This document shows, in pieces, positions 1 through 64,000 of a stretch of 64,000 nucleotides of DNA. The stretch spans positions 3,348,001 through 3,412,000 of the forward strand of contig NZ_CP066362.1 of assembly GCF_030323865.1 (NCBI RefSeq), given 5' to 3'. Below the pieces are notes generated by a model that saw only the letters and a list, made by a program, of their open reading frames with translations, searched no databases and was not told the DNA's origin. Within the stretch, counting starts at the first letter, position 1, and each line of letters opens with the position of its first letter. Origin of the DNA: Pseudarthrobacter defluvii (GTDB lineage Bacteria; Actinomycetota; Actinomycetes; Actinomycetales; Micrococcaceae). The position numbers and the translations under genes are program-made.

Positions 1-752
1 GCCGAGGCGCCTACGCGGCCCGGCCCCAACCAGCTGTAGACGTCGGCCGCGCGGGCCAGCATTCCCCGCTGCGCCCATACGGAGGCAGCCACGTCCGCGC
101 CCCGGCGCACGTCCGGCGGCTCCGCACTGACCAAGAGGGCGTCGATGATGCGGGCGGCGGCGTCCAGTTCCCCGTCACCGGCTGCGGCCTGGGCGCGGCG
201 GGCCGCGGTGGCCAGCGGGTCGGCGCCGGCAAGGAGCGCTTCCTCGTAGAGCTGGGAGGCGAGCCCCGGATCGCTTTCCAGCGCAGCGTTGGCCGCTTGC
301 GAAAGTTCCGCCGCAACCCTGGAATCGGCGAGTCCGCCCCTGGCGAGCTCGCGCGCAAGGTTGCCAAGTGGTTGCCCGGTGGACGCGAAGACAGTCACGA
401 GCTCCCGCTGGAGCGAGTGCACCTTGGCGGTTGGCGTGGCGGTCAGCAGGGCGTGCTGGGCAGTCCCCACCACTGTGCCGTCCGGCCTCAGCAGGCCCGC
501 GGCCTCCGCCCGGTCCACCAGGGAGTCCAGGTCCTCCACGGTCCCGTTGATGAATTTGCGCTGGAGGTCGGCCGGAAGCGGACCGGGCAGGGCGAACCCC
601 ACCGAGAGTGCCAGCAGCAGCTCACGTACGGCTGCGTTGGCACCTTTCAACTGCTTGGCCATCAGCTCCGCTGCATGGGGCGGGTGGCCCTGATGGTCCG
701 GAGACGTGTGCAGTGGTACGGGGCGTTCCGCCCGCTGCAGGTGCGCATCCAT
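1..752 (-). CDS. LuxR/IniR-type regulator, N-terminal part (runs off window)
   Basis: The reading frame is open from an ATG at 752 to the left edge, giving at least 250 residues. The sequence is alpha-helical and alanine/leucine rich, with segments such as ELLLALSVGF, RAEAAGLL and ASQLYEEALLAGA. These resemble the helical repeat region that follows the ATPase in large LuxR regulators of the MalT/IniR kind. No Walker A motif is visible before this region, although the same frame stays open upstream inside the Hsp70 gene, so the true start is uncertain. The ATG lies 1 nt beyond the Hsp70 stop, which suggests translational coupling. The DNA-binding end would lie outside the window. Family assignment is by resemblance only. 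Confidence 0.6.
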   Translation of the reverse strand, partial: MDAHLQRAERPVPLHTSPDHQGHPPHAAELMAKQLKGANAAVRELLLALSVGFALPGPLPADLQRKFINGTVEDLDSLVDRAEAAGLLRPDGTVVGTAQHALLTATPTAKVHSLQRELVTVFASTGQPLGNLARELARGGLADSRVAAELSQAANAALESDPGLASQLYEEALLAGADPLATAARRAQAAAGDGELDAAARIIDALLVSAEPPDVRRGADVAASVWAQRGMLARAADVYSWLGPGRVGAS

Positions 753-753
753 C

Positions 754-2934
754 TCAGGCCGCCGGAGCTGTGGTCGTGGCCGTGGCGACGGCAGTGTCAG
801 TGGAGGCACTGGTGGACTCCTCAGGCGTGGGTGAAGGCGCAACGGCGGGTGTGGGCGTCAATTCCGTTGCCGTTGGCGTGACGAGCGGATCAGCGGTGGG
901 GCCGGAAGCCGCCATCGTTGTAGGCGTAATGGTTGGAGACGCGCTCCCGCTGGTCGGTGCAACGGTGCCCGTGTCCGTGGGAGCCGGGGCGGAATTAGGG
1001 GTGGGACTGATCGGCACCCCGGGCGAGGAGGTGCCGGGCGGTGCAGTGCCGGACGATGCAGTGCCCGACGGTGACGGGGCAGGCGATGTGGTCGGGGGCG
1101 TGGTGGCGGTCGGCGCGGGGCTGGTGGGTGCCGGACTCGTTGGGAGGGGCTGGGGGGTGTCGGTGGGGCTTGCAGTAGCACCGCTCAGGGAATCCGGAAT
1201 GATCCCGGTGCCGGCACCGGACGGCGGATTCGCCGGAGCGCCCGCGGCAGGTCCACCCGCCGTCGCACCGCCGGCCGCGTCTCCGCCTGTGGCCTGCTTG
1301 CCGGCGGGCGGGGCGGAGGCAGTGGGTGCGGGCTCCCCGGTGAACGGCTTCCTGGCGCTGGCTTCGATGCCCGCAAGCGGCTGCGGAACGACTGCCGCCG
1401 CTGCCGCGCCTGGACCGGGCGCTTCCGTCCCCCCTCCCCCGCTGGATCCGCCCGTGGTGCTGGCACCGGCCTGGGGCACGAACATCGCCGTCAGGTTCCC
1501 GAAGCCGTCAGGACTTTGGGCGGCAGTGGCGGTGAGGACCGTAAGGACAGCCGCGGCCGCGGCCACAGCCGTGACCCGGACTGTGGGTTTCGGGGCGTGC
1601 GCGCCCCCTTTCCCGTGCAGCGCACGGCGGGAGGGCCCGGCGATGGCTCCTCCCGCCGTCGAATATTTACGCGACCAGCTGGGCCGGCTGGAACTGTCCG
1701 GTCCGGGTGGCGCGTCGGAGGACGCGACGGCGGCTTCCACCGCATCAGCCGCGAGTGCGGCTGGTGCCGCTCCGGTTGATGCGGCTTCGATTGGTGCCGG
1801 TTCAGCTTTGGCCGCCCCAGCTTCCGCCAGCGCCGCAGCCTCTGCGGCAGCGGTGTGGGCCAGGAGCGCCGCGACTGCCGCACCCAGGCAAATGGACGAC
1901 TTGGGGTCGGCGTCCACCGCAATGGGCCGGCCCAGCTGCTCGGACACCAGTTGTGCCACCAGGGGGATGCGGGACGAGCCCCCAATCAGCAGCACCGTGG
2001 ACAGGTCTTCCGGCTCAAGGTGGAGCTGGGCCAGGGAATGTTCCAGTGCCTCTACGGTTTCCCGCACGGGCTCTTCAATCAGCGCTTCGAACTCGGCACG
2101 CACCAGGCGGACCTGTTGCTGGACGCCGGGCAGGAGCACCGGGATGCTTGCCTCGCTGTCAGCGGAGAGGGCTTCCTTGGCCTCTACGCATTCGCGGCGG
2201 AGCCGGGTCAGGGCGCCGAGGACCGAGGGGTCAACGGGGTCGAGGTGGTCCAGCGCGTTCCCGCTATGGGCAGCCACGTAGCTGAAGACTGCAGCATCAA
2301 AATCGGCACCGCCCAGGTCTTCGATGCCCTCCGGGCGTCCCACGAGCTCAAAGCGGCTGCTGCCGGACTTCCGCAGGACAGCGGTATCGAACGTGCCGCC
2401 GCCGAGGTCGTAGACGGCGATAGTGCTGCCTTCCTCCACCCGTACCTGCGATGCGTAGTGCAGGGCGGCGGCCTCCGGCTCGGAAAGGAGTGTCACGTTT
2501 TCCAGGCCGCGGGCAGCAAGGGCATCCCGGACCACGGACAGGCGGTGGCTGCCCCAGGCGGCGGGGTGGGTCAGGAAGAGGGCCGACGCCGGGCCCCCCT
2601 CGCGCTCGGCTGCCCGGTCGGCCACCCACCGGGCCATAGTGGCGAAGACTTCCTCAGGCTGCAGCGCCAGGGTGCCCAGGATGATCGGGACGTCGTCGCC
2701 AATCCGGCGTTTGAATTCGCGGACCACACGCTCGGGTTTGTCCAGCCCGCGGCGTTCGGCGGCCTCGCCCACCAGGACAGTGCCCTCTTCCGGGTAGTAC
2801 ACCACGGAAGGCACAGATGCTCCGCGGGCGCCCAGGGGCAGACATTCGGGCACAGGGGAAGCACCCTGGTGAAAGCGAACAACGGCGGCTGCCGTGAAAC
2901 TCGTCCCGACGTCTACGGCGAGGGCGTAGCTCAT
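754..2934 (-). CDS. Membrane-anchored Hsp70-family protein with Pro/Thr/Ser-rich tail
   Basis: 726 residues. The N-terminal half is an Hsp70/actin-fold ATPase: phosphate-1 motif DVGTSFTAAAV near residue 8, phosphate-2 motif YDLGGGTFDTAV near 175, adenosine motif LIGGSSRIP near 316. No DnaK-type substrate-binding domain follows. Instead there is an Ala-rich linker, one predicted membrane span (about residues 447-471, AVAAAAAVLTVLTA), and then about 250 residues very rich in Pro, Thr, Ser and Ala that would lie outside the cell. The start at MSYALAVDVG is chosen over an upstream ATG because the phosphate motif then sits at the usual distance from the N terminus and GAGG lies just upstream. It is cotranscribed with the LuxR-like gene. 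Role unknown; chaperone activity is doubtful. Confidence 0.8.
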   Translation of the reverse strand: MSYALAVDVGTSFTAAAVVRFHQGASPVPECLPLGARGASVPSVVYYPEEGTVLVGEAAERRGLDKPERVVREFKRRIGDDVPIILGTLALQPEEVFATMARWVADRAAEREGGPASALFLTHPAAWGSHRLSVVRDALAARGLENVTLLSEPEAAALHYASQVRVEEGSTIAVYDLGGGTFDTAVLRKSGSSRFELVGRPEGIEDLGGADFDAAVFSYVAAHSGNALDHLDPVDPSVLGALTRLRRECVEAKEALSADSEASIPVLLPGVQQQVRLVRAEFEALIEEPVRETVEALEHSLAQLHLEPEDLSTVLLIGGSSRIPLVAQLVSEQLGRPIAVDADPKSSICLGAAVAALLAHTAAAEAAALAEAGAAKAEPAPIEAASTGAAPAALAADAVEAAVASSDAPPGPDSSSRPSWSRKYSTAGGAIAGPSRRALHGKGGAHAPKPTVRVTAVAAAAAVLTVLTATAAQSPDGFGNLTAMFVPQAGASTTGGSSGGGGTEAPGPGAAAAAVVPQPLAGIEASARKPFTGEPAPTASAPPAGKQATGGDAAGGATAGGPAAGAPANPPSGAGTGIIPDSLSGATASPTDTPQPLPTSPAPTSPAPTATTPPTTSPAPSPSGTASSGTAPPGTSSPGVPISPTPNSAPAPTDTGTVAPTSGSASPTITPTTMAASGPTADPLVTPTATELTPTPAVAPSPTPEESTSASTDTAVATATTTAPAA

Positions 2935-3121
2935 GGTTACCTCGGAAGGCTGGTGGTCCACATGCAAGCTTCATCACAGTGAACAGTCACCAAATTAGCA
3001 TTCCGCGGGACCCGGGAACACCCCTGTTGCTACACCGAATGGCGATATGGCGCGCAATTGCCTCGTGGCGGCCAAATTCAGGTCTTAAGGCCCGAAAAAC
3101 CTGCGGGCAAGAGGGCGCAGC

Positions 3122-4207
3122 CTAGAGGCCGGAGTAGGAGTGGAGCCCGTTGAACAACGTGTTGACGATGGTGAAGTTGAAGATCACGCAGAGGTAGCCC
3201 ACGATCGACAGCCATGCGGCGCGGGTTCCGGTCCAGCCGCGGGTGGCACGGGCGTGCAGGTAGCCGGCGTAGACAACCCAGATAACAAACGTCCACACTT
3301 CCTTCGTGTCCCAGCCCCAGAACCGGCCCCAGGCCTTCTCGGCCCAGATGGCACCGAACATCAGCGTGAAGGTCCAGCCAATGAAGGCGATGGCGTTGAT
3401 GCGGTAGGACAAGTTTTCCAGGCTCAGGGCGGAGGGCACCAGGCGCATGAAACCGAGCTTGTCGGTGCCGTCGGCGGCCACGGTCTTCTGCCGGTGGGAC
3501 TGCACCAGCTGCAGGGCGGACATGGCGAAGGTCAGGGTGAACAGGGCCGAGGAAAGCACCGCGATGGAAACGTGGATGACCAGCCAGTAGCTCTGCAGGG
3601 CGGGAACCAAGTGGCCGACGGGGGTCCAGAAGGCCACCGAAGCCGCCACCATCATGATGATGACCAGGCCCACCACGAAGGTGCCCAGGAAGCGGAGGTC
3701 GCGGCGGATCAGCGAGAGCAGGAACACTGCCGCCACCAGGAACGCGCCCGTGGTGAGGAATTCGTACATGTTGCCCCACGGCACGCGGCCCGCGCCCAAT
3801 GCCCTGGTGACCACGCCGGCGCCGTGGATAACGGCGGCGAGGATGGTCAGGGCTACGGCGACCCGCGCCGGAACCCGGCGCTCCGCGGCGTACTTCATGT
3901 CGCCGTCGGCCGTTACCACGCCGCCGGTTCCTGCACCGCCGGCCTTGGCGGACGACGACGGGCGTTCGGCGCGGTCGGCGGGGCCGTCCAGGCGGGCCCC
4001 GGCAGAGCCCGCACCCACTCCTGCGGCTACGGGAACCTTGGCTGCGGTCCCGGCCTGCGCGGCCTTGACGTCAACCGCGCGCAACGCCTTGCTGCTCTTG
4101 GCGAGGTCCCAGGCGAAGGCGATGAAGGCCACCGTGTAGGTACCCGCCGCCAACAGCATGAAGAGTTCGCTGTACTGGCCCATGGTTTCGTTGATTCCAA
4201 ATGGCAT
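3122..4207 (-). CDS. ccsB: Cytochrome c biogenesis protein CcsB (WWD-family haem handler)
   Basis: 361 residues, polytopic membrane protein. It carries the tryptophan-rich signature WGRFWGWDTKEVW near the C-terminal third, typical of the CcsA/CcsB haem-handling family of system II cytochrome c maturation, which presents haem on the outer face with ResB. A hydrophilic Ala/Gly-rich loop (about residues 45-110) separates the first span from the rest and is longer than usual. The start codon overlaps the resB stop (TAATG), so the two are translationally coupled. It is the last gene of the operon. By family it would attach haem to apocytochromes such as those of the bc1-aa3 branch. Confidence 0.9.
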   Translation of the reverse strand: MPFGINETMGQYSELFMLLAAGTYTVAFIAFAWDLAKSSKALRAVDVKAAQAGTAAKVPVAAGVGAGSAGARLDGPADRAERPSSSAKAGGAGTGGVVTADGDMKYAAERRVPARVAVALTILAAVIHGAGVVTRALGAGRVPWGNMYEFLTTGAFLVAAVFLLSLIRRDLRFLGTFVVGLVIIMMVAASVAFWTPVGHLVPALQSYWLVIHVSIAVLSSALFTLTFAMSALQLVQSHRQKTVAADGTDKLGFMRLVPSALSLENLSYRINAIAFIGWTFTLMFGAIWAEKAWGRFWGWDTKEVWTFVIWVVYAGYLHARATRGWTGTRAAWLSIVGYLCVIFNFTIVNTLFNGLHSYSGL

Positions 4208-5994
4208 TACTGGTCCTTTTCGGGCCCGGTGGGGCCTGCTGGGGTGGTGACGGAGCCGGCGGCAGTTTCAGTGGAGCCTGCTGCGGTATCGACGGAGCCT
4301 GCGACATTATCGCCTGTGCGGCTGGGAGTTTGCTGGGACGGAGCGGTCCCTTCTTCGGAGTCAGCGTCTTCAGGCAGCTGCCACTCCGTGGTGAACAGCT
4401 TACGGAGCGCCGCTGCCTCGCCGGCCAGGCGGTGGTCCTCGCCGCGGGCCAGGAGCCCGTACTCCACCATGGTGCGGCCGTCAGCGGCGGTACCGGTGCG
4501 GACCCAGACGCGGCGGCGGTTGACGTAGAGCGAGAAGATCAGCCCGGCCACGGCCAGCAGGGCGAACACCAGGGCGGAGGCCTGTCCGGGGTTGTGGTGG
4601 ATGTCCACGCCGATGTAGCGCTTCACGCCGTCAAAGCTGATGCTGCCCTTGCCGTCGGGCAGGGTGTAAGTGGAGCCGGGGGCCAGCGTGATACCGCCTG
4701 CCGCCAGGTTCCTGGCGTTGAGCGGGGTGAGGTTTTTGACGTCCAGTTCGAAGACGTTCTGCGGCGCACCTTTGTTCAGGCCCAGGTCGCCGTAATAGGA
4801 GTTCAGGGTCAGCTGCGGGTTGAACAGTTCGGGGTCGGCACTGAAGGACACGTTCTTGTCATTGACGAACGCGGTGGGGAGGAAGAAGCCCACGAACCCC
4901 AGCTGGTCCGGCTGGGCGTCCGGAACCTTGATCACCACGGAGGAGTAGTAGTTCTGGCCCTGCAGCTTGGCCACCACCGGCCCCTGCATGGCCACGTTCC
5001 CGGCACCGTCCCGGATGGTCACCACCGGCGCGTAGCCGTTGCCGGTGAGGTAGATGCTGGTGCCACCCAGGCTCACGGGATCGTTGACCTTTAGGATCTC
5101 CTGCTTGGGCGGGGCGTCCGGGTTTTCCTTGGTGGTGACGGTGGCGGCGAAGTCGATGGGCTGGCCGAACTTGCCTTGGGATTCTCGGTCAAAGGTGATG
5201 TTGAACTTGTCCAGCTGGAGGGAGTAGGGCTGCAGTTGGCTGGACTGGAAGTTGGTGCCCGGGTTGAACTGGTCGTAGCCCACCAGGGTGTTCACGAAGG
5301 TGTCGCCTTCCACCAGGATGCGCTGGCCGCTGTAGCCGAACAGGCCGCCGGCAGCCACGGATACCAGCACGCCGATGAGTGAGGTGTGGAACACCAGGTT
5401 GCCCACCTCCTTGAGGAAGCCGCGCTCGGCACCCAGGGACGGCAGGGCGCCGTCGGCGTCCCGGACCTCCACCCGGTAGCCGCGCTTGCGCAGCAGCCCT
5501 GCGGCACCGTTGATGGCGTCCGACGCCGGGATGCCGGTACCGGAGGGAATCACCATGGTGCCGTATTCCGGCAGCCGGGACAGGCGCTGCGGAGTACGCG
5601 GCGGCTGGGAGCGCATGGCCTTGTAATGGGCGATGGCGCGCGGCACCACGCAGCCGATCAGCGAGATGAACAGCAGCAGGTAGATCGCCGAGAACCACAC
5701 GGAGGAGTAGACGTCGTACAGCTGGAGGGAGTCCAGCAGCTTGCCGTACTCCGGGTGGTCCTTGATGTACTGGGTCACCGTGGCCGGGTTGGCCGGGCGC
5801 TGCGGGAACAGCGACCCGGGGACAGCGGCGACAGCGAGGAGCAGCAGGAGGAACAGCGCGGTGCGCATGCTGGTCAGCTGGGTCCAGGCCCACCGGAGCA
5901 TGCCCTTGAGTCCCAGCGCCGGGAGGGCGGCCTGGGCCTTCGCCTCGGCGACAGGGGCGGATTGCTTCTTTTTTACCTTCACACGCTCGCTCAT
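4207..5994 (-). CDS. resB: Cytochrome c biogenesis protein ResB
   Basis: 595 residues. After a lysine-rich cytoplasmic N terminus there are membrane spans (TALFLLLLLAVAAVPG, SAIYLLLFISLIGCVVP), a third span near residues 205-225, a large extracytoplasmic domain, and a final span (LVFALLAVAGLIFSLYV) before a cytoplasmic tail. This is the ResB/Ccs1 layout, the partner of CcsB in system II haem ligation. The start at MSERVKVKKK overlaps the ccdA stop (TGATG). The upstream in-frame extension lies inside ccdA and is not used. The C-terminal 60 residues are Thr/Pro/Ala rich and probably disordered. Confidence 0.9.
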   Translation of the reverse strand: MSERVKVKKKQSAPVAEAKAQAALPALGLKGMLRWAWTQLTSMRTALFLLLLLAVAAVPGSLFPQRPANPATVTQYIKDHPEYGKLLDSLQLYDVYSSVWFSAIYLLLFISLIGCVVPRAIAHYKAMRSQPPRTPQRLSRLPEYGTMVIPSGTGIPASDAINGAAGLLRKRGYRVEVRDADGALPSLGAERGFLKEVGNLVFHTSLIGVLVSVAAGGLFGYSGQRILVEGDTFVNTLVGYDQFNPGTNFQSSQLQPYSLQLDKFNITFDRESQGKFGQPIDFAATVTTKENPDAPPKQEILKVNDPVSLGGTSIYLTGNGYAPVVTIRDGAGNVAMQGPVVAKLQGQNYYSSVVIKVPDAQPDQLGFVGFFLPTAFVNDKNVSFSADPELFNPQLTLNSYYGDLGLNKGAPQNVFELDVKNLTPLNARNLAAGGITLAPGSTYTLPDGKGSISFDGVKRYIGVDIHHNPGQASALVFALLAVAGLIFSLYVNRRRVWVRTGTAADGRTMVEYGLLARGEDHRLAGEAAALRKLFTTEWQLPEDADSEEGTAPSQQTPSRTGDNVAGSVDTAAGSTETAAGSVTTPAGPTGPEKDQ

Positions 5995-6749
5995 CAGATC
6001 GGCAACTTCACGTCGGTTTGGAACCAGTACTGCAGCCCGGTCACCCAGGCACCCCACACGCCGGTGGCCATCAGCAGCCCCAGGACCACCAGGATTCCGC
6101 CGCCGGTCCGCTGGATGGCCAGCCGGTGCTTGCGGAAGAACGCCATCACTCCCAGTCCCCGGCGCAGGGCCAGGGCGATCAGCAGGAACGGAATGCCCAG
6201 CCCCAGGCTGTACACGAATGCCAGGAACGCGCCCTTGGCGGCGGAGGATCCGCCGGAGAGGCTCAGCAACTGCACGGCTGAGTAGGTGGGGCCGATGCAC
6301 GGCGCCCATCCCAGCCCGAAGGTGAGGCCCAGCAGCGGTGCGCCCCAAAGACCGGCCGGCGGCTTGGCGTGGATTTTCGCATCCCGCTGGAGCCAGCTGA
6401 AGCCGCCCATGAACACGATGCCCATGATGACCACCAGGATGCCCAGGAGCTGGGTGATCCAGGCGTTCTGGCTGCCGGTGATGAGGGTGCCCAGCTGGCC
6501 GAACGCGCCGCCCAGCAGGACGAAGATCACGGAGAAGCCCAGGACGAACAATCCGATGCCGGCCAGCATCCGGCCGCGCTTTTGCTTTTGCAGGTCCACG
6601 CCGCTCAGGCCCGTGACGTATCCCAGGTAGCCGGGGACCAGCGGAAGGACGCAGGGCGAAAGGAAGGAGACCAGTCCGGCGAGCAGTGCCACCGGGATGG
6701 CCAGCAGGAGGGAGCCGCTGAGGATGGCTTCGGCGAAGGGGCTGTTCAC
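5994..6749 (-). CDS. ccdA: CcdA-type thiol-disulfide electron carrier
   Basis: 251 residues with six predicted membrane spans. The two conserved cysteines lie in SPCVLPLVPGYLGY (near residue 32) and GWAPCIGP, the arrangement of CcdA/DsbD-beta proteins that carry reductant from cytoplasmic thioredoxin across the membrane. The neighbouring TlpA-like lipoprotein is the likely acceptor, and the final target would be the CXXCH cysteines of apocytochrome c. It lies 17 nt downstream of the tlpA-like stop and overlaps resB. Confidence 0.92.
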   Translation of the reverse strand: MNSPFAEAILSGSLLLAIPVALLAGLVSFLSPCVLPLVPGYLGYVTGLSGVDLQKQKRGRMLAGIGLFVLGFSVIFVLLGGAFGQLGTLITGSQNAWITQLLGILVVIMGIVFMGGFSWLQRDAKIHAKPPAGLWGAPLLGLTFGLGWAPCIGPTYSAVQLLSLSGGSSAAKGAFLAFVYSLGLGIPFLLIALALRRGLGVMAFFRKHRLAIQRTGGGILVVLGLLMATGVWGAWVTGLQYWFQTDVKLPI

Positions 6750-6766
6750 GGGGTCCCGGCCTGTCC

Positions 6767-7378
6767 CTATTCCGCCACGGCGGCGGTGATGAGGGCCTTC
6801 AGGGTGCCCTTCTCGATCTCGCCGAGGACGCGGGAGGCCACCCGTCCCTGCTTGTCCAGGACCAGCGTGGTGGGCACGGCTCCGGGCGGCACCAGGCCGG
6901 ACACGGACAACAGGACCCCGCCGTCCTTGTCGTTAAAGCTGGGGTAGGTCAGGTTGAAGGTCTTCTCGAACGCCTCGGCCGTGGGCTTCTCGTCGCGGAG
7001 GTTGACGCCGAAGAACTGGACGCCCTGGTCCTTAAACTCCTGGTGCAGCGCCTCCAGGAGCGGCGCTTCCACCCGGCAGGGGGCGCAGGCTGCGAACCAG
7101 AAGTTCAAGACGCTCACCTTTCCCTGGAAGTCGGCCGGGGTGACGGCGGTGCCGTTGAAGAGGGCACCCTGGATCTGCACGGCTTCCTTGCGGTCCGCGG
7201 CGGCGAACTCGGTCACGGATCCGTCGCCGGCAACGTAGTTCTTGTTGTCCCCCGCTTTGGCCTGCTTGGCCAGGGCGTCCTCTTGCGCGCAGCCGGACAG
7301 GCCAAGGGTCAGCGCGGTCAGGGCCATGCCGCCGGCGGCGAGCAGTCCGCGGCGCGAGGGAAGGTTGTTGTTGCTCAC
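6767..7378 (-). CDS. TlpA/ResA-like thiol-disulfide lipoprotein
   Basis: 203 residues from a GTG start at 7378, placed just 2 nt after the upstream stop with GGAG in front. The longer upstream frame overlaps the phosphatase gene and was rejected. The N terminus holds SRRGLL followed by a hydrophobic stretch and LSGC, a lipobox; the paired arginines raise the possibility of Tat export. A thioredoxin fold follows with the redox motif FAACAPC and the cis-proline region GAVPTT. By family it reduces apocytochrome c cysteines, taking electrons from CcdA next door. Note the CAPC motif rather than the more common CEPC. Confidence 0.88.
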   Translation of the reverse strand: MSNNNLPSRRGLLAAGGMALTALTLGLSGCAQEDALAKQAKAGDNKNYVAGDGSVTEFAAADRKEAVQIQGALFNGTAVTPADFQGKVSVLNFWFAACAPCRVEAPLLEALHQEFKDQGVQFFGVNLRDEKPTAEAFEKTFNLTYPSFNDKDGGVLLSVSGLVPPGAVPTTLVLDKQGRVASRVLGEIEKGTLKALITAAVAE

Positions 7379-7380
7379 TA

Positions 7381-8061
7381 CTAGGCTCCAGGGGTGCTGG
7401 CGGCACCGGGAAGAAGGGATGCTGCGGGTTCGCTGTACTCCACCCGCAACAGCGAGCCGGCATCGTCGAACACCAGGGACGTAACGGAGGTCAGGGTGCA
7501 CTCGCGCTTGCGGGGATCGTGCCACAGCGGCCGCCCTTCCGCGCTCAGCCGGGTGGCCCAGATGGGCAGTTGGTGGCTGACCAGGATGGCCTCGGGGCCT
7601 TCGGCGCCGAAGTCGCCCGCCGCGAGTTCAATGGCCTTCCGGCGCGCGTCCTGCGCGGCGGCTGCCACCCTTGCCGCCTGCTGCTTGTACGGCTCACCCC
7701 AGGACGGGCGCAGCGGATTGACCAGGTGCGGCCAGTGCCTGGGCCTGCGCAGTTCGCCCTTGGTGACCTTCATGCCCTCGAAGTAGTTTTCGGCTTCGAT
7801 GATCCGCGCGTCTGTGTGGATGTGCAACTGCAGGGCTTCCGACGTCGGCCGTGCAGTTTCCTGCGCACGCTCAAGCGGTGAGGCGGCCAGGTAGGTGATG
7901 CGGGCCCCCTGCTCAGCGCGCTGCCGGAAGTGCTCCGCAAGCATCCGGGCCATCTCCTGGCCCAGCTCGGAAAGGTGGAAATCCGGGAGCCGTCCATAGA
8001 GAACGCCGTCGGGATTATGGACCTCGCCGTGGCGGAGCAGATGGACAGTGGCTTGGGGCAT
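7381..8061 (-). CDS. Histidine phosphatase family protein
   Basis: 226 residues of the phosphoglycerate mutase-like superfamily. The catalytic loop LLRHGEVHNP is near the N terminus, with a second conserved region ASPLERAQET and a histidine in ILVSHQLPIW near residue 165. It is the first gene of the cytochrome c biogenesis operon and is only 2 nt from the tlpA-like start. Genes of this family head the same operon in many actinobacteria. The substrate is unknown. Confidence 0.85.
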   Translation of the reverse strand: MPQATVHLLRHGEVHNPDGVLYGRLPDFHLSELGQEMARMLAEHFRQRAEQGARITYLAASPLERAQETARPTSEALQLHIHTDARIIEAENYFEGMKVTKGELRRPRHWPHLVNPLRPSWGEPYKQQAARVAAAAQDARRKAIELAAGDFGAEGPEAILVSHQLPIWATRLSAEGRPLWHDPRKRECTLTSVTSLVFDDAGSLLRVEYSEPAASLLPGAASTPGA

Positions 8062-8194
8062 GTTTACCAGTTTCTCAAAGATGGCGCGCGATCCGAAATC
8101 TTCTACATCCAGTAGAACTGAAGTTTTTGAAGAAATGTTCCGAACGCGGGAACAAAAGATGCAAATGCATGTTTATACTGGATGCAGCAAGTTA

Positions 8195-8223
8195 GTTGAG
8201 ACTTCAACTTATGAAGCTTCAAC
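8195..8223. promoter_or_regulatory. 29-bp inverted repeat, probable MarR-type operator
   Basis: The arms are GTTGA-N2-CTTCA and TGAAG-N2-TCAAC around a 5-nt centre. All ten bases of each conserved arm pair. It ends about 40 bp before the YceI start codon. MarR-family repressors commonly bind TTGAA-type palindromes of this size, but no MarR gene is visible here. Operator function is inferred. Confidence 0.55.
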
Positions 8224-8264
8224 ATCAGGACCACAACAGGCACAGCTATAAAAGGAGCAACATC

Positions 8265-8813
8265 ATGGCACTTCCCGCAGACGTCACCACCGGCACCTGG
8301 ACCCTGGACAACTCGCACAGCGAGATCGGCTTCACCGTCCGCCACGCCGGCATCAGCAAGGTGCGCGGCCAGTTCACCGACGCCGCCGCCACCCTGGACC
8401 TGGCCGAGGACGTGGCTAATTCCAAGATCAACGCCACCATCAAGACCGCCAGCTTCGACTCCGGCGACGCCAACCGCGATGGCCACGTCAAGGGCGGGGA
8501 CTTCTTCGACGTGGAGAAGTTCCCGGAAATCTCCTTCGTCTCCAACGGCCTCGTGGCCAAGGGCAACAGCTACGAACTCACCGGCGACCTGACCATCAAG
8601 GGCGTTACCCGTCCCGTGACCCTGGAAACCGAGTTCAACGGCGTGGCCGTAGACCCGTTCGGCAACACCCGTGCCGGCGTCTCCGCCGAGACCACCATCA
8701 GCCGCAAGGACTTCGGCCTGACCTGGAACGCGGTCCTGGAGACCGGCGGAGTGCTGGTCAGCGACAAGGTGGCCATCAACCTGGAACTCGCCTTCATCGC
8801 TCCCGCAGCCTAA
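8265..8813 (+). CDS. YceI-family polyisoprenoid-binding-like protein
   Basis: 182 residues from an ATG with AAAGGAG 7 nt upstream. An upstream in-frame ATG has no good ribosome binding site and lies in the operator region. The sequence begins TWTLDNSHSEIGFTVRHAGIS, with KVRGQF, FDV and SNGLVAKG blocks typical of the YceI lipocalin-like barrel. No signal peptide is present, so it is cytoplasmic, like many actinobacterial copies. Family members bind isoprenoid-like lipids. The gene is monocistronic, between an inverted repeat and a strong terminator. Confidence 0.9.
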   Translation: MALPADVTTGTWTLDNSHSEIGFTVRHAGISKVRGQFTDAAATLDLAEDVANSKINATIKTASFDSGDANRDGHVKGGDFFDVEKFPEISFVSNGLVAKGNSYELTGDLTIKGVTRPVTLETEFNGVAVDPFGNTRAGVSAETTISRKDFGLTWNAVLETGGVLVSDKVAINLELAFIAPAA

Positions 8814-8820
8814 ATCCCCC

Positions 8821-8869
8821 AACACGGCACCCCGGCCCCGCCTACGCGGCGTGGCCGGGGTGCCGTGTT
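8821..8869 (+). terminator. Rho-independent-type terminator after yceI
   Basis: A perfect 17-bp stem pairs 8821-8837 with 8853-8869 across a 15-nt loop. It starts 7 nt after the YceI stop and is followed by TT. Confidence 0.8.
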
Positions 8870-9018
8870 TAACGGGCAAACGCGGTGCATCGACACCTCC
8901 CGAATCATCCACAACGCCGCCCGCCGGGGGTACGGTGGACTTAAGCCATGCTGGGGGGAAGGCTGAGGACCGATTCCCGGCAGCCTAACTGGATCCCGAC
9001 CCTGCAGAAGGAACGCCC

Positions 9019-9870
9019 ATGAGTACTCCTCCCGTCCCGCCTCCCGGGTCCGAAGACCCCCGCAACAGCAACGGACAATCCGGCAACGACCAGCCCGGAG
9101 CCCAGCCGCCGCGCTACGGCCAAAACGCACCGCAATATGGCCAGAACGCCCCGCAGTACGGGCAGAACCAGCCCCAGCACGGCTCGCAGCCGCCGGCAGC
9201 ACCGCAATATGGCCAGAACGCCCCGCAGTACGGCCAGAACGCACCGCAGTACGGGTCCCAGGGATCCCAATATGGGCAGAACGCCTCCCAGGCTCCCGGT
9301 TACGGGCAGCCCCAAAGCGGCCAGTCCCAGTACGGCCAGGCGCCGTATGGACAGTCCCCTTACGGCCAGTACCCCTCCGAGCAGCCGCAGCCGGCCGGAA
9401 GCAACGGCGTTCCCCAGCTGGTGAACATCTCCTTCTGGCTGCTCATTGCGTCGGCGGCGATTTTCGTCATCGGCATGATCCTCGGGCTCACCCAGCTGGA
9501 CAGCCCCGAACTCCGGCAGCTTTTTGAACAGCAGATGCGCTCCAGCGGGACAGACATCAGCTACGACAGCATGAAGAGCTTCATCGCCGGTACGCTGGTG
9601 GTGTTCGCCATCATCGGCGTCGCGCTGTACCTGTTGGTGGCCTTCTTCGTTCGCAAGGGCAGGAATTGGGCCCGCATCCTGGGAACAGTTTTCGCGGCCC
9701 TGTCCATTTTCGGCCTGTTTGGGGTCCCCTCCATCGGAACGCTCGGAACCGTCCTGGGCATCGTAGCCATCGTGCTGCTTTACCTGCCCGCAGCTGCCCC
9801 GTACTTCCGGAAGCAGCAGCCTTTCGCCAACCCGTACTCCGGTGGGTTCGGCAACCCTTACGGTCGGTAA
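9019..9870 (+). CDS. Membrane protein with Tyr/Gly/Gln-repeat N terminus
   Basis: 283 residues from an ATG preceded by AGAAGGA. The first 130 residues are low complexity, built of YGQNAPQ-like repeats that end in proline and glutamine runs. The rest holds four predicted membrane spans (e.g. SFWLLIASAAIFVIGMILGL and GTLGTVLGIVAIVLLYL) with a short extracytoplasmic loop, and ends in another Gly/Tyr/Asn stretch. The layout is seen in actinobacterial small membrane proteins of unknown function. No enzymatic motif is seen. It is probably monocistronic: a terminator follows. Confidence 0.8.
   Translation: MSTPPVPPPGSEDPRNSNGQSGNDQPGAQPPRYGQNAPQYGQNAPQYGQNQPQHGSQPPAAPQYGQNAPQYGQNAPQYGSQGSQYGQNASQAPGYGQPQSGQSQYGQAPYGQSPYGQYPSEQPQPAGSNGVPQLVNISFWLLIASAAIFVIGMILGLTQLDSPELRQLFEQQMRSSGTDISYDSMKSFIAGTLVVFAIIGVALYLLVAFFVRKGRNWARILGTVFAALSIFGLFGVPSIGTLGTVLGIVAIVLLYLPAAAPYFRKQQPFANPYSGGFGNPYGR
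9113..9375 (+). repeat. In-frame short tandem repeats coding YGQNAPQ-type units
   Basis: Repeated units such as CAGTACGGCCAGAACGCC recur with small changes, encoding the tyrosine/glutamine/asparagine-rich N terminus of the membrane protein. Confidence 0.8.
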
Positions 9871-9892
9871 CCAGCACGGCAGCTGGGAAACA

Positions 9893-9928
9893 GGCGGCCC
9901 GGGAAGCAGCAATGCTTCCCGGGCCGCC
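9893..9928. terminator. Bidirectional terminator between convergent genes
   Basis: A perfect 16-bp stem (9893-9908 with 9913-9928) has a GCAA tetraloop. It separates the membrane protein gene from the convergent rex. Confidence 0.85.
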
Positions 9929-9944
9929 CGCGTTAAGCCAGCGC

Positions 9945-10649
9945 CTAGGCTGTCTGGCCGGGTGACTGCGCCCGCTGGGCGTGATAAGCCAGGATCTGGA
10001 GTTCGGTGGCCATGTCCACCTTGCGCAGGTTGACGCCGTCGGGAACCTGCAGCATCACCGGTGCGAAACTCAGGACGCTGTGCACGCCTGCAGCCACCAC
10101 CCGGTCGCAGACGCCCTGGGCCACAGCGGCCGGAAGCGCCAGCACCACCATGTTGGCCCCGGTCCGGCGCAGGACTGTTTCGAGGTCTGCCACGTCGCTG
10201 ACACGCAGCCATCCCACTTCGCTGCCCACCACCATCTGGTCGGCGTCGAAAATAGCCACGACGTCGAACCCGCGGGACTCGAAGCCGCCGTACCGCGCCA
10301 GCGCCTTGCCGAGGTTGCCGGCCCCGACGATGGCCACTTTCCAGTCGTGCGTCAGTCCAAGTGCGGCGGCGATATGGCGGCTGAGGTACTGCACCTCGTA
10401 GCCCACGCCCCTGGTTCCGTACGACCCCACATAGGAGAGGTCCTTGCGTAGGGTTGAGGAACTCACCCCGGAGGCCTCCGCCAGCGATTCGGAGGAGACG
10501 CGCTCCACGCCCTCCGCCAGCAGGGTGTTCAGGGCGCGAAGGTAGAGCGTCAGCCGGGCTACGGCGGCGGGCGGTATCTGCTTTGGCGCGGTGCCCGTGG
10601 CGTCCGGAAGGTCCGGGAGGGGCTGCGGCGTTGGATCCAGGGAGGTCAC
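9945..10649 (-). CDS. rex: Redox-sensing transcriptional repressor Rex
   Basis: 234 residues from a GTG start with GGGGAG upstream. Longer in-frame extensions overlap two other genes and are not used. The N-terminal winged helix holds VSSSTLRKDLSYVG, the Rex DNA-recognition helix. A Rossmann fold with GAGNLGKALARY near residue 90 follows. Rex senses the NADH/NAD+ ratio and represses respiratory and fermentative genes when NADH is low. It follows a glutaredoxin-like gene by 10 nt. In many actinobacteria rex precedes hemA and other haem genes; here it ends the run. Confidence 0.93.
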   Translation of the reverse strand: MTSLDPTPQPLPDLPDATGTAPKQIPPAAVARLTLYLRALNTLLAEGVERVSSESLAEASGVSSSTLRKDLSYVGSYGTRGVGYEVQYLSRHIAAALGLTHDWKVAIVGAGNLGKALARYGGFESRGFDVVAIFDADQMVVGSEVGWLRVSDVADLETVLRRTGANMVVLALPAAVAQGVCDRVVAAGVHSVLSFAPVMLQVPDGVNLRKVDMATELQILAYHAQRAQSPGQTA

Positions 10650-10659
10650 CGGCACTCCC

Positions 10660-10914
10660 CTACTGGGCCATGGCGCGCTGCAGCACGCGTTCCAGCCGGA
10701 TTTCATCGATCTTCCAGAAGTCGCGCTGCACGCCGTCCACCAGCACCACCGGGATCTCCTCGGCGTAGCGCTCACGCAGCTCGGGCTGGTTGTCCACCAG
10801 CTCTTCGCTCCAGGTGAGGCCCAATGAGGCAGTGACCCGGCTGACGGCGTCGCGCGCGTCTTCGCAAAGGTGGCAGTCAGCTTTGGTGACCAGGACGACG
10901 CGGGGTGTAGCCAT
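10660..10914 (-). CDS. Glutaredoxin-like (DUF836) small thiol protein
   Basis: 84 residues, with CHLC near residue 14 and the cis-proline motif EEIPVVLVDG. This is the short glutaredoxin-like family found beside rex/hem and SerB-like genes in actinobacteria. It presumably undergoes thiol-disulfide exchange; its physiological partner is unknown. It is cotranscribed with rex and divergent from the HAD gene. Confidence 0.85.
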   Translation of the reverse strand: MATPRVVLVTKADCHLCEDARDAVSRVTASLGLTWSEELVDNQPELRERYAEEIPVVLVDGVQRDFWKIDEIRLERVLQRAMAQ

Positions 10915-10979
10915 GGCTTAACGGTAGCGCCGTTCGCGTGCTGCCGGTGACGCCGACGGCGGCAGGCCACTGGATTGAC

Positions 10980-10985
10980 TAGACT
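10980..10985 (+). promoter_or_regulatory. Candidate -10 element for leaderless transcription of the HAD gene
   Basis: TAGACT lies 7 nt before the ATG at 10993, the spacing expected if transcription begins at the start codon. No clear Shine-Dalgarno or -35 box is seen. Confidence 0.4.
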
Positions 10986-10992
10986 CAAGTCC

Positions 10993-11811
10993 ATGCCCGA
11001 GGAGAAATACGTCGCCGTAGTCACGCGCCCGGTTGCCGAGCCGCAGCCAGGCGAAGCGGCGTTCTTCGACGTGGACAACACCTTGATGCGCGGAGCCAGC
11101 CTCTTCCATGTGGCGCGGAAGATGCACCAGCGCGGAGCGTTCACCCTGGCCCAGGCCGCCGGCTTCGCATGGAAGCAGTTCAAGTTCGTGGCACGCGGGG
11201 AAAACATCGACGATGTCCACGCCGTGCGCGATTCTGCCCTGACGCTGGCCGCCGGGATCACCGTTGACGACATCAAGGCCCTCGGCGAAGAGGTCTATGA
11301 CGAGATGATTGCGTCCCGGATCTGGCCTGGGGCCAAAGCACTGGCGGAACAGCACCTCAGGGTGGGCCGTCGCGTCTGGCTGGTGACGGCCACGCCCATC
11401 GAGGTGGCCACCGTGATCTCCACCCGCCTGGGACTGACCGGAGCGCTGGGGACGGTGGGCGAAGTGTCGGACGGCATGTACACCGGCCGGCTGGTGGGCG
11501 ACATCCTGCACGGCTCAGCAAAGGCCGTGGCCGTCCAGGCCATCGCCGACGAGGAAGGCCTGGACCTCAAGCGCTGCTGGGCCTACAGCGACTCCTATAA
11601 CGACGTCCCGCTGCTGTCGCTGGTGGGGCACCCCGTTGCCATCAACCCGGATGCCAAGCTGCGCCGCCACGCCCGTGACCGCAACTGGCCGGTCTACGAC
11701 TTCCGCGCCGGCCGCCGGGCTGCCACCCTGGGCCTCAAGGCAGCCACTTTTGGCGGTGCCATTTACGGCCTCTGGAAGGGCTTCGCCCGAATGCGCGGCC
11801 CGCGGGCGTAG
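10993..11811 (+). CDS. HAD-IB family phosphatase (SerB-like)
   Basis: 272 residues. HAD motif I is FFDVDNTLMRGAS, motif II is the threonine in WLVTATP, and motif III/IV is YSDSYNDVPLL. The layout matches the SerB1-like proteins found next to glutaredoxin-like genes in actinobacteria. Substrate specificity cannot be read from sequence; phosphoserine is one possibility. The ATG is used rather than a TTG 18 nt upstream because it lies 7 nt after a -10-like box. The C-terminal 30 residues are basic. Confidence 0.88.
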   Translation: MPEEKYVAVVTRPVAEPQPGEAAFFDVDNTLMRGASLFHVARKMHQRGAFTLAQAAGFAWKQFKFVARGENIDDVHAVRDSALTLAAGITVDDIKALGEEVYDEMIASRIWPGAKALAEQHLRVGRRVWLVTATPIEVATVISTRLGLTGALGTVGEVSDGMYTGRLVGDILHGSAKAVAVQAIADEEGLDLKRCWAYSDSYNDVPLLSLVGHPVAINPDAKLRRHARDRNWPVYDFRAGRRAATLGLKAATFGGAIYGLWKGFARMRGPRA

Positions 11812-11835
11812 CCGGGGAAGTAGCCCGATTAAAGA

Positions 11836-11869
11836 AAATGCCCGCCGCCTCGGGAGGCGACGGGCATTT
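11836..11869. terminator. Bidirectional terminator
   Basis: AAATGCCCG pairs with CGGGCATTT, with a further GC-rich inner stem. It sits between the convergent HAD and bS22 genes and has A-rich sequence on one side and T-rich on the other. Confidence 0.75.
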
Positions 11870-11889
11870 CCACGCTGTTCGAAGTATTG

Positions 11890-11988
11890 CTACTTCTTGT
11901 TGCGGCGCTGGTGACGGGTCTTGCGAAGCAGCTTGCGGTGCTTCTTCTTGGCCATACGCTTGCGACGCTTCTTAATAACTGAACCCAC
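11890..11988 (-). CDS. Ribosomal protein bS22 / AURKAIP1-COX24-domain peptide
   Basis: 32 residues, too short for most gene finders. It starts GTG with AAGGAA 6 nt upstream and begins VGSVIKKRRKRM, then KKKHRKLLRKTRHQRR; about 60 percent of residues are Lys or Arg. This closely matches the 33-residue actinobacterial protein found as bS22 in mycobacterial ribosomes, recalled from knowledge of that family. In mycobacteria the gene also sits beside an excisionase-like HTH gene and near serB1, the same order as here. Confidence 0.85.
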   Translation of the reverse strand: MGSVIKKRRKRMAKKKHRKLLRKTRHQRRNKK

Positions 11989-12139
11989 GAAAGTTCCTTA
12001 CAAACTAGATGCAGTACCTGTCTGATGGAGAATGTCCGTGGACAAAGCTACGAACTGAACAACTGACAGATTCTTACAATGACGTAAAACGTTCCTTAAC
12101 AGGGTACCGCCTATCAGGAGCGGCTCAGGACAGGCCGCC

Positions 12140-12352
12140 TCAGGCCGTCTCGGTGTGGCCGTCCACGACAGCACCCTTGAGGTACTGTTCGACGGCGTTC
12201 TCGGGGACCCGGTAGGAGCGGCCGAAGCGCACTGCCGGCATTTCGCCCGAGTGCACCAGCCGGTAGACAGTCATTTTGGAGACGCGCATGACCTCGGCTA
12301 CTTCAGCCACGGTCAGGAACTTCGCGTTGGAGAAGTTCTGTTCTGCCGACAT
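12140..12352 (-). CDS. Excisionase/MerR-like helix-turn-helix protein
   Basis: 70 residues from an ATG with AGGGA upstream. LTVAEVAEVMRVSKMTVYRLV is the winged HTH, followed by SGEMPAVRFGRSYRVPENAVEQYL, the usual wing of the HTH_17 (excisionase) family. It is a stand-alone DNA-binding domain conserved next to the bS22 gene in actinobacteria, not part of a prophage here. Targets unknown. It lies 151 nt upstream of bS22 on the same strand. Confidence 0.88.
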   Translation of the reverse strand: MSAEQNFSNAKFLTVAEVAEVMRVSKMTVYRLVHSGEMPAVRFGRSYRVPENAVEQYLKGAVVDGHTETA

Positions 12353-12506
12353 TTCCCTATTTTCCTTTGCTGACGGATGGACAACAGTGACCCCAGGTAC
12401 GTGCCAATGCGGTGTTCCGATGCTGAGCCATCCACCAACCACCTAAATAGATACTCTAGATGTTCCTGTGGCAGATGTGAAAGTAGCGGGTCCCCTATTT
12501 CGTCCC

Positions 12507-13628
12507 CTAATTCGACTCCCGGCGCTTCCGTGCCGATGCCGCCAGCTGCTCCAGGACGGACGCGGAAACATCCCAGTCCATGCAGGCATCCGTGACGCTT
12601 TGGCCGTAGACCAGTTCAGAGCGCCCTGCTGCGTGTTCCGCGACGTCCAGGTTCTGGGCCCCGCCCACCAGGAAGCTCTCCAGCATGACGCCTGCCACGG
12701 CGCGCGCCGCGGTCCCGCCGTCCTCGAGCTGCGCGCCGATCTCCAGCGCCACCTCGGCCTGCCGGTGGTGGCTCTTGCCGCTGTTGGCATGGCTGGCGTC
12801 GACGATGAGGCGCGGGTTCAGTCCCTTGCCCGCCAGCTCGTTGGAGGCACGTTCGACGTCGGCCGCTGAGTAGTTGGGCCCCTTGCGGCCGCCGCGGAGG
12901 ATGACGTGGGTGTCCGGGTTGCCGGCGGTTGCCACCAGCGCGGCCCGGCCCTCGCCGTCGATCCCCAGGAACGCCTGGGCCGCCGCCGCGGCCCCGCAGG
13001 CGTCAATGGCCACCTGCAGGCCGCCGTCGGTCCCGTTCTTGAAGCCGATGGGCATGGACAGTCCGGAGGCAAGCTGCCGGTGGATCTGGCTTTCCGTGGT
13101 GCGGGCACCGATGGCGCCCCACGAGATGAGGTCGGCCATGTACTGGGGGCTGATCGGCTCCAGGAATTCGGTGGCGGTGGGCAGGCCCAGCGCGGTGACC
13201 TGCTGCAGGAACTGCCGGGCCGTGCGGAGGCCGGTGACCATGTCGTGGCTGCCGTCCAGGCGGGGATCGTTGATCAGGCCCTTCCAGCCCACCGTGGTGC
13301 GCGGCTTTTCGAAGTAGGTCCGCATGACGATCAGCAGGTCTTCCTTGTGCTTTTCGGCCTGGCTGACCAGCCGGCGGGCGTACTCCAGCCCTGCCTTGGG
13401 GTCATGGATGGAACAGGGACCTACGATGACCAGCAGGCGGTCGTCCACGCCGTCCATGATGGCGCGGACCTCATCGCGTCCGCGTTCGACGACGGCAGCA
13501 GCCCGGGCGTCAAGGGGCAGTTTGGAGAGGAGCGCCGATGGGGCGGGCAATGGGGTGAACTCGCTGACCCGCAGGTTCGACGTGGACTTGGTCTTGATAG
13601 CGGGGGCTGCTGCTGTTGCGGTGCTCAT
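12507..13628 (-). CDS. aroG: 3-deoxy-7-phosphoheptulonate (DAHP) synthase, class I
   Basis: 373 residues of the AroF/G/H family: VGPCSIHDP near residue 70, RTYFEKPRTTVGWKG near 105, GARTTESQIHR near 180 and DASHANSGK near 265. It condenses phosphoenolpyruvate and erythrose 4-phosphate, the first step of aromatic amino acid synthesis. ATG is preceded by AGGAC. The 235-nt upstream region holds an aromatic leader peptide and hairpins, so it is probably controlled by attenuation. Confidence 0.93.
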   Translation of the reverse strand: MSTATAAAPAIKTKSTSNLRVSEFTPLPAPSALLSKLPLDARAAAVVERGRDEVRAIMDGVDDRLLVIVGPCSIHDPKAGLEYARRLVSQAEKHKEDLLIVMRTYFEKPRTTVGWKGLINDPRLDGSHDMVTGLRTARQFLQQVTALGLPTATEFLEPISPQYMADLISWGAIGARTTESQIHRQLASGLSMPIGFKNGTDGGLQVAIDACGAAAAAQAFLGIDGEGRAALVATAGNPDTHVILRGGRKGPNYSAADVERASNELAGKGLNPRLIVDASHANSGKSHHRQAEVALEIGAQLEDGGTAARAVAGVMLESFLVGGAQNLDVAEHAAGRSELVYGQSVTDACMDWDVSASVLEQLAASARKRRESN

Positions 13629-13692
13629 GTTCGGGGTCCTGTTCCAGATGGGAAGCGGGCCCGGATTTCAGAACCCGCCGGAGAAACGGCGA

Positions 13693-13773
13693 AGGGCAGA
13701 GAATGATCTCTGCCCTGCTGGCTCTGAAGGAATGCTGGATGCGTGTCAGTTAGACGCGGGCCCCTCCAGAGCC
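13693..13773 (-). promoter_or_regulatory. Predicted attenuator hairpins in the aroG leader
   Basis: Two stems are visible. One pairs 13767-13773 (inside the leader ORF) with 13720-13726 (GGCTCTG/CAGAGCC). The other is a 9-bp stem, 13708-13716 with 13693-13701 (AGGGCAGAG). The second has no U-tract, so whether it is a terminator or an RBS-proximal structure is unclear. A small third hairpin follows at about 13675-13690. Confidence 0.5.
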
Positions 13774-13805
13774 AACGAAAAATACGCATACCAACGGTTA
13801 GTCAT
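13746..13805 (-). CDS. Aromatic amino acid leader peptide of aroG
   Basis: A 19-residue ORF, MTNRWYAYFSLALEGPASN, ends in TGA 118 nt before aroG. The run W-Y-A-Y-F places all three aromatic amino acids within five codons, as expected for ribosome-mediated attenuation of a DAHP synthase. There is no Shine-Dalgarno, but the ATG lies 7 nt after a TATGGT -10 box, so it would be translated from a leaderless transcript. The downstream part overlaps a stem of the attenuator. Function is inferred from position and composition. Confidence 0.75.
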   Translation of the reverse strand: MTNRWYAYFSLALEGPASN

Positions 13806-13812
13806 GGAAGAG

Positions 13813-13841
13813 ACCATAAACCCGGGTGCGCGTGGCCGCAA
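13813..13841 (-). promoter_or_regulatory. Promoter of aroG leader (TTGCGG-17-TATGGT)
   Basis: The -35 box TTGCGG (13836-13841) and -10 box TATGGT (13813-13818) are 17 nt apart. Transcription would start at or next to the leader peptide ATG at 13805. Confidence 0.6.
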
Positions 13842-13864
13842 AATCAGGGTCCGTCACAATTGCT

Positions 13865-15190
13865 TCATCGCGACTCCTGGAGGCCGGCCACCAGTTCGGC
13901 GTGCTTTTGGTCCGTGAGCCGGTACCAGGACATGATGACGACGGCGGCCAGCACCAGTGCGGCCGGCAGCAGTCCGGCGGCGGCGCGGATCGCCGTGAGC
14001 GCCGGTGCCGCCTGCTCCTGGACCGACGAGGAGTAGCCGCCCCACGCCAGCGCGAAGGCGACCAATCCGCCACCGAAGCCCATGCCAAGCTTCCGGGTGG
14101 CCGCCAGAAGGGCGTAGTTGATGCCCTGGACCCGGACGCCGGTTTTCCACTCCCCGTATTCCACGGTGTCCGCGATGAGTGCCCAGGTGAGGATACTTAC
14201 CGTCGCCGCCGAGAGCTGGGCCAGGACCATCCCGGCCACCGCCAGCCAGGGGGCTTCTGCCGGCGCCAGGAAAACCACCAGTCCACCCGCGGCGCCGAGC
14301 ATGCAGCCGGCGGCGAACACTGCCTTCTTGCCCCATCTGTTGACCGGGCGCGGCATCAGCACGGCAAGCGCCAGGGTAATGACCACCTGCGTTGCCGCCA
14401 TCAGGGGAAAGAGGTCCAGGCGGGACAGGACATCGCGCAGGTAGTAAAACTGCGCCGCCACGGTGGCGGAATTGCCGGTCACCAGCAGTACGGAACTGAG
14501 GCACAGGACCACCAGCGGCGAATTGACCCTGAGCGCGTCAGTGGTTTGGCGCCAGGTGATTTTGGGAACGCTGCCGGCAACTTGTTCCCGGCAGGCGGTC
14601 CCGGTGAACACGTACAGGCCGGAGCCCAGCACCGCGAAGACCAGCGTCATCACGGTGAAGATCTGCTGGACGTCCCCGCCCCTGCCCAGGAGCGGTGCCA
14701 CGAAGAACCCAAGCGTCGCCCCTACCGACAGGCCGCCGATGGTCCGCGCTCCGGCCAGCCTGGCCCGGTCACGGGGGTCCTGGGTCATGGCGCCCACCAG
14801 GCAGCCGTAGGGGACATTCACCAGGCTGTAGGCAAGACAGACCAGGAAGTAGGTGCAGTAGGCGTAGAGCAGCTTCAGGCCTGGCTCGACGTCGGGCACA
14901 TGGAATACAGCCACGCCCAGCACCAGCGGAACAAAGCCGAAGAGCAGGAAGGGCCGGAACTTTCCCCACCGATCGCTGTGAAAACGGTCGACGATCCGGC
15001 CGGCAGCGATGTCCGTGAAGGCGTTGAACACCCGCGCAACCACCAGCAGGGTACCGGCAGCTGCCGCTCCGATCCCGGCCACGTCGGTGTAGTAGACCAG
15101 CAGGAACATGTTGGCAGTACTGATGATCATGCTGTTGGCTGCGTCGCCGGCGCCGTAGCCTAGGATCGCGGCCCTGTTCAATGGCTTCAT
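13865..15190 (-). CDS. GPH-family sugar:cation symporter
   Basis: 441 residues, about twelve membrane spans. It opens with NRAAILGYGAGDAANSMI, the N-terminal signature of the glycoside-pentoside-hexuronide (MelB-like) family, with DRWGKFRPFLLFG in the first cytoplasmic loop. ATG is preceded by AGGAAA. It is the last gene of the rhamnose operon, 49 nt after the esterase, so L-rhamnose or a rhamnoside is the likely substrate. The C-terminal half carries the usual GPH motif region VNRWGKK. Confidence 0.85.
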   Translation of the reverse strand: MKPLNRAAILGYGAGDAANSMIISTANMFLLVYYTDVAGIGAAAAGTLLVVARVFNAFTDIAAGRIVDRFHSDRWGKFRPFLLFGFVPLVLGVAVFHVPDVEPGLKLLYAYCTYFLVCLAYSLVNVPYGCLVGAMTQDPRDRARLAGARTIGGLSVGATLGFFVAPLLGRGGDVQQIFTVMTLVFAVLGSGLYVFTGTACREQVAGSVPKITWRQTTDALRVNSPLVVLCLSSVLLVTGNSATVAAQFYYLRDVLSRLDLFPLMAATQVVITLALAVLMPRPVNRWGKKAVFAAGCMLGAAGGLVVFLAPAEAPWLAVAGMVLAQLSAATVSILTWALIADTVEYGEWKTGVRVQGINYALLAATRKLGMGFGGGLVAFALAWGGYSSSVQEQAAPALTAIRAAAGLLPAALVLAAVVIMSWYRLTDQKHAELVAGLQESR

Positions 15191-15205
15191 TTTTTCCTGT
15201 CCCCA

Positions 15206-15229
15206 GGGCGAGAAACCGCTTTCTCGCCC
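15206..15229. promoter_or_regulatory. Perfect palindrome between esterase and transporter genes
   Basis: The 10-bp arms GGGCGAGAAA and TTTCTCGCCC flank CCGC. The core GAAACCGCTTTC differs by one base from the motif B-like site GAAATCGCTTTC at 59617. It could be an operator, or an intercistronic mRNA hairpin that changes expression of the transporter. Confidence 0.5.
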
Positions 15230-15239
15230 GAACAGGAAT

Positions 15240-16259
15240 CTACCCCAGAATCTTGCGCAGAAACACCAGTTGCCGGATCCACTGGTGCTCCTGGCCACCT
15301 TCGTGGTTGTTGAACCGGTACACCTCGATCTCCTTGGCAGCTCCCGTGGCTGAGGCGGCGGATGTCCCGGAGCCGTAGGCGTTGAAGCTGGCGAAGACGG
15401 TGGACGGCGGGCAGATATCGTCCATCTGGGCAGCCGAATACAGCGCCGGCGCCGTGGCATACCGGGCAAGGTTGACGCCGTCGAAATAGTTGAGGACGGC
15501 GAGGGCGTCGTCGTAGCGCTCCCGGTGCCGGGCCAGGAACTGGGCAATCTCCGGGTACGGCCCGCGCGGGGTGATGTCGATGGCGCGGGGGAAGTCCTGC
15601 AGGAACGGAACGTCGGGCAGCGCGGCGATGACGCCGTCGAGCCTTCCGGCGGTGAGCCCCGCCGTGGCCACCACCAGGCCTCCGCCCTGGCTCACCCCGG
15701 CCAGCACCACCTTGGCGGCGTCGACTGCGGGGTGGGCCTGGGTGGCTTCCACGGCGCGGAACGCGTCCACATAGACCCTGCGGTAGTAGTAGTCCTCGCG
15801 GCTGGCGATGCCCCTGGTCATGAGGCCGGCGTGCGCCACGTCCCCGGCTGACGGGTGCGGATCCGCGGTGTGCCCCAGTGTGCCGCCGTACCCCTGGCCG
15901 CGGGTGTCCATGATGAAGTGTGCGTACCCGGCCTGCGCCCAGCGCGTGTCCTGGTTCACCAGGCCGCGGCCGCCCGAGTAGCCGATGTAGTTGACCACCA
16001 CCGGAAGCCGGGCACCTGCCTCCCGGTTGGCGGGCAGGTGCAGCCAGCCTTTGACCGGTGCGCCGCCGAAGCCGGAGAAGGTCACGTCGAAGGTGTCAAT
16101 GACCGTCAGGTAGTTTTCCACCGGCTCGAAGGTTGCATTGAGCGGAAAGGCGCGGGCTTCGTCGAGGGTGGCACCCCAGAACGCGTCCAGGTCTTCCGGC
16201 GGCGTGACCTCGGAGGTGTAGGTGCGCAGCTGTGCCAGGGGAAGGTCGAAGAGGGGCAT
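15240..16259 (-). CDS. Acetylxylan esterase / cephalosporin-C deacetylase family (CE7)
   Basis: 339 residues, alpha/beta hydrolase. The opening block MPLFDLPLAQLRTYTSEVTPP and DAFWGATLDEAR are typical of CE7 (AXE1). The nucleophile motif is GVSQGGG near residue 185, with oxyanion residues near YIGYSGGRG. The Asp and His of the triad lie near the C terminus (PPSTVFASFNAY and NNHEGG). No signal peptide: it would act on imported, acetylated short oligosaccharides. It sits between rhaB and the GPH transporter, which suggests acetylated rhamnose-containing sugars. Confidence 0.88.
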   Translation of the reverse strand: MPLFDLPLAQLRTYTSEVTPPEDLDAFWGATLDEARAFPLNATFEPVENYLTVIDTFDVTFSGFGGAPVKGWLHLPANREAGARLPVVVNYIGYSGGRGLVNQDTRWAQAGYAHFIMDTRGQGYGGTLGHTADPHPSAGDVAHAGLMTRGIASREDYYYRRVYVDAFRAVEATQAHPAVDAAKVVLAGVSQGGGLVVATAGLTAGRLDGVIAALPDVPFLQDFPRAIDITPRGPYPEIAQFLARHRERYDDALAVLNYFDGVNLARYATAPALYSAAQMDDICPPSTVFASFNAYGSGTSAASATGAAKEIEVYRFNNHEGGQEHQWIRQLVFLRKILG

Positions 16260-16331
16260 CGTTGTCCTGTTCTGTTTCTGTTGTTCAGCGGCTGGCGGTG
16301 GGTTCTTCTATTTCTACTGCACAGGTTCTTT

Positions 16332-17828
16332 CTACGGCACGTACCCCTCGTGAACGCTGACAAGCGGTTCATAGCGGCGCAGGGTGGTTCCGGCCGCCAC
16401 GATTTCGCGCAGGTGCGGCAGTCCCCCAGTGGCTGCGCCGGCGGCGCGGGCCTGGACGAGTACGTTGCCCAGGGCGGTGGCTTCCACCGGCCCGGCGATG
16501 ACAGGCTTACCGGTCGCGTTGGCGGTCAGCTGGCAGAGCAGGGCGTTCTGCGAGCCGCCGCCCACCACGTGCACCACCTCCACGGGCCTGTCGGCCAGGC
16601 GCTCCGCGGCCGTGATGGTCCGGGCATAACCTGCCGCGAGGCTGTCCATGATGCAGCGCGTGATGGCCGCAGGGTCATCACCCAGGTCCGCACCGGCACG
16701 CCGCACAGCGGCACGGATGCGCCCGGGCATGTTGTCCGGGGCGATAAAGCCCGGGTCATCGGCATTGATCTGCGGCCCGTCGGCGGGAAGTGCCGCGGCG
16801 GCAGCCAGGAGGGCGGAAAGCTCCGGCTGGAAACCCTCGCCGGCCCATGCCCGTTGGCATTCGCTCAGCAGCCACAGCCCGCCCACGTTCCGCAGGTAGC
16901 GGATGGTGCCGTCCACGCCGCGTTCATTGGTGAAGTTCGCTTCCCGGCTGGCCTCGGTGAGGACGGGGTGCTTCAGTTCCAGGCCAACCAGCGACCAGGT
17001 ACCGGAGGAGATGTAGGCGAAGGCCTCATTCCCGGCGGGAACTGCGGCGACGGCGGAGGCGGTGTCGTGGGAGCCGACTGCCACCACCGTGGTTTCGGCA
17101 GGAAGGCCAACGGCCGCGGCCACGTCCGGCAGGAGGTCCCCGTACGCTTCGCCGGGCTGGATCAGCGGCGGGAACAGGTCCTTCCGCAGGCCCAGTGCAG
17201 TGAAGAACTCGGTGGCCCACTCCCCCGCCACGGCGTCGAACAGTCCGGTGGTGGAGGCGTTGGTCGCTTCGGTCCCTCGTACGCCGGTGAGCAGGAACGC
17301 GATCAGGTCCGGGATGAGCAGCGCATGCAGCCCGTCCAGGTCCTGCTCAGTGGCCAGCTGGTAGATGGTGTTGAACTGCAGGAACTGCAGGCCAGTGGTC
17401 TGGTACAGGCGCGCCGGGTCCAGTGTGCCGTGGACGTGCGCGACGGCGGTGCGGCTGCGGTCGTCGCGGTAGCTGAACGGCTGCGCCACCAGTTTCCCGG
17501 CGTCGTCCACCAGGCCGTAGTCCACGGCCCAGGTGTCGATGCCTATGCTGGCAATCCTTTCGCCCTGCACTGCCGCCACCGTAGCGGCAGCGCGCAGGCC
17601 CTCAAGCACCTCCGCGTACAGGGCGTCGAAGTCCCAGCGGAGGCCGCCGTCGCGCTCCACCACGCCGTTGGGGAAGCGGTGGACGGTTTCCAGCTCCACC
17701 CCTTCACCGGAAACCCGTCCCAGCATCACACGCCCGGAGGAGGCGCCGATGTCGACGGCGGCGAACACACCCGGGGTGCGCACACCGCCGCCGGCACCGC
17801 GCTGTGGCGGGGAAGCGAAGGCACTCAC
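16332..17828 (-). CDS. rhaB: Rhamnulokinase
   Basis: 498 residues, FGGY kinase family. Phosphate-1 loop AAVDIGASSGRVMLG is near residue 25, GIDTWAVDYGLVD near 90, and GGGSQNALLCQLTA near 410, all characteristic of rhamnulokinase. It phosphorylates L-rhamnulose at O-1. The GTG start overlaps the stop of the upstream aldolase-dehydrogenase gene (GTGA). A later in-frame GTG (VRTPGVFAAVD) is also possible and would give the more usual length. Confidence 0.92.
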   Translation of the reverse strand: MSAFASPPQRGAGGGVRTPGVFAAVDIGASSGRVMLGRVSGEGVELETVHRFPNGVVERDGGLRWDFDALYAEVLEGLRAAATVAAVQGERIASIGIDTWAVDYGLVDDAGKLVAQPFSYRDDRSRTAVAHVHGTLDPARLYQTTGLQFLQFNTIYQLATEQDLDGLHALLIPDLIAFLLTGVRGTEATNASTTGLFDAVAGEWATEFFTALGLRKDLFPPLIQPGEAYGDLLPDVAAAVGLPAETTVVAVGSHDTASAVAAVPAGNEAFAYISSGTWSLVGLELKHPVLTEASREANFTNERGVDGTIRYLRNVGGLWLLSECQRAWAGEGFQPELSALLAAAAALPADGPQINADDPGFIAPDNMPGRIRAAVRRAGADLGDDPAAITRCIMDSLAAGYARTITAAERLADRPVEVVHVVGGGSQNALLCQLTANATGKPVIAGPVEATALGNVLVQARAAGAATGGLPHLREIVAAGTTLRRYEPLVSVHEGYVP

Positions 17829-19861
17829 CGCAGGAAGGCTGCGGCCACCCCGGCGTCCACGGGGATGTGCAGGCCGGTGGTGTGGGACAGTTCGTTGCTG
17901 GTGAGGACGGCGGCGGCGTTGGCCACGTGCTCGGGCAGGACTTCGCGCTTGAGCAGGGTCCGCTGGGCGTAGTACTCGCCCAGCTTCTCCTCCTCCACGC
18001 CGTAGACCGCGGCGCGCTTGGCGCCCCAGCCGCCGGCGAAGATTCCTGAACCACGCACCACGCCGTCGGGGTTGATGCCGTTGACGCGAATGCCGTGCTC
18101 GCCCAGTTCGGCGGCAAGCAGGCGGACCTGGTGGGCTTGGTCTGCCTTGGTGGCGGAGTAGGCAATGTTGTTGGGGCCGGCGAATACCGAGTTCTTGGAG
18201 GAGATGTAGATGATGTCCCCGCCCATGCCCTGGGCGATCATCACCTTCGCAGCGGCCTTGGCCACCAGGAACGAGCCCTTGGCCATCACATTGTGCTGCA
18301 GGTCCCAGTCCTTTTCGGTGGTTTCCAGCAGCGGCTTGGAAATCGACAGGCCGGCGTTGTTGACCACCAGGTCGACGCCGCCGAAGGCCAGGACAGCGGC
18401 GTCGATCGCGGCAGCAACCTGGGCCTCGTCCGTGACATCGGCCTGGACGCCGATGGCGACGTCGGCACCGCCCAGTTCCTCGGCGACCTTTTGTGCGTTC
18501 CCAAGGTTCAGGTCGGCAATGACGACGCACGCGCCGTCGGACGCCAAACGCGTGGCGATGGCCTTGCCGATGCCGGACGCCGCACCCGTCACCAGCGCGA
18601 TGCGGGTGGCATGGGACTTGGGCTTGGGCATCCGGGCCAGCTTGGCTTCCTCCAGCGCCCAGTACTCGATCCGGAACTTCTCGGATTCCTCGATCGGGGC
18701 GTAGGTGGAGATTGCCTCCGCGCCGCGCATGACGTTGATCGCGTTGATATAGAACTCGCCGGCAACCCGGGCGGTCTGCTTGTCCTTGCCGTAGGAGAAC
18801 ATGCCCACGCCCGGGACCAGCACGATGGCAGGATCCGCCCCACGCAGCGCCGGGGAATCGGGATCGGCGTGCCGGTCGTAGTAGGCCTGGTAGTCCTCGC
18901 GGTAGTCCGCGTGCAGTTCGTGCAGCCGGGCAACCGAGTCCTCCACGCTGGCGTCGGCTGGCAGGTCCAGAATCAGCGGCTTGACCTTGGTGCGCAGGAA
19001 GTGGTCCGGGCAGGAGGTGCCCAGGGCACCCAGGCGCGGGTGTTCGGCGGCTTCGAGGAAGTCCAGGACGACGGCGTCATCGCTGAAGTGCCCCAGTTGC
19101 GGTTTGTCGGTGGAGGCCAGGCCGCGGATCACCGGTGCCAGGGCGGCGGCCTTGGCCCGCCGCTCAGCCTCCGGCAGTGCACCGTATCCGGGGAGCTTGG
19201 GCCCGAAGGGCTGGGCCTTGCCGTTGTCGCGGATGTACTTTTCGGCCTGCTCGATGATCCACAGGGAGTTGGTTTCCGCTTCTTCGCTGGTGGCGCCCCA
19301 CGCGGTGATGCCGTGCCCGCCCAGGATGGTGCCGACGGCCTGCGGGTTGGCGTCCTTGATCGCGGCGATGTCCAGGCCCAGCTGGAACCCGGGACGGCGC
19401 CAGGGCACCCAGACCACCTTGTTGCCGAAGATCTTGGCGGTCAGCGTCTCGCCCTCGGCCGCCGTCGCGATCGCGATGCCGGAATCCGGGTGCAGGTGGT
19501 CCACGTGCGCGGCATCCACCAGCCCGTGCATCGCCGTGTCGATCGAGGGGGCCGCGCCGCCCTTGCCATGAAGGCAGTAATCGAACGCGGCCACCATCTC
19601 GTCCTCGCGCTCGACGCCGGGGTAGACGTTCTTGAGCGCGTTCAACCGGTCCAGGCGCAGCACGGCAAGGTTCTGCTCCTTCAGCGTGCCCAGGTCACCG
19701 CCGGAACCCTTAACCCACAGGAGTTCGACGTCCTCACCGGTGACCGGATCCGTTTCGGTGCCCTTGGCGGAGGTGTTGCCGCCGGCGAAGTTGGTGTTCC
19801 GCTTATCCGCGCCCAGGCGGTTGGAACGGGCAATCAGGTCTTCAACAGTCTTGTTGCTCAT
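17825..19861 (-). CDS. Bifunctional rhamnulose-1-phosphate aldolase / short-chain dehydrogenase
   Basis: 678 residues, two domains. Residues 1-415 are a class II aldolase domain with zinc-ligand histidines in VDHLHPDSGIA and GGHGITAWG. Residues 425-678 are a short-chain dehydrogenase: TGAASGIGKAIA for NAD(P), NNAGLS, and the catalytic SSKN...YSATKA. Proteins of this RhaE-RhaW kind cleave L-rhamnulose 1-phosphate to dihydroxyacetone phosphate and L-lactaldehyde, and oxidise the latter to lactate. ATG is preceded by GAGGAAAG; the upstream frame extension overlaps rhaI. Confidence 0.92.
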   Translation of the reverse strand: MSNKTVEDLIARSNRLGADKRNTNFAGGNTSAKGTETDPVTGEDVELLWVKGSGGDLGTLKEQNLAVLRLDRLNALKNVYPGVEREDEMVAAFDYCLHGKGGAAPSIDTAMHGLVDAAHVDHLHPDSGIAIATAAEGETLTAKIFGNKVVWVPWRRPGFQLGLDIAAIKDANPQAVGTILGGHGITAWGATSEEAETNSLWIIEQAEKYIRDNGKAQPFGPKLPGYGALPEAERRAKAAALAPVIRGLASTDKPQLGHFSDDAVVLDFLEAAEHPRLGALGTSCPDHFLRTKVKPLILDLPADASVEDSVARLHELHADYREDYQAYYDRHADPDSPALRGADPAIVLVPGVGMFSYGKDKQTARVAGEFYINAINVMRGAEAISTYAPIEESEKFRIEYWALEEAKLARMPKPKSHATRIALVTGAASGIGKAIATRLASDGACVVIADLNLGNAQKVAEELGGADVAIGVQADVTDEAQVAAAIDAAVLAFGGVDLVVNNAGLSISKPLLETTEKDWDLQHNVMAKGSFLVAKAAAKVMIAQGMGGDIIYISSKNSVFAGPNNIAYSATKADQAHQVRLLAAELGEHGIRVNGINPDGVVRGSGIFAGGWGAKRAAVYGVEEEKLGEYYAQRTLLKREVLPEHVANAAAVLTSNELSHTTGLHIPVDAGVAAAFLR

Positions 19862-19869
19862 AACTTTCC

Positions 19870-21036
19870 TCAGGCACCCCATCCGGCTTGCTGGCCGCCC
19901 ACGCGGTCCTCGTTGATCTTCTTCTGGTAACCGCTGGCCTTGAAGGCGGCCATCGGATCCGCGGGCAGGCCGCGGGATTCGCGCCACTGGGCCAGGATGG
20001 GCCGGACGTCGGTGTAGAAGGCGTCGTTGAAGATGCCGTTGGCGGCCAGGACATCCCCGGCACGCTGCGCCTCATCCAAAGCGGCCCTGTCCACCAGCAG
20101 CGCGCGCAGCGTCATTTCCTGGACATTGAGCACCGAGCGGATCTGGCCCGGGATCTTTTCCTCCAGGTTGTGGCACTGGTCCAGCATCAGGGCCACGCCC
20201 GAATCCTTGCCGAACCCACCACCACGGATCACCTCATGCATGATGCGGAAGAGCTGGAACGGGTCCGCGGCACCCACGATCAAGTCGTCGTCAGCATAGA
20301 AGCGCGAGTTGAAATCGAAGGACCCCAGCTTGCCCAGGCTCAGCAGCTGCATCACGATGAACTCGATGTTCGTGCCCGGGGCGTGGTGGCCGGTGTCGAG
20401 GCAGACAAAAGCCTTCTCCCCCAGGGCCAGCGTCTGGGCATAGGAGGTGCCCCAGTCCGGAACATCCGTGTGGTAAAAAGCCGGCTCGAAGAACTTGTAC
20501 TCCAGCACCAGCCGCTGCTCGTCGCCCAGGGCCGCGTAGATTTCCTGCAGGGACTCGGCCAGCCGGTCCTGCCGGCCACGCAGGTCATCCTGGCCCGGGT
20601 AGTTGGTACCGTCCGCCAGCCAGATCTTCAGGTCGCGGGATCCGGTGGCGTGCATGATCTGGATGCAGTCGAGGTGGTGGTCGACCGCCCGGCGGCGGAC
20701 CGCCTCATTTGAGGAAGTCAATGAGCCGAACTTGTACTCATCATCCTGGAAGGTGTTCGAGTTGATCGTGCCCAGGCCAACACCCAGTCCCGCGGCGTAG
20801 TCCTTCAACGCGGCGTAGTCGTCCACCTTGTCCCATGGAATGTGCAGGGCCACGGTGGGGGCCAAGCCGGTCAACTCATGGACTTTGGCGGCGTCCGCCA
20901 GCTTTTCCTGCACGGTCCGCGGCGTACCGGGTGTGCCGAACACCTTGAACCGCGTGCCTGAATTCCCATAGGCCCACGAAGGGACCTCAATGGCAAGCTC
21001 CCCGAGCCTGCCCAGCGCCGTTGCTACGTCATTCAT
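19870..21036 (-). CDS. rhaI: L-rhamnose isomerase (RhaI type)
   Basis: 388 residues of the xylose-isomerase-like TIM barrel, RhaI (Pseudomonas stutzeri) type rather than E. coli RhaA. Metal-ligand regions include VLEYKFFEPAFYH, CLDTGHHAPG and FDFNSRFYADDDL. It converts L-rhamnose to L-rhamnulose. The start MNDVATALG has GGAAAG upstream; an upstream ATG at about 21075 is less likely. It lies 8 nt before the aldolase gene. Confidence 0.92.
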   Translation of the reverse strand: MNDVATALGRLGELAIEVPSWAYGNSGTRFKVFGTPGTPRTVQEKLADAAKVHELTGLAPTVALHIPWDKVDDYAALKDYAAGLGVGLGTINSNTFQDDEYKFGSLTSSNEAVRRRAVDHHLDCIQIMHATGSRDLKIWLADGTNYPGQDDLRGRQDRLAESLQEIYAALGDEQRLVLEYKFFEPAFYHTDVPDWGTSYAQTLALGEKAFVCLDTGHHAPGTNIEFIVMQLLSLGKLGSFDFNSRFYADDDLIVGAADPFQLFRIMHEVIRGGGFGKDSGVALMLDQCHNLEEKIPGQIRSVLNVQEMTLRALLVDRAALDEAQRAGDVLAANGIFNDAFYTDVRPILAQWRESRGLPADPMAAFKASGYQKKINEDRVGGQQAGWGA

Positions 21037-21121
21037 GATGGTTCTTTCCGGTGTTTGAGCGTCATTCTGATGCATTGTGGTTGGTGCCCCGCTACTGGAG
21101 CCGTGCTGGTTTTTGCCCCGA

Positions 21122-21466
21122 TCAGCCCACGGAGGGGAGGGCCGCCAACTGGCTGTCGAGGTTGAAGACTTCCTCAAGGACCTGGAACCCCTCATCGGGC
21201 GCCTGGCCGGAATCTTCAAAAAGAGTTGCCATTTCCGCCTGCCAGCGGGCGTTGACCTCCGTCAGGGCCATGCGGGCACGGACGGCGTCAAAATCGTCGC
21301 ACTCCACGTAGCCCACCAGGAGCCCGTCTTCTCCCAGGAAGAGGGAATAGTTGTGCCAGCCCGCCTCCTCGAGGGCGTGCAGCATCTCCGGCCACACCTC
21401 TGCGTGGCGCCGACGGTATTCATCAATCAGCGCCGGCTGGACCGAGGAACGGAAGCACACCCTCAT
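21122..21466 (-). CDS. rhaM: L-rhamnose mutarotase
   Basis: 114 residues. MRVCFRSSVQPALIDEYRRRH and HNYSLFLGEDGLLVGYVE are the RhaM/DUF718 signatures, with a conserved Tyr/His pair and a C-terminal EEVFNLD. It interconverts alpha- and beta-L-rhamnose. It is the first gene of the operon, 85 nt before rhaI. GAGGGG lies upstream of the ATG, and a LacI-type operator overlaps the promoter region. Confidence 0.92.
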   Translation of the reverse strand: MRVCFRSSVQPALIDEYRRRHAEVWPEMLHALEEAGWHNYSLFLGEDGLLVGYVECDDFDAVRARMALTEVNARWQAEMATLFEDSGQAPDEGFQVLEEVFNLDSQLAALPSVG

Positions 21467-21495
21467 TGGAACCCCTCTTCAAACTTCGCGATTTT

Positions 21496-21522
21496 TTGAA
21501 TCGTTTCATTGGTACGATTCAA
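21496..21522. promoter_or_regulatory. LacI-type operator (motif A) between rhaM and lacI
   Basis: Perfect 9-bp inverted arms TTGAATCGT and ACGATTCAA are separated by 9 nt. Within it TGAATCGTTTCA (21497-21508) has the central CG and TGAA/TTCA arms typical of LacI-family operators. It lies in the divergent region, so it could control both directions. Confidence 0.75.
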
Positions 21523-21618
21523 AGTACTCTTGGATTTGAGCAGGTGTCAAGCAATGGCAAGAACTTTTGATTTCCCGCGCGGAACCGACTGCCGCGGGCA
21601 TATCAGCACGGAGAATCG

Positions 21619-22656
21619 ATGAACCGCACAGCCAGCATCAAGGACGTTGCCACCCACGCGGGCGTGGCCGTGGGCACGGTTTCCAACGTCCTGAACTATC
21701 CGGACCGGGTGTCAGAGCGGACCCGGGAGCGGGTGCTCCGATCCATTGACGAGCTCGGCTTTATCCGGAACGATGCCGCCCGCCAGCTCCGCGTGGGCCA
21801 CAGCCGCACCATCGGACTGATTGTCCTGGACGTGGGCAACCCCTTCTTCACCTCCGTGGTTCGGGCGGCCGAGGACGCCGCAGCACTCCAGGGAAGCGCA
21901 GTCCTGCTCGGCGACAGCGGCCACAACGCCGGCCGGGAGGCGAACTACATCGACCTCTTCCAGGAGCAGCGCGTGCAGGGCCTGCTGATTTCCCCCGTGG
22001 GCGATATCGCGGAGAGGCTGGACCTCCTCCGTGAGCGCGGAGTGCCCACGGTACTGGTGGACCGTCTGGCTGACGAATCCAAGTTCAGTTCGGTTGCAGT
22101 GGACGACGACGCCGGCGGGTACCTTGCCGCCCGACACCTCCTGGACACGGGCCGCCGCCGGCTCGCCTTCGTGGGTGGCCCCACCTCCATCCGCCAGGTG
22201 GCGGACCGCCTCCAGGGGGCCCAGCGGGCCGTGAAGGAGGAGCCGGACGCCACCCTCGAGGTGCTGGAAGCCGAAGGTCAGACCGTCCTGGCCGGCCGCA
22301 GCGTGGGCGACGTGCTGGTGGAACGGGGCAGGGCCAAGTTGCCGGAGGGAATTTTCTGCGCCAACGACCTCCTGGCCCTGGGCGTCATGCAATCGCTCAC
22401 CATGACCCACACCTTCCGCATCCCGGAGGACGTTGCCTTGATCGGCTACGACGACATTGACTTTGCCGCTTCGGCGGTGGTGCCGCTTTCCTCTATCCGC
22501 CAGCCGACGGAACTCCTGGGCCGGACAGCCATCGAGTTGCTGTCCGAGGAAGTGGAATCGCAGAATCCCGTCCACCGGTCCGTGGTGTTCACTCCCGAGC
22601 TGGTGGTCCGGCAAAGCACCGACACAGCCGCGGACGGAAAAACCAGCGCTGGCTGA
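21619..22656 (+). CDS. LacI-family regulator of the rhamnose genes
   Basis: 345 residues. N-terminal HTH SIKDVATHAGVAVGTVSNVLN and hinge helix RQLRVGHSRTIGL are followed by a periplasmic-binding-protein-like effector domain (LDVGNPFFT, GLLISPVGD, IGYDDIDFA). ATG is preceded by GGAGA. It is divergent from rhaM, with motif A between them. The likely effector is L-rhamnose or a product of its breakdown, inferred from position. It probably also controls the motif A sites at 28858, 29716 and 39579. Confidence 0.92.
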   Translation: MNRTASIKDVATHAGVAVGTVSNVLNYPDRVSERTRERVLRSIDELGFIRNDAARQLRVGHSRTIGLIVLDVGNPFFTSVVRAAEDAAALQGSAVLLGDSGHNAGREANYIDLFQEQRVQGLLISPVGDIAERLDLLRERGVPTVLVDRLADESKFSSVAVDDDAGGYLAARHLLDTGRRRLAFVGGPTSIRQVADRLQGAQRAVKEEPDATLEVLEAEGQTVLAGRSVGDVLVERGRAKLPEGIFCANDLLALGVMQSLTMTHTFRIPEDVALIGYDDIDFAASAVVPLSSIRQPTELLGRTAIELLSEEVESQNPVHRSVVFTPELVVRQSTDTAADGKTSAG

Positions 22657-22683
22657 CGCAGCGGCGGCAGAGGCCCGGAAGGG

Positions 22684-23061
22684 CTATTTGCCGGACTGCT
22701 GCAGCCACTTCATGGAGTCGCTCCGGGAAGTGAAGAAGCGCGTGGGGCACGGCGGGACGTGGACTCCCAGGAAGAAGTTGGCGATGATTCGGTCCACGGG
22801 GCTTGCCCCCAGCAGGGCGATGCGGTTGGCCGCGCAGGGGATGGAGAAGACCGAGCGCGCCTGGATGCTGACATTCTCGGTGGTGGCCATGTCCACCAGC
22901 ATGGGATAGGTGGCGTCGCCGGCTATGCGGTTCACCGCAGCCATGGCTGCCTGCGCATCCTCAACTTCTATGCGGACGCTGGGCTCCCAGATGAGGTGGA
23001 TGATGCCGTCGGCGCGCAATTCCACGGTGCCCTTGCCGCCGTCGACCATTACGGGTTCCAT
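22684..23061 (-). CDS. Small STAS/SpoIIAA-like domain protein
   Basis: 125 residues. The pattern (a beta strand GIIHLIWEPSVRIEVEDAQ, helix AAMAAVNRIAG, strand YPMLVDMATTENVS, helix) resembles STAS/SEC14-like proteins common in Arthrobacter. The C-terminal part has FFLGVHVPPCPTRFFTSRSDSMKWL, seen in that family. No signal peptide or membrane span. GGAGGCGGGAG precedes the ATG. It converges on the LacI gene and looks unrelated to sugar use. Function unknown. Confidence 0.65.
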   Translation of the reverse strand: MEPVMVDGGKGTVELRADGIIHLIWEPSVRIEVEDAQAAMAAVNRIAGDATYPMLVDMATTENVSIQARSVFSIPCAANRIALLGASPVDRIIANFFLGVHVPPCPTRFFTSRSDSMKWLQQSGK

Positions 23062-23362
23062 CTCCCGCCTCCCTCCAGTGGGCAGTTCCTGACTCCACTA
23101 TCTTGCCTTAGCGCGGGGAGTCAGGAAGACCGACCCACGCCCGGCAGCCTGCTGCCGGCTTGACTAATCAGCATGCTTACTAATAGGTTGGTCGACGTGC
23201 CCGTGGCCTGGATCACCATCCGGAGCTGCGTGTCGCGGCCCGCGAGGGCTGCATCTGAAACAAGTGCATTTGAAATAGCCAGTTCCGCCGGGGTTCTCCA
23301 TGGGGGCGGAGCCTCGGGGGGTTCATTGCGCCGCAACCCGGCGCTGAAAGGATTTACCGAAA
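23062..23362. other. 301-nt intergenic region with inverted repeats
   Basis: It lies between divergent genes. It holds CCTGACTCC (23088-23096) matched by GGAGTCAGG (23117-23125), a 7-bp hairpin CCGGCAG/CTGCCGG (23141-23158), and TTGACT near 23160 followed by TAATAG, a possible plus-strand promoter. No convincing gene was seen. Confidence 0.4.
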
Positions 23363-23929
23363 ATGCGAACAAGGGTCTCAGCTTCAGTCACCGCCATTGC
23401 CCTCTCCGGCGCCATGCTCTTTGGCATGGCGGGTCCGGCCACGGCAGCGGCACCAGCGGCTCCTTCTGCCGCTTCCCAGTCATCACAGGTTGCCAACGTA
23501 ACGGGAACCATCAACCAGACCATTGACGGCGTTGGCACCTTCGTTGGCTCGTTCACGCCGTCCAGCTTCAGCGCCCAGAACGGCCAGCTGAACGTCACCG
23601 GCCTGGTGCTGGGTACCTTCACGGACCTCAACGGCGTGGCCACCCCGGTCACCCAGACGGTAACCACCACCGCTGCGGCCGCACCCTCCACCGCGGCCGC
23701 CTTGGCCACCGGCGGCAGCTGCGACGTCCTTAACCTGGTCCTCGGCCCGCTGCACCTGGATCTCCTGGGACTCAACGTGGACCTCAACCAGGTGGTCCTG
23801 GACATCACATCCCAGACCGGAGCGGGCAACCTGGTGGGCAACCTCCTTTGCGCCGTCACCGGGCTCCTGGACGGCGGGACCGGCCTGAACGGCCTGGCCA
23901 ACCTGCTCAACCGCATCCTGGGCCTCTAG
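23363..23929 (+). CDS. Small secreted protein of unknown function
   Basis: 188 residues. A Sec signal peptide (MRTRVSASVTAIALSGAMLF) with an AxA-type cleavage site near ATAAA opens the protein. The mature part is Ala/Thr/Leu/Gly rich with no charged clusters. Two cysteines (in GGSCDVLN and NLLCAVTG) could form a disulphide. The region LVLGPLHLDLLGLNVDLNQ reads as alternating hydrophobic strand. Proteins of this look are common and unassigned in actinobacteria. AAAGGA precedes the ATG; a terminator follows. Confidence 0.75.
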   Translation: MRTRVSASVTAIALSGAMLFGMAGPATAAAPAAPSAASQSSQVANVTGTINQTIDGVGTFVGSFTPSSFSAQNGQLNVTGLVLGTFTDLNGVATPVTQTVTTTAAAAPSTAAALATGGSCDVLNLVLGPLHLDLLGLNVDLNQVVLDITSQTGAGNLVGNLLCAVTGLLDGGTGLNGLANLLNRILGL

Positions 23930-23957
23930 TTCCCGGCGCGTCAATAACCTGCAACGC

Positions 23958-23999
23958 CAGCAAAGCGGGCGGCCCCGAAAAGGGCCGCCCGCTTTGCTG
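23958..23999. terminator. Bidirectional terminator
   Basis: A perfect 17-bp stem (23958-23974 with 23983-23999) lies between the convergent secreted-protein and DUF1961 genes. Confidence 0.85.
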
Positions 24000-24015
24000 T
24001 GCATATGCGCACCGC

Positions 24016-24687
24016 TTAGAGCTTCTCCACCACCAGGTTTCGGTAGGCAGCCCGGAGCGGCGCCATCTGCCGAAAGCCGATCCGGCCCCCGCCAAGCACT
24101 GTGTCCGACGAATCACGCCACTCAAAGAGCGGCAGCCCGTTGATGGAAAAGGCCGCCAGCGGGCCGTCCTTGAGTACCTCCAGCCGATAGAAGTCCACGG
24201 CATCTTCCGCGGGCGGCAGCGGGTCCGCACCTTGGGCCACCAGTTCGAACCCTGCGCTCTTGCGCAGGTTGCAGGTCCGGAAAGCCCGCTCGGACTGGTA
24301 CTTGTGCCGGAAATAGGAAACGTGCAGGGCGTCGATGTCGCCCGAGTGGTACTGCGGGTAGTAGCCGGTCCTGGGCGCGAGGGCCTGGCTGAACAGGTCC
24401 AGCCCCCGGTGGCCGGCAGCGGCAAAGAACAGCATGGCCAGGCCGGGTTCCGCGAGCGGCAGGAACTCCCAGCTGATGCGGATACCGTCCGGAAATTCCT
24501 CCGGGCACCAGAACGTCCAGTGCGCATGGTCGCCGAACTCCTGGTCGTCCAGGCTCCCCGACAGTTCCAGCGCACCGTCGTGGCTGCCAAGGCTTAGCGG
24601 CCCCTCCGCCACCCACTCCGCAACGTCGTCCGGCCCGGCCAGCGGATTGCGGTAAAGGACCCCCGTCTCCAGGCCTGCCGTGCCCAC
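24016..24687 (-). CDS. DUF1961 (YesU-like) protein
   Basis: 223 residues with LYRNPLAGPDDVAEWVAEG at the start, HAHWTFWCPEEFPDGIRISWEF, and ALFFAAAGHRGLDLF. It is a concanavalin-like fold and matches the DUF1961 family, whose Bacillus subtilis member YesU is in the rhamnogalacturonan cluster. No signal peptide. The GTG start directly abuts the stop of the esterase gene. Its precise reaction is unknown; carbohydrate binding or hydrolysis is likely from the fold. Confidence 0.82.
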   Translation of the reverse strand: MGTAGLETGVLYRNPLAGPDDVAEWVAEGPLSLGSHDGALELSGSLDDQEFGDHAHWTFWCPEEFPDGIRISWEFLPLAEPGLAMLFFAAAGHRGLDLFSQALAPRTGYYPQYHSGDIDALHVSYFRHKYQSERAFRTCNLRKSAGFELVAQGADPLPPAEDAVDFYRLEVLKDGPLAAFSINGLPLFEWRDSSDTVLGGGRIGFRQMAPLRAAYRNLVVEKL

Positions 24688-25401
24688 CTAGCTGCGTCCC
24701 GCCGTCGGGCTTAACTCCCTGGCATTGGCCGGCTCGCCTGTGCCGGCCACCCCGTACCCCAGCCCGCCAAGCTGCCCGGCCACCTCCCCCGCCACCAGCG
24801 CTGCTCCCTGCTGCGAAAAGTGGGTATCGTCAGCCAGGCCGTCCGGCCAGTGCGCGTGCTCACCGGGCCCGAAATGGCAAAACAACCCGCGCGACCCGTC
24901 GCGTCCCAGCCGCCGATACAGGTCCCGGGTCCAGGCGTTCAGGTCCATGACGGGGACGCCCAGCTCCAGGCCGAGCTCGCGGACCACCTCCGGATAGTCC
25001 TCCAGGCTTTCCTCAAGGGCAGCGTCCGACGACGGCGCGTCCAGGAAGTGCCGGCGCTCCACCGGTGTGCAGAGCACCGGAGCGGCGCCCAGGGCACGCA
25101 CCTCGGCCACCATGGTGCGCAAGTTTGCCGCGTACCCGGTGCGGGCCGCCAGATGCTGCTTCTTCTGGTCGTTGTGGCCGAACTGGATGAGCACCAGGTC
25201 GCCGGCGCCTGCCTCGGCGAGCAGGTCCGTCCACAGCCCCTCGGCGCGGAAGGATTCGGTGCTCGCCCCACCCTTGGCGAAGTTATACACCGCGCCCCAT
25301 GCATAGGTAAGCGGGGCCAGCCGGGCACCCCAGCCACTCATGGGGAACTCGTGCGTGGGACAGTTGGCCACGGTGGAGTCGCCGGCCAGCAGGATCTTCA
25401 T
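24688..25401 (-). CDS. Rhamnogalacturonan acetylesterase-like SGNH hydrolase (CE12)
   Basis: 237 residues. SGNH blocks: GDSTVAN (Ser nucleophile near residue 8), the FAKGGAST glycine block, QFGHNDQKK (Asn), and DDTHFSQQGA (Asp-His). This arrangement is that of CE12 rhamnogalacturonan acetylesterases (RhgT/YesT in Bacillus). No signal peptide, so it would act inside the cell on imported oligosaccharides. It follows the ABC permease by 23 nt. Confidence 0.88.
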   Translation of the reverse strand: MKILLAGDSTVANCPTHEFPMSGWGARLAPLTYAWGAVYNFAKGGASTESFRAEGLWTDLLAEAGAGDLVLIQFGHNDQKKQHLAARTGYAANLRTMVAEVRALGAAPVLCTPVERRHFLDAPSSDAALEESLEDYPEVVRELGLELGVPVMDLNAWTRDLYRRLGRDGSRGLFCHFGPGEHAHWPDGLADDTHFSQQGAALVAGEVAGQLGGLGYGVAGTGEPANARELSPTAGRS

Positions 25402-25424
25402 GGTGTCCTTTCTTCTGCCTGGGC

Positions 25425-26297
25425 TCAGCCCTTGACGGAGCCGATGAGCATGCCCTTGGCGAAGTGCTTCTGCAGGAACGGATAGAAAATGAGGATGGGC
25501 AGGGTGGCCACCACGATCACGGCGAACTTAATGCCCTGTTCCGGCGGGATGTAGTTGGGATCCACGTTGCCGGTGCCCAGCAGGTCTGACGCGGCTGTGA
25601 CCTGGCGCAGGTACATCTGCAGGGTCCACTTGGAGTTGTCGCTCAGGTACAGCAGGGGCGACATGAAGTCATTCCAGATGCCCACCGCATAGAACAGGGC
25701 GAAGGTTGCCAGGACCGGCTTGGACAGCGGCAGCAGGATCCGCCAGAGGATCCCGATTTCGGTGGCGCCGTCCATCTTGGCCGACTCCTCAAGCTCAGCC
25801 GGGAGTTCCTGGAAGAAGTTCTTGATGATGATCAGGCTGAACGGGTTGATCGCCGCCGGCAGGATCAGGGCCCAGTAGGAGTTGAGCAGGCCCAAGTCCT
25901 TGACCAGCAGGAACGTGGGGATCATGCCGCCGGAGAAGACCATGGCGAAGACCACCAGGGACAGGATCACGTTCCTGCCGCGCAGTGTTTTCTTGGCCAA
26001 GGGGTACGCCATGGTCACGGTGAAGGCCAGCTGGACCAGGGTGCCCACTGCCGTCACCAGGATGGTGGTCACCAGGGCGCGGACAAACGCCGGGGTGGCG
26101 AAGATGTACTCGTAGGAACCCAGGGTGAACTGCTCGGGCCAGACGAAGAACGCCCGGCGGGTGATCTCCGCTTCGGTGGCGAAGGAGCCGGCGAAGACAT
26201 AGACGAACGGCAGCAGGGTGATGATGCCGATCAGGGACAGGAAAACGTAGTTGGCGGCGTCAAAGATCCGGCCGCCGCGGGTGTTGTGGATCTTCAT
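25425..26297 (-). CDS. Sugar ABC transporter permease (YtcP-type)
   Basis: 290 residues, six predicted spans. The EAA loop EESAKMDGATEIGILWRILLP is present and the C terminus ends in HFAKGMLIGSVKG, typical of the YtcP/LplC type. Its start overlaps the stop of the partner permease (TAATG). With the next two genes it forms an importer whose Bacillus counterpart (YtcQ-YteP-YtcP) takes up rhamnogalacturonan oligosaccharides. Confidence 0.9.
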   Translation of the reverse strand: MKIHNTRGGRIFDAANYVFLSLIGIITLLPFVYVFAGSFATEAEITRRAFFVWPEQFTLGSYEYIFATPAFVRALVTTILVTAVGTLVQLAFTVTMAYPLAKKTLRGRNVILSLVVFAMVFSGGMIPTFLLVKDLGLLNSYWALILPAAINPFSLIIIKNFFQELPAELEESAKMDGATEIGILWRILLPLSKPVLATFALFYAVGIWNDFMSPLLYLSDNSKWTLQMYLRQVTAASDLLGTGNVDPNYIPPEQGIKFAVIVVATLPILIFYPFLQKHFAKGMLIGSVKG

Positions 26298-27271
26298 TAG
26301 AACAGTCCGCTCTGGTTGAATCGCTTGGCCAGCCAGTTGGTGCCGAAGATCAGCACGATGCCCACCAGGGATTTGAACAGGCCCACCGCGGTGGAGTAGC
26401 TGTAGGCGCCCTGGGTGATGCCCACGAAGTAGACGTAGGTGTCAAAGACGTCCGCCACTTCGCGGTTGAGGGCGTTGGTCATCAGGTAGATCTGTTCGAA
26501 GCCGGTGTTGAGCATCTGCCCGATGGCCAGGATCAGCATCACGATGATGGTGGAGCGGATCGCGGGCAGGGTGATGTGCCAGACCCGGCGGAAGCGGCCG
26601 GCGCCGTCAATGATGGCTGCCTCGTACTGGTCCTGGTCCACGGTGGCGAGGGCGGCCAGGAAGATAATGGTGCCCCAGCCGGTGTTCTTCCAGATTTCCT
26701 GAAGCACGATCAGGGGCCGGAACCAGGCCGGGTCGCTCAGGAAGTCGATGTTGGTGCCCATGGCGTTGTTCATGAACTGGAACAGCGGCCCGATGTCCAG
26801 GGCGAACAGCAGGAAGCTCAGCGAGGCCACGATGGTCCACGACAGGAAGTGCGGGATGTACACCAGGGTCTGGACCGTGCGCTTGAGGATGGACAGCCGG
26901 ACCTCGTTCAGCAGCAGCGCCAGGATGATGGTCAGCGGGAAGGCCACCCCCAAGTTCAGGAAGGCCAGGATCAGGGTGTTGCCCAGCAGCCGGGGAAAGT
27001 CCGGGTTGGCGAAAAAGTCCTCGAAGTTCCGGAACCCCACCCAGGGGCTGCCGTTAACGCCCAGGAAGGGGACGTAGTCCTTGAAGGCGATGGATACCCC
27101 GTACATGGGGGCGTAGCGGAACACCGCGAAGTACACCACGCCGGGCAGCAGCAGCAGGTACAGCCACTTGTAGTGCGCGAAATGGACGGAGAACCTGCCC
27201 CCTTTCCGGGGAGCGGGCGCGGTCTTGCCCGCCCGCTCCCCGGCGAGGGTGTCAATGACAGGGGCTGCCAT
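26297..27271 (-). CDS. Sugar ABC transporter permease (YteP/LplB-type)
   Basis: 324 residues. A long basic N terminus leads to YKWLYLLLLPGVVYFAVFRYAPMYGVSIAFKDY, a hallmark of the LplB/YteP subgroup. The EAA loop is YEAAIIDGAGRFRRVWHITLP and the C terminus is WLAKRFNQSGLF. It starts directly after the binding-protein stop and overlaps the second permease. Confidence 0.9.
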   Translation of the reverse strand: MAAPVIDTLAGERAGKTAPAPRKGGRFSVHFAHYKWLYLLLLPGVVYFAVFRYAPMYGVSIAFKDYVPFLGVNGSPWVGFRNFEDFFANPDFPRLLGNTLILAFLNLGVAFPLTIILALLLNEVRLSILKRTVQTLVYIPHFLSWTIVASLSFLLFALDIGPLFQFMNNAMGTNIDFLSDPAWFRPLIVLQEIWKNTGWGTIIFLAALATVDQDQYEAAIIDGAGRFRRVWHITLPAIRSTIIVMLILAIGQMLNTGFEQIYLMTNALNREVADVFDTYVYFVGITQGAYSYSTAVGLFKSLVGIVLIFGTNWLAKRFNQSGLF

Positions 27272-28804
27272 TTACTTGTTGTCCTGCCAGAGCTTGTTGA
27301 TCTCTTCCTTGACCTTGTTGCCGCCGCTGGTGTCCCACAGCTTGATGGCGTCCTTGAGGCCCTGCTCATCGATCTGTCCGGCAAGGTACTTGATCCGCGC
27401 GTCGGCCACGATGTTGTCCAACTGGGCGCCCTTGGCCACGTAGGTTGCGGAAACGTAAGGCGCGGCCGGGTTGTAGACGGCGCTCTTGAGGTCCTCAGCC
27501 ATGACATCGGTGCGCTTGTCGAAGACCTGCTGTTCGTAGTCGGTAGGCTGCTTGACCGGGTAGAAGGTGTTTCCCGCAACGTTCATGCCCAGCTGGGCAT
27601 AGCTCTTGATGTCAGTGGTGACGGCCTTGCCCTCCGGGGTTTCCGGCTTGATCGTTGCCGCCTTCCCGTCCTCCACCTTGAAGTTCACGCCCTCGATGCC
27701 GTTGTTCAGCAGGACGGCCACGTCCTTGCCGTTCATGGTGTTCAGGAACTGCAGGACCTTGTCCAGTTCGGCCTCGGTCTTGACGCTGGCCTTGGGCACG
27801 GCAAGGAAACCGGAGTAGCCGTCGGTGGGATGGGCGTGCAGCTTGCCGTCGGGCCCTTCGAGGTTGCCCACGAAGCCCACCTTGTTCTGGAAGTTGTTGG
27901 GGTCTGCCTGCTTGAAGAGGTTGATCAGCACGCTCACCCGGGAATCGACGTCAACGATGATGCCGCCCTTGCCGTTGAAGAACGGCTCGTTCCATTTGGT
28001 GCTGTCAAAGGTGGCGAAGTCAGGGTTGATGAGCTTTTCGTCCACCATTTTCTTGATGAACCGGTCGGCTTCGAGGAATTCGTCGGTCTCGAAGCTGGGC
28101 ACGAGTTTCCCGTCCCGCTCCGTCCAGCGGTTCCCTGCGCCGTACCACTCCTCGATCACGTCGTACGGGCTGTTGGTGCCCAGCGCACCCCACTTGGGGA
28201 TGGTGATGCCATAGGTGTCATTTTGGCCGTTGCCGTCCGGATCCTGCTCAGTGAAGGCCTTGGCCACTTTGTACAGGTCCTCAACGGTCTTGGGCGGCTG
28301 CAGGCCCAGCTTGTCCAGCCAGTCCTGCCGGAACATGACGGCTGTGCGCATGGGGGCGCGGCCGCGGAACACGCCGTAGACCTTGCCGTTGACGCTGGCG
28401 TTCTTCTGGATGTCAGGGAAGGTGGTCTTGAGGTTCGGATACTTATCCAGCTTGTCAGTGAGGTCCCAGAACGCACCGGCTTGGGCGTTCTTGACGAAGC
28501 CCGGAGTCTTTCCCTGGATCACCATTACCTGCGGGATGTCCGATCCCGCCAGCGTGATGTTGGTCTTGTCCTCGTAGGAGGCGTTGGGTGCCCAGTTGAT
28601 CTTGACCTGCTTGCCGGTGAGCTCCTCGAGCTTCTTCTGGACTGCGCCGTCCGCGGCGGGCGGCTGCGCTTCGAGGAACGGGGCCATGATGGAGACCGAG
28701 GTGAGGTCGGCGGCCGGGGCGTCACCGCCGCCGCTGCATGCCGTGAGGGTCAGGGCGGTCGCGGTGACGACGGCGGCGGCGAGGGATAGTTTCCTACGGA
28801 TCAT
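27272..28804 (-). CDS. Extracellular solute-binding lipoprotein (YtcQ/LipO-type)
   Basis: 510 residues. Signal peptide with lipobox LTACSGG near residue 21. It is large, as is usual for the YtcQ/LipO group paired with LplB/LplC-type permeases. AAAGGAAA precedes the ATG at 28804; the longer in-frame extension crosses the operator and was rejected. It binds an unknown glycan, most likely a rhamnogalacturonan oligosaccharide from its neighbours. A motif A operator lies 54 nt upstream. Confidence 0.9.
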   Translation of the reverse strand: MIRRKLSLAAAVVTATALTLTACSGGGDAPAADLTSVSIMAPFLEAQPPAADGAVQKKLEELTGKQVKINWAPNASYEDKTNITLAGSDIPQVMVIQGKTPGFVKNAQAGAFWDLTDKLDKYPNLKTTFPDIQKNASVNGKVYGVFRGRAPMRTAVMFRQDWLDKLGLQPPKTVEDLYKVAKAFTEQDPDGNGQNDTYGITIPKWGALGTNSPYDVIEEWYGAGNRWTERDGKLVPSFETDEFLEADRFIKKMVDEKLINPDFATFDSTKWNEPFFNGKGGIIVDVDSRVSVLINLFKQADPNNFQNKVGFVGNLEGPDGKLHAHPTDGYSGFLAVPKASVKTEAELDKVLQFLNTMNGKDVAVLLNNGIEGVNFKVEDGKAATIKPETPEGKAVTTDIKSYAQLGMNVAGNTFYPVKQPTDYEQQVFDKRTDVMAEDLKSAVYNPAAPYVSATYVAKGAQLDNIVADARIKYLAGQIDEQGLKDAIKLWDTSGGNKVKEEINKLWQDNK

Positions 28805-28857
28805 TATTTTCCTTTTCCACTTCTTTGGGGTTGATTCGGGCACTCGGGCCCACCTTT

Positions 28858-28869
28858 TGATACGTTTCA
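28858..28869. promoter_or_regulatory. LacI-type operator (motif A)
   Basis: TGATACGTTTCA matches the rhaM-lacI operator half at 9 or more of 12 positions, including central CG. It sits just upstream of the binding-protein gene. Confidence 0.6.
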
Positions 28870-28926
28870 TTTGAACGCCCTGGCAGACCCGGAGACGATG
28901 GGCGGGCTATCAGGTGAAAACCACCG

Positions 28927-29592
28927 TCAGGCGGTGGAGGCGCCCTGCAGGACGGCATGCCCGGCAGGTTCCACCGCAGCTACGGCCTGGTCGTTGGCGG
29001 TGAAGAAACGGTCGCACAGCCACCCGGTCAGGTACAGCCAGGCTCCGATGCTGAAAAACGGGATCAGCCCCGGAATCACGCTGCTGGCATACACGACGGC
29101 CGCGGAGACGAACAGCAGGATGACGGTGCCCGCAAGGTGCCGCACGGCGAACCGGGACGACATCAGCAGATACTGCGGCAACGGCAGCTCATACCTGGCA
29201 TACATGGGGAACACAAAGCAGATGGCCCCGGCCAGGAAGACCGCCGCGACAACCAGGCCCACCGCCATGAACTGCGGAAAGAGCCCGCGGCCGCCTGAGA
29301 AGTAGTTCCAGTTCAGGACCAGCGCAGCCACCACGGCCATGATCGGAAGCGAGAGCGCGTTCGCCCGGCCAAAATTCCGGAAGTATCCGGAGGCAAAGCT
29401 TCGGAGCAGCGGCACAGCGTCGCCACCGGCCCGCCTCCGCACCACAATCTGGGCTGCCGCGGTGGCGGGACCTGCGCCGAGAACACCGAGGCCCAGCAGG
29501 GTGAAAGCGATCCAGAGCAGGTTCAGGCAGGCAATCCATACGAGCGTGTCAAAAAACGAGTAGGCACGCGCGCTGAAGGTTCCGGACAGCAT
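28927..29592 (-). CDS. DUF624 (YesL-like) membrane protein
   Basis: 221 residues with five or six membrane spans; SFFDTLVWIACLNLLWIAFTLLG is the DUF624/YesL N-terminal signature. The start MLSGTFSARAY is preceded by GAAGGGAG. In Bacillus, yesL heads the rhamnogalacturonan cluster; the function is unknown but it tracks sugar ABC importers. It is the first gene of the operon that includes the YtcQ-type importer, with 122 nt before the binding-protein gene. Confidence 0.85.
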   Translation of the reverse strand: MLSGTFSARAYSFFDTLVWIACLNLLWIAFTLLGLGVLGAGPATAAAQIVVRRRAGGDAVPLLRSFASGYFRNFGRANALSLPIMAVVAALVLNWNYFSGGRGLFPQFMAVGLVVAAVFLAGAICFVFPMYARYELPLPQYLLMSSRFAVRHLAGTVILLFVSAAVVYASSVIPGLIPFFSIGAWLYLTGWLCDRFFTANDQAVAAVEPAGHAVLQGASTA

Positions 29593-29715
29593 GGCACGGC
29601 TCCCTTCTGTTTCTCCATCGTCGCAGAGGCGAAAGCGGAACGTGTCCCGCATCACGCTGTTAATCGGTTTCTCGAAAATGTAAACCCGCTGCCACTCCAC
29701 GGTCAAGCAATAAAT

Positions 29716-29727
29716 TGAATCGTTACA
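29716..29727. promoter_or_regulatory. LacI-type operator (motif A)
   Basis: TGAATCGTTACA differs by one base from the rhaM-lacI site. It lies between the divergent DUF624 operon and the Gfo/Idh-GH78 genes and could serve both. Confidence 0.6.
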
Positions 29728-29846
29728 TAGCTGGACTCGAAGAGCCTGCATGCCGCACACTGAAAGGCGGAAAGCGCTTGCTGCGCTAATGCGGGCGCCT
29801 CACATGCTGGCGCCCTTGATGGCGCCGCAGGCCAGAACGGAGAACC

Positions 29847-31052
29847 ATGGAAACGGCAACGGAGGCCGCCGGCAGCGCCGCCGGAACATCGTTTACGACG
29901 GCGGGGCGGGTTGCGTTGGTGGGGGTGCACGGCTTTGGCACCCACCACCTCCGGAACCTGGACCGCCTGCAGACGGCGGGCAAGGTGGACCTCGTTGCTG
30001 TTGCCGATCCGCAGCCCCCGGCACCAGGCGCACTGCCGCCGTCGGCCGCTGTTTACGCGGGGCTCGATGACCTCCTCAAGGCGACCCCGGACCTGGACCT
30101 GGTCATCGTTGCCACGCCCATCCAAACCCACGCCCCGCTGGCCCTGGCCGCCCTGGCCACGGACGCGGAACTGTACCTGGAGAAGCCGCCCGTCGCCTCC
30201 CTGGCGGACTTCAAGCGGCTGCGCGAAGCCGCTGCCGCGTCGGGCCGAGGAGTCCAGATCGGCTTCCAGAGCCTCGGATCACACGCCCTAAAGGCCATCG
30301 AGGACTTGCTGGCCGCCGGAACCATTGGCACCCTTGAGGGCATTTCCGCCACCGGCCGCTGGGTTCGGGACAGGGCCTACTACAAGCGCTCCCGCTGGGC
30401 AGGGAAACGCAGCATCAACGGTATGGACGTGGTGGACGGCGTGGCCACCAATCCCCTGGCCCACGCGGTGGCAACCGCCCTCCGGATTGCCGGGGCGCGC
30501 ACCACTGCCGACGTCGCTTCCGTAGAAACCGAGCTGTACCGCGCCAACGACATCGAATCGGACGACACCTCCGTGATCCGGATCCAAACAGCGGCAGGCC
30601 TGCCCATCACCTGCGCCCTGACCATCTGCGCCTCGGAGTCCGTTGAGCCATACGTGACCCTCCAGGGATCTGCTGGAACGGCGGTTTTCCACTACACCGA
30701 GGACCGGCTCACGGTTCTAACAGCGGCGGCCCGCAACGAGGAAGAGTATGGCCGGGATGACCTGACGGAGAACCTCCTGGCCCACCGCGCCCGGGGTGTC
30801 CCGCTCATCAGCAGCCTTGAGGACAGCGGCGCCTTCATGCTGGTGCTGGAAGCAGTCCGGACAGCGCCGCTCCCCGCCCCCATCGATCCCGCTTACGTCC
30901 GTTGGGAGGGTGAGGGGGACGCGGCGCACGCGGTGGTGGCAGGCATCGAGGAAGCCCTGGAGCAAGCAGGCCGGGAGCATGCCACCTTCAGCGAACTGGG
31001 CCTGCCCTGGGCTGCAGCCGCTCCCGCCGTGTTTGACCTCCAGGCCTGCTGA
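29847..31052 (+). CDS. Gfo/Idh/MocA-family oxidoreductase
   Basis: 401 residues. Rossmann motif VALVGVHGFGTHH near residue 22 (a glycine-rich loop with His in place of a usual Gly), then the EKPP motif near residue 112 and a C-terminal alpha/beta domain. Shares long runs with residues 1-390 of the fusion protein at 50248 (TPIQTHAPLALAAL, FQSLGSHAL, RSRWAGKRS). It is likely an NAD(P)-dependent sugar or uronate dehydrogenase; the substrate is unknown. CGGAGAA precedes the ATG, and its stop overlaps the GH78 start (TGATG). Confidence 0.88.
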   Translation: METATEAAGSAAGTSFTTAGRVALVGVHGFGTHHLRNLDRLQTAGKVDLVAVADPQPPAPGALPPSAAVYAGLDDLLKATPDLDLVIVATPIQTHAPLALAALATDAELYLEKPPVASLADFKRLREAAAASGRGVQIGFQSLGSHALKAIEDLLAAGTIGTLEGISATGRWVRDRAYYKRSRWAGKRSINGMDVVDGVATNPLAHAVATALRIAGARTTADVASVETELYRANDIESDDTSVIRIQTAAGLPITCALTICASESVEPYVTLQGSAGTAVFHYTEDRLTVLTAAARNEEEYGRDDLTENLLAHRARGVPLISSLEDSGAFMLVLEAVRTAPLPAPIDPAYVRWEGEGDAAHAVVAGIEEALEQAGREHATFSELGLPWAAAAPAVFDLQAC

Positions 31053-34000
31053 TGGTGGACCAGGCGGGACTGCAGGAGGCGGCGATCGGGAATCCAACCT
31101 TGCCGCGGAACCCGGGGCAGCTCTACGCCGTCAACCTCGTGACGGACGGTCTTGCCTACTGCCTGACCGCCGCCCCGTCCCCCGTGTTCGGCTGGCAGCT
31201 GGGGCAGGACGAGGACTCCGATCCCGCCCTGGCGCGGCAGACGGGCCATGAGCTTGAGGTCCGCGCCGTCCACGGCGGCGTGTTGTGGGGCTCCGGACAG
31301 GTGGCCGGCGCTTTTCAGCGGCATGTTCCCTACGGCGGACCCCAACTCGAGGACGACACGGACTACGCGTGGCGCGTGCGCATTCTGGACGCATCCGGAA
31401 TGCCGGGGCCCTGGTCAGCGCTGCAGCCGTTCAGTACCGGGCTTGGTGACGACTCCTGGCAGGCCGACTGGATGCGCCGCGCCCCGGGTGGACGGGGGCC
31501 GCTGGAAATCCTGAACCAGGCGCTCCGCGTGGCTGCGTCGCCATTCCTGCCCCTTCCCTCCCCTGCACGTCGCAGCGTCCGGCTTGAAGCGAGGCTCCGC
31601 CCCGTGATGGGCCGGGCCGGGCTGCTCCTGCGCAGCATCGGCGCCGGAACCGGCCTGCTGCTGGAAATAGGCACCACCGGTGAAGTGGTGCTCCGCCGCG
31701 CGCGGGGATGGGAAATCCCTTCCCCCGCGGTGCCGGAAACCGAAATACTGGCGAGTGCAGCACCGGCACGCGTCCAGGACCCGGAGCAGGCCCCCGCGTC
31801 ATGGCGGAACCTCACGGTCACAGATGACGGCCGGACCATCAGGGTTGCCCTGGACGGGTTCGAACTGCTGGCGGTTGACGAGCCCGCCGCTGTGGATGAG
31901 GCCGGGGTCCTTGCTTTGCACCAGGGCCCGCGGAGCCAGGCTGAGTACGCAGAACTGCGGCTTACCGACACCACTCCCGGGCGGCCCGAAACCCTCGTGT
32001 TTGACCACCGCTTCGACACCAACGATGACCATGGTCGTGCCTGCCTGGCGCAGTGGTCCCGAAACACCGTGCACCGGCAGCCCGATGAGTGGACCCTGTT
32101 CCGTGCTGCCCTCCAGCTGTCCGGGACGGTGCGGCGGGCGCGGCTCTACGTCGCGGCACACCACCACGCCCAGCTCTCCGTGGCTGGAACGCCCTGCTTG
32201 AACACCACCTCGTTCGGCTACCCGGGCGAGGGCTATTACGATGCCGCCGACATCACGGAGATCCTCGCGGGACAGCCGGCCGGCTCAGCAGTGCCGGTCA
32301 CGGCCCTGCTGCACTGGTACGGCCCGGGCCAGGGCCGGGCAGCGGGCATCCCGGGCCTGCTGGTCCGGCTCACCGTGGACTACGACGACGGGCGCCGCGA
32401 CGTTCTCACCTCCGGCCCAGGCTGGTCCGCCGGCGAGGCGCCGTACCGCCAGTCCGGCTACCGCAACGATGAGGGTGATCCGGTCGAGCACCTGGATGGG
32501 CAGGCCGCATCGTCGCTGGACGTGGCCGATGACCTGCCTGCCGCTGTGGTCACCGGCCGCCACCCGTCGTCGGACTTTCCCCGGGTGCACCCCCGCCGGA
32601 CGTTCCTTGCCGGCGAGTTCGTGGCACCGCGGCAGTTCTTGACCGCCGACGACGGCACGATGGTGGCGGACTTCGGCCAGGTTCTTCCCGGCCGCCCGGA
32701 GGTGGATTTCCTGGACGGCGTCCCCGGCCGCACAGTGATGCTCCGCGCCGGCTACGCCCTCCGGCCCGGCGGCAGGGTGGACGCCGGGAAGACGGTCAGC
32801 CAGAACACGGACATGTCCTTCCCCTACACGCAGGCGGCCGGGCCGCAGCAGTACCGCGCCTCGGTGCACCTGGGTTTCCGCTACCTGGAACTGCCCGGCA
32901 TCGAAGCCGCGGATGTGTCCCGGGTGGGCGCCCTCACCGTCCATGGCTCCCATCCGGGCGAGGGCAGCTTCAGCAGCTCGGATCCGGTTCTGGACGCGGT
33001 CTTCGGGCTGCTCCGCGACTCCGCCCTGTACGGGGTGCAGGAGCAATTCGTGGACACCCCCACCCGGGAAAAGGGCCAGTTCCTGGCCGATGCCGCCAAC
33101 ATCTCCTATGCCACCATGGCGCTCTTCGGTGAGCACGCCTTCACGGCGCAGGCGCTGCGCGAGTTCGCGTGGTCAGCAAGCCGGTACTGGACCTCCAACA
33201 GCGAAAAGGGGCGTTACAACGCCGTCTATCCCAACGGCGACGGCAAGCGCGACATCCCCGACTTTTCCCTGATGCTGCCGGAATGGGCCGAGGAGTACCA
33301 CCTGCGTACCGGGGACCTGGCCATGGTGCGGGAACTGCTGCCGCACCTGCGGGACACGGCTGACTACGCCCTGCGCCACGTTCCCACAGAAGGTCCGACG
33401 GCGGGACTGGTCACCACGCTGGGCGGCGGCTCCGGTCCCTACCTGCACGGCATCGTGGACTGGCCGGCGCCCGGCCGGTTCGGCTACGACATGGAGTGCG
33501 CCGCCAAGACCACCGTCAACGCCCAGGCCTACTCCGCCCTGGTTTCCACCGCCCGACTCTGCGGCGCGGCGGGCGACGAGCCTGCGGCCGTCCACTATCT
33601 CACCGCTGCCCGTACCTTGGCGGAGGCCATCCGGACGCATTTCCGCGTGGACGGGGTGATGGTGGACGGGCTCCATGCAGACGGTACGGCAAGCTCCCAC
33701 GCCTCGCAGCATGCCACCTCCTTCCCGTTGTCCCTCGGCATCACCGGCCCGGAGTACGCAGCCGCTGATGCCGCCCGGCTCGCAGGAATGGGCATGCGGC
33801 AGGGACCCATGACCGTGCACCGGCTGGTCCGGGCGCTGCTGGCCCGCGGCCGGACGGACGCCGTACTGGATCTCCTCACCAGCAAGGACCAGCCCGGCTG
33901 GGCGCGGCTCCTGGACCGCGGCGCCACCTTCACCTGGGAAGCATGGGACCTTGAGGACGGCACCGACTACAGCCAGTCCCACGCCTGGTCCGCCTCCGTC

Positions 34001-34369
34001 GTCAAGGAAATCCTCGAGCACCTGCTGGGCATCCGCTATAGCACGCCGGGCGGCAACGAGGTGCTGATCGAACCGCCACTGTGCCGGCTGGAGCACGCTC
34101 GCGGCAGCGTGTCGGTGGGCACTGGGTACGTGCATGCGAACTGGCGGCGGGCTGGCGGGCGGATGGAGCTGGAATGCACCATTCCGCCGGGGGCCACCGC
34201 CACTGTCCGGATGCCCGCCGGCACCTACGGGTTGAACGGGCCCGGGACCTTTCGCAACCAGGGTACGGATGCCGCCGTCGTGGTTTCCGCTGGGGAGGAC
34301 GGCCACCAAGCGGGCACCACCCGGGACTTCCGGGTGCACACCGGAACCTGGACTTTCAGTCCGGCGTAG
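31052..34369 (+). CDS. GH78 alpha-L-rhamnosidase with inserted concanavalin-like domain
   Basis: 1105 residues. N-terminal Ig-like domain (DYAWRVRILDASG), then at about residues 148-310 an extra LamG/concanavalin-like segment. The beta-sandwich region with VRRARLYVAAHHHAQLSVAG comes next, and then the (alpha/alpha)6 barrel. The acidic motifs DTPTREKGQFLADA (near 669) and FTWEAWDLEDGTDYSQSHAW (near 960) fit the GH78 catalytic pair. No signal peptide, so it would act on imported rhamnosides. Coupled to the Gfo/Idh gene. Its 3' end overlaps the convergent MFS gene by 14 bp. Confidence 0.9.
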   Translation: MVDQAGLQEAAIGNPTLPRNPGQLYAVNLVTDGLAYCLTAAPSPVFGWQLGQDEDSDPALARQTGHELEVRAVHGGVLWGSGQVAGAFQRHVPYGGPQLEDDTDYAWRVRILDASGMPGPWSALQPFSTGLGDDSWQADWMRRAPGGRGPLEILNQALRVAASPFLPLPSPARRSVRLEARLRPVMGRAGLLLRSIGAGTGLLLEIGTTGEVVLRRARGWEIPSPAVPETEILASAAPARVQDPEQAPASWRNLTVTDDGRTIRVALDGFELLAVDEPAAVDEAGVLALHQGPRSQAEYAELRLTDTTPGRPETLVFDHRFDTNDDHGRACLAQWSRNTVHRQPDEWTLFRAALQLSGTVRRARLYVAAHHHAQLSVAGTPCLNTTSFGYPGEGYYDAADITEILAGQPAGSAVPVTALLHWYGPGQGRAAGIPGLLVRLTVDYDDGRRDVLTSGPGWSAGEAPYRQSGYRNDEGDPVEHLDGQAASSLDVADDLPAAVVTGRHPSSDFPRVHPRRTFLAGEFVAPRQFLTADDGTMVADFGQVLPGRPEVDFLDGVPGRTVMLRAGYALRPGGRVDAGKTVSQNTDMSFPYTQAAGPQQYRASVHLGFRYLELPGIEAADVSRVGALTVHGSHPGEGSFSSSDPVLDAVFGLLRDSALYGVQEQFVDTPTREKGQFLADAANISYATMALFGEHAFTAQALREFAWSASRYWTSNSEKGRYNAVYPNGDGKRDIPDFSLMLPEWAEEYHLRTGDLAMVRELLPHLRDTADYALRHVPTEGPTAGLVTTLGGGSGPYLHGIVDWPAPGRFGYDMECAAKTTVNAQAYSALVSTARLCGAAGDEPAAVHYLTAARTLAEAIRTHFRVDGVMVDGLHADGTASSHASQHATSFPLSLGITGPEYAAADAARLAGMGMRQGPMTVHRLVRALLARGRTDAVLDLLTSKDQPGWARLLDRGATFTWEAWDLEDGTDYSQSHAWSASVVKEILEHLLGIRYSTPGGNEVLIEPPLCRLEHARGSVSVGTGYVHANWRRAGGRMELECTIPPGATATVRMPAGTYGLNGPGTFRNQGTDAAVVVSAGEDGHQAGTTRDFRVHTGTWTFSPA

Positions 34370-35630
34370 GAGCCTGCCGGTGGCGCCGGCCGTGCCGCCA
34401 CAGCAGCAGTCCCATGACGGCCGCGGAGAGCATGCTCAGGGCGCCGGTGGCCACCAGCCCGGTCCGGACACCAAACTGCTCGGTCAGCCAGCCGGCCAGG
34501 AGTCCGCCGCACGCGTGGCCGCCCAGCAGGAGCGGCAGGTACAGGGCCATGACCCGGCCGCGGATGGCTGGACCGGCTTCGAGCTGGACCGCGGTGGCCG
34601 CGCTGGTGAGGAACAGCAGCGTCATCATGCCCACCACCACCAGCATGGCCACGAACAGCACCAGGCTGGGCATCAGCGCGGCCACCAGCTGGGACAGCCC
34701 GAAGAGGCCGGCCGCTGCCACGATGCCTTTGCGGCCCATGTTTCCCAGCCGGGCCGCCAGGAGTGCACCCGCCAAGGCACCAACCGCGCTGACGGTGTTG
34801 AACAGGCCGAAGCCCTCAACGCCGTTGTGCCACACGCGCTCGGCAAAGGCTGCCAGGACCACGGGGCCGTTCATGCCGAACGCGCCCAGCAGGCCCGCCA
34901 ACAGGATGAGCAGCAACAGCCGTGGCCGTTCGCGGACGTACCGGAATCCGGCGAGCACCTGGCCGCGTCCCCTCTCTGCCGGCACACTGGGGTGCAGCTC
35001 GTGGAGTCGGACGGCGGCAATCAGGCCCAGCACCACCAGGCCAATCACCGCGTTCGAGGCGAAGGCCGCTGCCGGTCCCGCCTGTGCGATGAGCACACCG
35101 CTGAGCGCCGGTCCGGCCATGGCGCCGAGCTGGGACAGCGCGTTGTTGAGGCCGATGGCGGGACGCAGTGCGGCGTCGCCCACCACCTCGTTGACGAAGA
35201 CCTGCCGCGTGGGCTGGTCCACCGCGGCAGTGACGCCCAGGGCCACGCAACTGGCATAGACAACCCAGACAGTAAGAGTGCCGCTCGCAGCCCAGGCGGC
35301 AAGCCCCATGCCCAGCAGCACGATGACGGCCTGGCACACCATCATGATCCGGCGCTTGGGAAAGAAGTCCACCACCAGTCCGGCAAGCGGACCCACCACC
35401 AGCATGGGCAGGAACTGGAGGGCGACGGCGGCCCCCACCGCTGCAGGGCTGCCAGTCAGCTGCAGCACCAGCCAGTCCTGGGCCAGGCGCTGCATCCACA
35501 CGCCAAGGCTGCCGGCCAGCTGCATGGCCAGGAAGAGCCGGTAGTTGTGGTGTTTTAGGGGGTGGTACCAGCGGGGCCGGCTGATTCGTTCGAGTGCTGC
35601 CTGTGCGGGACGGGTGCGTCGGGACGGCAC
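34356..35630 (-). CDS. MFS transporter (EntS/MFS_3-like exporter)
   Basis: 424 residues, twelve spans. YRLFLAMQLAGSLGVWMQRLAQDWLVL and VDQPTRQVFVNEVVG are typical of the MFS_3/enterobactin exporter-like group. It starts GTG 2 nt after the membrane protein gene and so ends the ABC operon. An export or drug/sugar efflux role is likely; the substrate is unknown. Its 3' end overlaps the GH78 gene tail to tail. Confidence 0.82.
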   Translation of the reverse strand: MPSRRTRPAQAALERISRPRWYHPLKHHNYRLFLAMQLAGSLGVWMQRLAQDWLVLQLTGSPAAVGAAVALQFLPMLVVGPLAGLVVDFFPKRRIMMVCQAVIVLLGMGLAAWAASGTLTVWVVYASCVALGVTAAVDQPTRQVFVNEVVGDAALRPAIGLNNALSQLGAMAGPALSGVLIAQAGPAAAFASNAVIGLVVLGLIAAVRLHELHPSVPAERGRGQVLAGFRYVRERPRLLLLILLAGLLGAFGMNGPVVLAAFAERVWHNGVEGFGLFNTVSAVGALAGALLAARLGNMGRKGIVAAAGLFGLSQLVAALMPSLVLFVAMLVVVGMMTLLFLTSAATAVQLEAGPAIRGRVMALYLPLLLGGHACGGLLAGWLTEQFGVRTGLVATGALSMLSAAVMGLLLWRHGRRHRQAPTPD

Positions 35631-35632
35631 GG

Positions 35633-36277
35633 TCAGCGTCGGGGACGGCTGGAGCGCAGCTTCACTGCGGCGGCGGCCATGATGAGGGTTCCGGGGACGA
35701 CGACGAAGAGGGCTGCGAGCATCCAGACGAACACCACGGCGCAGAACAGGGCAGCGGCGAGCAGCAGCGAGCCGGTCCAGTCACGGAGGGCGGCTGCCTG
35801 ACCGGCTTCGAGGGCCTGGCGCCAGGTGCCTTTGCCGGTTGCGGATCCTGCGGAGTCGGATCCTGCGAAGTCTGACCATGCGGAGGTTGTGCGGAGCAGG
35901 ACGATGGCGGCGCCGGCGGCGAGGATGAGCGTGGCAGGAAGGACCAAGCCGCGGCCCGGGAGCTGCCCCACCCATGCGAGCAAAAGGTTGAGGACAATCA
36001 CGACGGCGGCTGCCGCCGTCGTGATTCCAAGTTTCCAGCTGCCGGGCAGGGCAGCCTTGAACAGCCCCCACAGGCCGCGGACGGAATCATCCCGGCCGTT
36101 CAGGTGCCGTTCGAGGTGGGCGGTCCCGGCCGCATAGGCGGCCGGGATGGTGACGAGCGGGAGGGACAGCACCAGCACCAGTACCCCTGCCAGGAGGGTT
36201 TCGGAGAACAGGGCGAACCGGTTCACCGGAATGGGTTCTTGGCCGGATGCGGGTGTGGTGCTGTCCATGACACTCAT
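35633..36277 (-). CDS. Membrane protein, DUF624-like, in sugar ABC operon
   Basis: 214 residues with five predicted spans. It opens FALFSETLLAGVLVLVLSLPLVTIPAAYAAGTAHLERHL, which parallels the start of YesL/DUF624 proteins (two spans, then a short loop with an invariant-looking helix). It ends in a basic tail. It lies between the ABC permease and the MFS gene, in line with DUF624 genes tracking sugar ABC transporters. Function unknown. Confidence 0.7.
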   Translation of the reverse strand: MSVMDSTTPASGQEPIPVNRFALFSETLLAGVLVLVLSLPLVTIPAAYAAGTAHLERHLNGRDDSVRGLWGLFKAALPGSWKLGITTAAAAVVIVLNLLLAWVGQLPGRGLVLPATLILAAGAAIVLLRTTSAWSDFAGSDSAGSATGKGTWRQALEAGQAAALRDWTGSLLLAAALFCAVVFVWMLAALFVVVPGTLIMAAAAVKLRSSRPRR

Positions 36278-36296
36278 TTTCTGACTCGCTTCTTCT

Positions 36297-37211
36297 CTAG
36301 CCCTTGAGGCCCTGGGTGGAGACGCCTTCGACGATGTACCGCTGGAAGATCAGGAAGAAGATCAGCACGGGGAGCAGGGCCAGGACAGACATGGCGATCA
36401 TGGCGCCGTAGTCCGAGGACTGGGTCTGGTCCACGAAGAGCCGCAGGGCCAGCGGCAGCGGGTACTTGTCCGGGGTGTTCAGGTACAGCAGCGGGCCCAG
36501 GAAATCGTTCCAGCTCCAGATGAAGGAAAAGATCGAGGTGGAGATCAGGGCCGGCTTCATCAGCGGCAGCATGATGGAGAAGAAGATCCGGGCGTGCCCG
36601 GCGCCGTCGATCCGGGCCGCCTCATCCAGCTCCGTGGGCAGGCCGCGCATGAACTGGACCATGAGGAAGACGAAGAACGCGTCCGCGGCCAGGAATTTGC
36701 CGATCAGCAGCGGCACGTACGTATCCACCAGGCCCAGCTGCTGGAACACGATGTACTGCGGAATGATCACCACGTGGAAGGGCAGCAGCAGGGTGGCGAT
36801 CATCATCCCGAAGAACAGGCTGCGGCCGGGGAAGTTGATCCTGGCGAACGCGTACGCCGACACAGACGCGGACAGGATGGTTCCCACCACCGCGCCCAGG
36901 GCCAGGATCAGGGAGTTGGTGAAGAACTGCAGGGTGGATACGCCGCCGATGCCGTCCATGGCCGTGACGAAGTTGTCGAAGCTGAAGTTGTTCGACCACA
37001 GTGACGTGTTCTGCCCGCCGATTTCGGAGTTGGGCTTGAACGACGAGGCGATCATCCACAGGCCGGGGTACAGCACGATAGCCGTGAGGACCAGCGCCGC
37101 GGCATGGAAGACCACGCTCTTGGCCCGCTTGGCCCCGGCGGACTCGGACTTGGGGTTGTAGGCAGGGGCAGTGTCCGGGGTGGACTGGGTGGGGGTTGCC
37201 ATGGTTGTCAT
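36297..37211 (-). CDS. Carbohydrate ABC transporter permease (MalG-like)
   Basis: 304 residues, six spans, EAA loop ELDEAARIDGAGHARIFFSIMLP, C terminus YIVEGVSTQGLKG. The disordered N terminus (about 30 residues) is Thr/Pro rich. The ATG overlaps the stop of the upstream permease (ATGA). Confidence 0.92.
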   Translation of the reverse strand: MTTMATPTQSTPDTAPAYNPKSESAGAKRAKSVVFHAAALVLTAIVLYPGLWMIASSFKPNSEIGGQNTSLWSNNFSFDNFVTAMDGIGGVSTLQFFTNSLILALGAVVGTILSASVSAYAFARINFPGRSLFFGMMIATLLLPFHVVIIPQYIVFQQLGLVDTYVPLLIGKFLAADAFFVFLMVQFMRGLPTELDEAARIDGAGHARIFFSIMLPLMKPALISTSIFSFIWSWNDFLGPLLYLNTPDKYPLPLALRLFVDQTQSSDYGAMIAMSVLALLPVLIFFLIFQRYIVEGVSTQGLKG

Positions 37212-38161
37212 CGTGAATCACCGCTGTAGTGGACCCAGGACTTGGACGTGCGGAAGAAGATCAGCGTGATGATGCCGACCACGACCACCAGCAGCCAGGC
37301 CATGGCCGAGGCGTAGCCCATCCGGAAGTCGCTGAAGCCGCGCAGGTACAGGTAGAGGGTGTAGAAGAGGGTGGATCCGGCGGGGCCGCCGTCGCCGTTG
37401 GAGATGATGTAGGCCGACGCGAAAACCTGGAACGCGTGGATGGTTTCCATCAGCAGGTTGAAGAAGATCACCGGGGAGAGCATGGGCCAGGTGATGTTGA
37501 AGAACTTCCGCACCGGGCCGGCGCCGTCCATGGACGCTGCTTCGTAGAGCTCGCCGGGGATCTGCTTGAGCCCGGCCAGGAAGATCACCATCGGGGCGCC
37601 GAACTGCCACACCGTCAGCAGGATGAACATCGGCATGGTCATGGCGGGGTTGCCCACCCAGCCGCCCAGGTTGATCCCGAAGAAGGACAGGCCCTGGTCC
37701 ACCGGACCGGAATCGCCGAACATCGCCTTCCAGACGATCGCGATGGACACGGACGCACCAATCAGCGACGGAGCATAGAACGCCGACCGGTAGAAGCCCT
37801 GGCCGCGGCGCTTGCTGTTCAGCAGCATGGCCACCGCCAGCGCGGCGGCGAGCTTCAGCGGGGTGCCGAAGACCACGTAGGACAAGGTCACGCCCACGGA
37901 CTGCAGGAACCGTTCGTCCTGGAAGAGGGTGGTGTAGTTGTCCAGGCCGATCCACTTGGGCGCCTCAAACAGGTTGTAGTTGGTGAAGGACAGGTACAGC
38001 GAGGAGATCATCGGCCCCACCGTCAGGGCAATGAATCCCAGCAGCCAGGGCAGCAGGAACGTGTAGCCGGCACGGGCGTCCACCCCGTTGCGCTTCGACT
38101 TGCGAAGCTGCACGGGAGCGGACGACGCCGAACGCCTGCTCAGGGTTGGGCTTGAAGTCAC
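37208..38161 (-). CDS. Carbohydrate ABC transporter permease (MalF-like)
   Basis: 317 residues. AGYTFLLPWLLGFIALTVGPMISSLYLSFTNYNL is the first span of MalF-type sugar permeases. The EAA loop is YEAASMDGAGPVRKFFNITWP. It starts GTG 51 nt after the binding-protein stop. It pairs with the MalG-like permease in an importer of the CUT1 class. Confidence 0.92.
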   Translation of the reverse strand: MTSSPTLSRRSASSAPVQLRKSKRNGVDARAGYTFLLPWLLGFIALTVGPMISSLYLSFTNYNLFEAPKWIGLDNYTTLFQDERFLQSVGVTLSYVVFGTPLKLAAALAVAMLLNSKRRGQGFYRSAFYAPSLIGASVSIAIVWKAMFGDSGPVDQGLSFFGINLGGWVGNPAMTMPMFILLTVWQFGAPMVIFLAGLKQIPGELYEAASMDGAGPVRKFFNITWPMLSPVIFFNLLMETIHAFQVFASAYIISNGDGGPAGSTLFYTLYLYLRGFSDFRMGYASAMAWLLVVVVGIITLIFFRTSKSWVHYSGDSR

Positions 38162-38212
38162 GAGATCATTCCGTAAGTCGTGGAACCAGGGCGGGAGGGC
38201 ATGGCAGCCGGA

Positions 38213-39502
38213 TCAGGCGTTCTGCTTGATGACGTCTTCGGCTTCCTTGAACCACGCGTCGACGGCACCGTCAACGGTGACCTTGCCGTAGTTAAGGTCG
38301 GAGGCGATCCGGCCGAACGAAGCTTCCAGCGTTCCGAAGCCGACGATTGGCGGCTCCGGGGCATCCTTGAGGTACTGCTCGATGGACTTCTCATAATCCA
38401 CCACGAGCTTGTCGGCGCCGTCGAAGGTGGTACCGTCGCGCTGGGTCTTGGAGGCGGGGACGCCGCGGGAGGTCTTGAAGATCTGGCCCACCTCGGGGTC
38501 GTTGACCATGAAATCGATGAAGCGCGCGGCAGCATCCTTGAACTTGGTCTTGGCGCTTGCCACCATCAGCATGGAAGGCTTGAGGAACAAGCCCAGGTTG
38601 TTGGGGTCATCCGACGGCACGGGCACCAGCTTGAGTTCCTTTGCGCCGCTGTCCCCGAGGTAGCCGGCCATGAAGTTGTCCCAGGTAACCTCGGCAGCAC
38701 TGACGTTCGAACCGAACGGCGACTTGGGCTTGAGCTGGGTCACCCTCTCTTCCGGAACGATGGCCTGGGTCCCGCGAAGCTTCGAGTTGAGGTTCCACCA
38801 GGTCTTCAGGTCGTCCTTGCTGAAACCCAGCTTCCCGTCGCTGTTGAAGGCCTGCATGTTCTTCTGCCGGAGCCAGATGTTGAACTGCCACCACACGCCG
38901 GTGAAGTCCGTGGACCCATAGAGGGTGCCGTTGCCCTTGTCGCCAACTTCCTTCAGGAATGACTGGAATTCGGACCAGGTCCACTTGCCGGTGGGCTCGG
39001 CAATGCCCAGGGAGGCAAGCTTGGCGGGGTCGTAGTAGACGGCGAAGGCGTTGGTGCTGGTGGGGATGCCGTAGGTCTTGCCCTTGATCTGGCCTGAAGG
39101 CAGGAGGGACTTCTCGAAGGCGTCCGTGTTGATCTTGACCGTGCTGAGGTCCAGGAGCTGGTTGCGCTGGCCGTAGTCGCGCAGATAAGACAGGTCCCAC
39201 TGCATGACGTCCGGCAGCCCGCCGCCTGCGGCCTCGGTGGCCCGCTTCTGCCAGTAGCCGGCGAAGTCGGTGAAGTTGCCGTTGACCTTGATGTCGGGGT
39301 TCTTCGACTCGAACAAGGCGATGGCCTTGCGGGTACGCTCGGCGCGGTCGTCGTTACCCCACCAGGTGTAGTTGATGGTGACGGGCTTGTCCGCGGAGCC
39401 GGTCTGACCGGACGAGCCGGATCCGTTTCCACAGGCCGACAGTGCTGCTGCCGATGCGGTACCAATGGCGACGGTTGTGAGGAAATGCCTTCTGTTGATC
39501 AC
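38213..39502 (-). CDS. Sugar ABC transporter substrate-binding lipoprotein
   Basis: 429 residues. Twin-arginine-like start NRRHFLTTVAIG and lipobox LSACGNG near residue 22 suggest Tat-dependent lipoprotein export. The mature part (YTWWGNDDRAERTRKAIALFE) is a CUT1 solute-binding protein. GTG is preceded by AAGGAGG, a strong site. The upstream region holds both motif A and motif B operators. It is divergent from the beta-galactosidase, so a galactose-containing oligosaccharide is a fair guess. Confidence 0.9.
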   Translation of the reverse strand: MINRRHFLTTVAIGTASAAALSACGNGSGSSGQTGSADKPVTINYTWWGNDDRAERTRKAIALFESKNPDIKVNGNFTDFAGYWQKRATEAAGGGLPDVMQWDLSYLRDYGQRNQLLDLSTVKINTDAFEKSLLPSGQIKGKTYGIPTSTNAFAVYYDPAKLASLGIAEPTGKWTWSEFQSFLKEVGDKGNGTLYGSTDFTGVWWQFNIWLRQKNMQAFNSDGKLGFSKDDLKTWWNLNSKLRGTQAIVPEERVTQLKPKSPFGSNVSAAEVTWDNFMAGYLGDSGAKELKLVPVPSDDPNNLGLFLKPSMLMVASAKTKFKDAAARFIDFMVNDPEVGQIFKTSRGVPASKTQRDGTTFDGADKLVVDYEKSIEQYLKDAPEPPIVGFGTLEASFGRIASDLNYGKVTVDGAVDAWFKEAEDVIKQNA

Positions 39503-39578
39503 GGGAGCCTCCTTGCTCAATGGGTGTTTGCCAAATCTCGGTCTACAACACGGGTAGTGAGCTGGCTTACACGGCTTC

Positions 39579-39590
39579 TGAAACGATACA
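39579..39590. promoter_or_regulatory. LacI-type operator (motif A)
   Basis: TGAAACGATACA; its reverse complement TGTATCGTTTCA is one base from the rhaM-lacI site. It lies between the divergent binding-protein and GH42 genes. Confidence 0.6.
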
Positions 39591-39614
39591 ATAGCGACAT
39601 TCCCAGGATTGGGC

Positions 39615-39624
39615 AAGCGTTTTC
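39615..39624. promoter_or_regulatory. Motif B-like LacI operator core
   Basis: AAGCGTTTTC is the core of GAAAGCGTTTTC found at 47697 (reverse), 59473 and 59549. It lies 25 bp from the motif A site. Confidence 0.5.
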
Positions 39625-39676
39625 CAAACGTCTGACATCAGCCCTGTTCCATCTTCCCAGCAGACAAAGGAGTCCT

Positions 39677-41692
39677 ATGACACGGCAGGCAACCCCCGGA
39701 CAGCCGGGCGTTTGGAACAACGTCCAGGGCATCGCCTTCGGCGGTGACTACAACCCCGAGCAGTGGCCCGCCAGTGTCCGGCTGGAAGACCTCGAGCTCA
39801 TGCAGGAAGCCGGAGTCAATTTCCTCAGCGTGGGGATTTTCTCCTGGGCACTGCTCGAACCGGCAGAGGGCCAGTATGACTTCGGGTGGCTGGACGAGGT
39901 CATGGACAACCTTGCCGGGATCGGGGTTAGGGTGGCCCTGGCCACCGCCACCGCCGCTCCCCCGGCCTGGCTGGTCCGCAAGCATCCGGAAATCCTGCCG
40001 GTCACGGCTGACGGGACCGTGCTGGGACCGGGCTCACGGCGGCACTACACGCCGTCGTCGGCCGTTTACCGCCGCTACGCCACCGGCATCACCCGCGCCC
40101 TCGCCGAACGGTACAAGGACCACCCGGCCCTGGCGCTGTGGCACGTGGACAACGAACTGGGCTGCCACGTCTCAGAGTTCTACGGCGAGGAGGACGCCGC
40201 AGCCTTCCGCGCCTGGCTGCAACGCCGCTATGGCAGCATCGGGGCGCTCAACGCCTCCTGGGGCACTGCGTTTTGGTCACAAAACTACGGTTCCTTTGAA
40301 GAAATCCTGCCGCCCGCCGTCGCGCCGTCCACGCTGAACCCGGGCCAGCAGTTGGACTTCCAGCGATTCAACTCCTGGGCGCTCATGGACTACTACCGGG
40401 AACTGGTGGCCGTCCTGCGCGAGGTAACCCCGGAGATCCCGTGCACCACCAACCTGATGGCCTCCAGCGCCACCAAGTCCATGGACTACTTTGACTGGGC
40501 CAAGGATTTGGACGTCATCGCCAACGACCACTACCTGGTGGCGGCCGATCCTGAACGGCACGTCGAACTGGCCTTCAGCGCGGACCTCACCCGGGGCATC
40601 GCGGGCGGTGACCCATGGATCCTGATGGAACATTCGACGTCGGCTGTGAACTGGCAGCCGCGCAACCAGCCCAAGATGCCCGGCGAGATGTTGCGCAATT
40701 CCCTGGCCCACGTGGCCCGCGGGGCCGACGCCGTCATGTTCTTCCAGTGGCGGCAGAGCTTTGCAGGCTCGGAGAAGTTCCACTCGGCCATGGTGCCGCA
40801 CGGCGGACGGGACACGCGCGTGTGGCGGGAAGTGGTGGAACTGGGCGCCGCGCTGAAGCGGCTTGAGCCCGTGCGCGGCACCCGGGTCCAGTCCCGTGCC
40901 GCCATTGTCTTTGACTATGAAGCGTGGTGGGCCAGTGAGATCGATTCGAAGCCCAGCGTGGACGTGAAGTACCTGGACCTGCTGCGGGCCTTCCACCGTT
41001 CATTGGTGCTCCGCGGTGTCACGGTGGATATGGTGCATCCCTCCGCGTCGCTGGACGGGTACGACCTGGTGCTGGTGTGCACGCTGTACGCGGTCTCCGA
41101 TGAGCATGCCGCCAACATCGCTGCCGCGGCAGCGGCCGGCGCAACTGTCCTGGTCAGCTACTTCAGCGGAATCGTGGATATGCAGGACCACGTCCGCCTG
41201 GGCGGCTACCCCGGCGCTTTCCGCGACCTCCTGGGCGTGCGGGTGGAGGAGTTCCACCCCCTGCTGGCCGGGTCGCAGCTGAAGCTGAGCGACGGTACCG
41301 TGTCCTCGGTCTGGAGCGAACATGTCCACCTGGCTGGCGCGGAAGCGGTGAAAACCTTCACCGAGTACCCGCTGGAGGGTGTCCCCGCCCTGACCCGCCG
41401 GGCCGTGGGTTCCGGAGCCGCCTGGTACCTGGCCACCTTCCCGGACCGCGACGGCATCGATGCCCTCCTGGACAAGCTGCTGGCGGAATCCGGGGTTTCT
41501 CCCGCCGCCGCAGCCGATCCCGGGGTGGAGCTAGTGCGCCGGCGTTCGGCCGACGGGCAGAGCTTCCTGTTCGCCATCAACCACGCGCGGGAGGACGCCT
41601 CCGTCTCCGCCGCCGGCACGGACCTGTTGACGGGTGAGCCGTTTGCCGGCACTGTTCCCGCTGGCGGCGTGGCGGTGGTTGCCGAAGGCTGA
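39677..41692 (+). CDS. GH42 beta-galactosidase
   Basis: 671 residues. GGDYNPEQWP opens the GH42 TIM barrel; the acid/base Glu lies in HVDNELGCHV (near residue 160) and the nucleophile Glu in LMEHSTSAVNWQ (near 317). Trimerisation and C-terminal beta domains follow. No signal peptide: intracellular. AAAGGAG precedes the ATG; the longer upstream frame crosses the operators. It would remove beta-galactosyl residues from galactan or arabinogalactan fragments of pectin side chains. Confidence 0.93.
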   Translation: MTRQATPGQPGVWNNVQGIAFGGDYNPEQWPASVRLEDLELMQEAGVNFLSVGIFSWALLEPAEGQYDFGWLDEVMDNLAGIGVRVALATATAAPPAWLVRKHPEILPVTADGTVLGPGSRRHYTPSSAVYRRYATGITRALAERYKDHPALALWHVDNELGCHVSEFYGEEDAAAFRAWLQRRYGSIGALNASWGTAFWSQNYGSFEEILPPAVAPSTLNPGQQLDFQRFNSWALMDYYRELVAVLREVTPEIPCTTNLMASSATKSMDYFDWAKDLDVIANDHYLVAADPERHVELAFSADLTRGIAGGDPWILMEHSTSAVNWQPRNQPKMPGEMLRNSLAHVARGADAVMFFQWRQSFAGSEKFHSAMVPHGGRDTRVWREVVELGAALKRLEPVRGTRVQSRAAIVFDYEAWWASEIDSKPSVDVKYLDLLRAFHRSLVLRGVTVDMVHPSASLDGYDLVLVCTLYAVSDEHAANIAAAAAAGATVLVSYFSGIVDMQDHVRLGGYPGAFRDLLGVRVEEFHPLLAGSQLKLSDGTVSSVWSEHVHLAGAEAVKTFTEYPLEGVPALTRRAVGSGAAWYLATFPDRDGIDALLDKLLAESGVSPAAAADPGVELVRRRSADGQSFLFAINHAREDASVSAAGTDLLTGEPFAGTVPAGGVAVVAEG

Positions 41693-41733
41693 GGACTTCG
41701 GCTTCAGGTAAGTACTAAGGCTCTATGAGGTAC

Positions 41734-41764
41734 GACGGCGGCGCCCTCCGGGTGCCGCCGTTTT
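41734..41764 (+). terminator. Rho-independent terminator after GH42 gene
   Basis: A 12-bp stem (41734-41745 with 41749-41760, one G-U-type position) is followed by TTTT. Confidence 0.8.
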
Positions 41765-41929
41765 GCTAATGCGGGGGTCAGCCCTAAAACAGACGGTGCC
41801 GAGTAGGGACTGAACGTTCTTCCTCTGCCACCCTTCCTGCTACGAAGGCTTCCGCCTCTCCTCCGGCAGCTTTCCACATAGGAGATACCAGCCGTCGGAA
41901 TTGACAGAGGGTGCTGGAAGACTTTGGTT

Positions 41930-43438
41930 ATGGAAGCGGTGTTGGGGACAGCGGCAGGACCGGAGGTGGGGGCTCCGGGGCTGTCTGCTGCCGATGTGGT
42001 CCAGTCTCCGCCTGCTGTTCCGGAAGTTGCTGCCCCTTCCTTTGCTGATGTCGTGGACCTGTTGGCTCGTGTTGCGGCGCCGGCTGATGGTGCCGGAATG
42101 ATTGACCAGATCCGGGGCCTTGAGGATTTGAAGTCCCTTGCCGGTGCCCGCCAGGCCGAGCTTGCTGTGGCCTTTGATCTGTCGCAGCGGCGGGAGCAGG
42201 CCGCCGCCGGTGTCGCGTCCGGGGAGCAGGGCGCCGGGGTAGCTGCGCAGATCGCGCTGGCGCGGCGGGAGTCCCCGGCCCGGGGCTCCCGGCTGCTGGG
42301 CCTGGCCAAAACCCTGACCGGGATGCCCCGCACCTTCGCCGCGTTCCGGGCCGGCTTGCTAAATGAGTGGCGGGTGACACTGGTGGTCAAGGAAACCATC
42401 TGCCTGACTCGAGAGGACCGGGCGGGGGTGGATGAAGAACTCGCCGCGGACGCCGGCGCCCTGGACGGTATGGGAGACAAGGCCATCATCACCGCAGCCC
42501 GTGCCGCGGCGTACCGGCGCAACCCTGCTTCGGTGGCGAAGCGGGCTGCCCGGGCTGTGGGTGAGCGGTGCGTGAGTTTGCGGCCCGCTCCGGACACGAT
42601 GGCCTACCTGACCGCCCTGCTCCCGGTATCCCAGGGTGTCGCCGCCTACGCCGCCCTGGCCAAGGACGCGGACAGTGCCCGGTCGGGCGGCGATGAGAGG
42701 TCGCGGGGGCAGGTCATGGCCGACACCCTCGTCGAACGCGTCACCGGCACCCCCGGAGGAATCAGCGGGGTGGAGATCCAGCTCGTCATGACCGACCGAA
42801 CCCTCCTGCAGACCGACGCCGAACCCGCACGGCTCCCCGGCTACGGCACCATCCCCGCAGCCTGGGCCAGGGAACTCACCCTCACAACTGAATCCTCGAC
42901 AGGCCTGAATCTTTGGATCCGGCGGCTCTACACCGCCCCCGGCACAAATGAGCTGGTGGCGATGGACTCCAAAGCCAGGCTGTTCCCCGCAGGTTTGAAG
43001 CGCTTCCTCCAGGTCCGGGACAACACCTGCCGAACCCCGTACTGCGACGCCCCCATCAGGCACCACGACCACATCCTCGCCTGGCACCAGTGCGGACCCA
43101 CCAGCAGGAGCAACGGCCCGGGCCTGTGCGAAGCCTGCAACCACACCAAAGAAAGCCCGGGATGGACAGCGAAACCAGTCCCCGGCCCACGGCATACGGT
43201 GGCCACCACCACCCCAACCGCTCACACCTACCACTCCACCGCACCACCCCTCCCCGGAAGTGCACTACCGCGAGCGGACATCCGGACCGACAACATCACG
43301 TCGAGGAATGTTGGCAGGCAAGTCCGCCGCGCTCCCTCGCCGGGAAGGCCTGCCGGCGCTTCCCCACCGCCACCGGGTGTGCCACGGCGGCCAACCGTCC
43401 AGGTGTTGGGTCGTGTCATCCAGCCCACCATGACCTGA
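41930..43438 (+). CDS. DUF222 / HNH endonuclease domain protein (13E12-repeat family)
   Basis: 502 residues. A helical DUF222 region (about residues 60-330: LEDLKSLAGARQAELAVAFD) is followed by a C-terminal HNH motif with RDNTCRTPYCDAPIRHHDHILAW and LCEACNHTKESPGW, giving the Cys and His residues of the fold. The last 90 residues are Pro/Arg/Thr rich. The family is widespread, often in many copies in actinobacterial genomes; activity is rarely tested. It sits in a gap between sugar operons next to a broken gene, consistent with a local insertion point. The start is probably ATG at 41930. Confidence 0.88.
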   Translation: MEAVLGTAAGPEVGAPGLSAADVVQSPPAVPEVAAPSFADVVDLLARVAAPADGAGMIDQIRGLEDLKSLAGARQAELAVAFDLSQRREQAAAGVASGEQGAGVAAQIALARRESPARGSRLLGLAKTLTGMPRTFAAFRAGLLNEWRVTLVVKETICLTREDRAGVDEELAADAGALDGMGDKAIITAARAAAYRRNPASVAKRAARAVGERCVSLRPAPDTMAYLTALLPVSQGVAAYAALAKDADSARSGGDERSRGQVMADTLVERVTGTPGGISGVEIQLVMTDRTLLQTDAEPARLPGYGTIPAAWARELTLTTESSTGLNLWIRRLYTAPGTNELVAMDSKARLFPAGLKRFLQVRDNTCRTPYCDAPIRHHDHILAWHQCGPTSRSNGPGLCEACNHTKESPGWTAKPVPGPRHTVATTTPTAHTYHSTAPPLPGSALPRADIRTDNITSRNVGRQVRRAPSPGRPAGASPPPPGVPRRPTVQVLGRVIQPTMT

Positions 43439-43493
43439 CGGCCAACAGATAATGGGATCAGCCAACCAGCGTGCCTGTGGACGCCAGGGCAGG

Positions 43494-43769
43494 GTGGCAG
43501 ATACTGGACGGGTAGTTCGACCGGCAGCGACAGCAGACCTAAGGCGCATCCAGGAGATTGAGACAGCCGCAGGGGAACTTTTCCGGGCACTCGGCATGGA
43601 TGCGGTCGCCGATGACCCGCCGCCCACTGTGAAACAACTGAGCGCGTATGTAGCCGCCGGGACGGCGCGGGTTGCGGCCGACCCGGCAGGCGAAGTGATC
43701 GGGTACATCCTTATCGACGCCCAAGCCAATGGGGCCCACATCGAACAGGTCACGGTCCATCCCCGGCAT
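43494..43769 (+). pseudogene. Truncated GNAT acetyltransferase
   Basis: A frame from GTG reads VVRPAATADLRRIQEIE, AAGELFRALG, then EVIGYILIDAQANGAHIEQVTVHPRH, a normal GNAT N-terminal half. Similarity stops exactly where the acetyl-CoA-binding motif (Q/R-x-x-G-x-G/A) should begin. The frame then runs on only as antisense to the next gene. About 92 of roughly 180 residues remain, so it is probably non-functional. Confidence 0.6.
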
Positions 43770-43854
43770 GTTGGCTTCGTGGCCGAGGACAGTGATGTCG
43801 CGCAGGGTCCCCGCCGGGCCTTCCGTTTAAGCAGCCCTGTCCCGGTTAAACAGC

Positions 43855-43892
43855 TCTGCCCGGAAGGAACCATTGGGTACCTTCCGGGCAGA
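43855..43892. terminator. Hairpin terminator
   Basis: A perfect 13-bp stem (43855-43867 with 43880-43892) lies downstream of the binding-protein gene on the minus strand. Confidence 0.7.
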
Positions 43893-43970
43893 TCTGCCAC
43901 CCGCCGTCGAACGTCTGTATTGGGAGGCGTCCCTCCAGACTGTCCGGAGCCATGTTGGCGGTGTGAAGAC

Positions 43971-45344
43971 TTACTTACTGATGGCCGATTTCATCTCATC
44001 GGTTGCCTTCTTCCCTGCATCTTCCGGGGACAAGCGCTCAAAGAGAACTTCGGAGGTGTAGCGCTTAATGATCTCCTGGATGGCACCGGCGCCCTTCGGC
44101 GGCGGCGCGGGGGCCTCACCGAGCTCATTCTTGATCTGGTCGATGAAGTTGACCACCTTGACGTCGGCGGGGGTGAGTTTGGACTGGATGGCTGCCCGGA
44201 CATCCGAGTTCGGGTAGACTCCACGGTCGGCCAGGAGCGCCTCGCCCGCCTTGACGTTGTTGGTCAGGAAGTTGATGAACTTGGCGGTTTCCTGCGGGTG
44301 CTTGGTGCGCGAGGAGGCCGACCAGAACTGCGATGCCTTGTACCAGAGCTCCGCATCGGCGGCGGAGCCCGTCTTGGTGGGGAAGCGCAGGATCTTCAGG
44401 TCCCCGCCACTGGCCTTCTCCAAGGCAGGGGCCTGGTTGGACCACCAGAAGGCCATGCCGTTCTTGCCTGTCGCCAGTCCGCTCTGGTCAAGCGGAGCAG
44501 CCTCGGCCTCCACCACCTCGGACGAGGAAGGCACCGCTTTGTCCTGGCTGAGCTTTTTCAGGAAGGCCCACCACTCGGCAATGTCGCCGGGCTCAAAACC
44601 CAGCTTGCCGTCGGATGTGTACAGCGACTTGCCGTTCTGCCGGAGCCACACGCCCAGGGAGGCCTCGTCGGTTCCGTAGGCGGCCGCACCGTAGGTCCCC
44701 TTGGGGGACTTGGCGGTGATTTCGGCGGCGATGCGGCCGAAATCCTCCCAGGTCCACTTCGAGTCGTCGGGAAGCGGGACCCCGGCGGCTTCGAAGACCT
44801 TCGGGTTGGCAAGGATGGTGGCAGCGTTGATGCCGGCGGCGATGCCCGTCAGGCCCTTCTCACCCTTGCCCGCATTGAGTGCAGCCTCATCCAGCTTGGA
44901 GGTGTCGATGTCGTACTTGGAGAGGTCCAGGAGCGCGCCGCGGCTGGAGTACTCCGTGATGTACTTTTCGTCCATCTGGATGATGTCAGGGGCATCATTT
45001 GCCGCAACCTGGGTTGCCAGTTTGTCCCAGTATCCGCTCCAGTCGCCGAACTCCGGCTTAATCTTGATCTTCGGGTTCTCGGCTTCGAACTGTTTGATGG
45101 CTTCCTGGGTGAGCTGGGCCCGCTTGTCGCCGCCCCACCAGGAGAAGCGGAGTTCGACGGTGCCGTCCGCGTTCTGCGGGGCTGCTCCCCCGCCGCAGGC
45201 GCTGAGAACCATGACGGCGGCGACTGCGGCCGCAACGGCGCCGGCTTTATGGGTTCGGCCGTGGCGGCCGGGGCGCGGTGCGCCTGAAGTGGGTGCCCCT
45301 GCGCGCTGCTTTGCAGCAGCTGCAGGACGGGGAAAAAGCGGCAC
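43971..45344 (-). CDS. Sugar ABC transporter substrate-binding lipoprotein
   Basis: 457 residues from a GTG with GGAG upstream. The N terminus is long and basic before the hydrophobic segment AVAAAVAAVMVLSAC, a lipobox near residue 51. Mature sequence FSWWGGDKRAQLTQEAIKQFE is CUT1-type. Clearly paralogous to the binding protein at 47757 (WTWxDxxRIAAEIT, WxRQNGxxLYT). It is the third gene of the minus-strand operon, but has 239 nt and its own palindromic site upstream, so it may be expressed separately from the permeases. Confidence 0.9.
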   Translation of the reverse strand: MPLFPRPAAAAKQRAGAPTSGAPRPGRHGRTHKAGAVAAAVAAVMVLSACGGGAAPQNADGTVELRFSWWGGDKRAQLTQEAIKQFEAENPKIKIKPEFGDWSGYWDKLATQVAANDAPDIIQMDEKYITEYSSRGALLDLSKYDIDTSKLDEAALNAGKGEKGLTGIAAGINAATILANPKVFEAAGVPLPDDSKWTWEDFGRIAAEITAKSPKGTYGAAAYGTDEASLGVWLRQNGKSLYTSDGKLGFEPGDIAEWWAFLKKLSQDKAVPSSSEVVEAEAAPLDQSGLATGKNGMAFWWSNQAPALEKASGGDLKILRFPTKTGSAADAELWYKASQFWSASSRTKHPQETAKFINFLTNNVKAGEALLADRGVYPNSDVRAAIQSKLTPADVKVVNFIDQIKNELGEAPAPPPKGAGAIQEIIKRYTSEVLFERLSPEDAGKKATDEMKSAISK

Positions 45345-45457
45345 GGTGTACTCCGATCTTCTTTGATCCAGGTGCGGGTGGTGTTCCAAGTGGGGACTTG
45401 GTGCCCGGCAGCAGCAGGGCCGGCCGGGAAGAGCGCGAAAGCGATTTCTAGTTCTGA

Positions 45458-45482
45458 TATTACAAGTCTAAAACTTGTAATA
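45458..45482. promoter_or_regulatory. Palindromic operator (motif C) before binding-protein gene
   Basis: Perfect 10-bp arms TATTACAAGT and ACTTGTAATA are separated by 5 nt. A further TACAAG follows. The type is seen for GntR-like and related repressors, and differs from motifs A and B. Confidence 0.55.
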
Positions 45483-45531
45483 CAAGATTCAGAGTAACAG
45501 TTCTGAAAGATTTCGGACGGCGCAGACAAAC

Positions 45532-45560
45532 GAACGGCCCGCCGCAAGGACGGGCCGTTC
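45532..45560. terminator. Hairpin between permease and binding-protein genes
   Basis: A perfect 10-bp stem (45532-45541 with 45551-45560) lies 24 nt downstream of the permease stop on the minus strand. It would end or attenuate permease transcripts before the binding-protein gene. Confidence 0.65.
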
Positions 45561-45583
45561 GGGATGTGAAGTTGCAGCGCGGG

Positions 45584-46528
45584 TTACTTGATGCCGGTGG
45601 TGGCGATGCCCTTGATGAGGAATCGCTGGCCGAAGAGGAAGACCAGGAAGACCGGCAGCAGGGACACGATGGACATGGCGAACAGGGAGCCCCAGCTCGT
45701 TGCCGACTGCGAGTCCACAAAGGCGCGCAGCGCCACCGGAACGGTGAACATATCGGGATCCGTGAGGTAGATCAGGGCACCGAAGAAGTCGTTCCAGGTC
45801 CAGATGAATGTGAAAATGGTGGTGGTGGCCAGCGCCGGGACCATCAGCGGCAGGATGACCCGCAGGAAGATGCGCGGATGGCCGGCGCCGTCAATACGTG
45901 CCGCCTCATCGAGTTCGCGCGGGATGCCGCGGATGAACTGCACCATGAGGAACACGAAGAACGCGTCCGTGGCCAGCAGCTTGGGGACCAGCAGCGGCCA
46001 GAAGGTGTTCACCCAGCCGATCTGCGAAAACAGGATGTACTGCGGGACGATCACCACGTGGAACGGCAGCATGATGGTCAACAGCATGATGCCGAAGAAC
46101 AGCCGCTTGCCCGTGAACTGGAGCCGGGCGAAGGCATAGGCAGCCATGGAGCACGACACCAGGTTTCCCAGGATGGAGCCGATCACCACGATTGCCGAGT
46201 TCAGCATGTAGTGGCCGAACGGGTGCGTCAGGGCCGACCATCCGGAGGTGTAGTTGCTCATTTCGAGGCTGTTCAGCCACAGTCCGGGCTCCCGGAAGAT
46301 CATCTCGTTGGGGCGCAGCGAGGACACCACCATCCACAGGAGCGGGTAGATCATCAGGGCGCCGGCAAGGATGAGGATGCCGTGCTTCATCAGCGACTTG
46401 CCTCGCTGTGCCCGGCTGAAGGCCAGTGTTCCCCGGGACTCGCGGACCCTGGGCTTGCGGTTGTTTGGCTTGCCGGCGCCGGTGGACTTCCTCTCCGGGG
46501 TGGGCAGCGTCTCAAGCTTAGTCGTCAT
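45584..46528 (-). CDS. Carbohydrate ABC transporter permease (MalG-like)
   Basis: 314 residues, six spans. EAA loop ELDEAARIDGAGHPRIFLRVILP and C terminus FLIKGIATTGIK. The start MTTKLETLP overlaps the upstream permease by 11 nt. The N-terminal 45 residues are basic and hydrophilic. Confidence 0.92.
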   Translation of the reverse strand: MTTKLETLPTPERKSTGAGKPNNRKPRVRESRGTLAFSRAQRGKSLMKHGILILAGALMIYPLLWMVVSSLRPNEMIFREPGLWLNSLEMSNYTSGWSALTHPFGHYMLNSAIVVIGSILGNLVSCSMAAYAFARLQFTGKRLFFGIMLLTIMLPFHVVIVPQYILFSQIGWVNTFWPLLVPKLLATDAFFVFLMVQFIRGIPRELDEAARIDGAGHPRIFLRVILPLMVPALATTTIFTFIWTWNDFFGALIYLTDPDMFTVPVALRAFVDSQSATSWGSLFAMSIVSLLPVFLVFLFGQRFLIKGIATTGIK

Positions 46529-47462
46529 AGAAAACCCAATACTTAGAAGCGATGAAGTTGATGGCGGTGAAGACACCGATGATGAGCAGCAGGACCCACG
46601 CCATGGCTGAGGCGTAGCCCATGTCGAACTGGCCGAAGCCCTTTTGGTACAGGTACAGCGTGAAGAACATGGTGGAGTCCGAAGGCCCGCCGTTGCCGCC
46701 GGAGACGATGAACGCCTGGGTGAACGACTGGAAGGAACCGATGATCTGCAGCACCAGGTTGAAGAAAATGATCGGGCTCAGCATCGGCAGGGTGATCCGC
46801 CAGAACTGCTGGAGCGTGGTGGCGCCATCAACCTTGGCGGCCTCGTAGTACATGTTGGGGATCTGCCGCAGGCCCGCCAGGAAGATGATCATGGGGGCGC
46901 CGAAGGTCCAGACGTGCAGCAGGATGATCGATCCCAGGGCTGTGCTCGGGTCCGAGATCCAGCCCGGGCCCTGGATACCGAACATCGCCAGGACCTGGTT
47001 GACCAGGCCGGTGGTGCCGAAGATCTGCTTCCACAGGATGGCGACCGCCACGGACCCGCCCAGGAGCGACGGCAAGTAGAACACCGAGCGGTAGAACGGA
47101 AGGCCACGAAGTCCCTTGTCCAGGACGAGCGCGATCAACAGCGCCACGGCAAGCTGCAGCGGAACACCCACGAAGACGTAGGTGAACGTGACGCGGAGGG
47201 AGTTGTGGAGCCGGGCGTCGCTGAGCATGCGGGTGAAGTTGTCCAGACCCGTCCATTCCGGCGGCTGGAGCAGGTTGTAGTCCGTAAAGGACAGGTAAAG
47301 GGACATCAGCATGGGGCCGATGGTGATGGCCACCAGGCCCACCAGCCACGGCAGCAGGAAGATGTAGGCGGCCTTGTTGTCCCGCCTGTTGGCCTTCTTC
47401 TCGGCGGCGGTGACTTTGCCCTTCCGCCGGGTAATGGAGCTGAGTTCGCTGATGGCGCTCAC
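46518..47462 (-). CDS. Carbohydrate ABC transporter permease (MalF-like)
   Basis: 314 residues from a GTG preceded by GGAGC. AAYIFLLPWLVGLVAITIGPMLMSLYLSFTDYNLL opens it and the EAA loop is YEAAKVDGATTLQQFWRITLP. It is the first gene of the minus operon, divergent from the binding protein at 47757. The much longer upstream frame runs through the shared promoter region and is not used. Confidence 0.92.
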   Translation of the reverse strand: MSAISELSSITRRKGKVTAAEKKANRRDNKAAYIFLLPWLVGLVAITIGPMLMSLYLSFTDYNLLQPPEWTGLDNFTRMLSDARLHNSLRVTFTYVFVGVPLQLAVALLIALVLDKGLRGLPFYRSVFYLPSLLGGSVAVAILWKQIFGTTGLVNQVLAMFGIQGPGWISDPSTALGSIILLHVWTFGAPMIIFLAGLRQIPNMYYEAAKVDGATTLQQFWRITLPMLSPIIFFNLVLQIIGSFQSFTQAFIVSGGNGGPSDSTMFFTLYLYQKGFGQFDMGYASAMAWVLLLIIGVFTAINFIASKYWVFYDD

Positions 47463-47651
47463 GGAAGCTGCTCCGTCCTGGGGATGTGTTTTGCGGCCAT
47501 GTGGTCTCCTTTGGTCATCGTGGCCTCCACGTTGGTTCATCGCCGGGCGATGGGGGTAACCGGTACCCCGGTGCCGGCGCTGCTCCTGCCCGTGAAAGCT
47601 GAAGCGGTTCCGGTGCCGCGGGGTCCGTTCGAATTGCGGCTCCGTACCAAA

Positions 47652-47663
47652 GTAAACGCTTTC
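47652..47663. promoter_or_regulatory. Motif B LacI operator (upstream copy)
   Basis: GTAAACGCTTTC; its reverse complement GAAAGCGTTTAC has one mismatch to motif B. It abuts the -35 box of the plus-strand promoter. Confidence 0.6.
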
Positions 47664-47692
47664 TTGACTCCTGTATAGCCCTTTGTTAGTTT
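47664..47692 (+). promoter_or_regulatory. Promoter TTGACT-17-TAGTTT
   Basis: The -35 box is at 47664-47669 and the -10 box at 47687-47692. It lies between two motif B sites, so a LacI regulator could block it or loop across it. It would drive the binding protein and the three genes after it. Confidence 0.6.
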
Positions 47693-47696
47693 TTGA

Positions 47697-47708
47697 GAAA
47701 ACGCTTTC
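47697..47708. promoter_or_regulatory. Motif B LacI operator (start-site copy)
   Basis: GAAAACGCTTTC is the exact reverse complement of GAAAGCGTTTTC at 59473 and 59549. It covers the predicted transcription start. Confidence 0.7.
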
Positions 47709-47756
47709 TGTTACCGGCGTCACTCGCGTTCAACCTACCTGCCAAGGGGCACAACA

Positions 47757-49052
47757 ATGAAGTTTGGTCTCAAGAAATCCGTCATGGGCATCACCGGCGC
47801 CTTCGCCGCAGCCGCTCTGGTCCTCACCGGCTGCGGCAGCAGCCCGCAAGCAGGAAAAGTGGGGACGGCAGAAGATCCCGTCACCATCCGATTTGCCTGG
47901 TGGGGCAACGACTCCAGAGCCAAAACCACCATGGAGGTGATCAAGGCTTTCGAAGCCGCGAACCCCACCATCAAGGTCCAGGGCGAGAACACCGAATACA
48001 GTTCCTACTGGGACAAGATGGCCACCCAAATCGCGGGTGGAACAATGCCGGATGTCATCGCTATGAGCGGCGCCTACCCCAGCGAGTACGCCAGCCGGGG
48101 CGTGCTGTTGAACCTGGACAAGGTCAAGGACCAGATCGACACCTCGAAGTTTGCCGAGGGGACCGTGGACCTGGGCAAGATCGACGGCAAGCAGTACACC
48201 ATTACTGCCGGCGTTAACTCGATGTCCATGGTCCTTGACCCCAAGGTCTTCGAGGCGGCCGGAGTGCCGCTTCCAAACGATGAGACCTGGACCTGGGACG
48301 ACTACGCCAGGATCGCGGCCGAGATCACTGAAAAGTCACCGGCCGGAACCTTCGGCACCACGCCCATGGCCAACGATTCCTTCCTCGCAGTCTGGGCCCG
48401 CCAAAACGGTGAGGCCCTCTACACTGACGATGGAAAGAAGATGGGCATCAGCGAGGACACCCTGACCCGCTGGTTCGAACTCAACAAGAAGCTGACGGAG
48501 ACCGGTGGCGCACCCTCCGCCTCCCAGACCGTCGAGGACGGCTCGGCACAGCCCGAAATGACCCTGATGGGCCAGGGAAAGCAGGGAATGAAAATTTCCT
48601 GGAGCAACCAGATGACGTCCTACTCCGGTGCGCCCCTGGTCATGGTGAAGCTGCCCGGCGAAAGCGCCCGGCCCGGTTCCTGGCTGCGTTCCTCCATGGA
48701 ATACGCCATCTCTTCGAAGTCGCCACAGTCCAAGGAAGCGGCCCTCTTCATCAACTACCTGGTCAACAACATGGACGCAGCGTCAAAGATCAAGAGCGAC
48801 CGGGGCATGCCGGCCAACACGGAACTGAAGGCGGGCATCACTCCCTTGCTGAAGGAAACCCAGCAGAAGGAGGCGGCCTACCTTGACCGCATTGCCGAGA
48901 TGAAGATTCAGGCACCCAAGCCGTTCCCGGCAGGCTCATCGGCCACCATGGAAGTCCTGAACCGCTACAACACGGATGTACTCTTCGGAAAGATCTCCCC
49001 TCGCGATGCTGCCAAAGGCATGATCTCCGAGGTCAACCAGAACCTCGCCTGA
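47757..49052 (+). CDS. Sugar ABC transporter substrate-binding lipoprotein
   Basis: 431 residues. Lipobox LVLTGCGSS near residue 25, then RFAWWGNDSRAKTTMEVIKAFE, CUT1-type. It is a paralogue of the protein at 43971 and lies divergent from the two permeases both could serve. It shares an operon with an esterase, the Gfo/Idh-DUF6807 fusion and the M24-fold gene. No permease lies downstream, so it must use the divergent pair or another one. Confidence 0.9.
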   Translation: MKFGLKKSVMGITGAFAAAALVLTGCGSSPQAGKVGTAEDPVTIRFAWWGNDSRAKTTMEVIKAFEAANPTIKVQGENTEYSSYWDKMATQIAGGTMPDVIAMSGAYPSEYASRGVLLNLDKVKDQIDTSKFAEGTVDLGKIDGKQYTITAGVNSMSMVLDPKVFEAAGVPLPNDETWTWDDYARIAAEITEKSPAGTFGTTPMANDSFLAVWARQNGEALYTDDGKKMGISEDTLTRWFELNKKLTETGGAPSASQTVEDGSAQPEMTLMGQGKQGMKISWSNQMTSYSGAPLVMVKLPGESARPGSWLRSSMEYAISSKSPQSKEAALFINYLVNNMDAASKIKSDRGMPANTELKAGITPLLKETQQKEAAYLDRIAEMKIQAPKPFPAGSSATMEVLNRYNTDVLFGKISPRDAAKGMISEVNQNLA

Positions 49053-49097
49053 TCCACCCACGGCGCCCGGAACCATCAGAGTAAGGAGGCCAGCCAC

Positions 49098-50219
49098 ATG
49101 ACTGCAACAGCAAGGCCCAGCGCCATCGCCGGCTATGAGGACTGGCCCGCCTACGTCCGGCAACATCCGCGCCACCAGGCGTCCGGCGCTGCGGCGCAGG
49201 AACTGTCGGACGTGCTGGGCGTCCCGGACCGCGACGCACTTCCCGAGGTAACGGTGCACTGGGAGGAAACGTACGACGGCGCCACCACCTCCCAGCTCAG
49301 CTGGCAGTTGGGCTTCGGGCCACGGACTACGGGCTGGCTGGTGAGGCCGGCCGGGAGTTCCGGCCCCCTGCCGGGTGTCCTGGCACTGCACTGCCACGGC
49401 GGGAACAAGTTCGGCGGGGCCGATCGGCTGGTGGAACTGCCGGACAGCCACCCCTCCGCAGCCGCTGCCCGCGCAGGCCACTATGACGGTCACGCCCTGG
49501 CCACGGACATCGCGCGGCGTGGCTTCGCCGTCCTGGCCCACGACACATTCTCCTGGGGCAGCCGCAGGTTTGACCTCGCAACTCCCCCGTGGCGGACGGC
49601 CTCGGCAGCAGCGGCGAGGCAGGCACAGTGGCGGGAGGACGGCGTCGTGCCAACCGAAGCGGAGGAATACAACGCCGCTGCCGGCTTCCACGAAGACACC
49701 GTTGCCAAAGCGGCCGGCCTGCTGGGCACCAGCCTGGCAGGCATGGTGGCGCACGACGACCTTGCCGCCCTGGACATCCTGGCGTCGCTGCCGGGGGTGG
49801 ACCAGGACAACCTGGGCTGCATCGGCTTCTCCGGCGGCGGCGGCCGTTCCCTTGCCCTCGCGGCCCTCAGCCCCCGCATCGGGGCCGCCGTGGTGACCTG
49901 CATGATGACCACCTTCGAATCGCTCTTCCCCGCCTACCTGGACGCGCACTCCTGGTTGCTGCAGACCCCCGGCCTGTGGAAACTGGGCGACTGGCCGGAG
50001 CTCACCTGCCGGGCTGAAACGGCCCGTTTCCTGGTGCAGTACGCCCTGGCGGATGAGTTGTTCCCGGAAGACGGGATGCGCCAGGCGGACCGGCTGCTGG
50101 AATCAATGCACACCGGCACGGACACCTACACCGGCAGCTTCTGGCCGGGCGGGCACGTGTTCACGGCGGCCATGCAGGACGAGGCCCTGGACTTCCTGGC
50201 CAAAACGCTGGCCCCTTGA
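49098..50219 (+). CDS. Alpha/beta hydrolase, acetylxylan-esterase-like
   Basis: 373 residues. Nucleophile motif IGFSGGGGRS near residue 257, LALHCHGGNKFGG as the oxyanion/HG region, and a C-terminal FWPGGHVF giving the His; an Asp/Glu lies in LADELFPEDG. It belongs to the broad DLH/abhydrolase_7 group, whose members de-esterify sugars or aromatic conjugates. No signal peptide. TAAGGAGG precedes the ATG. The substrate is presumably an ester on the oligosaccharide imported by the adjacent transporter. Confidence 0.8.
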   Translation: MTATARPSAIAGYEDWPAYVRQHPRHQASGAAAQELSDVLGVPDRDALPEVTVHWEETYDGATTSQLSWQLGFGPRTTGWLVRPAGSSGPLPGVLALHCHGGNKFGGADRLVELPDSHPSAAAARAGHYDGHALATDIARRGFAVLAHDTFSWGSRRFDLATPPWRTASAAAARQAQWREDGVVPTEAEEYNAAAGFHEDTVAKAAGLLGTSLAGMVAHDDLAALDILASLPGVDQDNLGCIGFSGGGGRSLALAALSPRIGAAVVTCMMTTFESLFPAYLDAHSWLLQTPGLWKLGDWPELTCRAETARFLVQYALADELFPEDGMRQADRLLESMHTGTDTYTGSFWPGGHVFTAAMQDEALDFLAKTLAP

Positions 50220-50247
50220 CCCCTTTCCAACAGCACCAAGGACTTAC

Positions 50248-52287
50248 GTGACCACACAGCATTCAACCGAATCCAGCCACCAGCGACCCGGATCCACAGC
50301 CACTCCCCGGATTGCGCTGGTGGGCGTACACGGCTTCGGCGAGCGCCACCTCGCCAATCTGGCCCGGCTTGAGGCCGCCGGCGCCCTGGAACTGGTGGCC
50401 GTGGCCGATCCCCTCCCGCCGCAGGCCGGCACGCTGGCCGAGTCGGTCGCCGTGTTCCCCGACCTGGAGGCGCTGCTGGCCGCCCAGCCGGGTGCCGACG
50501 TCGTCATTCTTGCCACCCCCATCCAGACCCACGCCCCACTGGCCCTTGCCGCCTTGGATGCCGGGATGGACGTCTACGTGGAAAAGCCGCCGGTCGCCTC
50601 CCTGGCCCAGTTTGAGCAGGTTCTTGCCGCCGCGCGTGCGAACGGACGCCTGGTCCAGGTAGGCTTCCAAAGCCTGGGGTCACACGCCCTGCCCGCCATC
50701 CGCGCCAGAGTGGCCGCCGGGGAGATCGGCACCGTCCTGGGCATCAGCGCCACGGGCCAGTGGCTGCGGACCAAGGCCTACTTCAAGCGCTCACGCTGGG
50801 CAGGGAAGCGCAGCCTGGACGGCACCGACGTGGTGGATGGCGTGGCCACCAATGCGCTGGCCCACGCCGTTGCCACCGGCCTGTCCCTGGCCGGCGCCCA
50901 CACGCTCGCTGACGTAGCCTCCGTGGAAACCGACCTGTACCGGGCCAATGACACCGAGAGCGACGACACCTCGGTGCTCCGGGTCCGCACGGCCGGCGGA
51001 GACACCCTGCTGTGCGCCCTCACGCTGTGCGCCTCCGAACAGCAGGATCCCACCGTCACGGTGCACGGAACCCGGGGCGACATCACCCTCTTCTACACGC
51101 GGGATGAGGTAGTCATCAGCACCCCCGACGGCGAGCGCAGGGAAACGTACGGCCGCACCGACCTGCTGGAGAACCTGCTGGACGCCCGTGCCACCGGAGC
51201 TCCGCTGCTTGGCGCCCTGCCGGACACCGGCGCCTTCACCGCAGTGCTGGAAGCCATCCGCACCTCCCCGGCGCCGGCCCCGATCGATCCTGCATCAATC
51301 TCGTGGGAGGGCGACGGCGACGACGCCCACCCCGTGGTTCAGGGCATCAGCGACATGATGGGCCGCGCCATCAAGGCGCAGGCAACCTTCGCCGAGCTCG
51401 GCGCCCCCTGGGCCCGGGCCCTTCCGCCGGTACGGACGCTGGCCGTGGACGGCCGGCCGGTGGCCGACTACCAGGACGGCGGCCATATCCGCGCCGTCTC
51501 CTCCCCGCGCCCCTACCTGCACCCTGTCCGGACCCTCGGCGGCACTGTGGTCACGGACCACATGCCGCTGGACCACGTGTGGCACCTGGGAGTGGGGGTG
51601 GCCCTCCAGGACGTGGACGGCGTCAACTTCTGGGGCGGCCGCACGTATACGCGGGAGGCGGGGCAGTACATCTGGCGCCCCGACCACGGCAGCATCAGCG
51701 TATCCACGTCACACCTGAGCGACGCCGGCAGCGGACACGAGGGCCGGCTGCAGGAGACGCTTACCTGGAACGGCCCCGACGGTTCCCCCGTCCTGGGGGA
51801 GGAACGCACCTGGACGTGGTCCGCCGTCGCGCCTTCCATCTGGCGGCTATCCCTGGACTTTGCGCTGTCCCCCGCAGGGGACACGCCGGTCAGCCTGGGC
51901 AGCCCTGGCTCCAACGGCCGCTTCGAGGGTGGCTACGGGGGTTTCTTCTGGCGCCTGCCCGGGTGCGGAGACGCGGCAGTGTGGACGCCGGCCGGCAGCG
52001 GCGAGGCGGCGACCCATGGCAGCGTCACGCGCTGGCTCGCCTGGTCAGGAAAGTTCGACGGCGGCCCGGCCACCTTGGTGTTCGTCGCCCCGGAAGGCTG
52101 CACCGACCCGTGGTTTGTCCGAATGGACGGCTACCCCGGCGTGGGACAGTCGCTCGCCTGGGACCGCCGCGTCATGGCCGAGCCGGGAAACCCGGCGCGG
52201 CGGCACATCACCGTCCTGGTGGCCGACGGAATCCTGGCCACCACCGACATCGAGGCTTTGATCAACCACCAGGGGGACCCGTCATGA
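50248..52287 (+). CDS. Gfo/Idh/MocA oxidoreductase fused to DUF6807 (PmoA-like) domain
   Basis: 679 residues. Residues 1-390 are a Gfo/Idh/MocA oxidoreductase: ALVGVHGFGERH near 28 and EKPPVASL near 112. From about residue 395 a DUF6807/PmoA-like beta-rich domain follows: VRTLGGTVVTDHMPLDHVWH, then GVNFWGG, GRLQETLTWNG and GFFWRLPG. DUF6807 is normally a separate protein. There is no stop or frame break at the join and no sign of error. GTG is preceded by AAGGAC. The oxidoreductase half is a paralogue of 29847; the joint reaction is unknown. Confidence 0.88.
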   Translation: MTTQHSTESSHQRPGSTATPRIALVGVHGFGERHLANLARLEAAGALELVAVADPLPPQAGTLAESVAVFPDLEALLAAQPGADVVILATPIQTHAPLALAALDAGMDVYVEKPPVASLAQFEQVLAAARANGRLVQVGFQSLGSHALPAIRARVAAGEIGTVLGISATGQWLRTKAYFKRSRWAGKRSLDGTDVVDGVATNALAHAVATGLSLAGAHTLADVASVETDLYRANDTESDDTSVLRVRTAGGDTLLCALTLCASEQQDPTVTVHGTRGDITLFYTRDEVVISTPDGERRETYGRTDLLENLLDARATGAPLLGALPDTGAFTAVLEAIRTSPAPAPIDPASISWEGDGDDAHPVVQGISDMMGRAIKAQATFAELGAPWARALPPVRTLAVDGRPVADYQDGGHIRAVSSPRPYLHPVRTLGGTVVTDHMPLDHVWHLGVGVALQDVDGVNFWGGRTYTREAGQYIWRPDHGSISVSTSHLSDAGSGHEGRLQETLTWNGPDGSPVLGEERTWTWSAVAPSIWRLSLDFALSPAGDTPVSLGSPGSNGRFEGGYGGFFWRLPGCGDAAVWTPAGSGEAATHGSVTRWLAWSGKFDGGPATLVFVAPEGCTDPWFVRMDGYPGVGQSLAWDRRVMAEPGNPARRHITVLVADGILATTDIEALINHQGDPS

Positions 52288-53402
52288 CGCAAACAACAAC
52301 CGCAGCCGTTCCGCCCCGGGAGGCACGGGTGGCTCCGGGGGCACGGACGGACCGCACCATCAAGCGCCGCCGTGTCCTGGACATCCTTGACGCCGCCGGG
52401 CGGGACTCGCTGCTCCTGACCTCCAACACGGCCCTGACCTGGTACCTGGATGGCAGCCGGGTGCACATCAGCTTGGCCGGGGACCCTATCGCGGCCCTCC
52501 TGGTGGACCGCGACGGCGACCACCTGGTGACATTCAACAACGAGGCCGGGCGGATCGCGGCCGAAGAGCTTCCGGCCGAGGTCAACCTCCACACCGTCCC
52601 CTGGTACGGGAACCTCCACCAGGCCGCCGCCGCCGTTGGCAACGGCAGCTCCCAGCCCCCGCTGGCGGAAACCGACGTCACCGCGGAACTGCGCGCCGCC
52701 CGCCAGCAGCTCCTCCCCGCCGAAAGTGCACGGTACTCCCTGCTCAGCGCCGAACTGGCGGCCATGATGACGGACGTCCTTTCCGCCGCGAGCCCGGACA
52801 CCACCGAGTTCGAACTCGTTTCGGCGCTGGCCGCCCGGGTGGTGGCGGCCGGAGCGGAGCCGCTGGTGCTCCTGTGCAACGGCAGCTCCCGCAGCACCTT
52901 CCGGCACCCGTTGGCCACCCACTCCCCCTTGGGCCGCCGCGCCATGGCCGTGGTGTGTGCCCGCCGGGACGGCTTGGTTGCCAACATCACCCGCTGGATC
53001 AGGTTCGACGCCGGCACCCCGGAAGAGCGCGACGCCGAGGCCCGCATCGCGGCCGTGGAGGCGGACATCTTCGATGCCACCGTTCCCGGGGCGCGCCTGG
53101 ACAGGATCTTCACCGAAATCCAGGCGGCTTACGCCCGGCACGGCTTTGGGGCGGACCAGTGGGAGCAGCACCACCAGGGCGGTCCGGCCGGTTACGCGGG
53201 CCGTGATCCCAGGGTGACGGCGTCGGCGACCGACACTGTGGTGCTGGACCAGGCCTTCACCTGGAACCCGTCAGGGCCCGGCGTCAAGATCGAAGACACA
53301 GTCCAGCTCACCGAATCCGGGTTGCGGGTCCTCACGGCGGACCCGCGCTGGCCCACGGCCACTGTCAACGGGCTGGAACGGCCGCTGACGCTGCAGCTGT
53401 AG
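52284..53402 (+). CDS. M24-fold (aminopeptidase P/creatinase-like) protein with altered metal site
   Basis: 372 residues; ATG overlaps the fusion gene stop and AGGGGGA precedes it. The N-terminal creatinase-like domain (RVLDILDAAGRDSLLLTSNTA) is followed by a pita-bread domain. In M24 peptidases a DxGxxYxGYxxDxTR-like segment supplies two Asp ligands; here it reads AVVCARRDGLVANITRWI, so the second Asp is Asn (near residue 233) and the first is replaced. HHQGGPAGY near 295 and IEDTVQLTE near 335 remain. It is more likely a creatinase-like hydrolase or a lyase than a peptidase. Confidence 0.75.
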   Translation: MTQTTTAAVPPREARVAPGARTDRTIKRRRVLDILDAAGRDSLLLTSNTALTWYLDGSRVHISLAGDPIAALLVDRDGDHLVTFNNEAGRIAAEELPAEVNLHTVPWYGNLHQAAAAVGNGSSQPPLAETDVTAELRAARQQLLPAESARYSLLSAELAAMMTDVLSAASPDTTEFELVSALAARVVAAGAEPLVLLCNGSSRSTFRHPLATHSPLGRRAMAVVCARRDGLVANITRWIRFDAGTPEERDAEARIAAVEADIFDATVPGARLDRIFTEIQAAYARHGFGADQWEQHHQGGPAGYAGRDPRVTASATDTVVLDQAFTWNPSGPGVKIEDTVQLTESGLRVLTADPRWPTATVNGLERPLTLQL

Positions 53403-53416
53403 GTGCTTCGCCAGGC

Positions 53417-53460
53417 ACGCAGAAAACCCCGGGACCGCTTGGTCCCGGGGTTTTCTGCGT
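53417..53460. terminator. Strong bidirectional terminator
   Basis: A perfect 20-bp stem (53417-53436 with 53441-53460) with a GCTT loop sits between convergent operons. It contains A4 and T4 tracts at the stem base. Confidence 0.9.
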
Positions 53461-53466
53461 AACCGC

Positions 53467-54963
53467 TCAGGGAAGCTGCAGTTCCCCGTCCACCCTGCGC
53501 GGGATGCCCAGCGGGTTGTCCTCGCGCAGCGCCGGGTGCAGCACGGTTTCCGGGGCGTCCTGGTAGGCCACGGGACGCTGGAACCTGCGGACCGCCGTCG
53601 CGCCTACCGAGGTGAACAGCGAGGTGGTGGCCGGGTAAGGACCGCCGTGCTGCTGGGCCCAGTTCACGGCCACGCCCGTGGGCCAGCCCTCGAACAGGAC
53701 GCGTCCGGCGAGCCCGGAGAGCTGCTCCACCAGAGCCTCGATGTCCTCGCCCTGCTCGCTGTGGAGCGTTGCCGTGAGGCTGCCCGGGACCTTGGCCAGG
53801 ACGGCCGACAGCTCTTCCTGGTCCGCGTACTCGATCAGGATGGTGGTGGGTCCGAAGCATTCCTCCAGCAGCTGCTCCGGGTTTTCGAGGACCTTGGCAG
53901 CGCTGGTGGAAAAGACCACCGGAGCGGCGCCGTTGGCGGCAGCGTCCTGGTCCACGCTGCCGCCCACCACGTCCACTCCGTCAACGGAGGCGAAACTGCG
54001 CAGACCATCCGGGTAGGCCTCGGCGATGCGGGTGGTGAGCATGCCCAAGGCCGGCTTGTCCTTGCTGGCCGCGGCCACCTCGGAGGAAAACCCGGTTCCT
54101 GCCGGGATGAACACCAGGCCCGGCTTGGTGCAGAACTGTCCGGCGCCCAGGGTGAAGGAACCGGCCAGGCCTGCCGCCAGCTCCCCGGAGCGGGCCTGCA
54201 GTGCCGCGGCGGTGATGACCACGGGGTTGAGGCTGCCCAGTTCGCCGTAGAAGGGGATGGGGTCGGGGCGGGAGGTGGCGAGGTCGAACAGGGCACGGCC
54301 GCCGGGGATGGACCCGGTGAAACCCACTGCCTTGATGGCAGGGTCCTGGACCAGGGCTGTTCCCACTTCGCGGCCGTGGACCAGGGCAAAAAGGCCGTCC
54401 GGTGCGCCCGCGCGACGGAGGGCCTCCGCCACGATCTCCGCGGTCCGCTCGGAGAGCCGCAGGTGGCCCGAGTGGGCCTTGACGATCACGGAGCAGCCAA
54501 CGGCCAGGGCCGAAGCCGTGTCGCCGCCGGCCACGGAGAAGGCGAACGGAAAGTTGGAGGCCGAGAAGACAGCTACCGGGCCGATGGGCTTGAGGATCCG
54601 GCGGAGGTCAGGCCTGGGCGGGGTGGCGTTCGGGTCTGCGTGGTCGATGATGGCTTCGAGGTAGGAACCCTCGGTAATCACGCGGGCGAACAACCGCAGC
54701 TGCCCGGTGGTGCGGGCCACCTCGCCCGTCAGGCGCGGGGCCCCCAGGCTGGTTTCGGCGTCCGCAATCTCCACCAGTTCGGCGGCGTTGGCGTCCAGGG
54801 CATCCGCCACGGCGTTCAGCCAGCCCGCGCGTTCGGCGTCGGAGGCAGCCGCGGAAATTTTCGCTGCCGCCGTAGCGGCAGCAGTGAGCTCGGTCAGGGA
54901 AAGCGTTGCAGTTGTCACGTCAGGAACCTGTTCATCGATAGAGGTCGTCTGGAAATTCATCAT
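53467..54963 (-). CDS. Alpha-ketoglutarate semialdehyde dehydrogenase-type aldehyde dehydrogenase
   Basis: 498 residues. The catalytic Cys lies in GAGQFCTKPG near residue 277, the Glu in GELGSLNPV, and the nucleotide-binding loop is VGFTGSIPGGRAL. The pattern fits the NADP-preferring 2,5-dioxovalerate dehydrogenases used in sugar acid pathways. It is the last gene of the galacturonate operon and would convert alpha-ketoglutarate semialdehyde to alpha-ketoglutarate. The ATG overlaps the enolase-family stop. Confidence 0.88.
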   Translation of the reverse strand: MMNFQTTSIDEQVPDVTTATLSLTELTAAATAAAKISAAASDAERAGWLNAVADALDANAAELVEIADAETSLGAPRLTGEVARTTGQLRLFARVITEGSYLEAIIDHADPNATPPRPDLRRILKPIGPVAVFSASNFPFAFSVAGGDTASALAVGCSVIVKAHSGHLRLSERTAEIVAEALRRAGAPDGLFALVHGREVGTALVQDPAIKAVGFTGSIPGGRALFDLATSRPDPIPFYGELGSLNPVVITAAALQARSGELAAGLAGSFTLGAGQFCTKPGLVFIPAGTGFSSEVAAASKDKPALGMLTTRIAEAYPDGLRSFASVDGVDVVGGSVDQDAAANGAAPVVFSTSAAKVLENPEQLLEECFGPTTILIEYADQEELSAVLAKVPGSLTATLHSEQGEDIEALVEQLSGLAGRVLFEGWPTGVAVNWAQQHGGPYPATTSLFTSVGATAVRRFQRPVAYQDAPETVLHPALREDNPLGIPRRVDGELQLP

Positions 54964-56066
54964 TGCAGCCTGTCCTTGAAGCGGAAACCGAGCCCGGCGT
55001 GGTCCGCGAGGGTCACCCGGCTGTTGCTGAACCGCACCGGCGATGGCCCGTCCAGGATGCCCAGCTGCTCGAAGGACGCCTCTTCAACGTCCTCCACCAT
55101 GGTGGGCTCCGCCAGGGTCAGTGCCAGCTGTCCGGACAGTTCCGGCAACAGGTGCGGCATCACCTTGATGCTGTGGGTCCGGGCCAGCTCCACGATCCGC
55201 CGGAACGGGGTGATCCCGCCAACCCGGATGACGTTCGGCTGGATGATGTCCACCGCTTCCGCCTCAATGAAATCGCGGAACCGGTAGATGGTGTGCAGGT
55301 TTTCGCCCAGGGCGATGGGCACCGGCGAATGCTTCCGCAGCCGCCGGTAGGCCCAGAGGTCGTCCGCGCGGATGGGCTCCTCCAGCCACTCCAGTCCGAA
55401 TTCGGCCAGCACATCCAGGGCGCGGAAGGTGGTGGGCAGGTCCCAGCGCTGGTTGGCATCGATCATGAGCCTGCGGCCCGGGCCCAGGACAGAGCGCACC
55501 GCGGCGACGCGTTCGGCATCTTCGCGGATGTCCGGTTTGCCCACCTTGATCTTGACCGCCTGGTGGCCTGCTTCAACCCAGCGTTCCACCTGGGCCACCA
55601 GCTCGTCCAGCGTGTAGTGCAGGTTGACGCCGGACCCGTAAACCTCTGCTGAGTCCTGGCGCTGCCCCAGCAAGCCGGTGACCGATGTTCCGGCACGGCG
55701 TGCCTGCAGGTCCCACAGAGCGAGGTCCACTCCCGCCATGGCGATGGTGGTGAGCCCGCCGCCCCCGGCTTCGTGCAGCCGTTTCCACACCACGTCCCAC
55801 ACCGCTTCGGGAGCGGCCGGAAGTCCGGTGACGAAAGGGGCGATGTCGTAGTCAAGCAGCGCCTTGACTGCCTGGGGACCAATGGTCGGCGTCCAGGAGA
55901 AGCCAAAGCCCGTGCCGCCGTCGTCCGTGGAAAGCTCGGTGGCAATCACGTGGTTCTCCGGCGCCTCCGCTCCCCAGTGCCGGCGCAGCGGAACGGTGAG
56001 GAGCCGCGTGGCCAGCCCGGTGATGCGGGGAACGGTGCGGACGGATTGGGCCGCAGGGGCACTCAT
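54960..56066 (-). CDS. Enolase-superfamily sugar-acid dehydratase or galactarolactone cycloisomerase
   Basis: 368 residues, mandelate racemase/muconate lactonizing fold. KIKVGKPD holds the KxK pair near residue 170; metal ligands lie in DANQRWD, EEPI and GENLHT. MPHLLPE follows. In operons with uronate dehydrogenase this position is taken either by galactarate/glucarate dehydratase or by galactarolactone cycloisomerase (Gci, as in Agrobacterium). The product in either case is keto-deoxy-hexarate. Which one this is cannot be told from sequence alone. Confidence 0.83.
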   Translation of the reverse strand: MSAPAAQSVRTVPRITGLATRLLTVPLRRHWGAEAPENHVIATELSTDDGGTGFGFSWTPTIGPQAVKALLDYDIAPFVTGLPAAPEAVWDVVWKRLHEAGGGGLTTIAMAGVDLALWDLQARRAGTSVTGLLGQRQDSAEVYGSGVNLHYTLDELVAQVERWVEAGHQAVKIKVGKPDIREDAERVAAVRSVLGPGRRLMIDANQRWDLPTTFRALDVLAEFGLEWLEEPIRADDLWAYRRLRKHSPVPIALGENLHTIYRFRDFIEAEAVDIIQPNVIRVGGITPFRRIVELARTHSIKVMPHLLPELSGQLALTLAEPTMVEDVEEASFEQLGILDGPSPVRFSNSRVTLADHAGLGFRFKDRLQ

Positions 56067-56971
56067 CAGCTGCCGGCCAGCTCGTGGCCCCTGGCCAGGA
56101 TGGCCTTGAGCTCCACCAGCTGTTCCTCGGTGGGGTCCACCAGCGGCGGACGCACCGGACCGACCGGCAGGCCAGCCAACCGCAGCCCAGCCTTGATCAG
56201 CGAAACCCCGAAACCGGGGGTCTGGTCGCGCAGCCGGACCAGGGGTGCATAGAAACCTTCGAGCAGGGCATTGCGCCGGTCCTCGTCGCCTGAAACGTAG
56301 GCGTCGTAGTAGGCCTTGGCGATCTCCGGAGCCATGGCGAACGCTGCGGAAGAGTAGAGCGGGATGCCCAGGCCGCGGTAGGCACCCTGGGTCAGTTCGG
56401 CGGTGAGCAGGCCATTGAAGAAGGCAAAGTCTTCACGGCCGGTGGCCCGGACGGCGCTTACGATCTCCTGGGCCAGGCCCACATCGCCCAGGCCGTCCTT
56501 GAAGCCGATGACCTTGGGATTGGCGGCAAGCTTGGCCATGGACGTGGCGGTGAACTTCGCGTTGCCGCGGTGGTACACGATGACCGGCAGGCTGCTGGCG
56601 TTGGCCACGGCCTCGATGTAAGCCACCAGGCCGTCGGTGGGGCCCGTGACCAGGTACGGCGGGAGGACCAGGAGGGCATCGGCGCCGGCTTCCTCAGCGG
56701 CGCGGGCGGCGGCAAGAGCGTGGCCCAGCGGTCCGCCGGCACCGGCCACCACGGGAACCTTGCCCGCGACAACCTCGACGGCGGCCGCCACCACGGTGCG
56801 GACCTCGTCGATGCTGAGCGCGTGGAACTCGCCGGTCCCGCAGGCGGGGAACACGCCGCCGGGCCGATAAGGCAGCCGGGAAGCGATGTGCTCCTTAAGC
56901 AGCTCCACGTCAACGGCGCCTTCGGCCGTGAACGGGGTGACGGGGAAGAAGAGAACGCCGTCGAATTTCAT
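56066..56971 (-). CDS. 5-dehydro-4-deoxyglucarate dehydratase (DHDPS family)
   Basis: 301 residues, TIM barrel of the DapA/NAL family. The Schiff-base Lys lies in VIGFKDGLGD near residue 180, with the Tyr in VIVYHRGNA and the phosphate/carboxylate-binding ACGTGEFHAL. The KdgD subgroup decarboxylates and dehydrates 5-keto-4-deoxyglucarate to alpha-ketoglutarate semialdehyde. AAGGAG precedes the ATG, which overlaps the uronate dehydrogenase stop. Confidence 0.88.
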   Translation of the reverse strand: MKFDGVLFFPVTPFTAEGAVDVELLKEHIASRLPYRPGGVFPACGTGEFHALSIDEVRTVVAAAVEVVAGKVPVVAGAGGPLGHALAAARAAEEAGADALLVLPPYLVTGPTDGLVAYIEAVANASSLPVIVYHRGNAKFTATSMAKLAANPKVIGFKDGLGDVGLAQEIVSAVRATGREDFAFFNGLLTAELTQGAYRGLGIPLYSSAAFAMAPEIAKAYYDAYVSGDEDRRNALLEGFYAPLVRLRDQTPGFGVSLIKAGLRLAGLPVGPVRPPLVDPTEEQLVELKAILARGHELAGS

Positions 56972-57927
56972 GATGTCTCCTTGGCTCCGCCGCCGGCAGT
57001 AACCAGCGTGGAGGCCTCGTCGTTGAGGGTGGGTTTTAGTTCGGTGCGCCAGGTGCGCTTGGGCTGCCATCCCAGGAGTTCCCGGGCTTTGGCGATGGAG
57101 AACGCGGGGCTGGTGCCGGTGAGGCCGGAGCTGAGTGCTTCGCTTCCGGGCAGGAATTTCGGCATCAGCTCCGCAAGGGGTGCGGTGGCAAGGGCGTCCG
57201 CCGCGCCCACGAAAAAGGTTTCCCCGTTGGGAATGTCATCCATCTTCTGCAGCAGCAGGTCCAGGAAGTCCGCCACGTCCCGCGCGTCCACATAGTTGAA
57301 CAGGGCCGGGGCCGAGAGTGCGGGATCTGCCAGGCGTTCGGCGAGGGTGTGGCCCTGCTGCGTGGGGGCGCCTTCCCATTCCTCGGGCGAGATCACGAAG
57401 CACGGCCGGAATGCCGCATACCGGATCTTCTCCCCCTGCGCGGTCGCGAACATCTGGACGGTCTGTTCGGCGATGTGCTTGGACAGGGCGTAGGCATTCC
57501 AGGGCTTGGCAGGCGTGCGCTCGTCAAGCGGGAACGACGGCGGCAGCCACCCCTCCGGACAGCCGTAACCGAGCACGGTGGGGCTGCTTGCCGTGACGAT
57601 CCTGCGGACCCCCACCTCCGTCGCGGCGCTGATCACCGCGAAGGCGAGCCTGGTGTTCGTGCCGAAGATGACGTCCTCCGGCGCACTGAAAGGGACCGCG
57701 ATCGCAGCAAGGTGGATGACGGCGTCGGGCTTTGCTGCCCCGATCAGCCGCAACGCCTCACCCGGCGCCAGGAGGTCCGCGGTTTCCTGGACGACGCCGG
57801 CGGGCAGCAGCTCAGCGGGCACGGCGTCCCGGTCTACCGAGATCACCTCATGGCCGGCCTGGGCAAGCCCCGCCACCACGCTGCGGCCCAGGCGGCCCGA
57901 ACCGCCGGTGACAAATATCCTGCTCAT
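56968..57927 (-). CDS. Uronate dehydrogenase-like NAD-dependent epimerase/dehydratase family protein
   Basis: 319 residues. Rossmann motif FVTGGSGRLGRSV near residue 6 and active site TASSPTVLGYG with YALSKHIAEQ (Tyr-xxx-Lys). The context (KdgD, enolase-family, KGSA dehydrogenase) supports uronate dehydrogenase, which oxidises D-galacturonate or glucuronate to the aldarolactone. A true epimerase is less likely. It follows the Gfo/Idh gene by 9 nt. Confidence 0.82.
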   Translation of the reverse strand: MSRIFVTGGSGRLGRSVVAGLAQAGHEVISVDRDAVPAELLPAGVVQETADLLAPGEALRLIGAAKPDAVIHLAAIAVPFSAPEDVIFGTNTRLAFAVISAATEVGVRRIVTASSPTVLGYGCPEGWLPPSFPLDERTPAKPWNAYALSKHIAEQTVQMFATAQGEKIRYAAFRPCFVISPEEWEGAPTQQGHTLAERLADPALSAPALFNYVDARDVADFLDLLLQKMDDIPNGETFFVGAADALATAPLAELMPKFLPGSEALSSGLTGTSPAFSIAKARELLGWQPKRTWRTELKPTLNDEASTLVTAGGGAKETS

Positions 57928-57936
57928 GGTCTTTCC

Positions 57937-59388
57937 CTACTTGCCGCGGCGAAGGTCGACGCCGAGGTCCAGGTCCTCGACGCGCACGGGCAGGGACGTT
58001 TCGAGGGAGCGGTTGCCGGCAATGCCCACGGACACCGAACGCAGCCCGTCCAGGTAGCCGGAGGGACGGCCCAGCGGATCCTCGCCCGGTCCGTTGAAGA
58101 GGTCCGACAGCAGCAGCTCGTCGCCGCCGCCGTGGCCGCCCTCACCGTTGATGATGGGTACCTCGTAGGCGGCTTCCCAGTGGCGCTGCACCACCAGGCG
58201 CTCGCCGTTGCGGCGGACGGCGTCCTCTTCCTCCACGGGCGTGGCGCTGGGGTCAACCACGGTCTTCTGGTCCGTGCTGTGCAGGACGGCGGCGCGTTCC
58301 ACCACTTCGAGTTCGGCCCGGCCCTCGGTGCCGTTGACCGCCACCCGGTAGCCTTCCCACGGGCTGTGCGCGTTCAGTGAGTAGCTCAGGCGCGGGCCGC
58401 CCTGGTACTCCACCACCAGGGCGAGGTTGTCCTCGATGGTGATGCCGCTGGTGAAGACGTCCTGGTCGCGGCGGTAGCCGTCGTAGTGCTCGTTGTCCAG
58501 GAAGAGGGCCTTGAGCCGCTCGTCTTCCCTCAGGTCAAGCGCAAAGGGATCCTTTTCCCCTGCGGGGGCATCGGCGTCGGGCGTTCCGCGCTCGGGGCGT
58601 GGACCCAACCCGCGCTCGGCAGCGTTCTTGTCGCCGTAGAACTTCAGGCCGCCGGAGGCGAAGATCCGCTCCGGAACGTCGTCAATCCACCAGTTGACCA
58701 GGTCGAAGTGGTGGGATGCCTTGTGGATGAGCAGGCCGCCTGAATTCTTCTTCTCCCGGTGCCAGCGGCGGAAGTAGTCGGCGCCGTGGACCGTATCCAG
58801 CACCCAGCTGAAGTCGACGGACGTGACCTTGCCGATCACGCCGCTTTGGATGATCTCCTTGAGCGCGCTGTTGCGCGGCGAGTAGCGGTAGTTGAAGGTG
58901 ACCACCACGTTCCGGCCGGTCTCGTGGACGGCCTGGACGATCCGGCGGCAGCTTTCGGCGTCGATGGTCAGGGGCTTTTCGACCACCACGTCAGCTCCGG
59001 CGCGCAGTCCCTCCACGATGTAGTCGGCGTGGGTGTAGTCCGGGGTGGTGACGATGATGCGGTCGATGTCGTTGGCCTGGATGAAGGTGGTGAGGTCCGC
59101 AGGCTCAAACGACGTCACGGGTCCCGGGGCGCCCAGCTCCTGGATGAGCTTTTGGTAGAACTCCACGCGCCCCGGGTTCACGTCGGAGAACGCCACCAGT
59201 TCGGCGGTGTCCGCGTGCTTGCCGAAAATGGCGCGGATGTACATCTCGGATCGCCCGCCGGTGCCGATCAGGGCTATGCGGGCCTTCCGGCCGTCCCCGG
59301 CGAAGGTGGCTGCTGCGGTGTCCGTGCCGGCGGCGGTGCCGGGCCGGGAGGCAGCTGCAGCCGAAGTGGTCTCGGCAGTGTTGACCAT
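57937..59388 (-). CDS. Gfo/Idh/MocA-family oxidoreductase
   Basis: 483 residues, longer than the 29847 protein. A 35-residue Ala/Thr-rich extension precedes ARIALIGTGGRSEMYI, then VVEKPLTID (EKP) and HKASHHFDLVNWW. Unlike the other two Gfo/Idh proteins it has a normal GTGGRSE-type loop. It is the first gene of the galacturonate operon, and the C-terminal region LHSTDQKT and GGDELLLSDLF suggests an oligosaccharide- or uronoside-oxidising member. Substrate unknown. Confidence 0.85.
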   Translation of the reverse strand: MVNTAETTSAAAASRPGTAAGTDTAAATFAGDGRKARIALIGTGGRSEMYIRAIFGKHADTAELVAFSDVNPGRVEFYQKLIQELGAPGPVTSFEPADLTTFIQANDIDRIIVTTPDYTHADYIVEGLRAGADVVVEKPLTIDAESCRRIVQAVHETGRNVVVTFNYRYSPRNSALKEIIQSGVIGKVTSVDFSWVLDTVHGADYFRRWHREKKNSGGLLIHKASHHFDLVNWWIDDVPERIFASGGLKFYGDKNAAERGLGPRPERGTPDADAPAGEKDPFALDLREDERLKALFLDNEHYDGYRRDQDVFTSGITIEDNLALVVEYQGGPRLSYSLNAHSPWEGYRVAVNGTEGRAELEVVERAAVLHSTDQKTVVDPSATPVEEEDAVRRNGERLVVQRHWEAAYEVPIINGEGGHGGGDELLLSDLFNGPGEDPLGRPSGYLDGLRSVSVGIAGNRSLETSLPVRVEDLDLGVDLRRGK

Positions 59389-59470
59389 GGTGGGTCCCTT
59401 TCGAAAAGCTCATTACCCGGCCGTGGGAGCGGCCGCTGACGTTCGGCGGTGGCGCCCGGGGGCACCAGAT

Positions 59471-59486
59471 GAGAAAGCGTTTTCTC
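59471..59486. promoter_or_regulatory. Motif B LacI operator, site 1
   Basis: GAGAAAGCGTTTTCTC is a 16-bp palindrome with one mismatch. It lies just downstream of the minus-strand -10 box. Confidence 0.75.
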
Positions 59487-59500
59487 GCTTCGCTATAGCA

Positions 59501-59530
59501 GTTGTATCAATCCCCTTGTGGATACGTCAA
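59501..59530 (-). promoter_or_regulatory. Promoter TTGACG-18-TACAAC for the galacturonate operon
   Basis: The -35 box is at 59525-59530 and the -10 box at 59501-59506. It is flanked by motif B sites at 59471 and 59549. Confidence 0.5.
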
Positions 59531-59548
59531 CCACTCCGGGGACTGGAA

Positions 59549-59560
59549 GAAAGCGTTTTC
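59549..59560. promoter_or_regulatory. Motif B LacI operator, site 2
   Basis: GAAAGCGTTTTC is identical to the core of site 1 and to the reverse of 47697. Confidence 0.75.
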
Positions 59561-59616
59561 TAGCGCTTGGATCCGCCTTGCAGCCGGGGGTGCCGGGAAA
59601 ACAGTGGGAAAAGAAA

Positions 59617-59628
59617 GAAATCGCTTTC
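59617..59628. promoter_or_regulatory. Motif B-like LacI operator, site 3
   Basis: GAAATCGCTTTC has the GAAA/TTTC arms with altered centre. It lies near the expected promoter of the LacI gene. Confidence 0.5.
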
Positions 59629-59737
59629 CCGAAGCCGTATATGCTGTCCTTCAAAGCACCTGCCTTCCGGTCTGCGCGCTCCCGGTCACCGACCGTTCCG
59701 GAGGACGCGGGCGGGCGGCGTAAAAGAAGGGTTCCCT

Positions 59738-60772
59738 ATGGCCAGGAAATCGGCAAGCGGCCGGATCGGCATTGCGGATGTCGCCGTCAAGGCGGGAGTT
59801 TCCCATGCCACCGTCTCCCGCGTCATGAACGGGAACTTCACCGTGGATCCGGACATTGCAGCCAGGGTCCGTGCCGCCGCCGCGGAACTGAAGTACCAGC
59901 CCAACCCGGTGGGGCGCAGCCTGGCGCTTGGCAAGACGGACACCATCGGCATCGTGGTGCCGGACCTGGCCAACCCCACCTTCCAGGAGATCCTCCGCGG
60001 CCTCAGCCGGGCTGCGGCCCAGGACGGCTACCGGGTCCTCATTGCCGATTCGTTCGAAGTCTCCAGCGAAGAGTCCATCCTGGCCGGCGAAGCCCGCCGG
60101 CGCTGTGACGGGCTGGTCCTCTGCGCTCCGCGCATGTCGGATGCGGAACTGGAAGAGATCGCGCCCTCCCTGCACCCGCTGGTACTGATCAACCGCACCA
60201 CCGCCACCCCGGGCGTGCCCAGCCTGGTGGTGGACTACGGCCAGGGCGTGCAGGATATCGCCGGGCACTTGGTGGAACTGGGCCACACCCGCCTGGCCTT
60301 CCTCGCAGGGCCGCCACGCAGTGCCTCCAACGAGATGCGGCTCAGGGGCCTGGAGACCTTCAAGGCCGCCCACCCCGAGGTTGAGGTGACCATGCTTGAG
60401 GGCGGCTCGGACTTCGACACCGGCCATGAAGCGGTGGACGCCGTCCTGGCGAGCGGGGCCACCGGCATCCTGGCCTTCAACGACCTCGTGGCCATGGGCC
60501 TGATGAGTGGCCTGCACGAGCGGGGCCTGGACGTCCCCGGCGACATCTCCGTGACCGGCTTCGACGACATCCCCTTCGCCAGGTACACGACGCCGGCACT
60601 CACCACAGGTGCGGTTCCCATCAGCGAACTGGGCGAGCAGGCATGGCACCAGCTCCGGGCACTGATCCGCAAGGAAGGGAACGAGACATCCGGCAGCCGC
60701 TACCAGCCCCGCCTGGAAGTCAGGGCCAGCACGGGCCCCGCCAAGGCGCCGCGCAGCACAGTCCACGGCTGA
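59738..60772 (+). CDS. LacI-family regulator of the galacturonate region
   Basis: 344 residues. HTH GIADVAVKAGVSHATVSRVMN, hinge GRSLALGKTDTIGI, effector domain with VPDLANPTFQEIL and GFDDIPFARYTTPALTT. ATG is preceded by AGAAGG; the longer upstream frame covers operators. It is divergent from the galacturonate operon across three motif B sites, so autoregulation is likely. An aldarate or uronate is the expected effector. Confidence 0.9.
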   Translation: MARKSASGRIGIADVAVKAGVSHATVSRVMNGNFTVDPDIAARVRAAAAELKYQPNPVGRSLALGKTDTIGIVVPDLANPTFQEILRGLSRAAAQDGYRVLIADSFEVSSEESILAGEARRRCDGLVLCAPRMSDAELEEIAPSLHPLVLINRTTATPGVPSLVVDYGQGVQDIAGHLVELGHTRLAFLAGPPRSASNEMRLRGLETFKAAHPEVEVTMLEGGSDFDTGHEAVDAVLASGATGILAFNDLVAMGLMSGLHERGLDVPGDISVTGFDDIPFARYTTPALTTGAVPISELGEQAWHQLRALIRKEGNETSGSRYQPRLEVRASTGPAKAPRSTVHG

Positions 60773-60860
60773 CCCCAGATGACACCCGGCGGCAGTCACG
60801 CCTGGCCCATGGGCCGCGACCTGCCGCCCCGCGAAGCTACCCAATCCCAGAGGAGGAGCA

Positions 60861-62198
60861 ATGACGCACACCGTCCAGCCCAACAACCCCGAGGCTACCC
60901 CGGCGCCGGACGCCACGGACATCCCCGCAGCGCCGGCACCTGCCAAGGATCCGTCGTCGTCCGCCTTGCCCGCGGCACTCAAGCGCCGCGTCCCCAAGTA
61001 CTCCGACCTGGCACCGCTGATGCAGTTCAAGAAGCCCGAGTTCAGCAGGGAAGCCCGGTTGAAGCGGGCCAGCACCATCTGGGAGCTCCGCGAGATGGCC
61101 AAGCGACGCACGCCCAAGGCACCCTTTGACTACACGGACGGCGCGGCCGAAGAGGAGATCACGCTCCGCCGCGCCCGCCAGGCGTTCCTGGACATCGAGT
61201 TCCGGCCGGGCATCCTCCGCAACGTCTCCACGATCGATTTGAGCACCGAGATCCTGGGCAAACCGTCCCGGCTCCCCGTCGGCATCGCCCCCACCGGGTT
61301 CACCCGCATGATGCAGTCCGAAGGTGAATATGCCGGCTCGCAGGCCGCCGAGGCTGCAGGCGTCCCCTACACCCTGTCCACCATGGGCACAGCCTCCCTT
61401 GAGGACGTCGCCGAGGCTGCTCCCAACGGTCGCAACTGGTTCCAGCTGTACCTGTGGACGGACCGCGACCGCTCGCTGGAACTCATCGATCGTGCCGCCA
61501 AGGCGGGCAACGACACCCTCATGGTCACCGTGGACACCGCCGTGGCCGGCGCCCGCCTCCGCGACGTCCGCAACGGCATGACCATCCCGCCGGCGCTGAC
61601 CCTGAAGACGGTCCTCGACGCGTCCTACCGCCCGGCCTGGTGGTTCAACTTCCTCACCCACGAACCGCTGACGTTCGCCTCACTGTCCCGCTACACCGGC
61701 ACCGTGGCGGACCTGATCAACTCCATGTTCGACCCCACGCTCACGTTCGGGGACCTGGACTGGCTGCGCGAAACCTGGAAGGGCAAGCTGGTGGTCAAGG
61801 GCATCCAGACCGTGGAGGACGCCCGCCGCGTGGTGGACCACGGCGCCGACGGGGTGGTCCTCTCCAACCACGGCGGCCGCCAGTTGGACCGCGCGCCCAT
61901 CCCGTTCCATCTGCTGCCCGAGGTCAAGCAGGCGTTCACCACCGACAACAGCGATGCCGCCATCGTCCTGGACACCGGCATCATGAGCGGCGCAGACATT
62001 GTGGCCGCGCTGGCCATGGGCGCGGACTTCACCCTGATCGGCCGTGCGTACCTTTACGGCCTGATGGCGGGCGGCCGGGCCGGCGTGGACCGCACCCTCC
62101 AGATCCTCGAGAAGGACATGGCCCGCACCATGGCCCTCCTGGGCGTCAGCCGCGTTTCCGAGCTGACCCCGGACCACGTGCGGCTGTTGGGCAAGTAA
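60861..62198 (+). CDS. lldD: L-lactate dehydrogenase / alpha-hydroxy-acid oxidase (FMN)
   Basis: 445 residues. After a 40-residue disordered N terminus come the FMN enzyme blocks [43 protein letters not shown] and [13 protein letters not shown] (active-site His near residue 337, Arg near 340). It oxidises L-lactate to pyruvate. It may take the lactate made from L-lactaldehyde by the rhamnose pathway. GAGGAGGAGCA precedes the ATG. It lies 88 nt after the LacI gene on the same strand. Confidence 0.9.
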
Positions 62199-62201
62199 CC
62201 C

Positions 62202-62813
62202 CTACTTCTTGCGGCCAAACTTGGGCAGGTTGGGGAGGTTCGCCAGCAGGTCGGCGGCCTTGGTGGCGGCACGGCCGACGGTGCGTCCGATCTGCTGCGG
62301 AACGCTGTCGTCGCTCAGCGGCGCGGCGGTGCCGCCAGGAATCACGACGGCGGGGCTCAGCTCGGCGCCTTCCCGCACCAGGACAGGCGCCGGGACTTCC
62401 TCCCGGGCCGGCTGCGCAGGTTCCAGGGACCGTGGCGCAGACGGCAGCGAGGCTGCCGCAGCGGCGACGCCCTCCCGCAGGTGGGCAGGGATTGCCTGGC
62501 CGGCGGCTGCCTGGTCCCGGCCGGTTGGTGACGCGGCGGCTTTGGCGCCGGTGCCGACGTCGAACGTTTCCAGCCAGGTGGCGATGCCCTCCAGCGGGCC
62601 CCGGTTCAAGGCGTAGTACCGCTTCTGGCCCTGCGCGCGCATGCTGACCAGCTGCGCTTCTCGGAGGACTTTCAGGTGCTTGGAGATGGTGGGCTGGCTA
62701 GCCGCCAGTTCCTCCACCAGTTCCCCCACGGCTTTGTCTCCTGCCCGGAGGGCCACCAGGATGTCCCGCCGCGTGGATTCCGCTATGACGGCAAATACGT
62801 CGTCTGTCACCAT
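62202..62813 (-). CDS. ArsR-family regulator with disordered C-terminal tail
   Basis: 203 residues. HTH region ESTRRDILVALRAGDKAVGELVEELAASQPTISKHLKVL, typical of ArsR. The first 95 residues are the DNA-binding domain; the remaining 105 are Ala/Pro rich with a basic end (LPKFGRKK). No cysteine metal site is seen. ATG is preceded by GGGAGG. It lies 67 nt downstream of the acuC stop and converges on lldD. Target unknown. Confidence 0.82.
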   Translation of the reverse strand: MVTDDVFAVIAESTRRDILVALRAGDKAVGELVEELAASQPTISKHLKVLREAQLVSMRAQGQKRYYALNRGPLEGIATWLETFDVGTGAKAAASPTGRDQAAAGQAIPAHLREGVAAAAASLPSAPRSLEPAQPAREEVPAPVLVREGAELSPAVVIPGGTAAPLSDDSVPQQIGRTVGRAATKAADLLANLPNLPKFGRKK

Positions 62814-62880
62814 GCCTCCCACCCTAACGACATATACGCCGAAAGGCATCAACTATTTCGGCTGACGCAGGTCGAGCCGG

Positions 62881-64000
62881 CTAGTCGAACCAGGGATCGA
62901 GGCCGTGCAGCGGGAACACCGCCTTGCGGGTGGCCATCACCGTGCGGTCCACGGCGTCATTCGGGTCGAAGCCCACTTCCCAGGAACGCCACCACAGCTC
63001 CACGTCGTCGCCCATGAGGGCGGGCGCTTCCCTGCCGAACTTCTCCGCCACGTACTGCCGCCAAACCTCGGGCACAGGTGTCCGCAACGGCACGGGCCGC
63101 CCCGCGGCGATGGCCACCAGGTGGCTCCAGGCCCGCGGCACCACGTCCAGCACGTTGTACCCTCCGCCGCCTGTGGCGATCCAGCGGCCGCCGCAGTACC
63201 GCTCGGCCAGATGCCCGACGGCGCTTGCCGCCTCCCGCTGTCCATCCACGCTCAGGTTGAGGTGTGTGAGGGGATCGCTGCGGTGGGAGTCGCAGCCGTG
63301 CTGGCTCACGATCACCTCAGGTTCGAAGGCACCCACCAGTTGCGGCACCACGGCGTAGAAGGCGCGCAGCCAGCCGGCGTCGGAAGTGCCTGCCGGCAGC
63401 GCGACGTTCACGGCTGTGCCCTCCGCCGCCGGGCCGCCGATCTCGTTGGCGAACCCGGTTCCGGGGAAGAGAGTCAGGCCTGTCTCGTGCAGCGAGATGG
63501 TGAGCACCCGGGGATCGTCCCAGAAGATGTTCTGCGTGCCGTCCCCGTGGTGGGCGTCAACATCGACGTAGGCCACTTTGGGCACGCCGCCGTCGAGCAG
63601 CCTCTGCACGGCGATGGCAGCATCGTTGTAAATGCAGAACCCGCTGGCCCGCTCCCGGGCCGCGTGGTGCATGCCGCCGCCGAAGTTCACGGCATGCACG
63701 GCAGAACCCTCCAGCAGGCGCTGGGCTGCGAGCAGTGAGCCGCCCGCCAGGCGCGCAGCGGCTTCATGCATGCCGGCAAAGGCTGGATCGTCCTCGGTTC
63801 CCAGCCCGCGGGACTCGTCCGGCTGCGAAGGGTCCGCACTGACGCGGCGGACAGCCGCCACGTAGTCGGGTGAATGGACGCATTCCAGTTCAGCGTCCGT
63901 TGCCACCTCGGGTGCCGCCACGTGAACGTGGTCAAGGTCGAAGATCCCCAGGCTCCGGGCAAGGCGGGCCGTCAGCTCCATCCGCTCCGGCGCCATGGGG
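62881..64000 (-). CDS. acuC: Acetoin utilisation AcuC-like deacetylase, 5' end outside window
   Basis: At least 372 residues to the right edge. The visible part starts inside the HPMAPERMELT motif of the histone-deacetylase superfamily. Conserved blocks include NFGGGMHHA (active-site His), VDVDAHHGDGTQ (metal ligands), and the GCDSHRSDPL ligand Asp. These zinc enzymes remove acetyl groups, for AcuC from acetyl-CoA synthetase. The start codon and promoter lie beyond 64,000. Confidence 0.9.
   Translation of the reverse strand, partial: PMAPERMELTARLARSLGIFDLDHVHVAAPEVATDAELECVHSPDYVAAVRRVSADPSQPDESRGLGTEDDPAFAGMHEAAARLAGGSLLAAQRLLEGSAVHAVNFGGGMHHAARERASGFCIYNDAAIAVQRLLDGGVPKVAYVDVDAHHGDGTQNIFWDDPRVLTISLHETGLTLFPGTGFANEIGGPAAEGTAVNVALPAGTSDAGWLRAFYAVVPQLVGAFEPEVIVSQHGCDSHRSDPLTHLNLSVDGQREAASAVGHLAERYCGGRWIATGGGGYNVLDVVPRAWSHLVAIAAGRPVPLRTPVPEVWRQYVAEKFGREAPALMGDDVELWWRSWEVGFDPNDAVDRTVMATRKAVFPLHGLDPWFD

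Follow-up and report, generated by a model that had tools for sequence, protein, structure and literature searches.

Organization of the aroG locus

We analysed a window of 64,000 nt from Pseudarthrobacter defluvii (contig NZ_CP066362.1), in which the DAHP synthase gene aroG is preceded on the minus strand by a short leader ORF and a series of RNA segments with alternative partners (Table 1). The leader stop and the aroG ATG (13628..13626) are 117 nt apart. On the 5' side of the leader, the minus-strand gene 13865..15163 stops some 24 nt short of the -35 box, and its product resembles a GPH/MFS-type transporter by eye; 3' of aroG, the minus-strand ORF 12140..12442 is small and, by eye, encodes an excisionase-like helix-turn-helix protein.

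Table 1. Coordinates of the leader, its RNA segments and aroG in the window
Feature	Coordinates	Strand	Evidence or role
-35-like hexamer TTGCGG, 17 nt above TATGGT	13836..13841	-	sequence reading
-10 box TATGGT, 7 nt 5' of leader ATG	13813..13818	-	conserved position
Leader ORF MTNRWYAYFSLALEGPASN, 19 aa	complement(13746..13805)	-	sequence reading; putatively leaderless
Leader start and stop	ATG 13805..13803, TGA 13748..13746	-	sequence reading
Control codons Trp-Tyr-Ala-Tyr-Phe (TGG TAT GCG TAT TTT), codons 5-9	13779..13793	-	sequence reading
Segment Z, inside control codons	13784..13793	-	pairs Z'
Segment A, GUUGGCUCUGGAGG, inside leader ORF, 2 nt past Phe codon	13763..13776	-	A:B covaries
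Segment Z', ACGCAUCCA, right behind leader stop	13736..13744	-	partner-swap test
Segment B, CCUUCAGAGCCAGC	13717..13730	-	partners A or C
Hairpin P, GGGCAGAG-AUCAUU-CUCUGCCC	13694..13715	-	covariation
Small hairpin CGCC..GGCG, competes with C:D	13676..13691	-	pairing in 31 sequences
Segment C, GGCGGGUUCUG	13669..13679	-	partners B or D
Segment D, GGGCCCGC	13655..13662	-	partners C or E
Segment E, AGGACCC, contains aroG Shine-Dalgarno	13634..13640	-	D:E across lineages
aroG, type I DAHP synthase, 373 aa	12507..13628	-	Pfam PF00793 DAHP_synth_1, E 3.2e-85

The first-pass annotation of this DNA had placed a 19-residue ORF with consecutive W-Y-A-Y-F codons between promoter boxes and the DAHP synthase gene, and the coordinates and codons were verified. 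It had also put the ATG 7 nt from the -10 box without a Shine-Dalgarno (SD) sequence, which is how the window reads (no SD was seen 5' of the leader ATG in its sequence), and the position is kept in relatives. A generic sigma-70 scan found no promoter at the leader, and a putative promoter is assigned here from the conserved position of its boxes across upstream regions. A -10-type TAnnnT begins at -12 or -13 in 125 of 128 distinct 50-nt upstream sequences, TTGn begins between -37 and -34 in many of them (at -36 in 53), and an SD-like motif before the leader ATG occurs in one. Since the -10 box stands 12-13 nt before the ATG almost throughout and SD-like motifs are so rare, a leaderless start of the leader ORF is supported. 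The attenuators of Corynebacterium glutamicum, AroR among them, are reportedly all leaderless (Neshat et al. are said to have described this in 2014).

The leader is rich in aromatic codons that are probably read slowly

Attenuators usually sense one amino acid. Here, codons for Trp, Tyr and Phe all precede segment A in 121 of 128 distinct leaders; the other seven carry Trp and Tyr (five), Phe and Tyr (one) or Tyr only (one). The codons agree with the proposal that one peptide would sense all three aromatic amino acids. Poor conservation of these codons, which had been named as an argument against the leader, was not the case.

Codon choice is reversed relative to the aroG genes at the same loci. 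Tyr is encoded by TAT 221 times and by TAC once in the leaders, versus 2 TAT and 625 TAC in the genes, and Phe by 109 TTT and 16 TTC, versus 14 TTT and 863 TTC. With one count per lineage (57 chosen lineages), the leaders hold 78 TAT, 3 TAC, 48 TTT and 6 TTC. All three aromatic residues fall within the 24-nt windows read in 48 of these lineages; the other nine lack Trp or Phe or, in L120, are out of frame. Tyr and Phe codons ending in U are decoded through G:U wobble, and therefore slow decoding is a likely reason for this choice. In L031 and L090, one extra base in segment A, probably inserted in a single event, shifts the leader frame past the aromatic codons, and the element persists.

Competing helices probably link the leader to the aroG Shine-Dalgarno

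The 182-nt leader has a predicted folding energy of -76.3 kcal/mol (z -4.6), a value reached in none of 200 shuffles. The helices are mutually exclusive, with B pairing A or C, C pairing B or D, and D pairing C or E, and the aroG SD lies inside the alternative helix D:E. In an alignment of 57 sequences that was fitted to the proposed structure, two-sided changes were found in 19 of the 30 pairs of helices A:B, P and C:D, including seven of eight in hairpin P and seven of eight in C:D. Conserved aromatic codons together with covarying hairpins in relatives, the comparison that had been suggested for this leader, were thus both found.

In a partner-swap test the five proposed pairings passed and 15 control pairings failed. 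The z values were -10.5 for A:B, -9.0 for C:D, -6.6 for B:C, -8.7 for Z:Z' (57 sequences, 0/4000) and -10.3 for D:E (57 sequences). Among the 31 closer sequences, Z:Z' was paired in only 88% of cells with one two-sided change, B:C had no two-sided change, and D:E was 82% paired with no covariation; the small hairpin was paired in 100% of cells, with two-sided changes in one pair. Shuffling of the ribosome-binding site gave p<0.05 for D:E in just 5 of 39 cases, and in the window this helix carries one C-A mismatch.

Attenuation by an aromatic leader peptide ahead of aroG, as first proposed, is supported by the conserved codons, the covarying hairpins and the partner-swap results. We think it probable that the element is an aromatic leader attenuator which acts on the aroG SD through a relay of helices. 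A ribosome stalled on the leader would mask segment Z, which holds the control codons, and its position would be passed along five successive competing helices (Z:Z', A:B, B:C, C:D, D:E) to the SD. Pairing of D with E would cover the SD and shut the gene, and C:D would free it, so that the pathway is probably turned up when Trp, Tyr and Phe run short. The first-pass annotation had proposed neither a polarity nor an output for the switch. We infer the control of the SD through the relay, and the attenuator could stand even if the relay reading is wrong. For the model as a whole, in which a leaderless peptide ORF would weigh three amino acids and relay the outcome via five helices to the SD, actinobacteria-wide and with a codon set retuned for each branch, we put the chances at about even.

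Folding predictions bear on the relay in several ways. At equilibrium, whatever the ribosome state, D:E forms in 24-27 of 34 sequences and C:D in no more than 8 of 34; the final relay step would therefore need co-transcriptional or ribosome-assisted folding. With the ribosome on the stop codon, A:B rather than B:C is predicted in 30-31 of 34, which counts against the relay. For a stall at the last aromatic codon, A:B is kept in 33 of 34 with a 12-nt ribosome edge and in only 15 of 34 with 15 nt. The predicted cost of opening the SD shifts with ribosome position as expected in 21 of 34 sequences and the other way in 8.

In genus g21 of family f8 (L164, L200, L201, L202, L205, L210, L211), the SD pairs strongly with segment C itself, and in the window segment C can also pair with segment E; with such pairings the polarity of the switch would reverse. 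In a cold-type Arthrobacter clade (L047, L049, L050, L053, L055), a C-rich stretch above the SD seems, by eye, to be the partner of D. These exceptions may leave room for transcription attenuation or for the opposite polarity.

Related leaders precede chorismate mutase genes

Eight related loci (L165, L166, L168, L169, L172, L174, L177, L182) encode a protein with a Pfam CM_2 match and a partial DAHP_synth_1 match, the latter under the Pfam cut-off in L165 and L168; at a ninth, L178, the product resembles by eye a lone chorismate mutase. None of the nine leaders has a Trp codon, all have Phe and four also have Tyr. Chorismate mutase feeds the branch to Phe and Tyr but not that to Trp; the codons of these leaders thus match the branch under control, and the set has apparently been retuned. 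A run of 4-6 T directly follows hairpin P in eight of the nine, and because of this U-run the chorismate mutase branch may use transcription termination.

Alternative explanations

The same U-runs favour transcription attenuation before aroG as well, in which a stalled ribosome would mask A and B:C would serve as antiterminator, termination otherwise falling to C:D (or to hairpin P and its tail). The portions of PMC1262725 available to us assign the Trp and ilv attenuators of actinobacteria to this type, the accessible text of PMC11802643 describes AroR-aroF as transcriptional, masking at the last aromatic codon with a 15-nt edge leads to B:C in 21 of 34 sequences, and genus g21 agrees with the polarity of this scheme. 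Against it, scanning the minus strand of the window gave no terminator-like site and no U-tailed intrinsic terminator of the trpL type before aroG, and the 9-nt tail of P has a mean of 3.5 U among 51 scorable sequences. Hairpin P is not obviously switched, since it can form in the A:B and B:C states alike; D:E at the SD would close the gene in the supposed ON state, and the Trp and first Tyr codons are too far upstream for a ribosome there to mask A. We therefore regard transcription attenuation of aroG as unlikely.

A ligand- or protein-binding structured RNA, the ORF being incidental, would account for the strong and conserved structure and for the lack of any Rfam match to the aroG leader (window 13000..15500; two chance-level matches elsewhere). 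Decoding of the ORF is nevertheless indicated by the reversed codon choice, by aromatic codons that are kept despite different flanks and by the missing Trp codons before chorismate mutase genes, and we judge such an RNA very improbable. Nor do we give much credence to a nascent peptide that arrests the ribosome in the manner of TnaC or SecM, with ALEGP as arrest motif. ALEGP/APGG-like residues do recur behind the aromatic block, but they are encoded by segment A, itself constrained by helices, and the C-terminus tolerates change (the L031/L090 frameshift, ALEGQA in Sinomonas, ALEGRR in L069); this explanation is scarcely credible.

Comparison with known systems

The SD relay would resemble ermC-type translational attenuators in that the ribosome position in the leader ORF sets how open the SD is. 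In these attenuators that position decides access to the SD, and the stalled ribosome masks segment 1; ermC senses an antibiotic, whereas here the segment holding the control codons would be masked. Like trpL/pheL-type attenuators, the element places its control codons in a leader ORF, with mutually exclusive helices behind it, but those attenuators respond to one amino acid each and end in a U-tailed terminator, while here three amino acids and more helices are involved.

The closest described case is AroR (Phe-Tyr-Phe) before aroF in C. glutamicum, which, in the available parts of PMC11802643 and PMC4046766, responds to Phe and not to Tyr. Both are short aromatic-codon leaders before a DAHP synthase gene in an actinobacterium, the enzyme being type I here too; AroR, compared by its partial description, has F-Y-F and is given as transcriptional, in contrast to RWYAYF and a covarying relay ending at the SD. 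The uORFC-13-1 motif before aroF in Acholeplasma, as far as the accessible sections of PMC8632094 go, likewise has a uORF that contains Phe codon(s) and precedes a DAHP synthase gene, but includes an RBS and an intrinsic terminator and belongs to another phylum, with another structure. Actinobacterial ileS T-boxes also let an amino acid control translation start through SD hairpins; their RNA, however, binds tRNA and has no leader peptide (PMC1262725, available portions).

No aro case appears among the actinobacterial attenuators in the available portions of PMC1262725 or among the eight S. lividans leaders in the accessible part of PMC8079986; the aro terms looked for are absent from PMC2864571 and PMC2965389, and the part of PMC10272879 at hand describes an ilvB uORF. 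We found no description of this aroG leader element in the open-access library searched. The first-pass annotation was right in kind. Comparing genomes adds to it how deeply the element is conserved, the inverted codon choice, the proposed relay down to the SD and, before chorismate mutase, an apparently retuned codon set. If true, three-product sensing at the entry enzyme together with retuning would give a clear test case from nature for the evolution of control codons with pathway position. The relay also suggests a way in which aromatic synthesis could be controlled at translation in high-GC bacteria that use leaderless translation and have few U-tailed terminators, and such control bears on the engineering of high-GC producers.

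Distribution of the element

Judged from sequence, the element is kept across several actinobacterial families. Among the best 80 AroG loci from named genomes, which come mainly from Arthrobacter and its relatives, Sinomonas, Microbacterium and Brachybacterium, 78 fit a leader pattern, and in the remaining two (L061, L071) the element is present by eye with altered aromatic codons. A covariance model built from 31 leaders, R1, has hits in 62 of 396 genomes of the order. Of these hits, 59 sit immediately upstream of AroG, and the other three, all weak, have no adjoining AroG. An AroG homologue (E <= 1e-60) occurs in 101 of the 396 genomes (20 in family f1, 14 in f11, 17 in f13, 3 in f19, 18 in f8 and 29 in f4). 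Thirteen AroG genomes outside f4 were unmatched by R1, and on reading the element was seen in all of them (G008 as L164); outside f4, 72 of 72 sampled genomes of the order with an AroG thus have it. Within f4, eight regions (L212-L219) were inspected, from 6 of the 29 genomes, and it is absent from all of them; in one region, L215, there is an ORF with W-F-W, but the helices do not match. Genomes of f4 are mostly small and usually have two AroG copies.

A second model, R2, matches 61 of 394 genomes of the class; among the matches whose loci were read, 41 lie before AroG, nine before chorismate mutase genes and six, all weak, before neither, and four stronger and one weak match fell outside this reading. 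In the window's family, R2 matches 62 of 149 genomes, four of the weak matches being without AroG, and the window's own genome has a single copy of the element. One record, L050, is titled Sporosarcina beigongshangi and has an AroG 79% identical to that of the window and a typical Arthrobacter-type leader; it is probably misnamed or contaminated.
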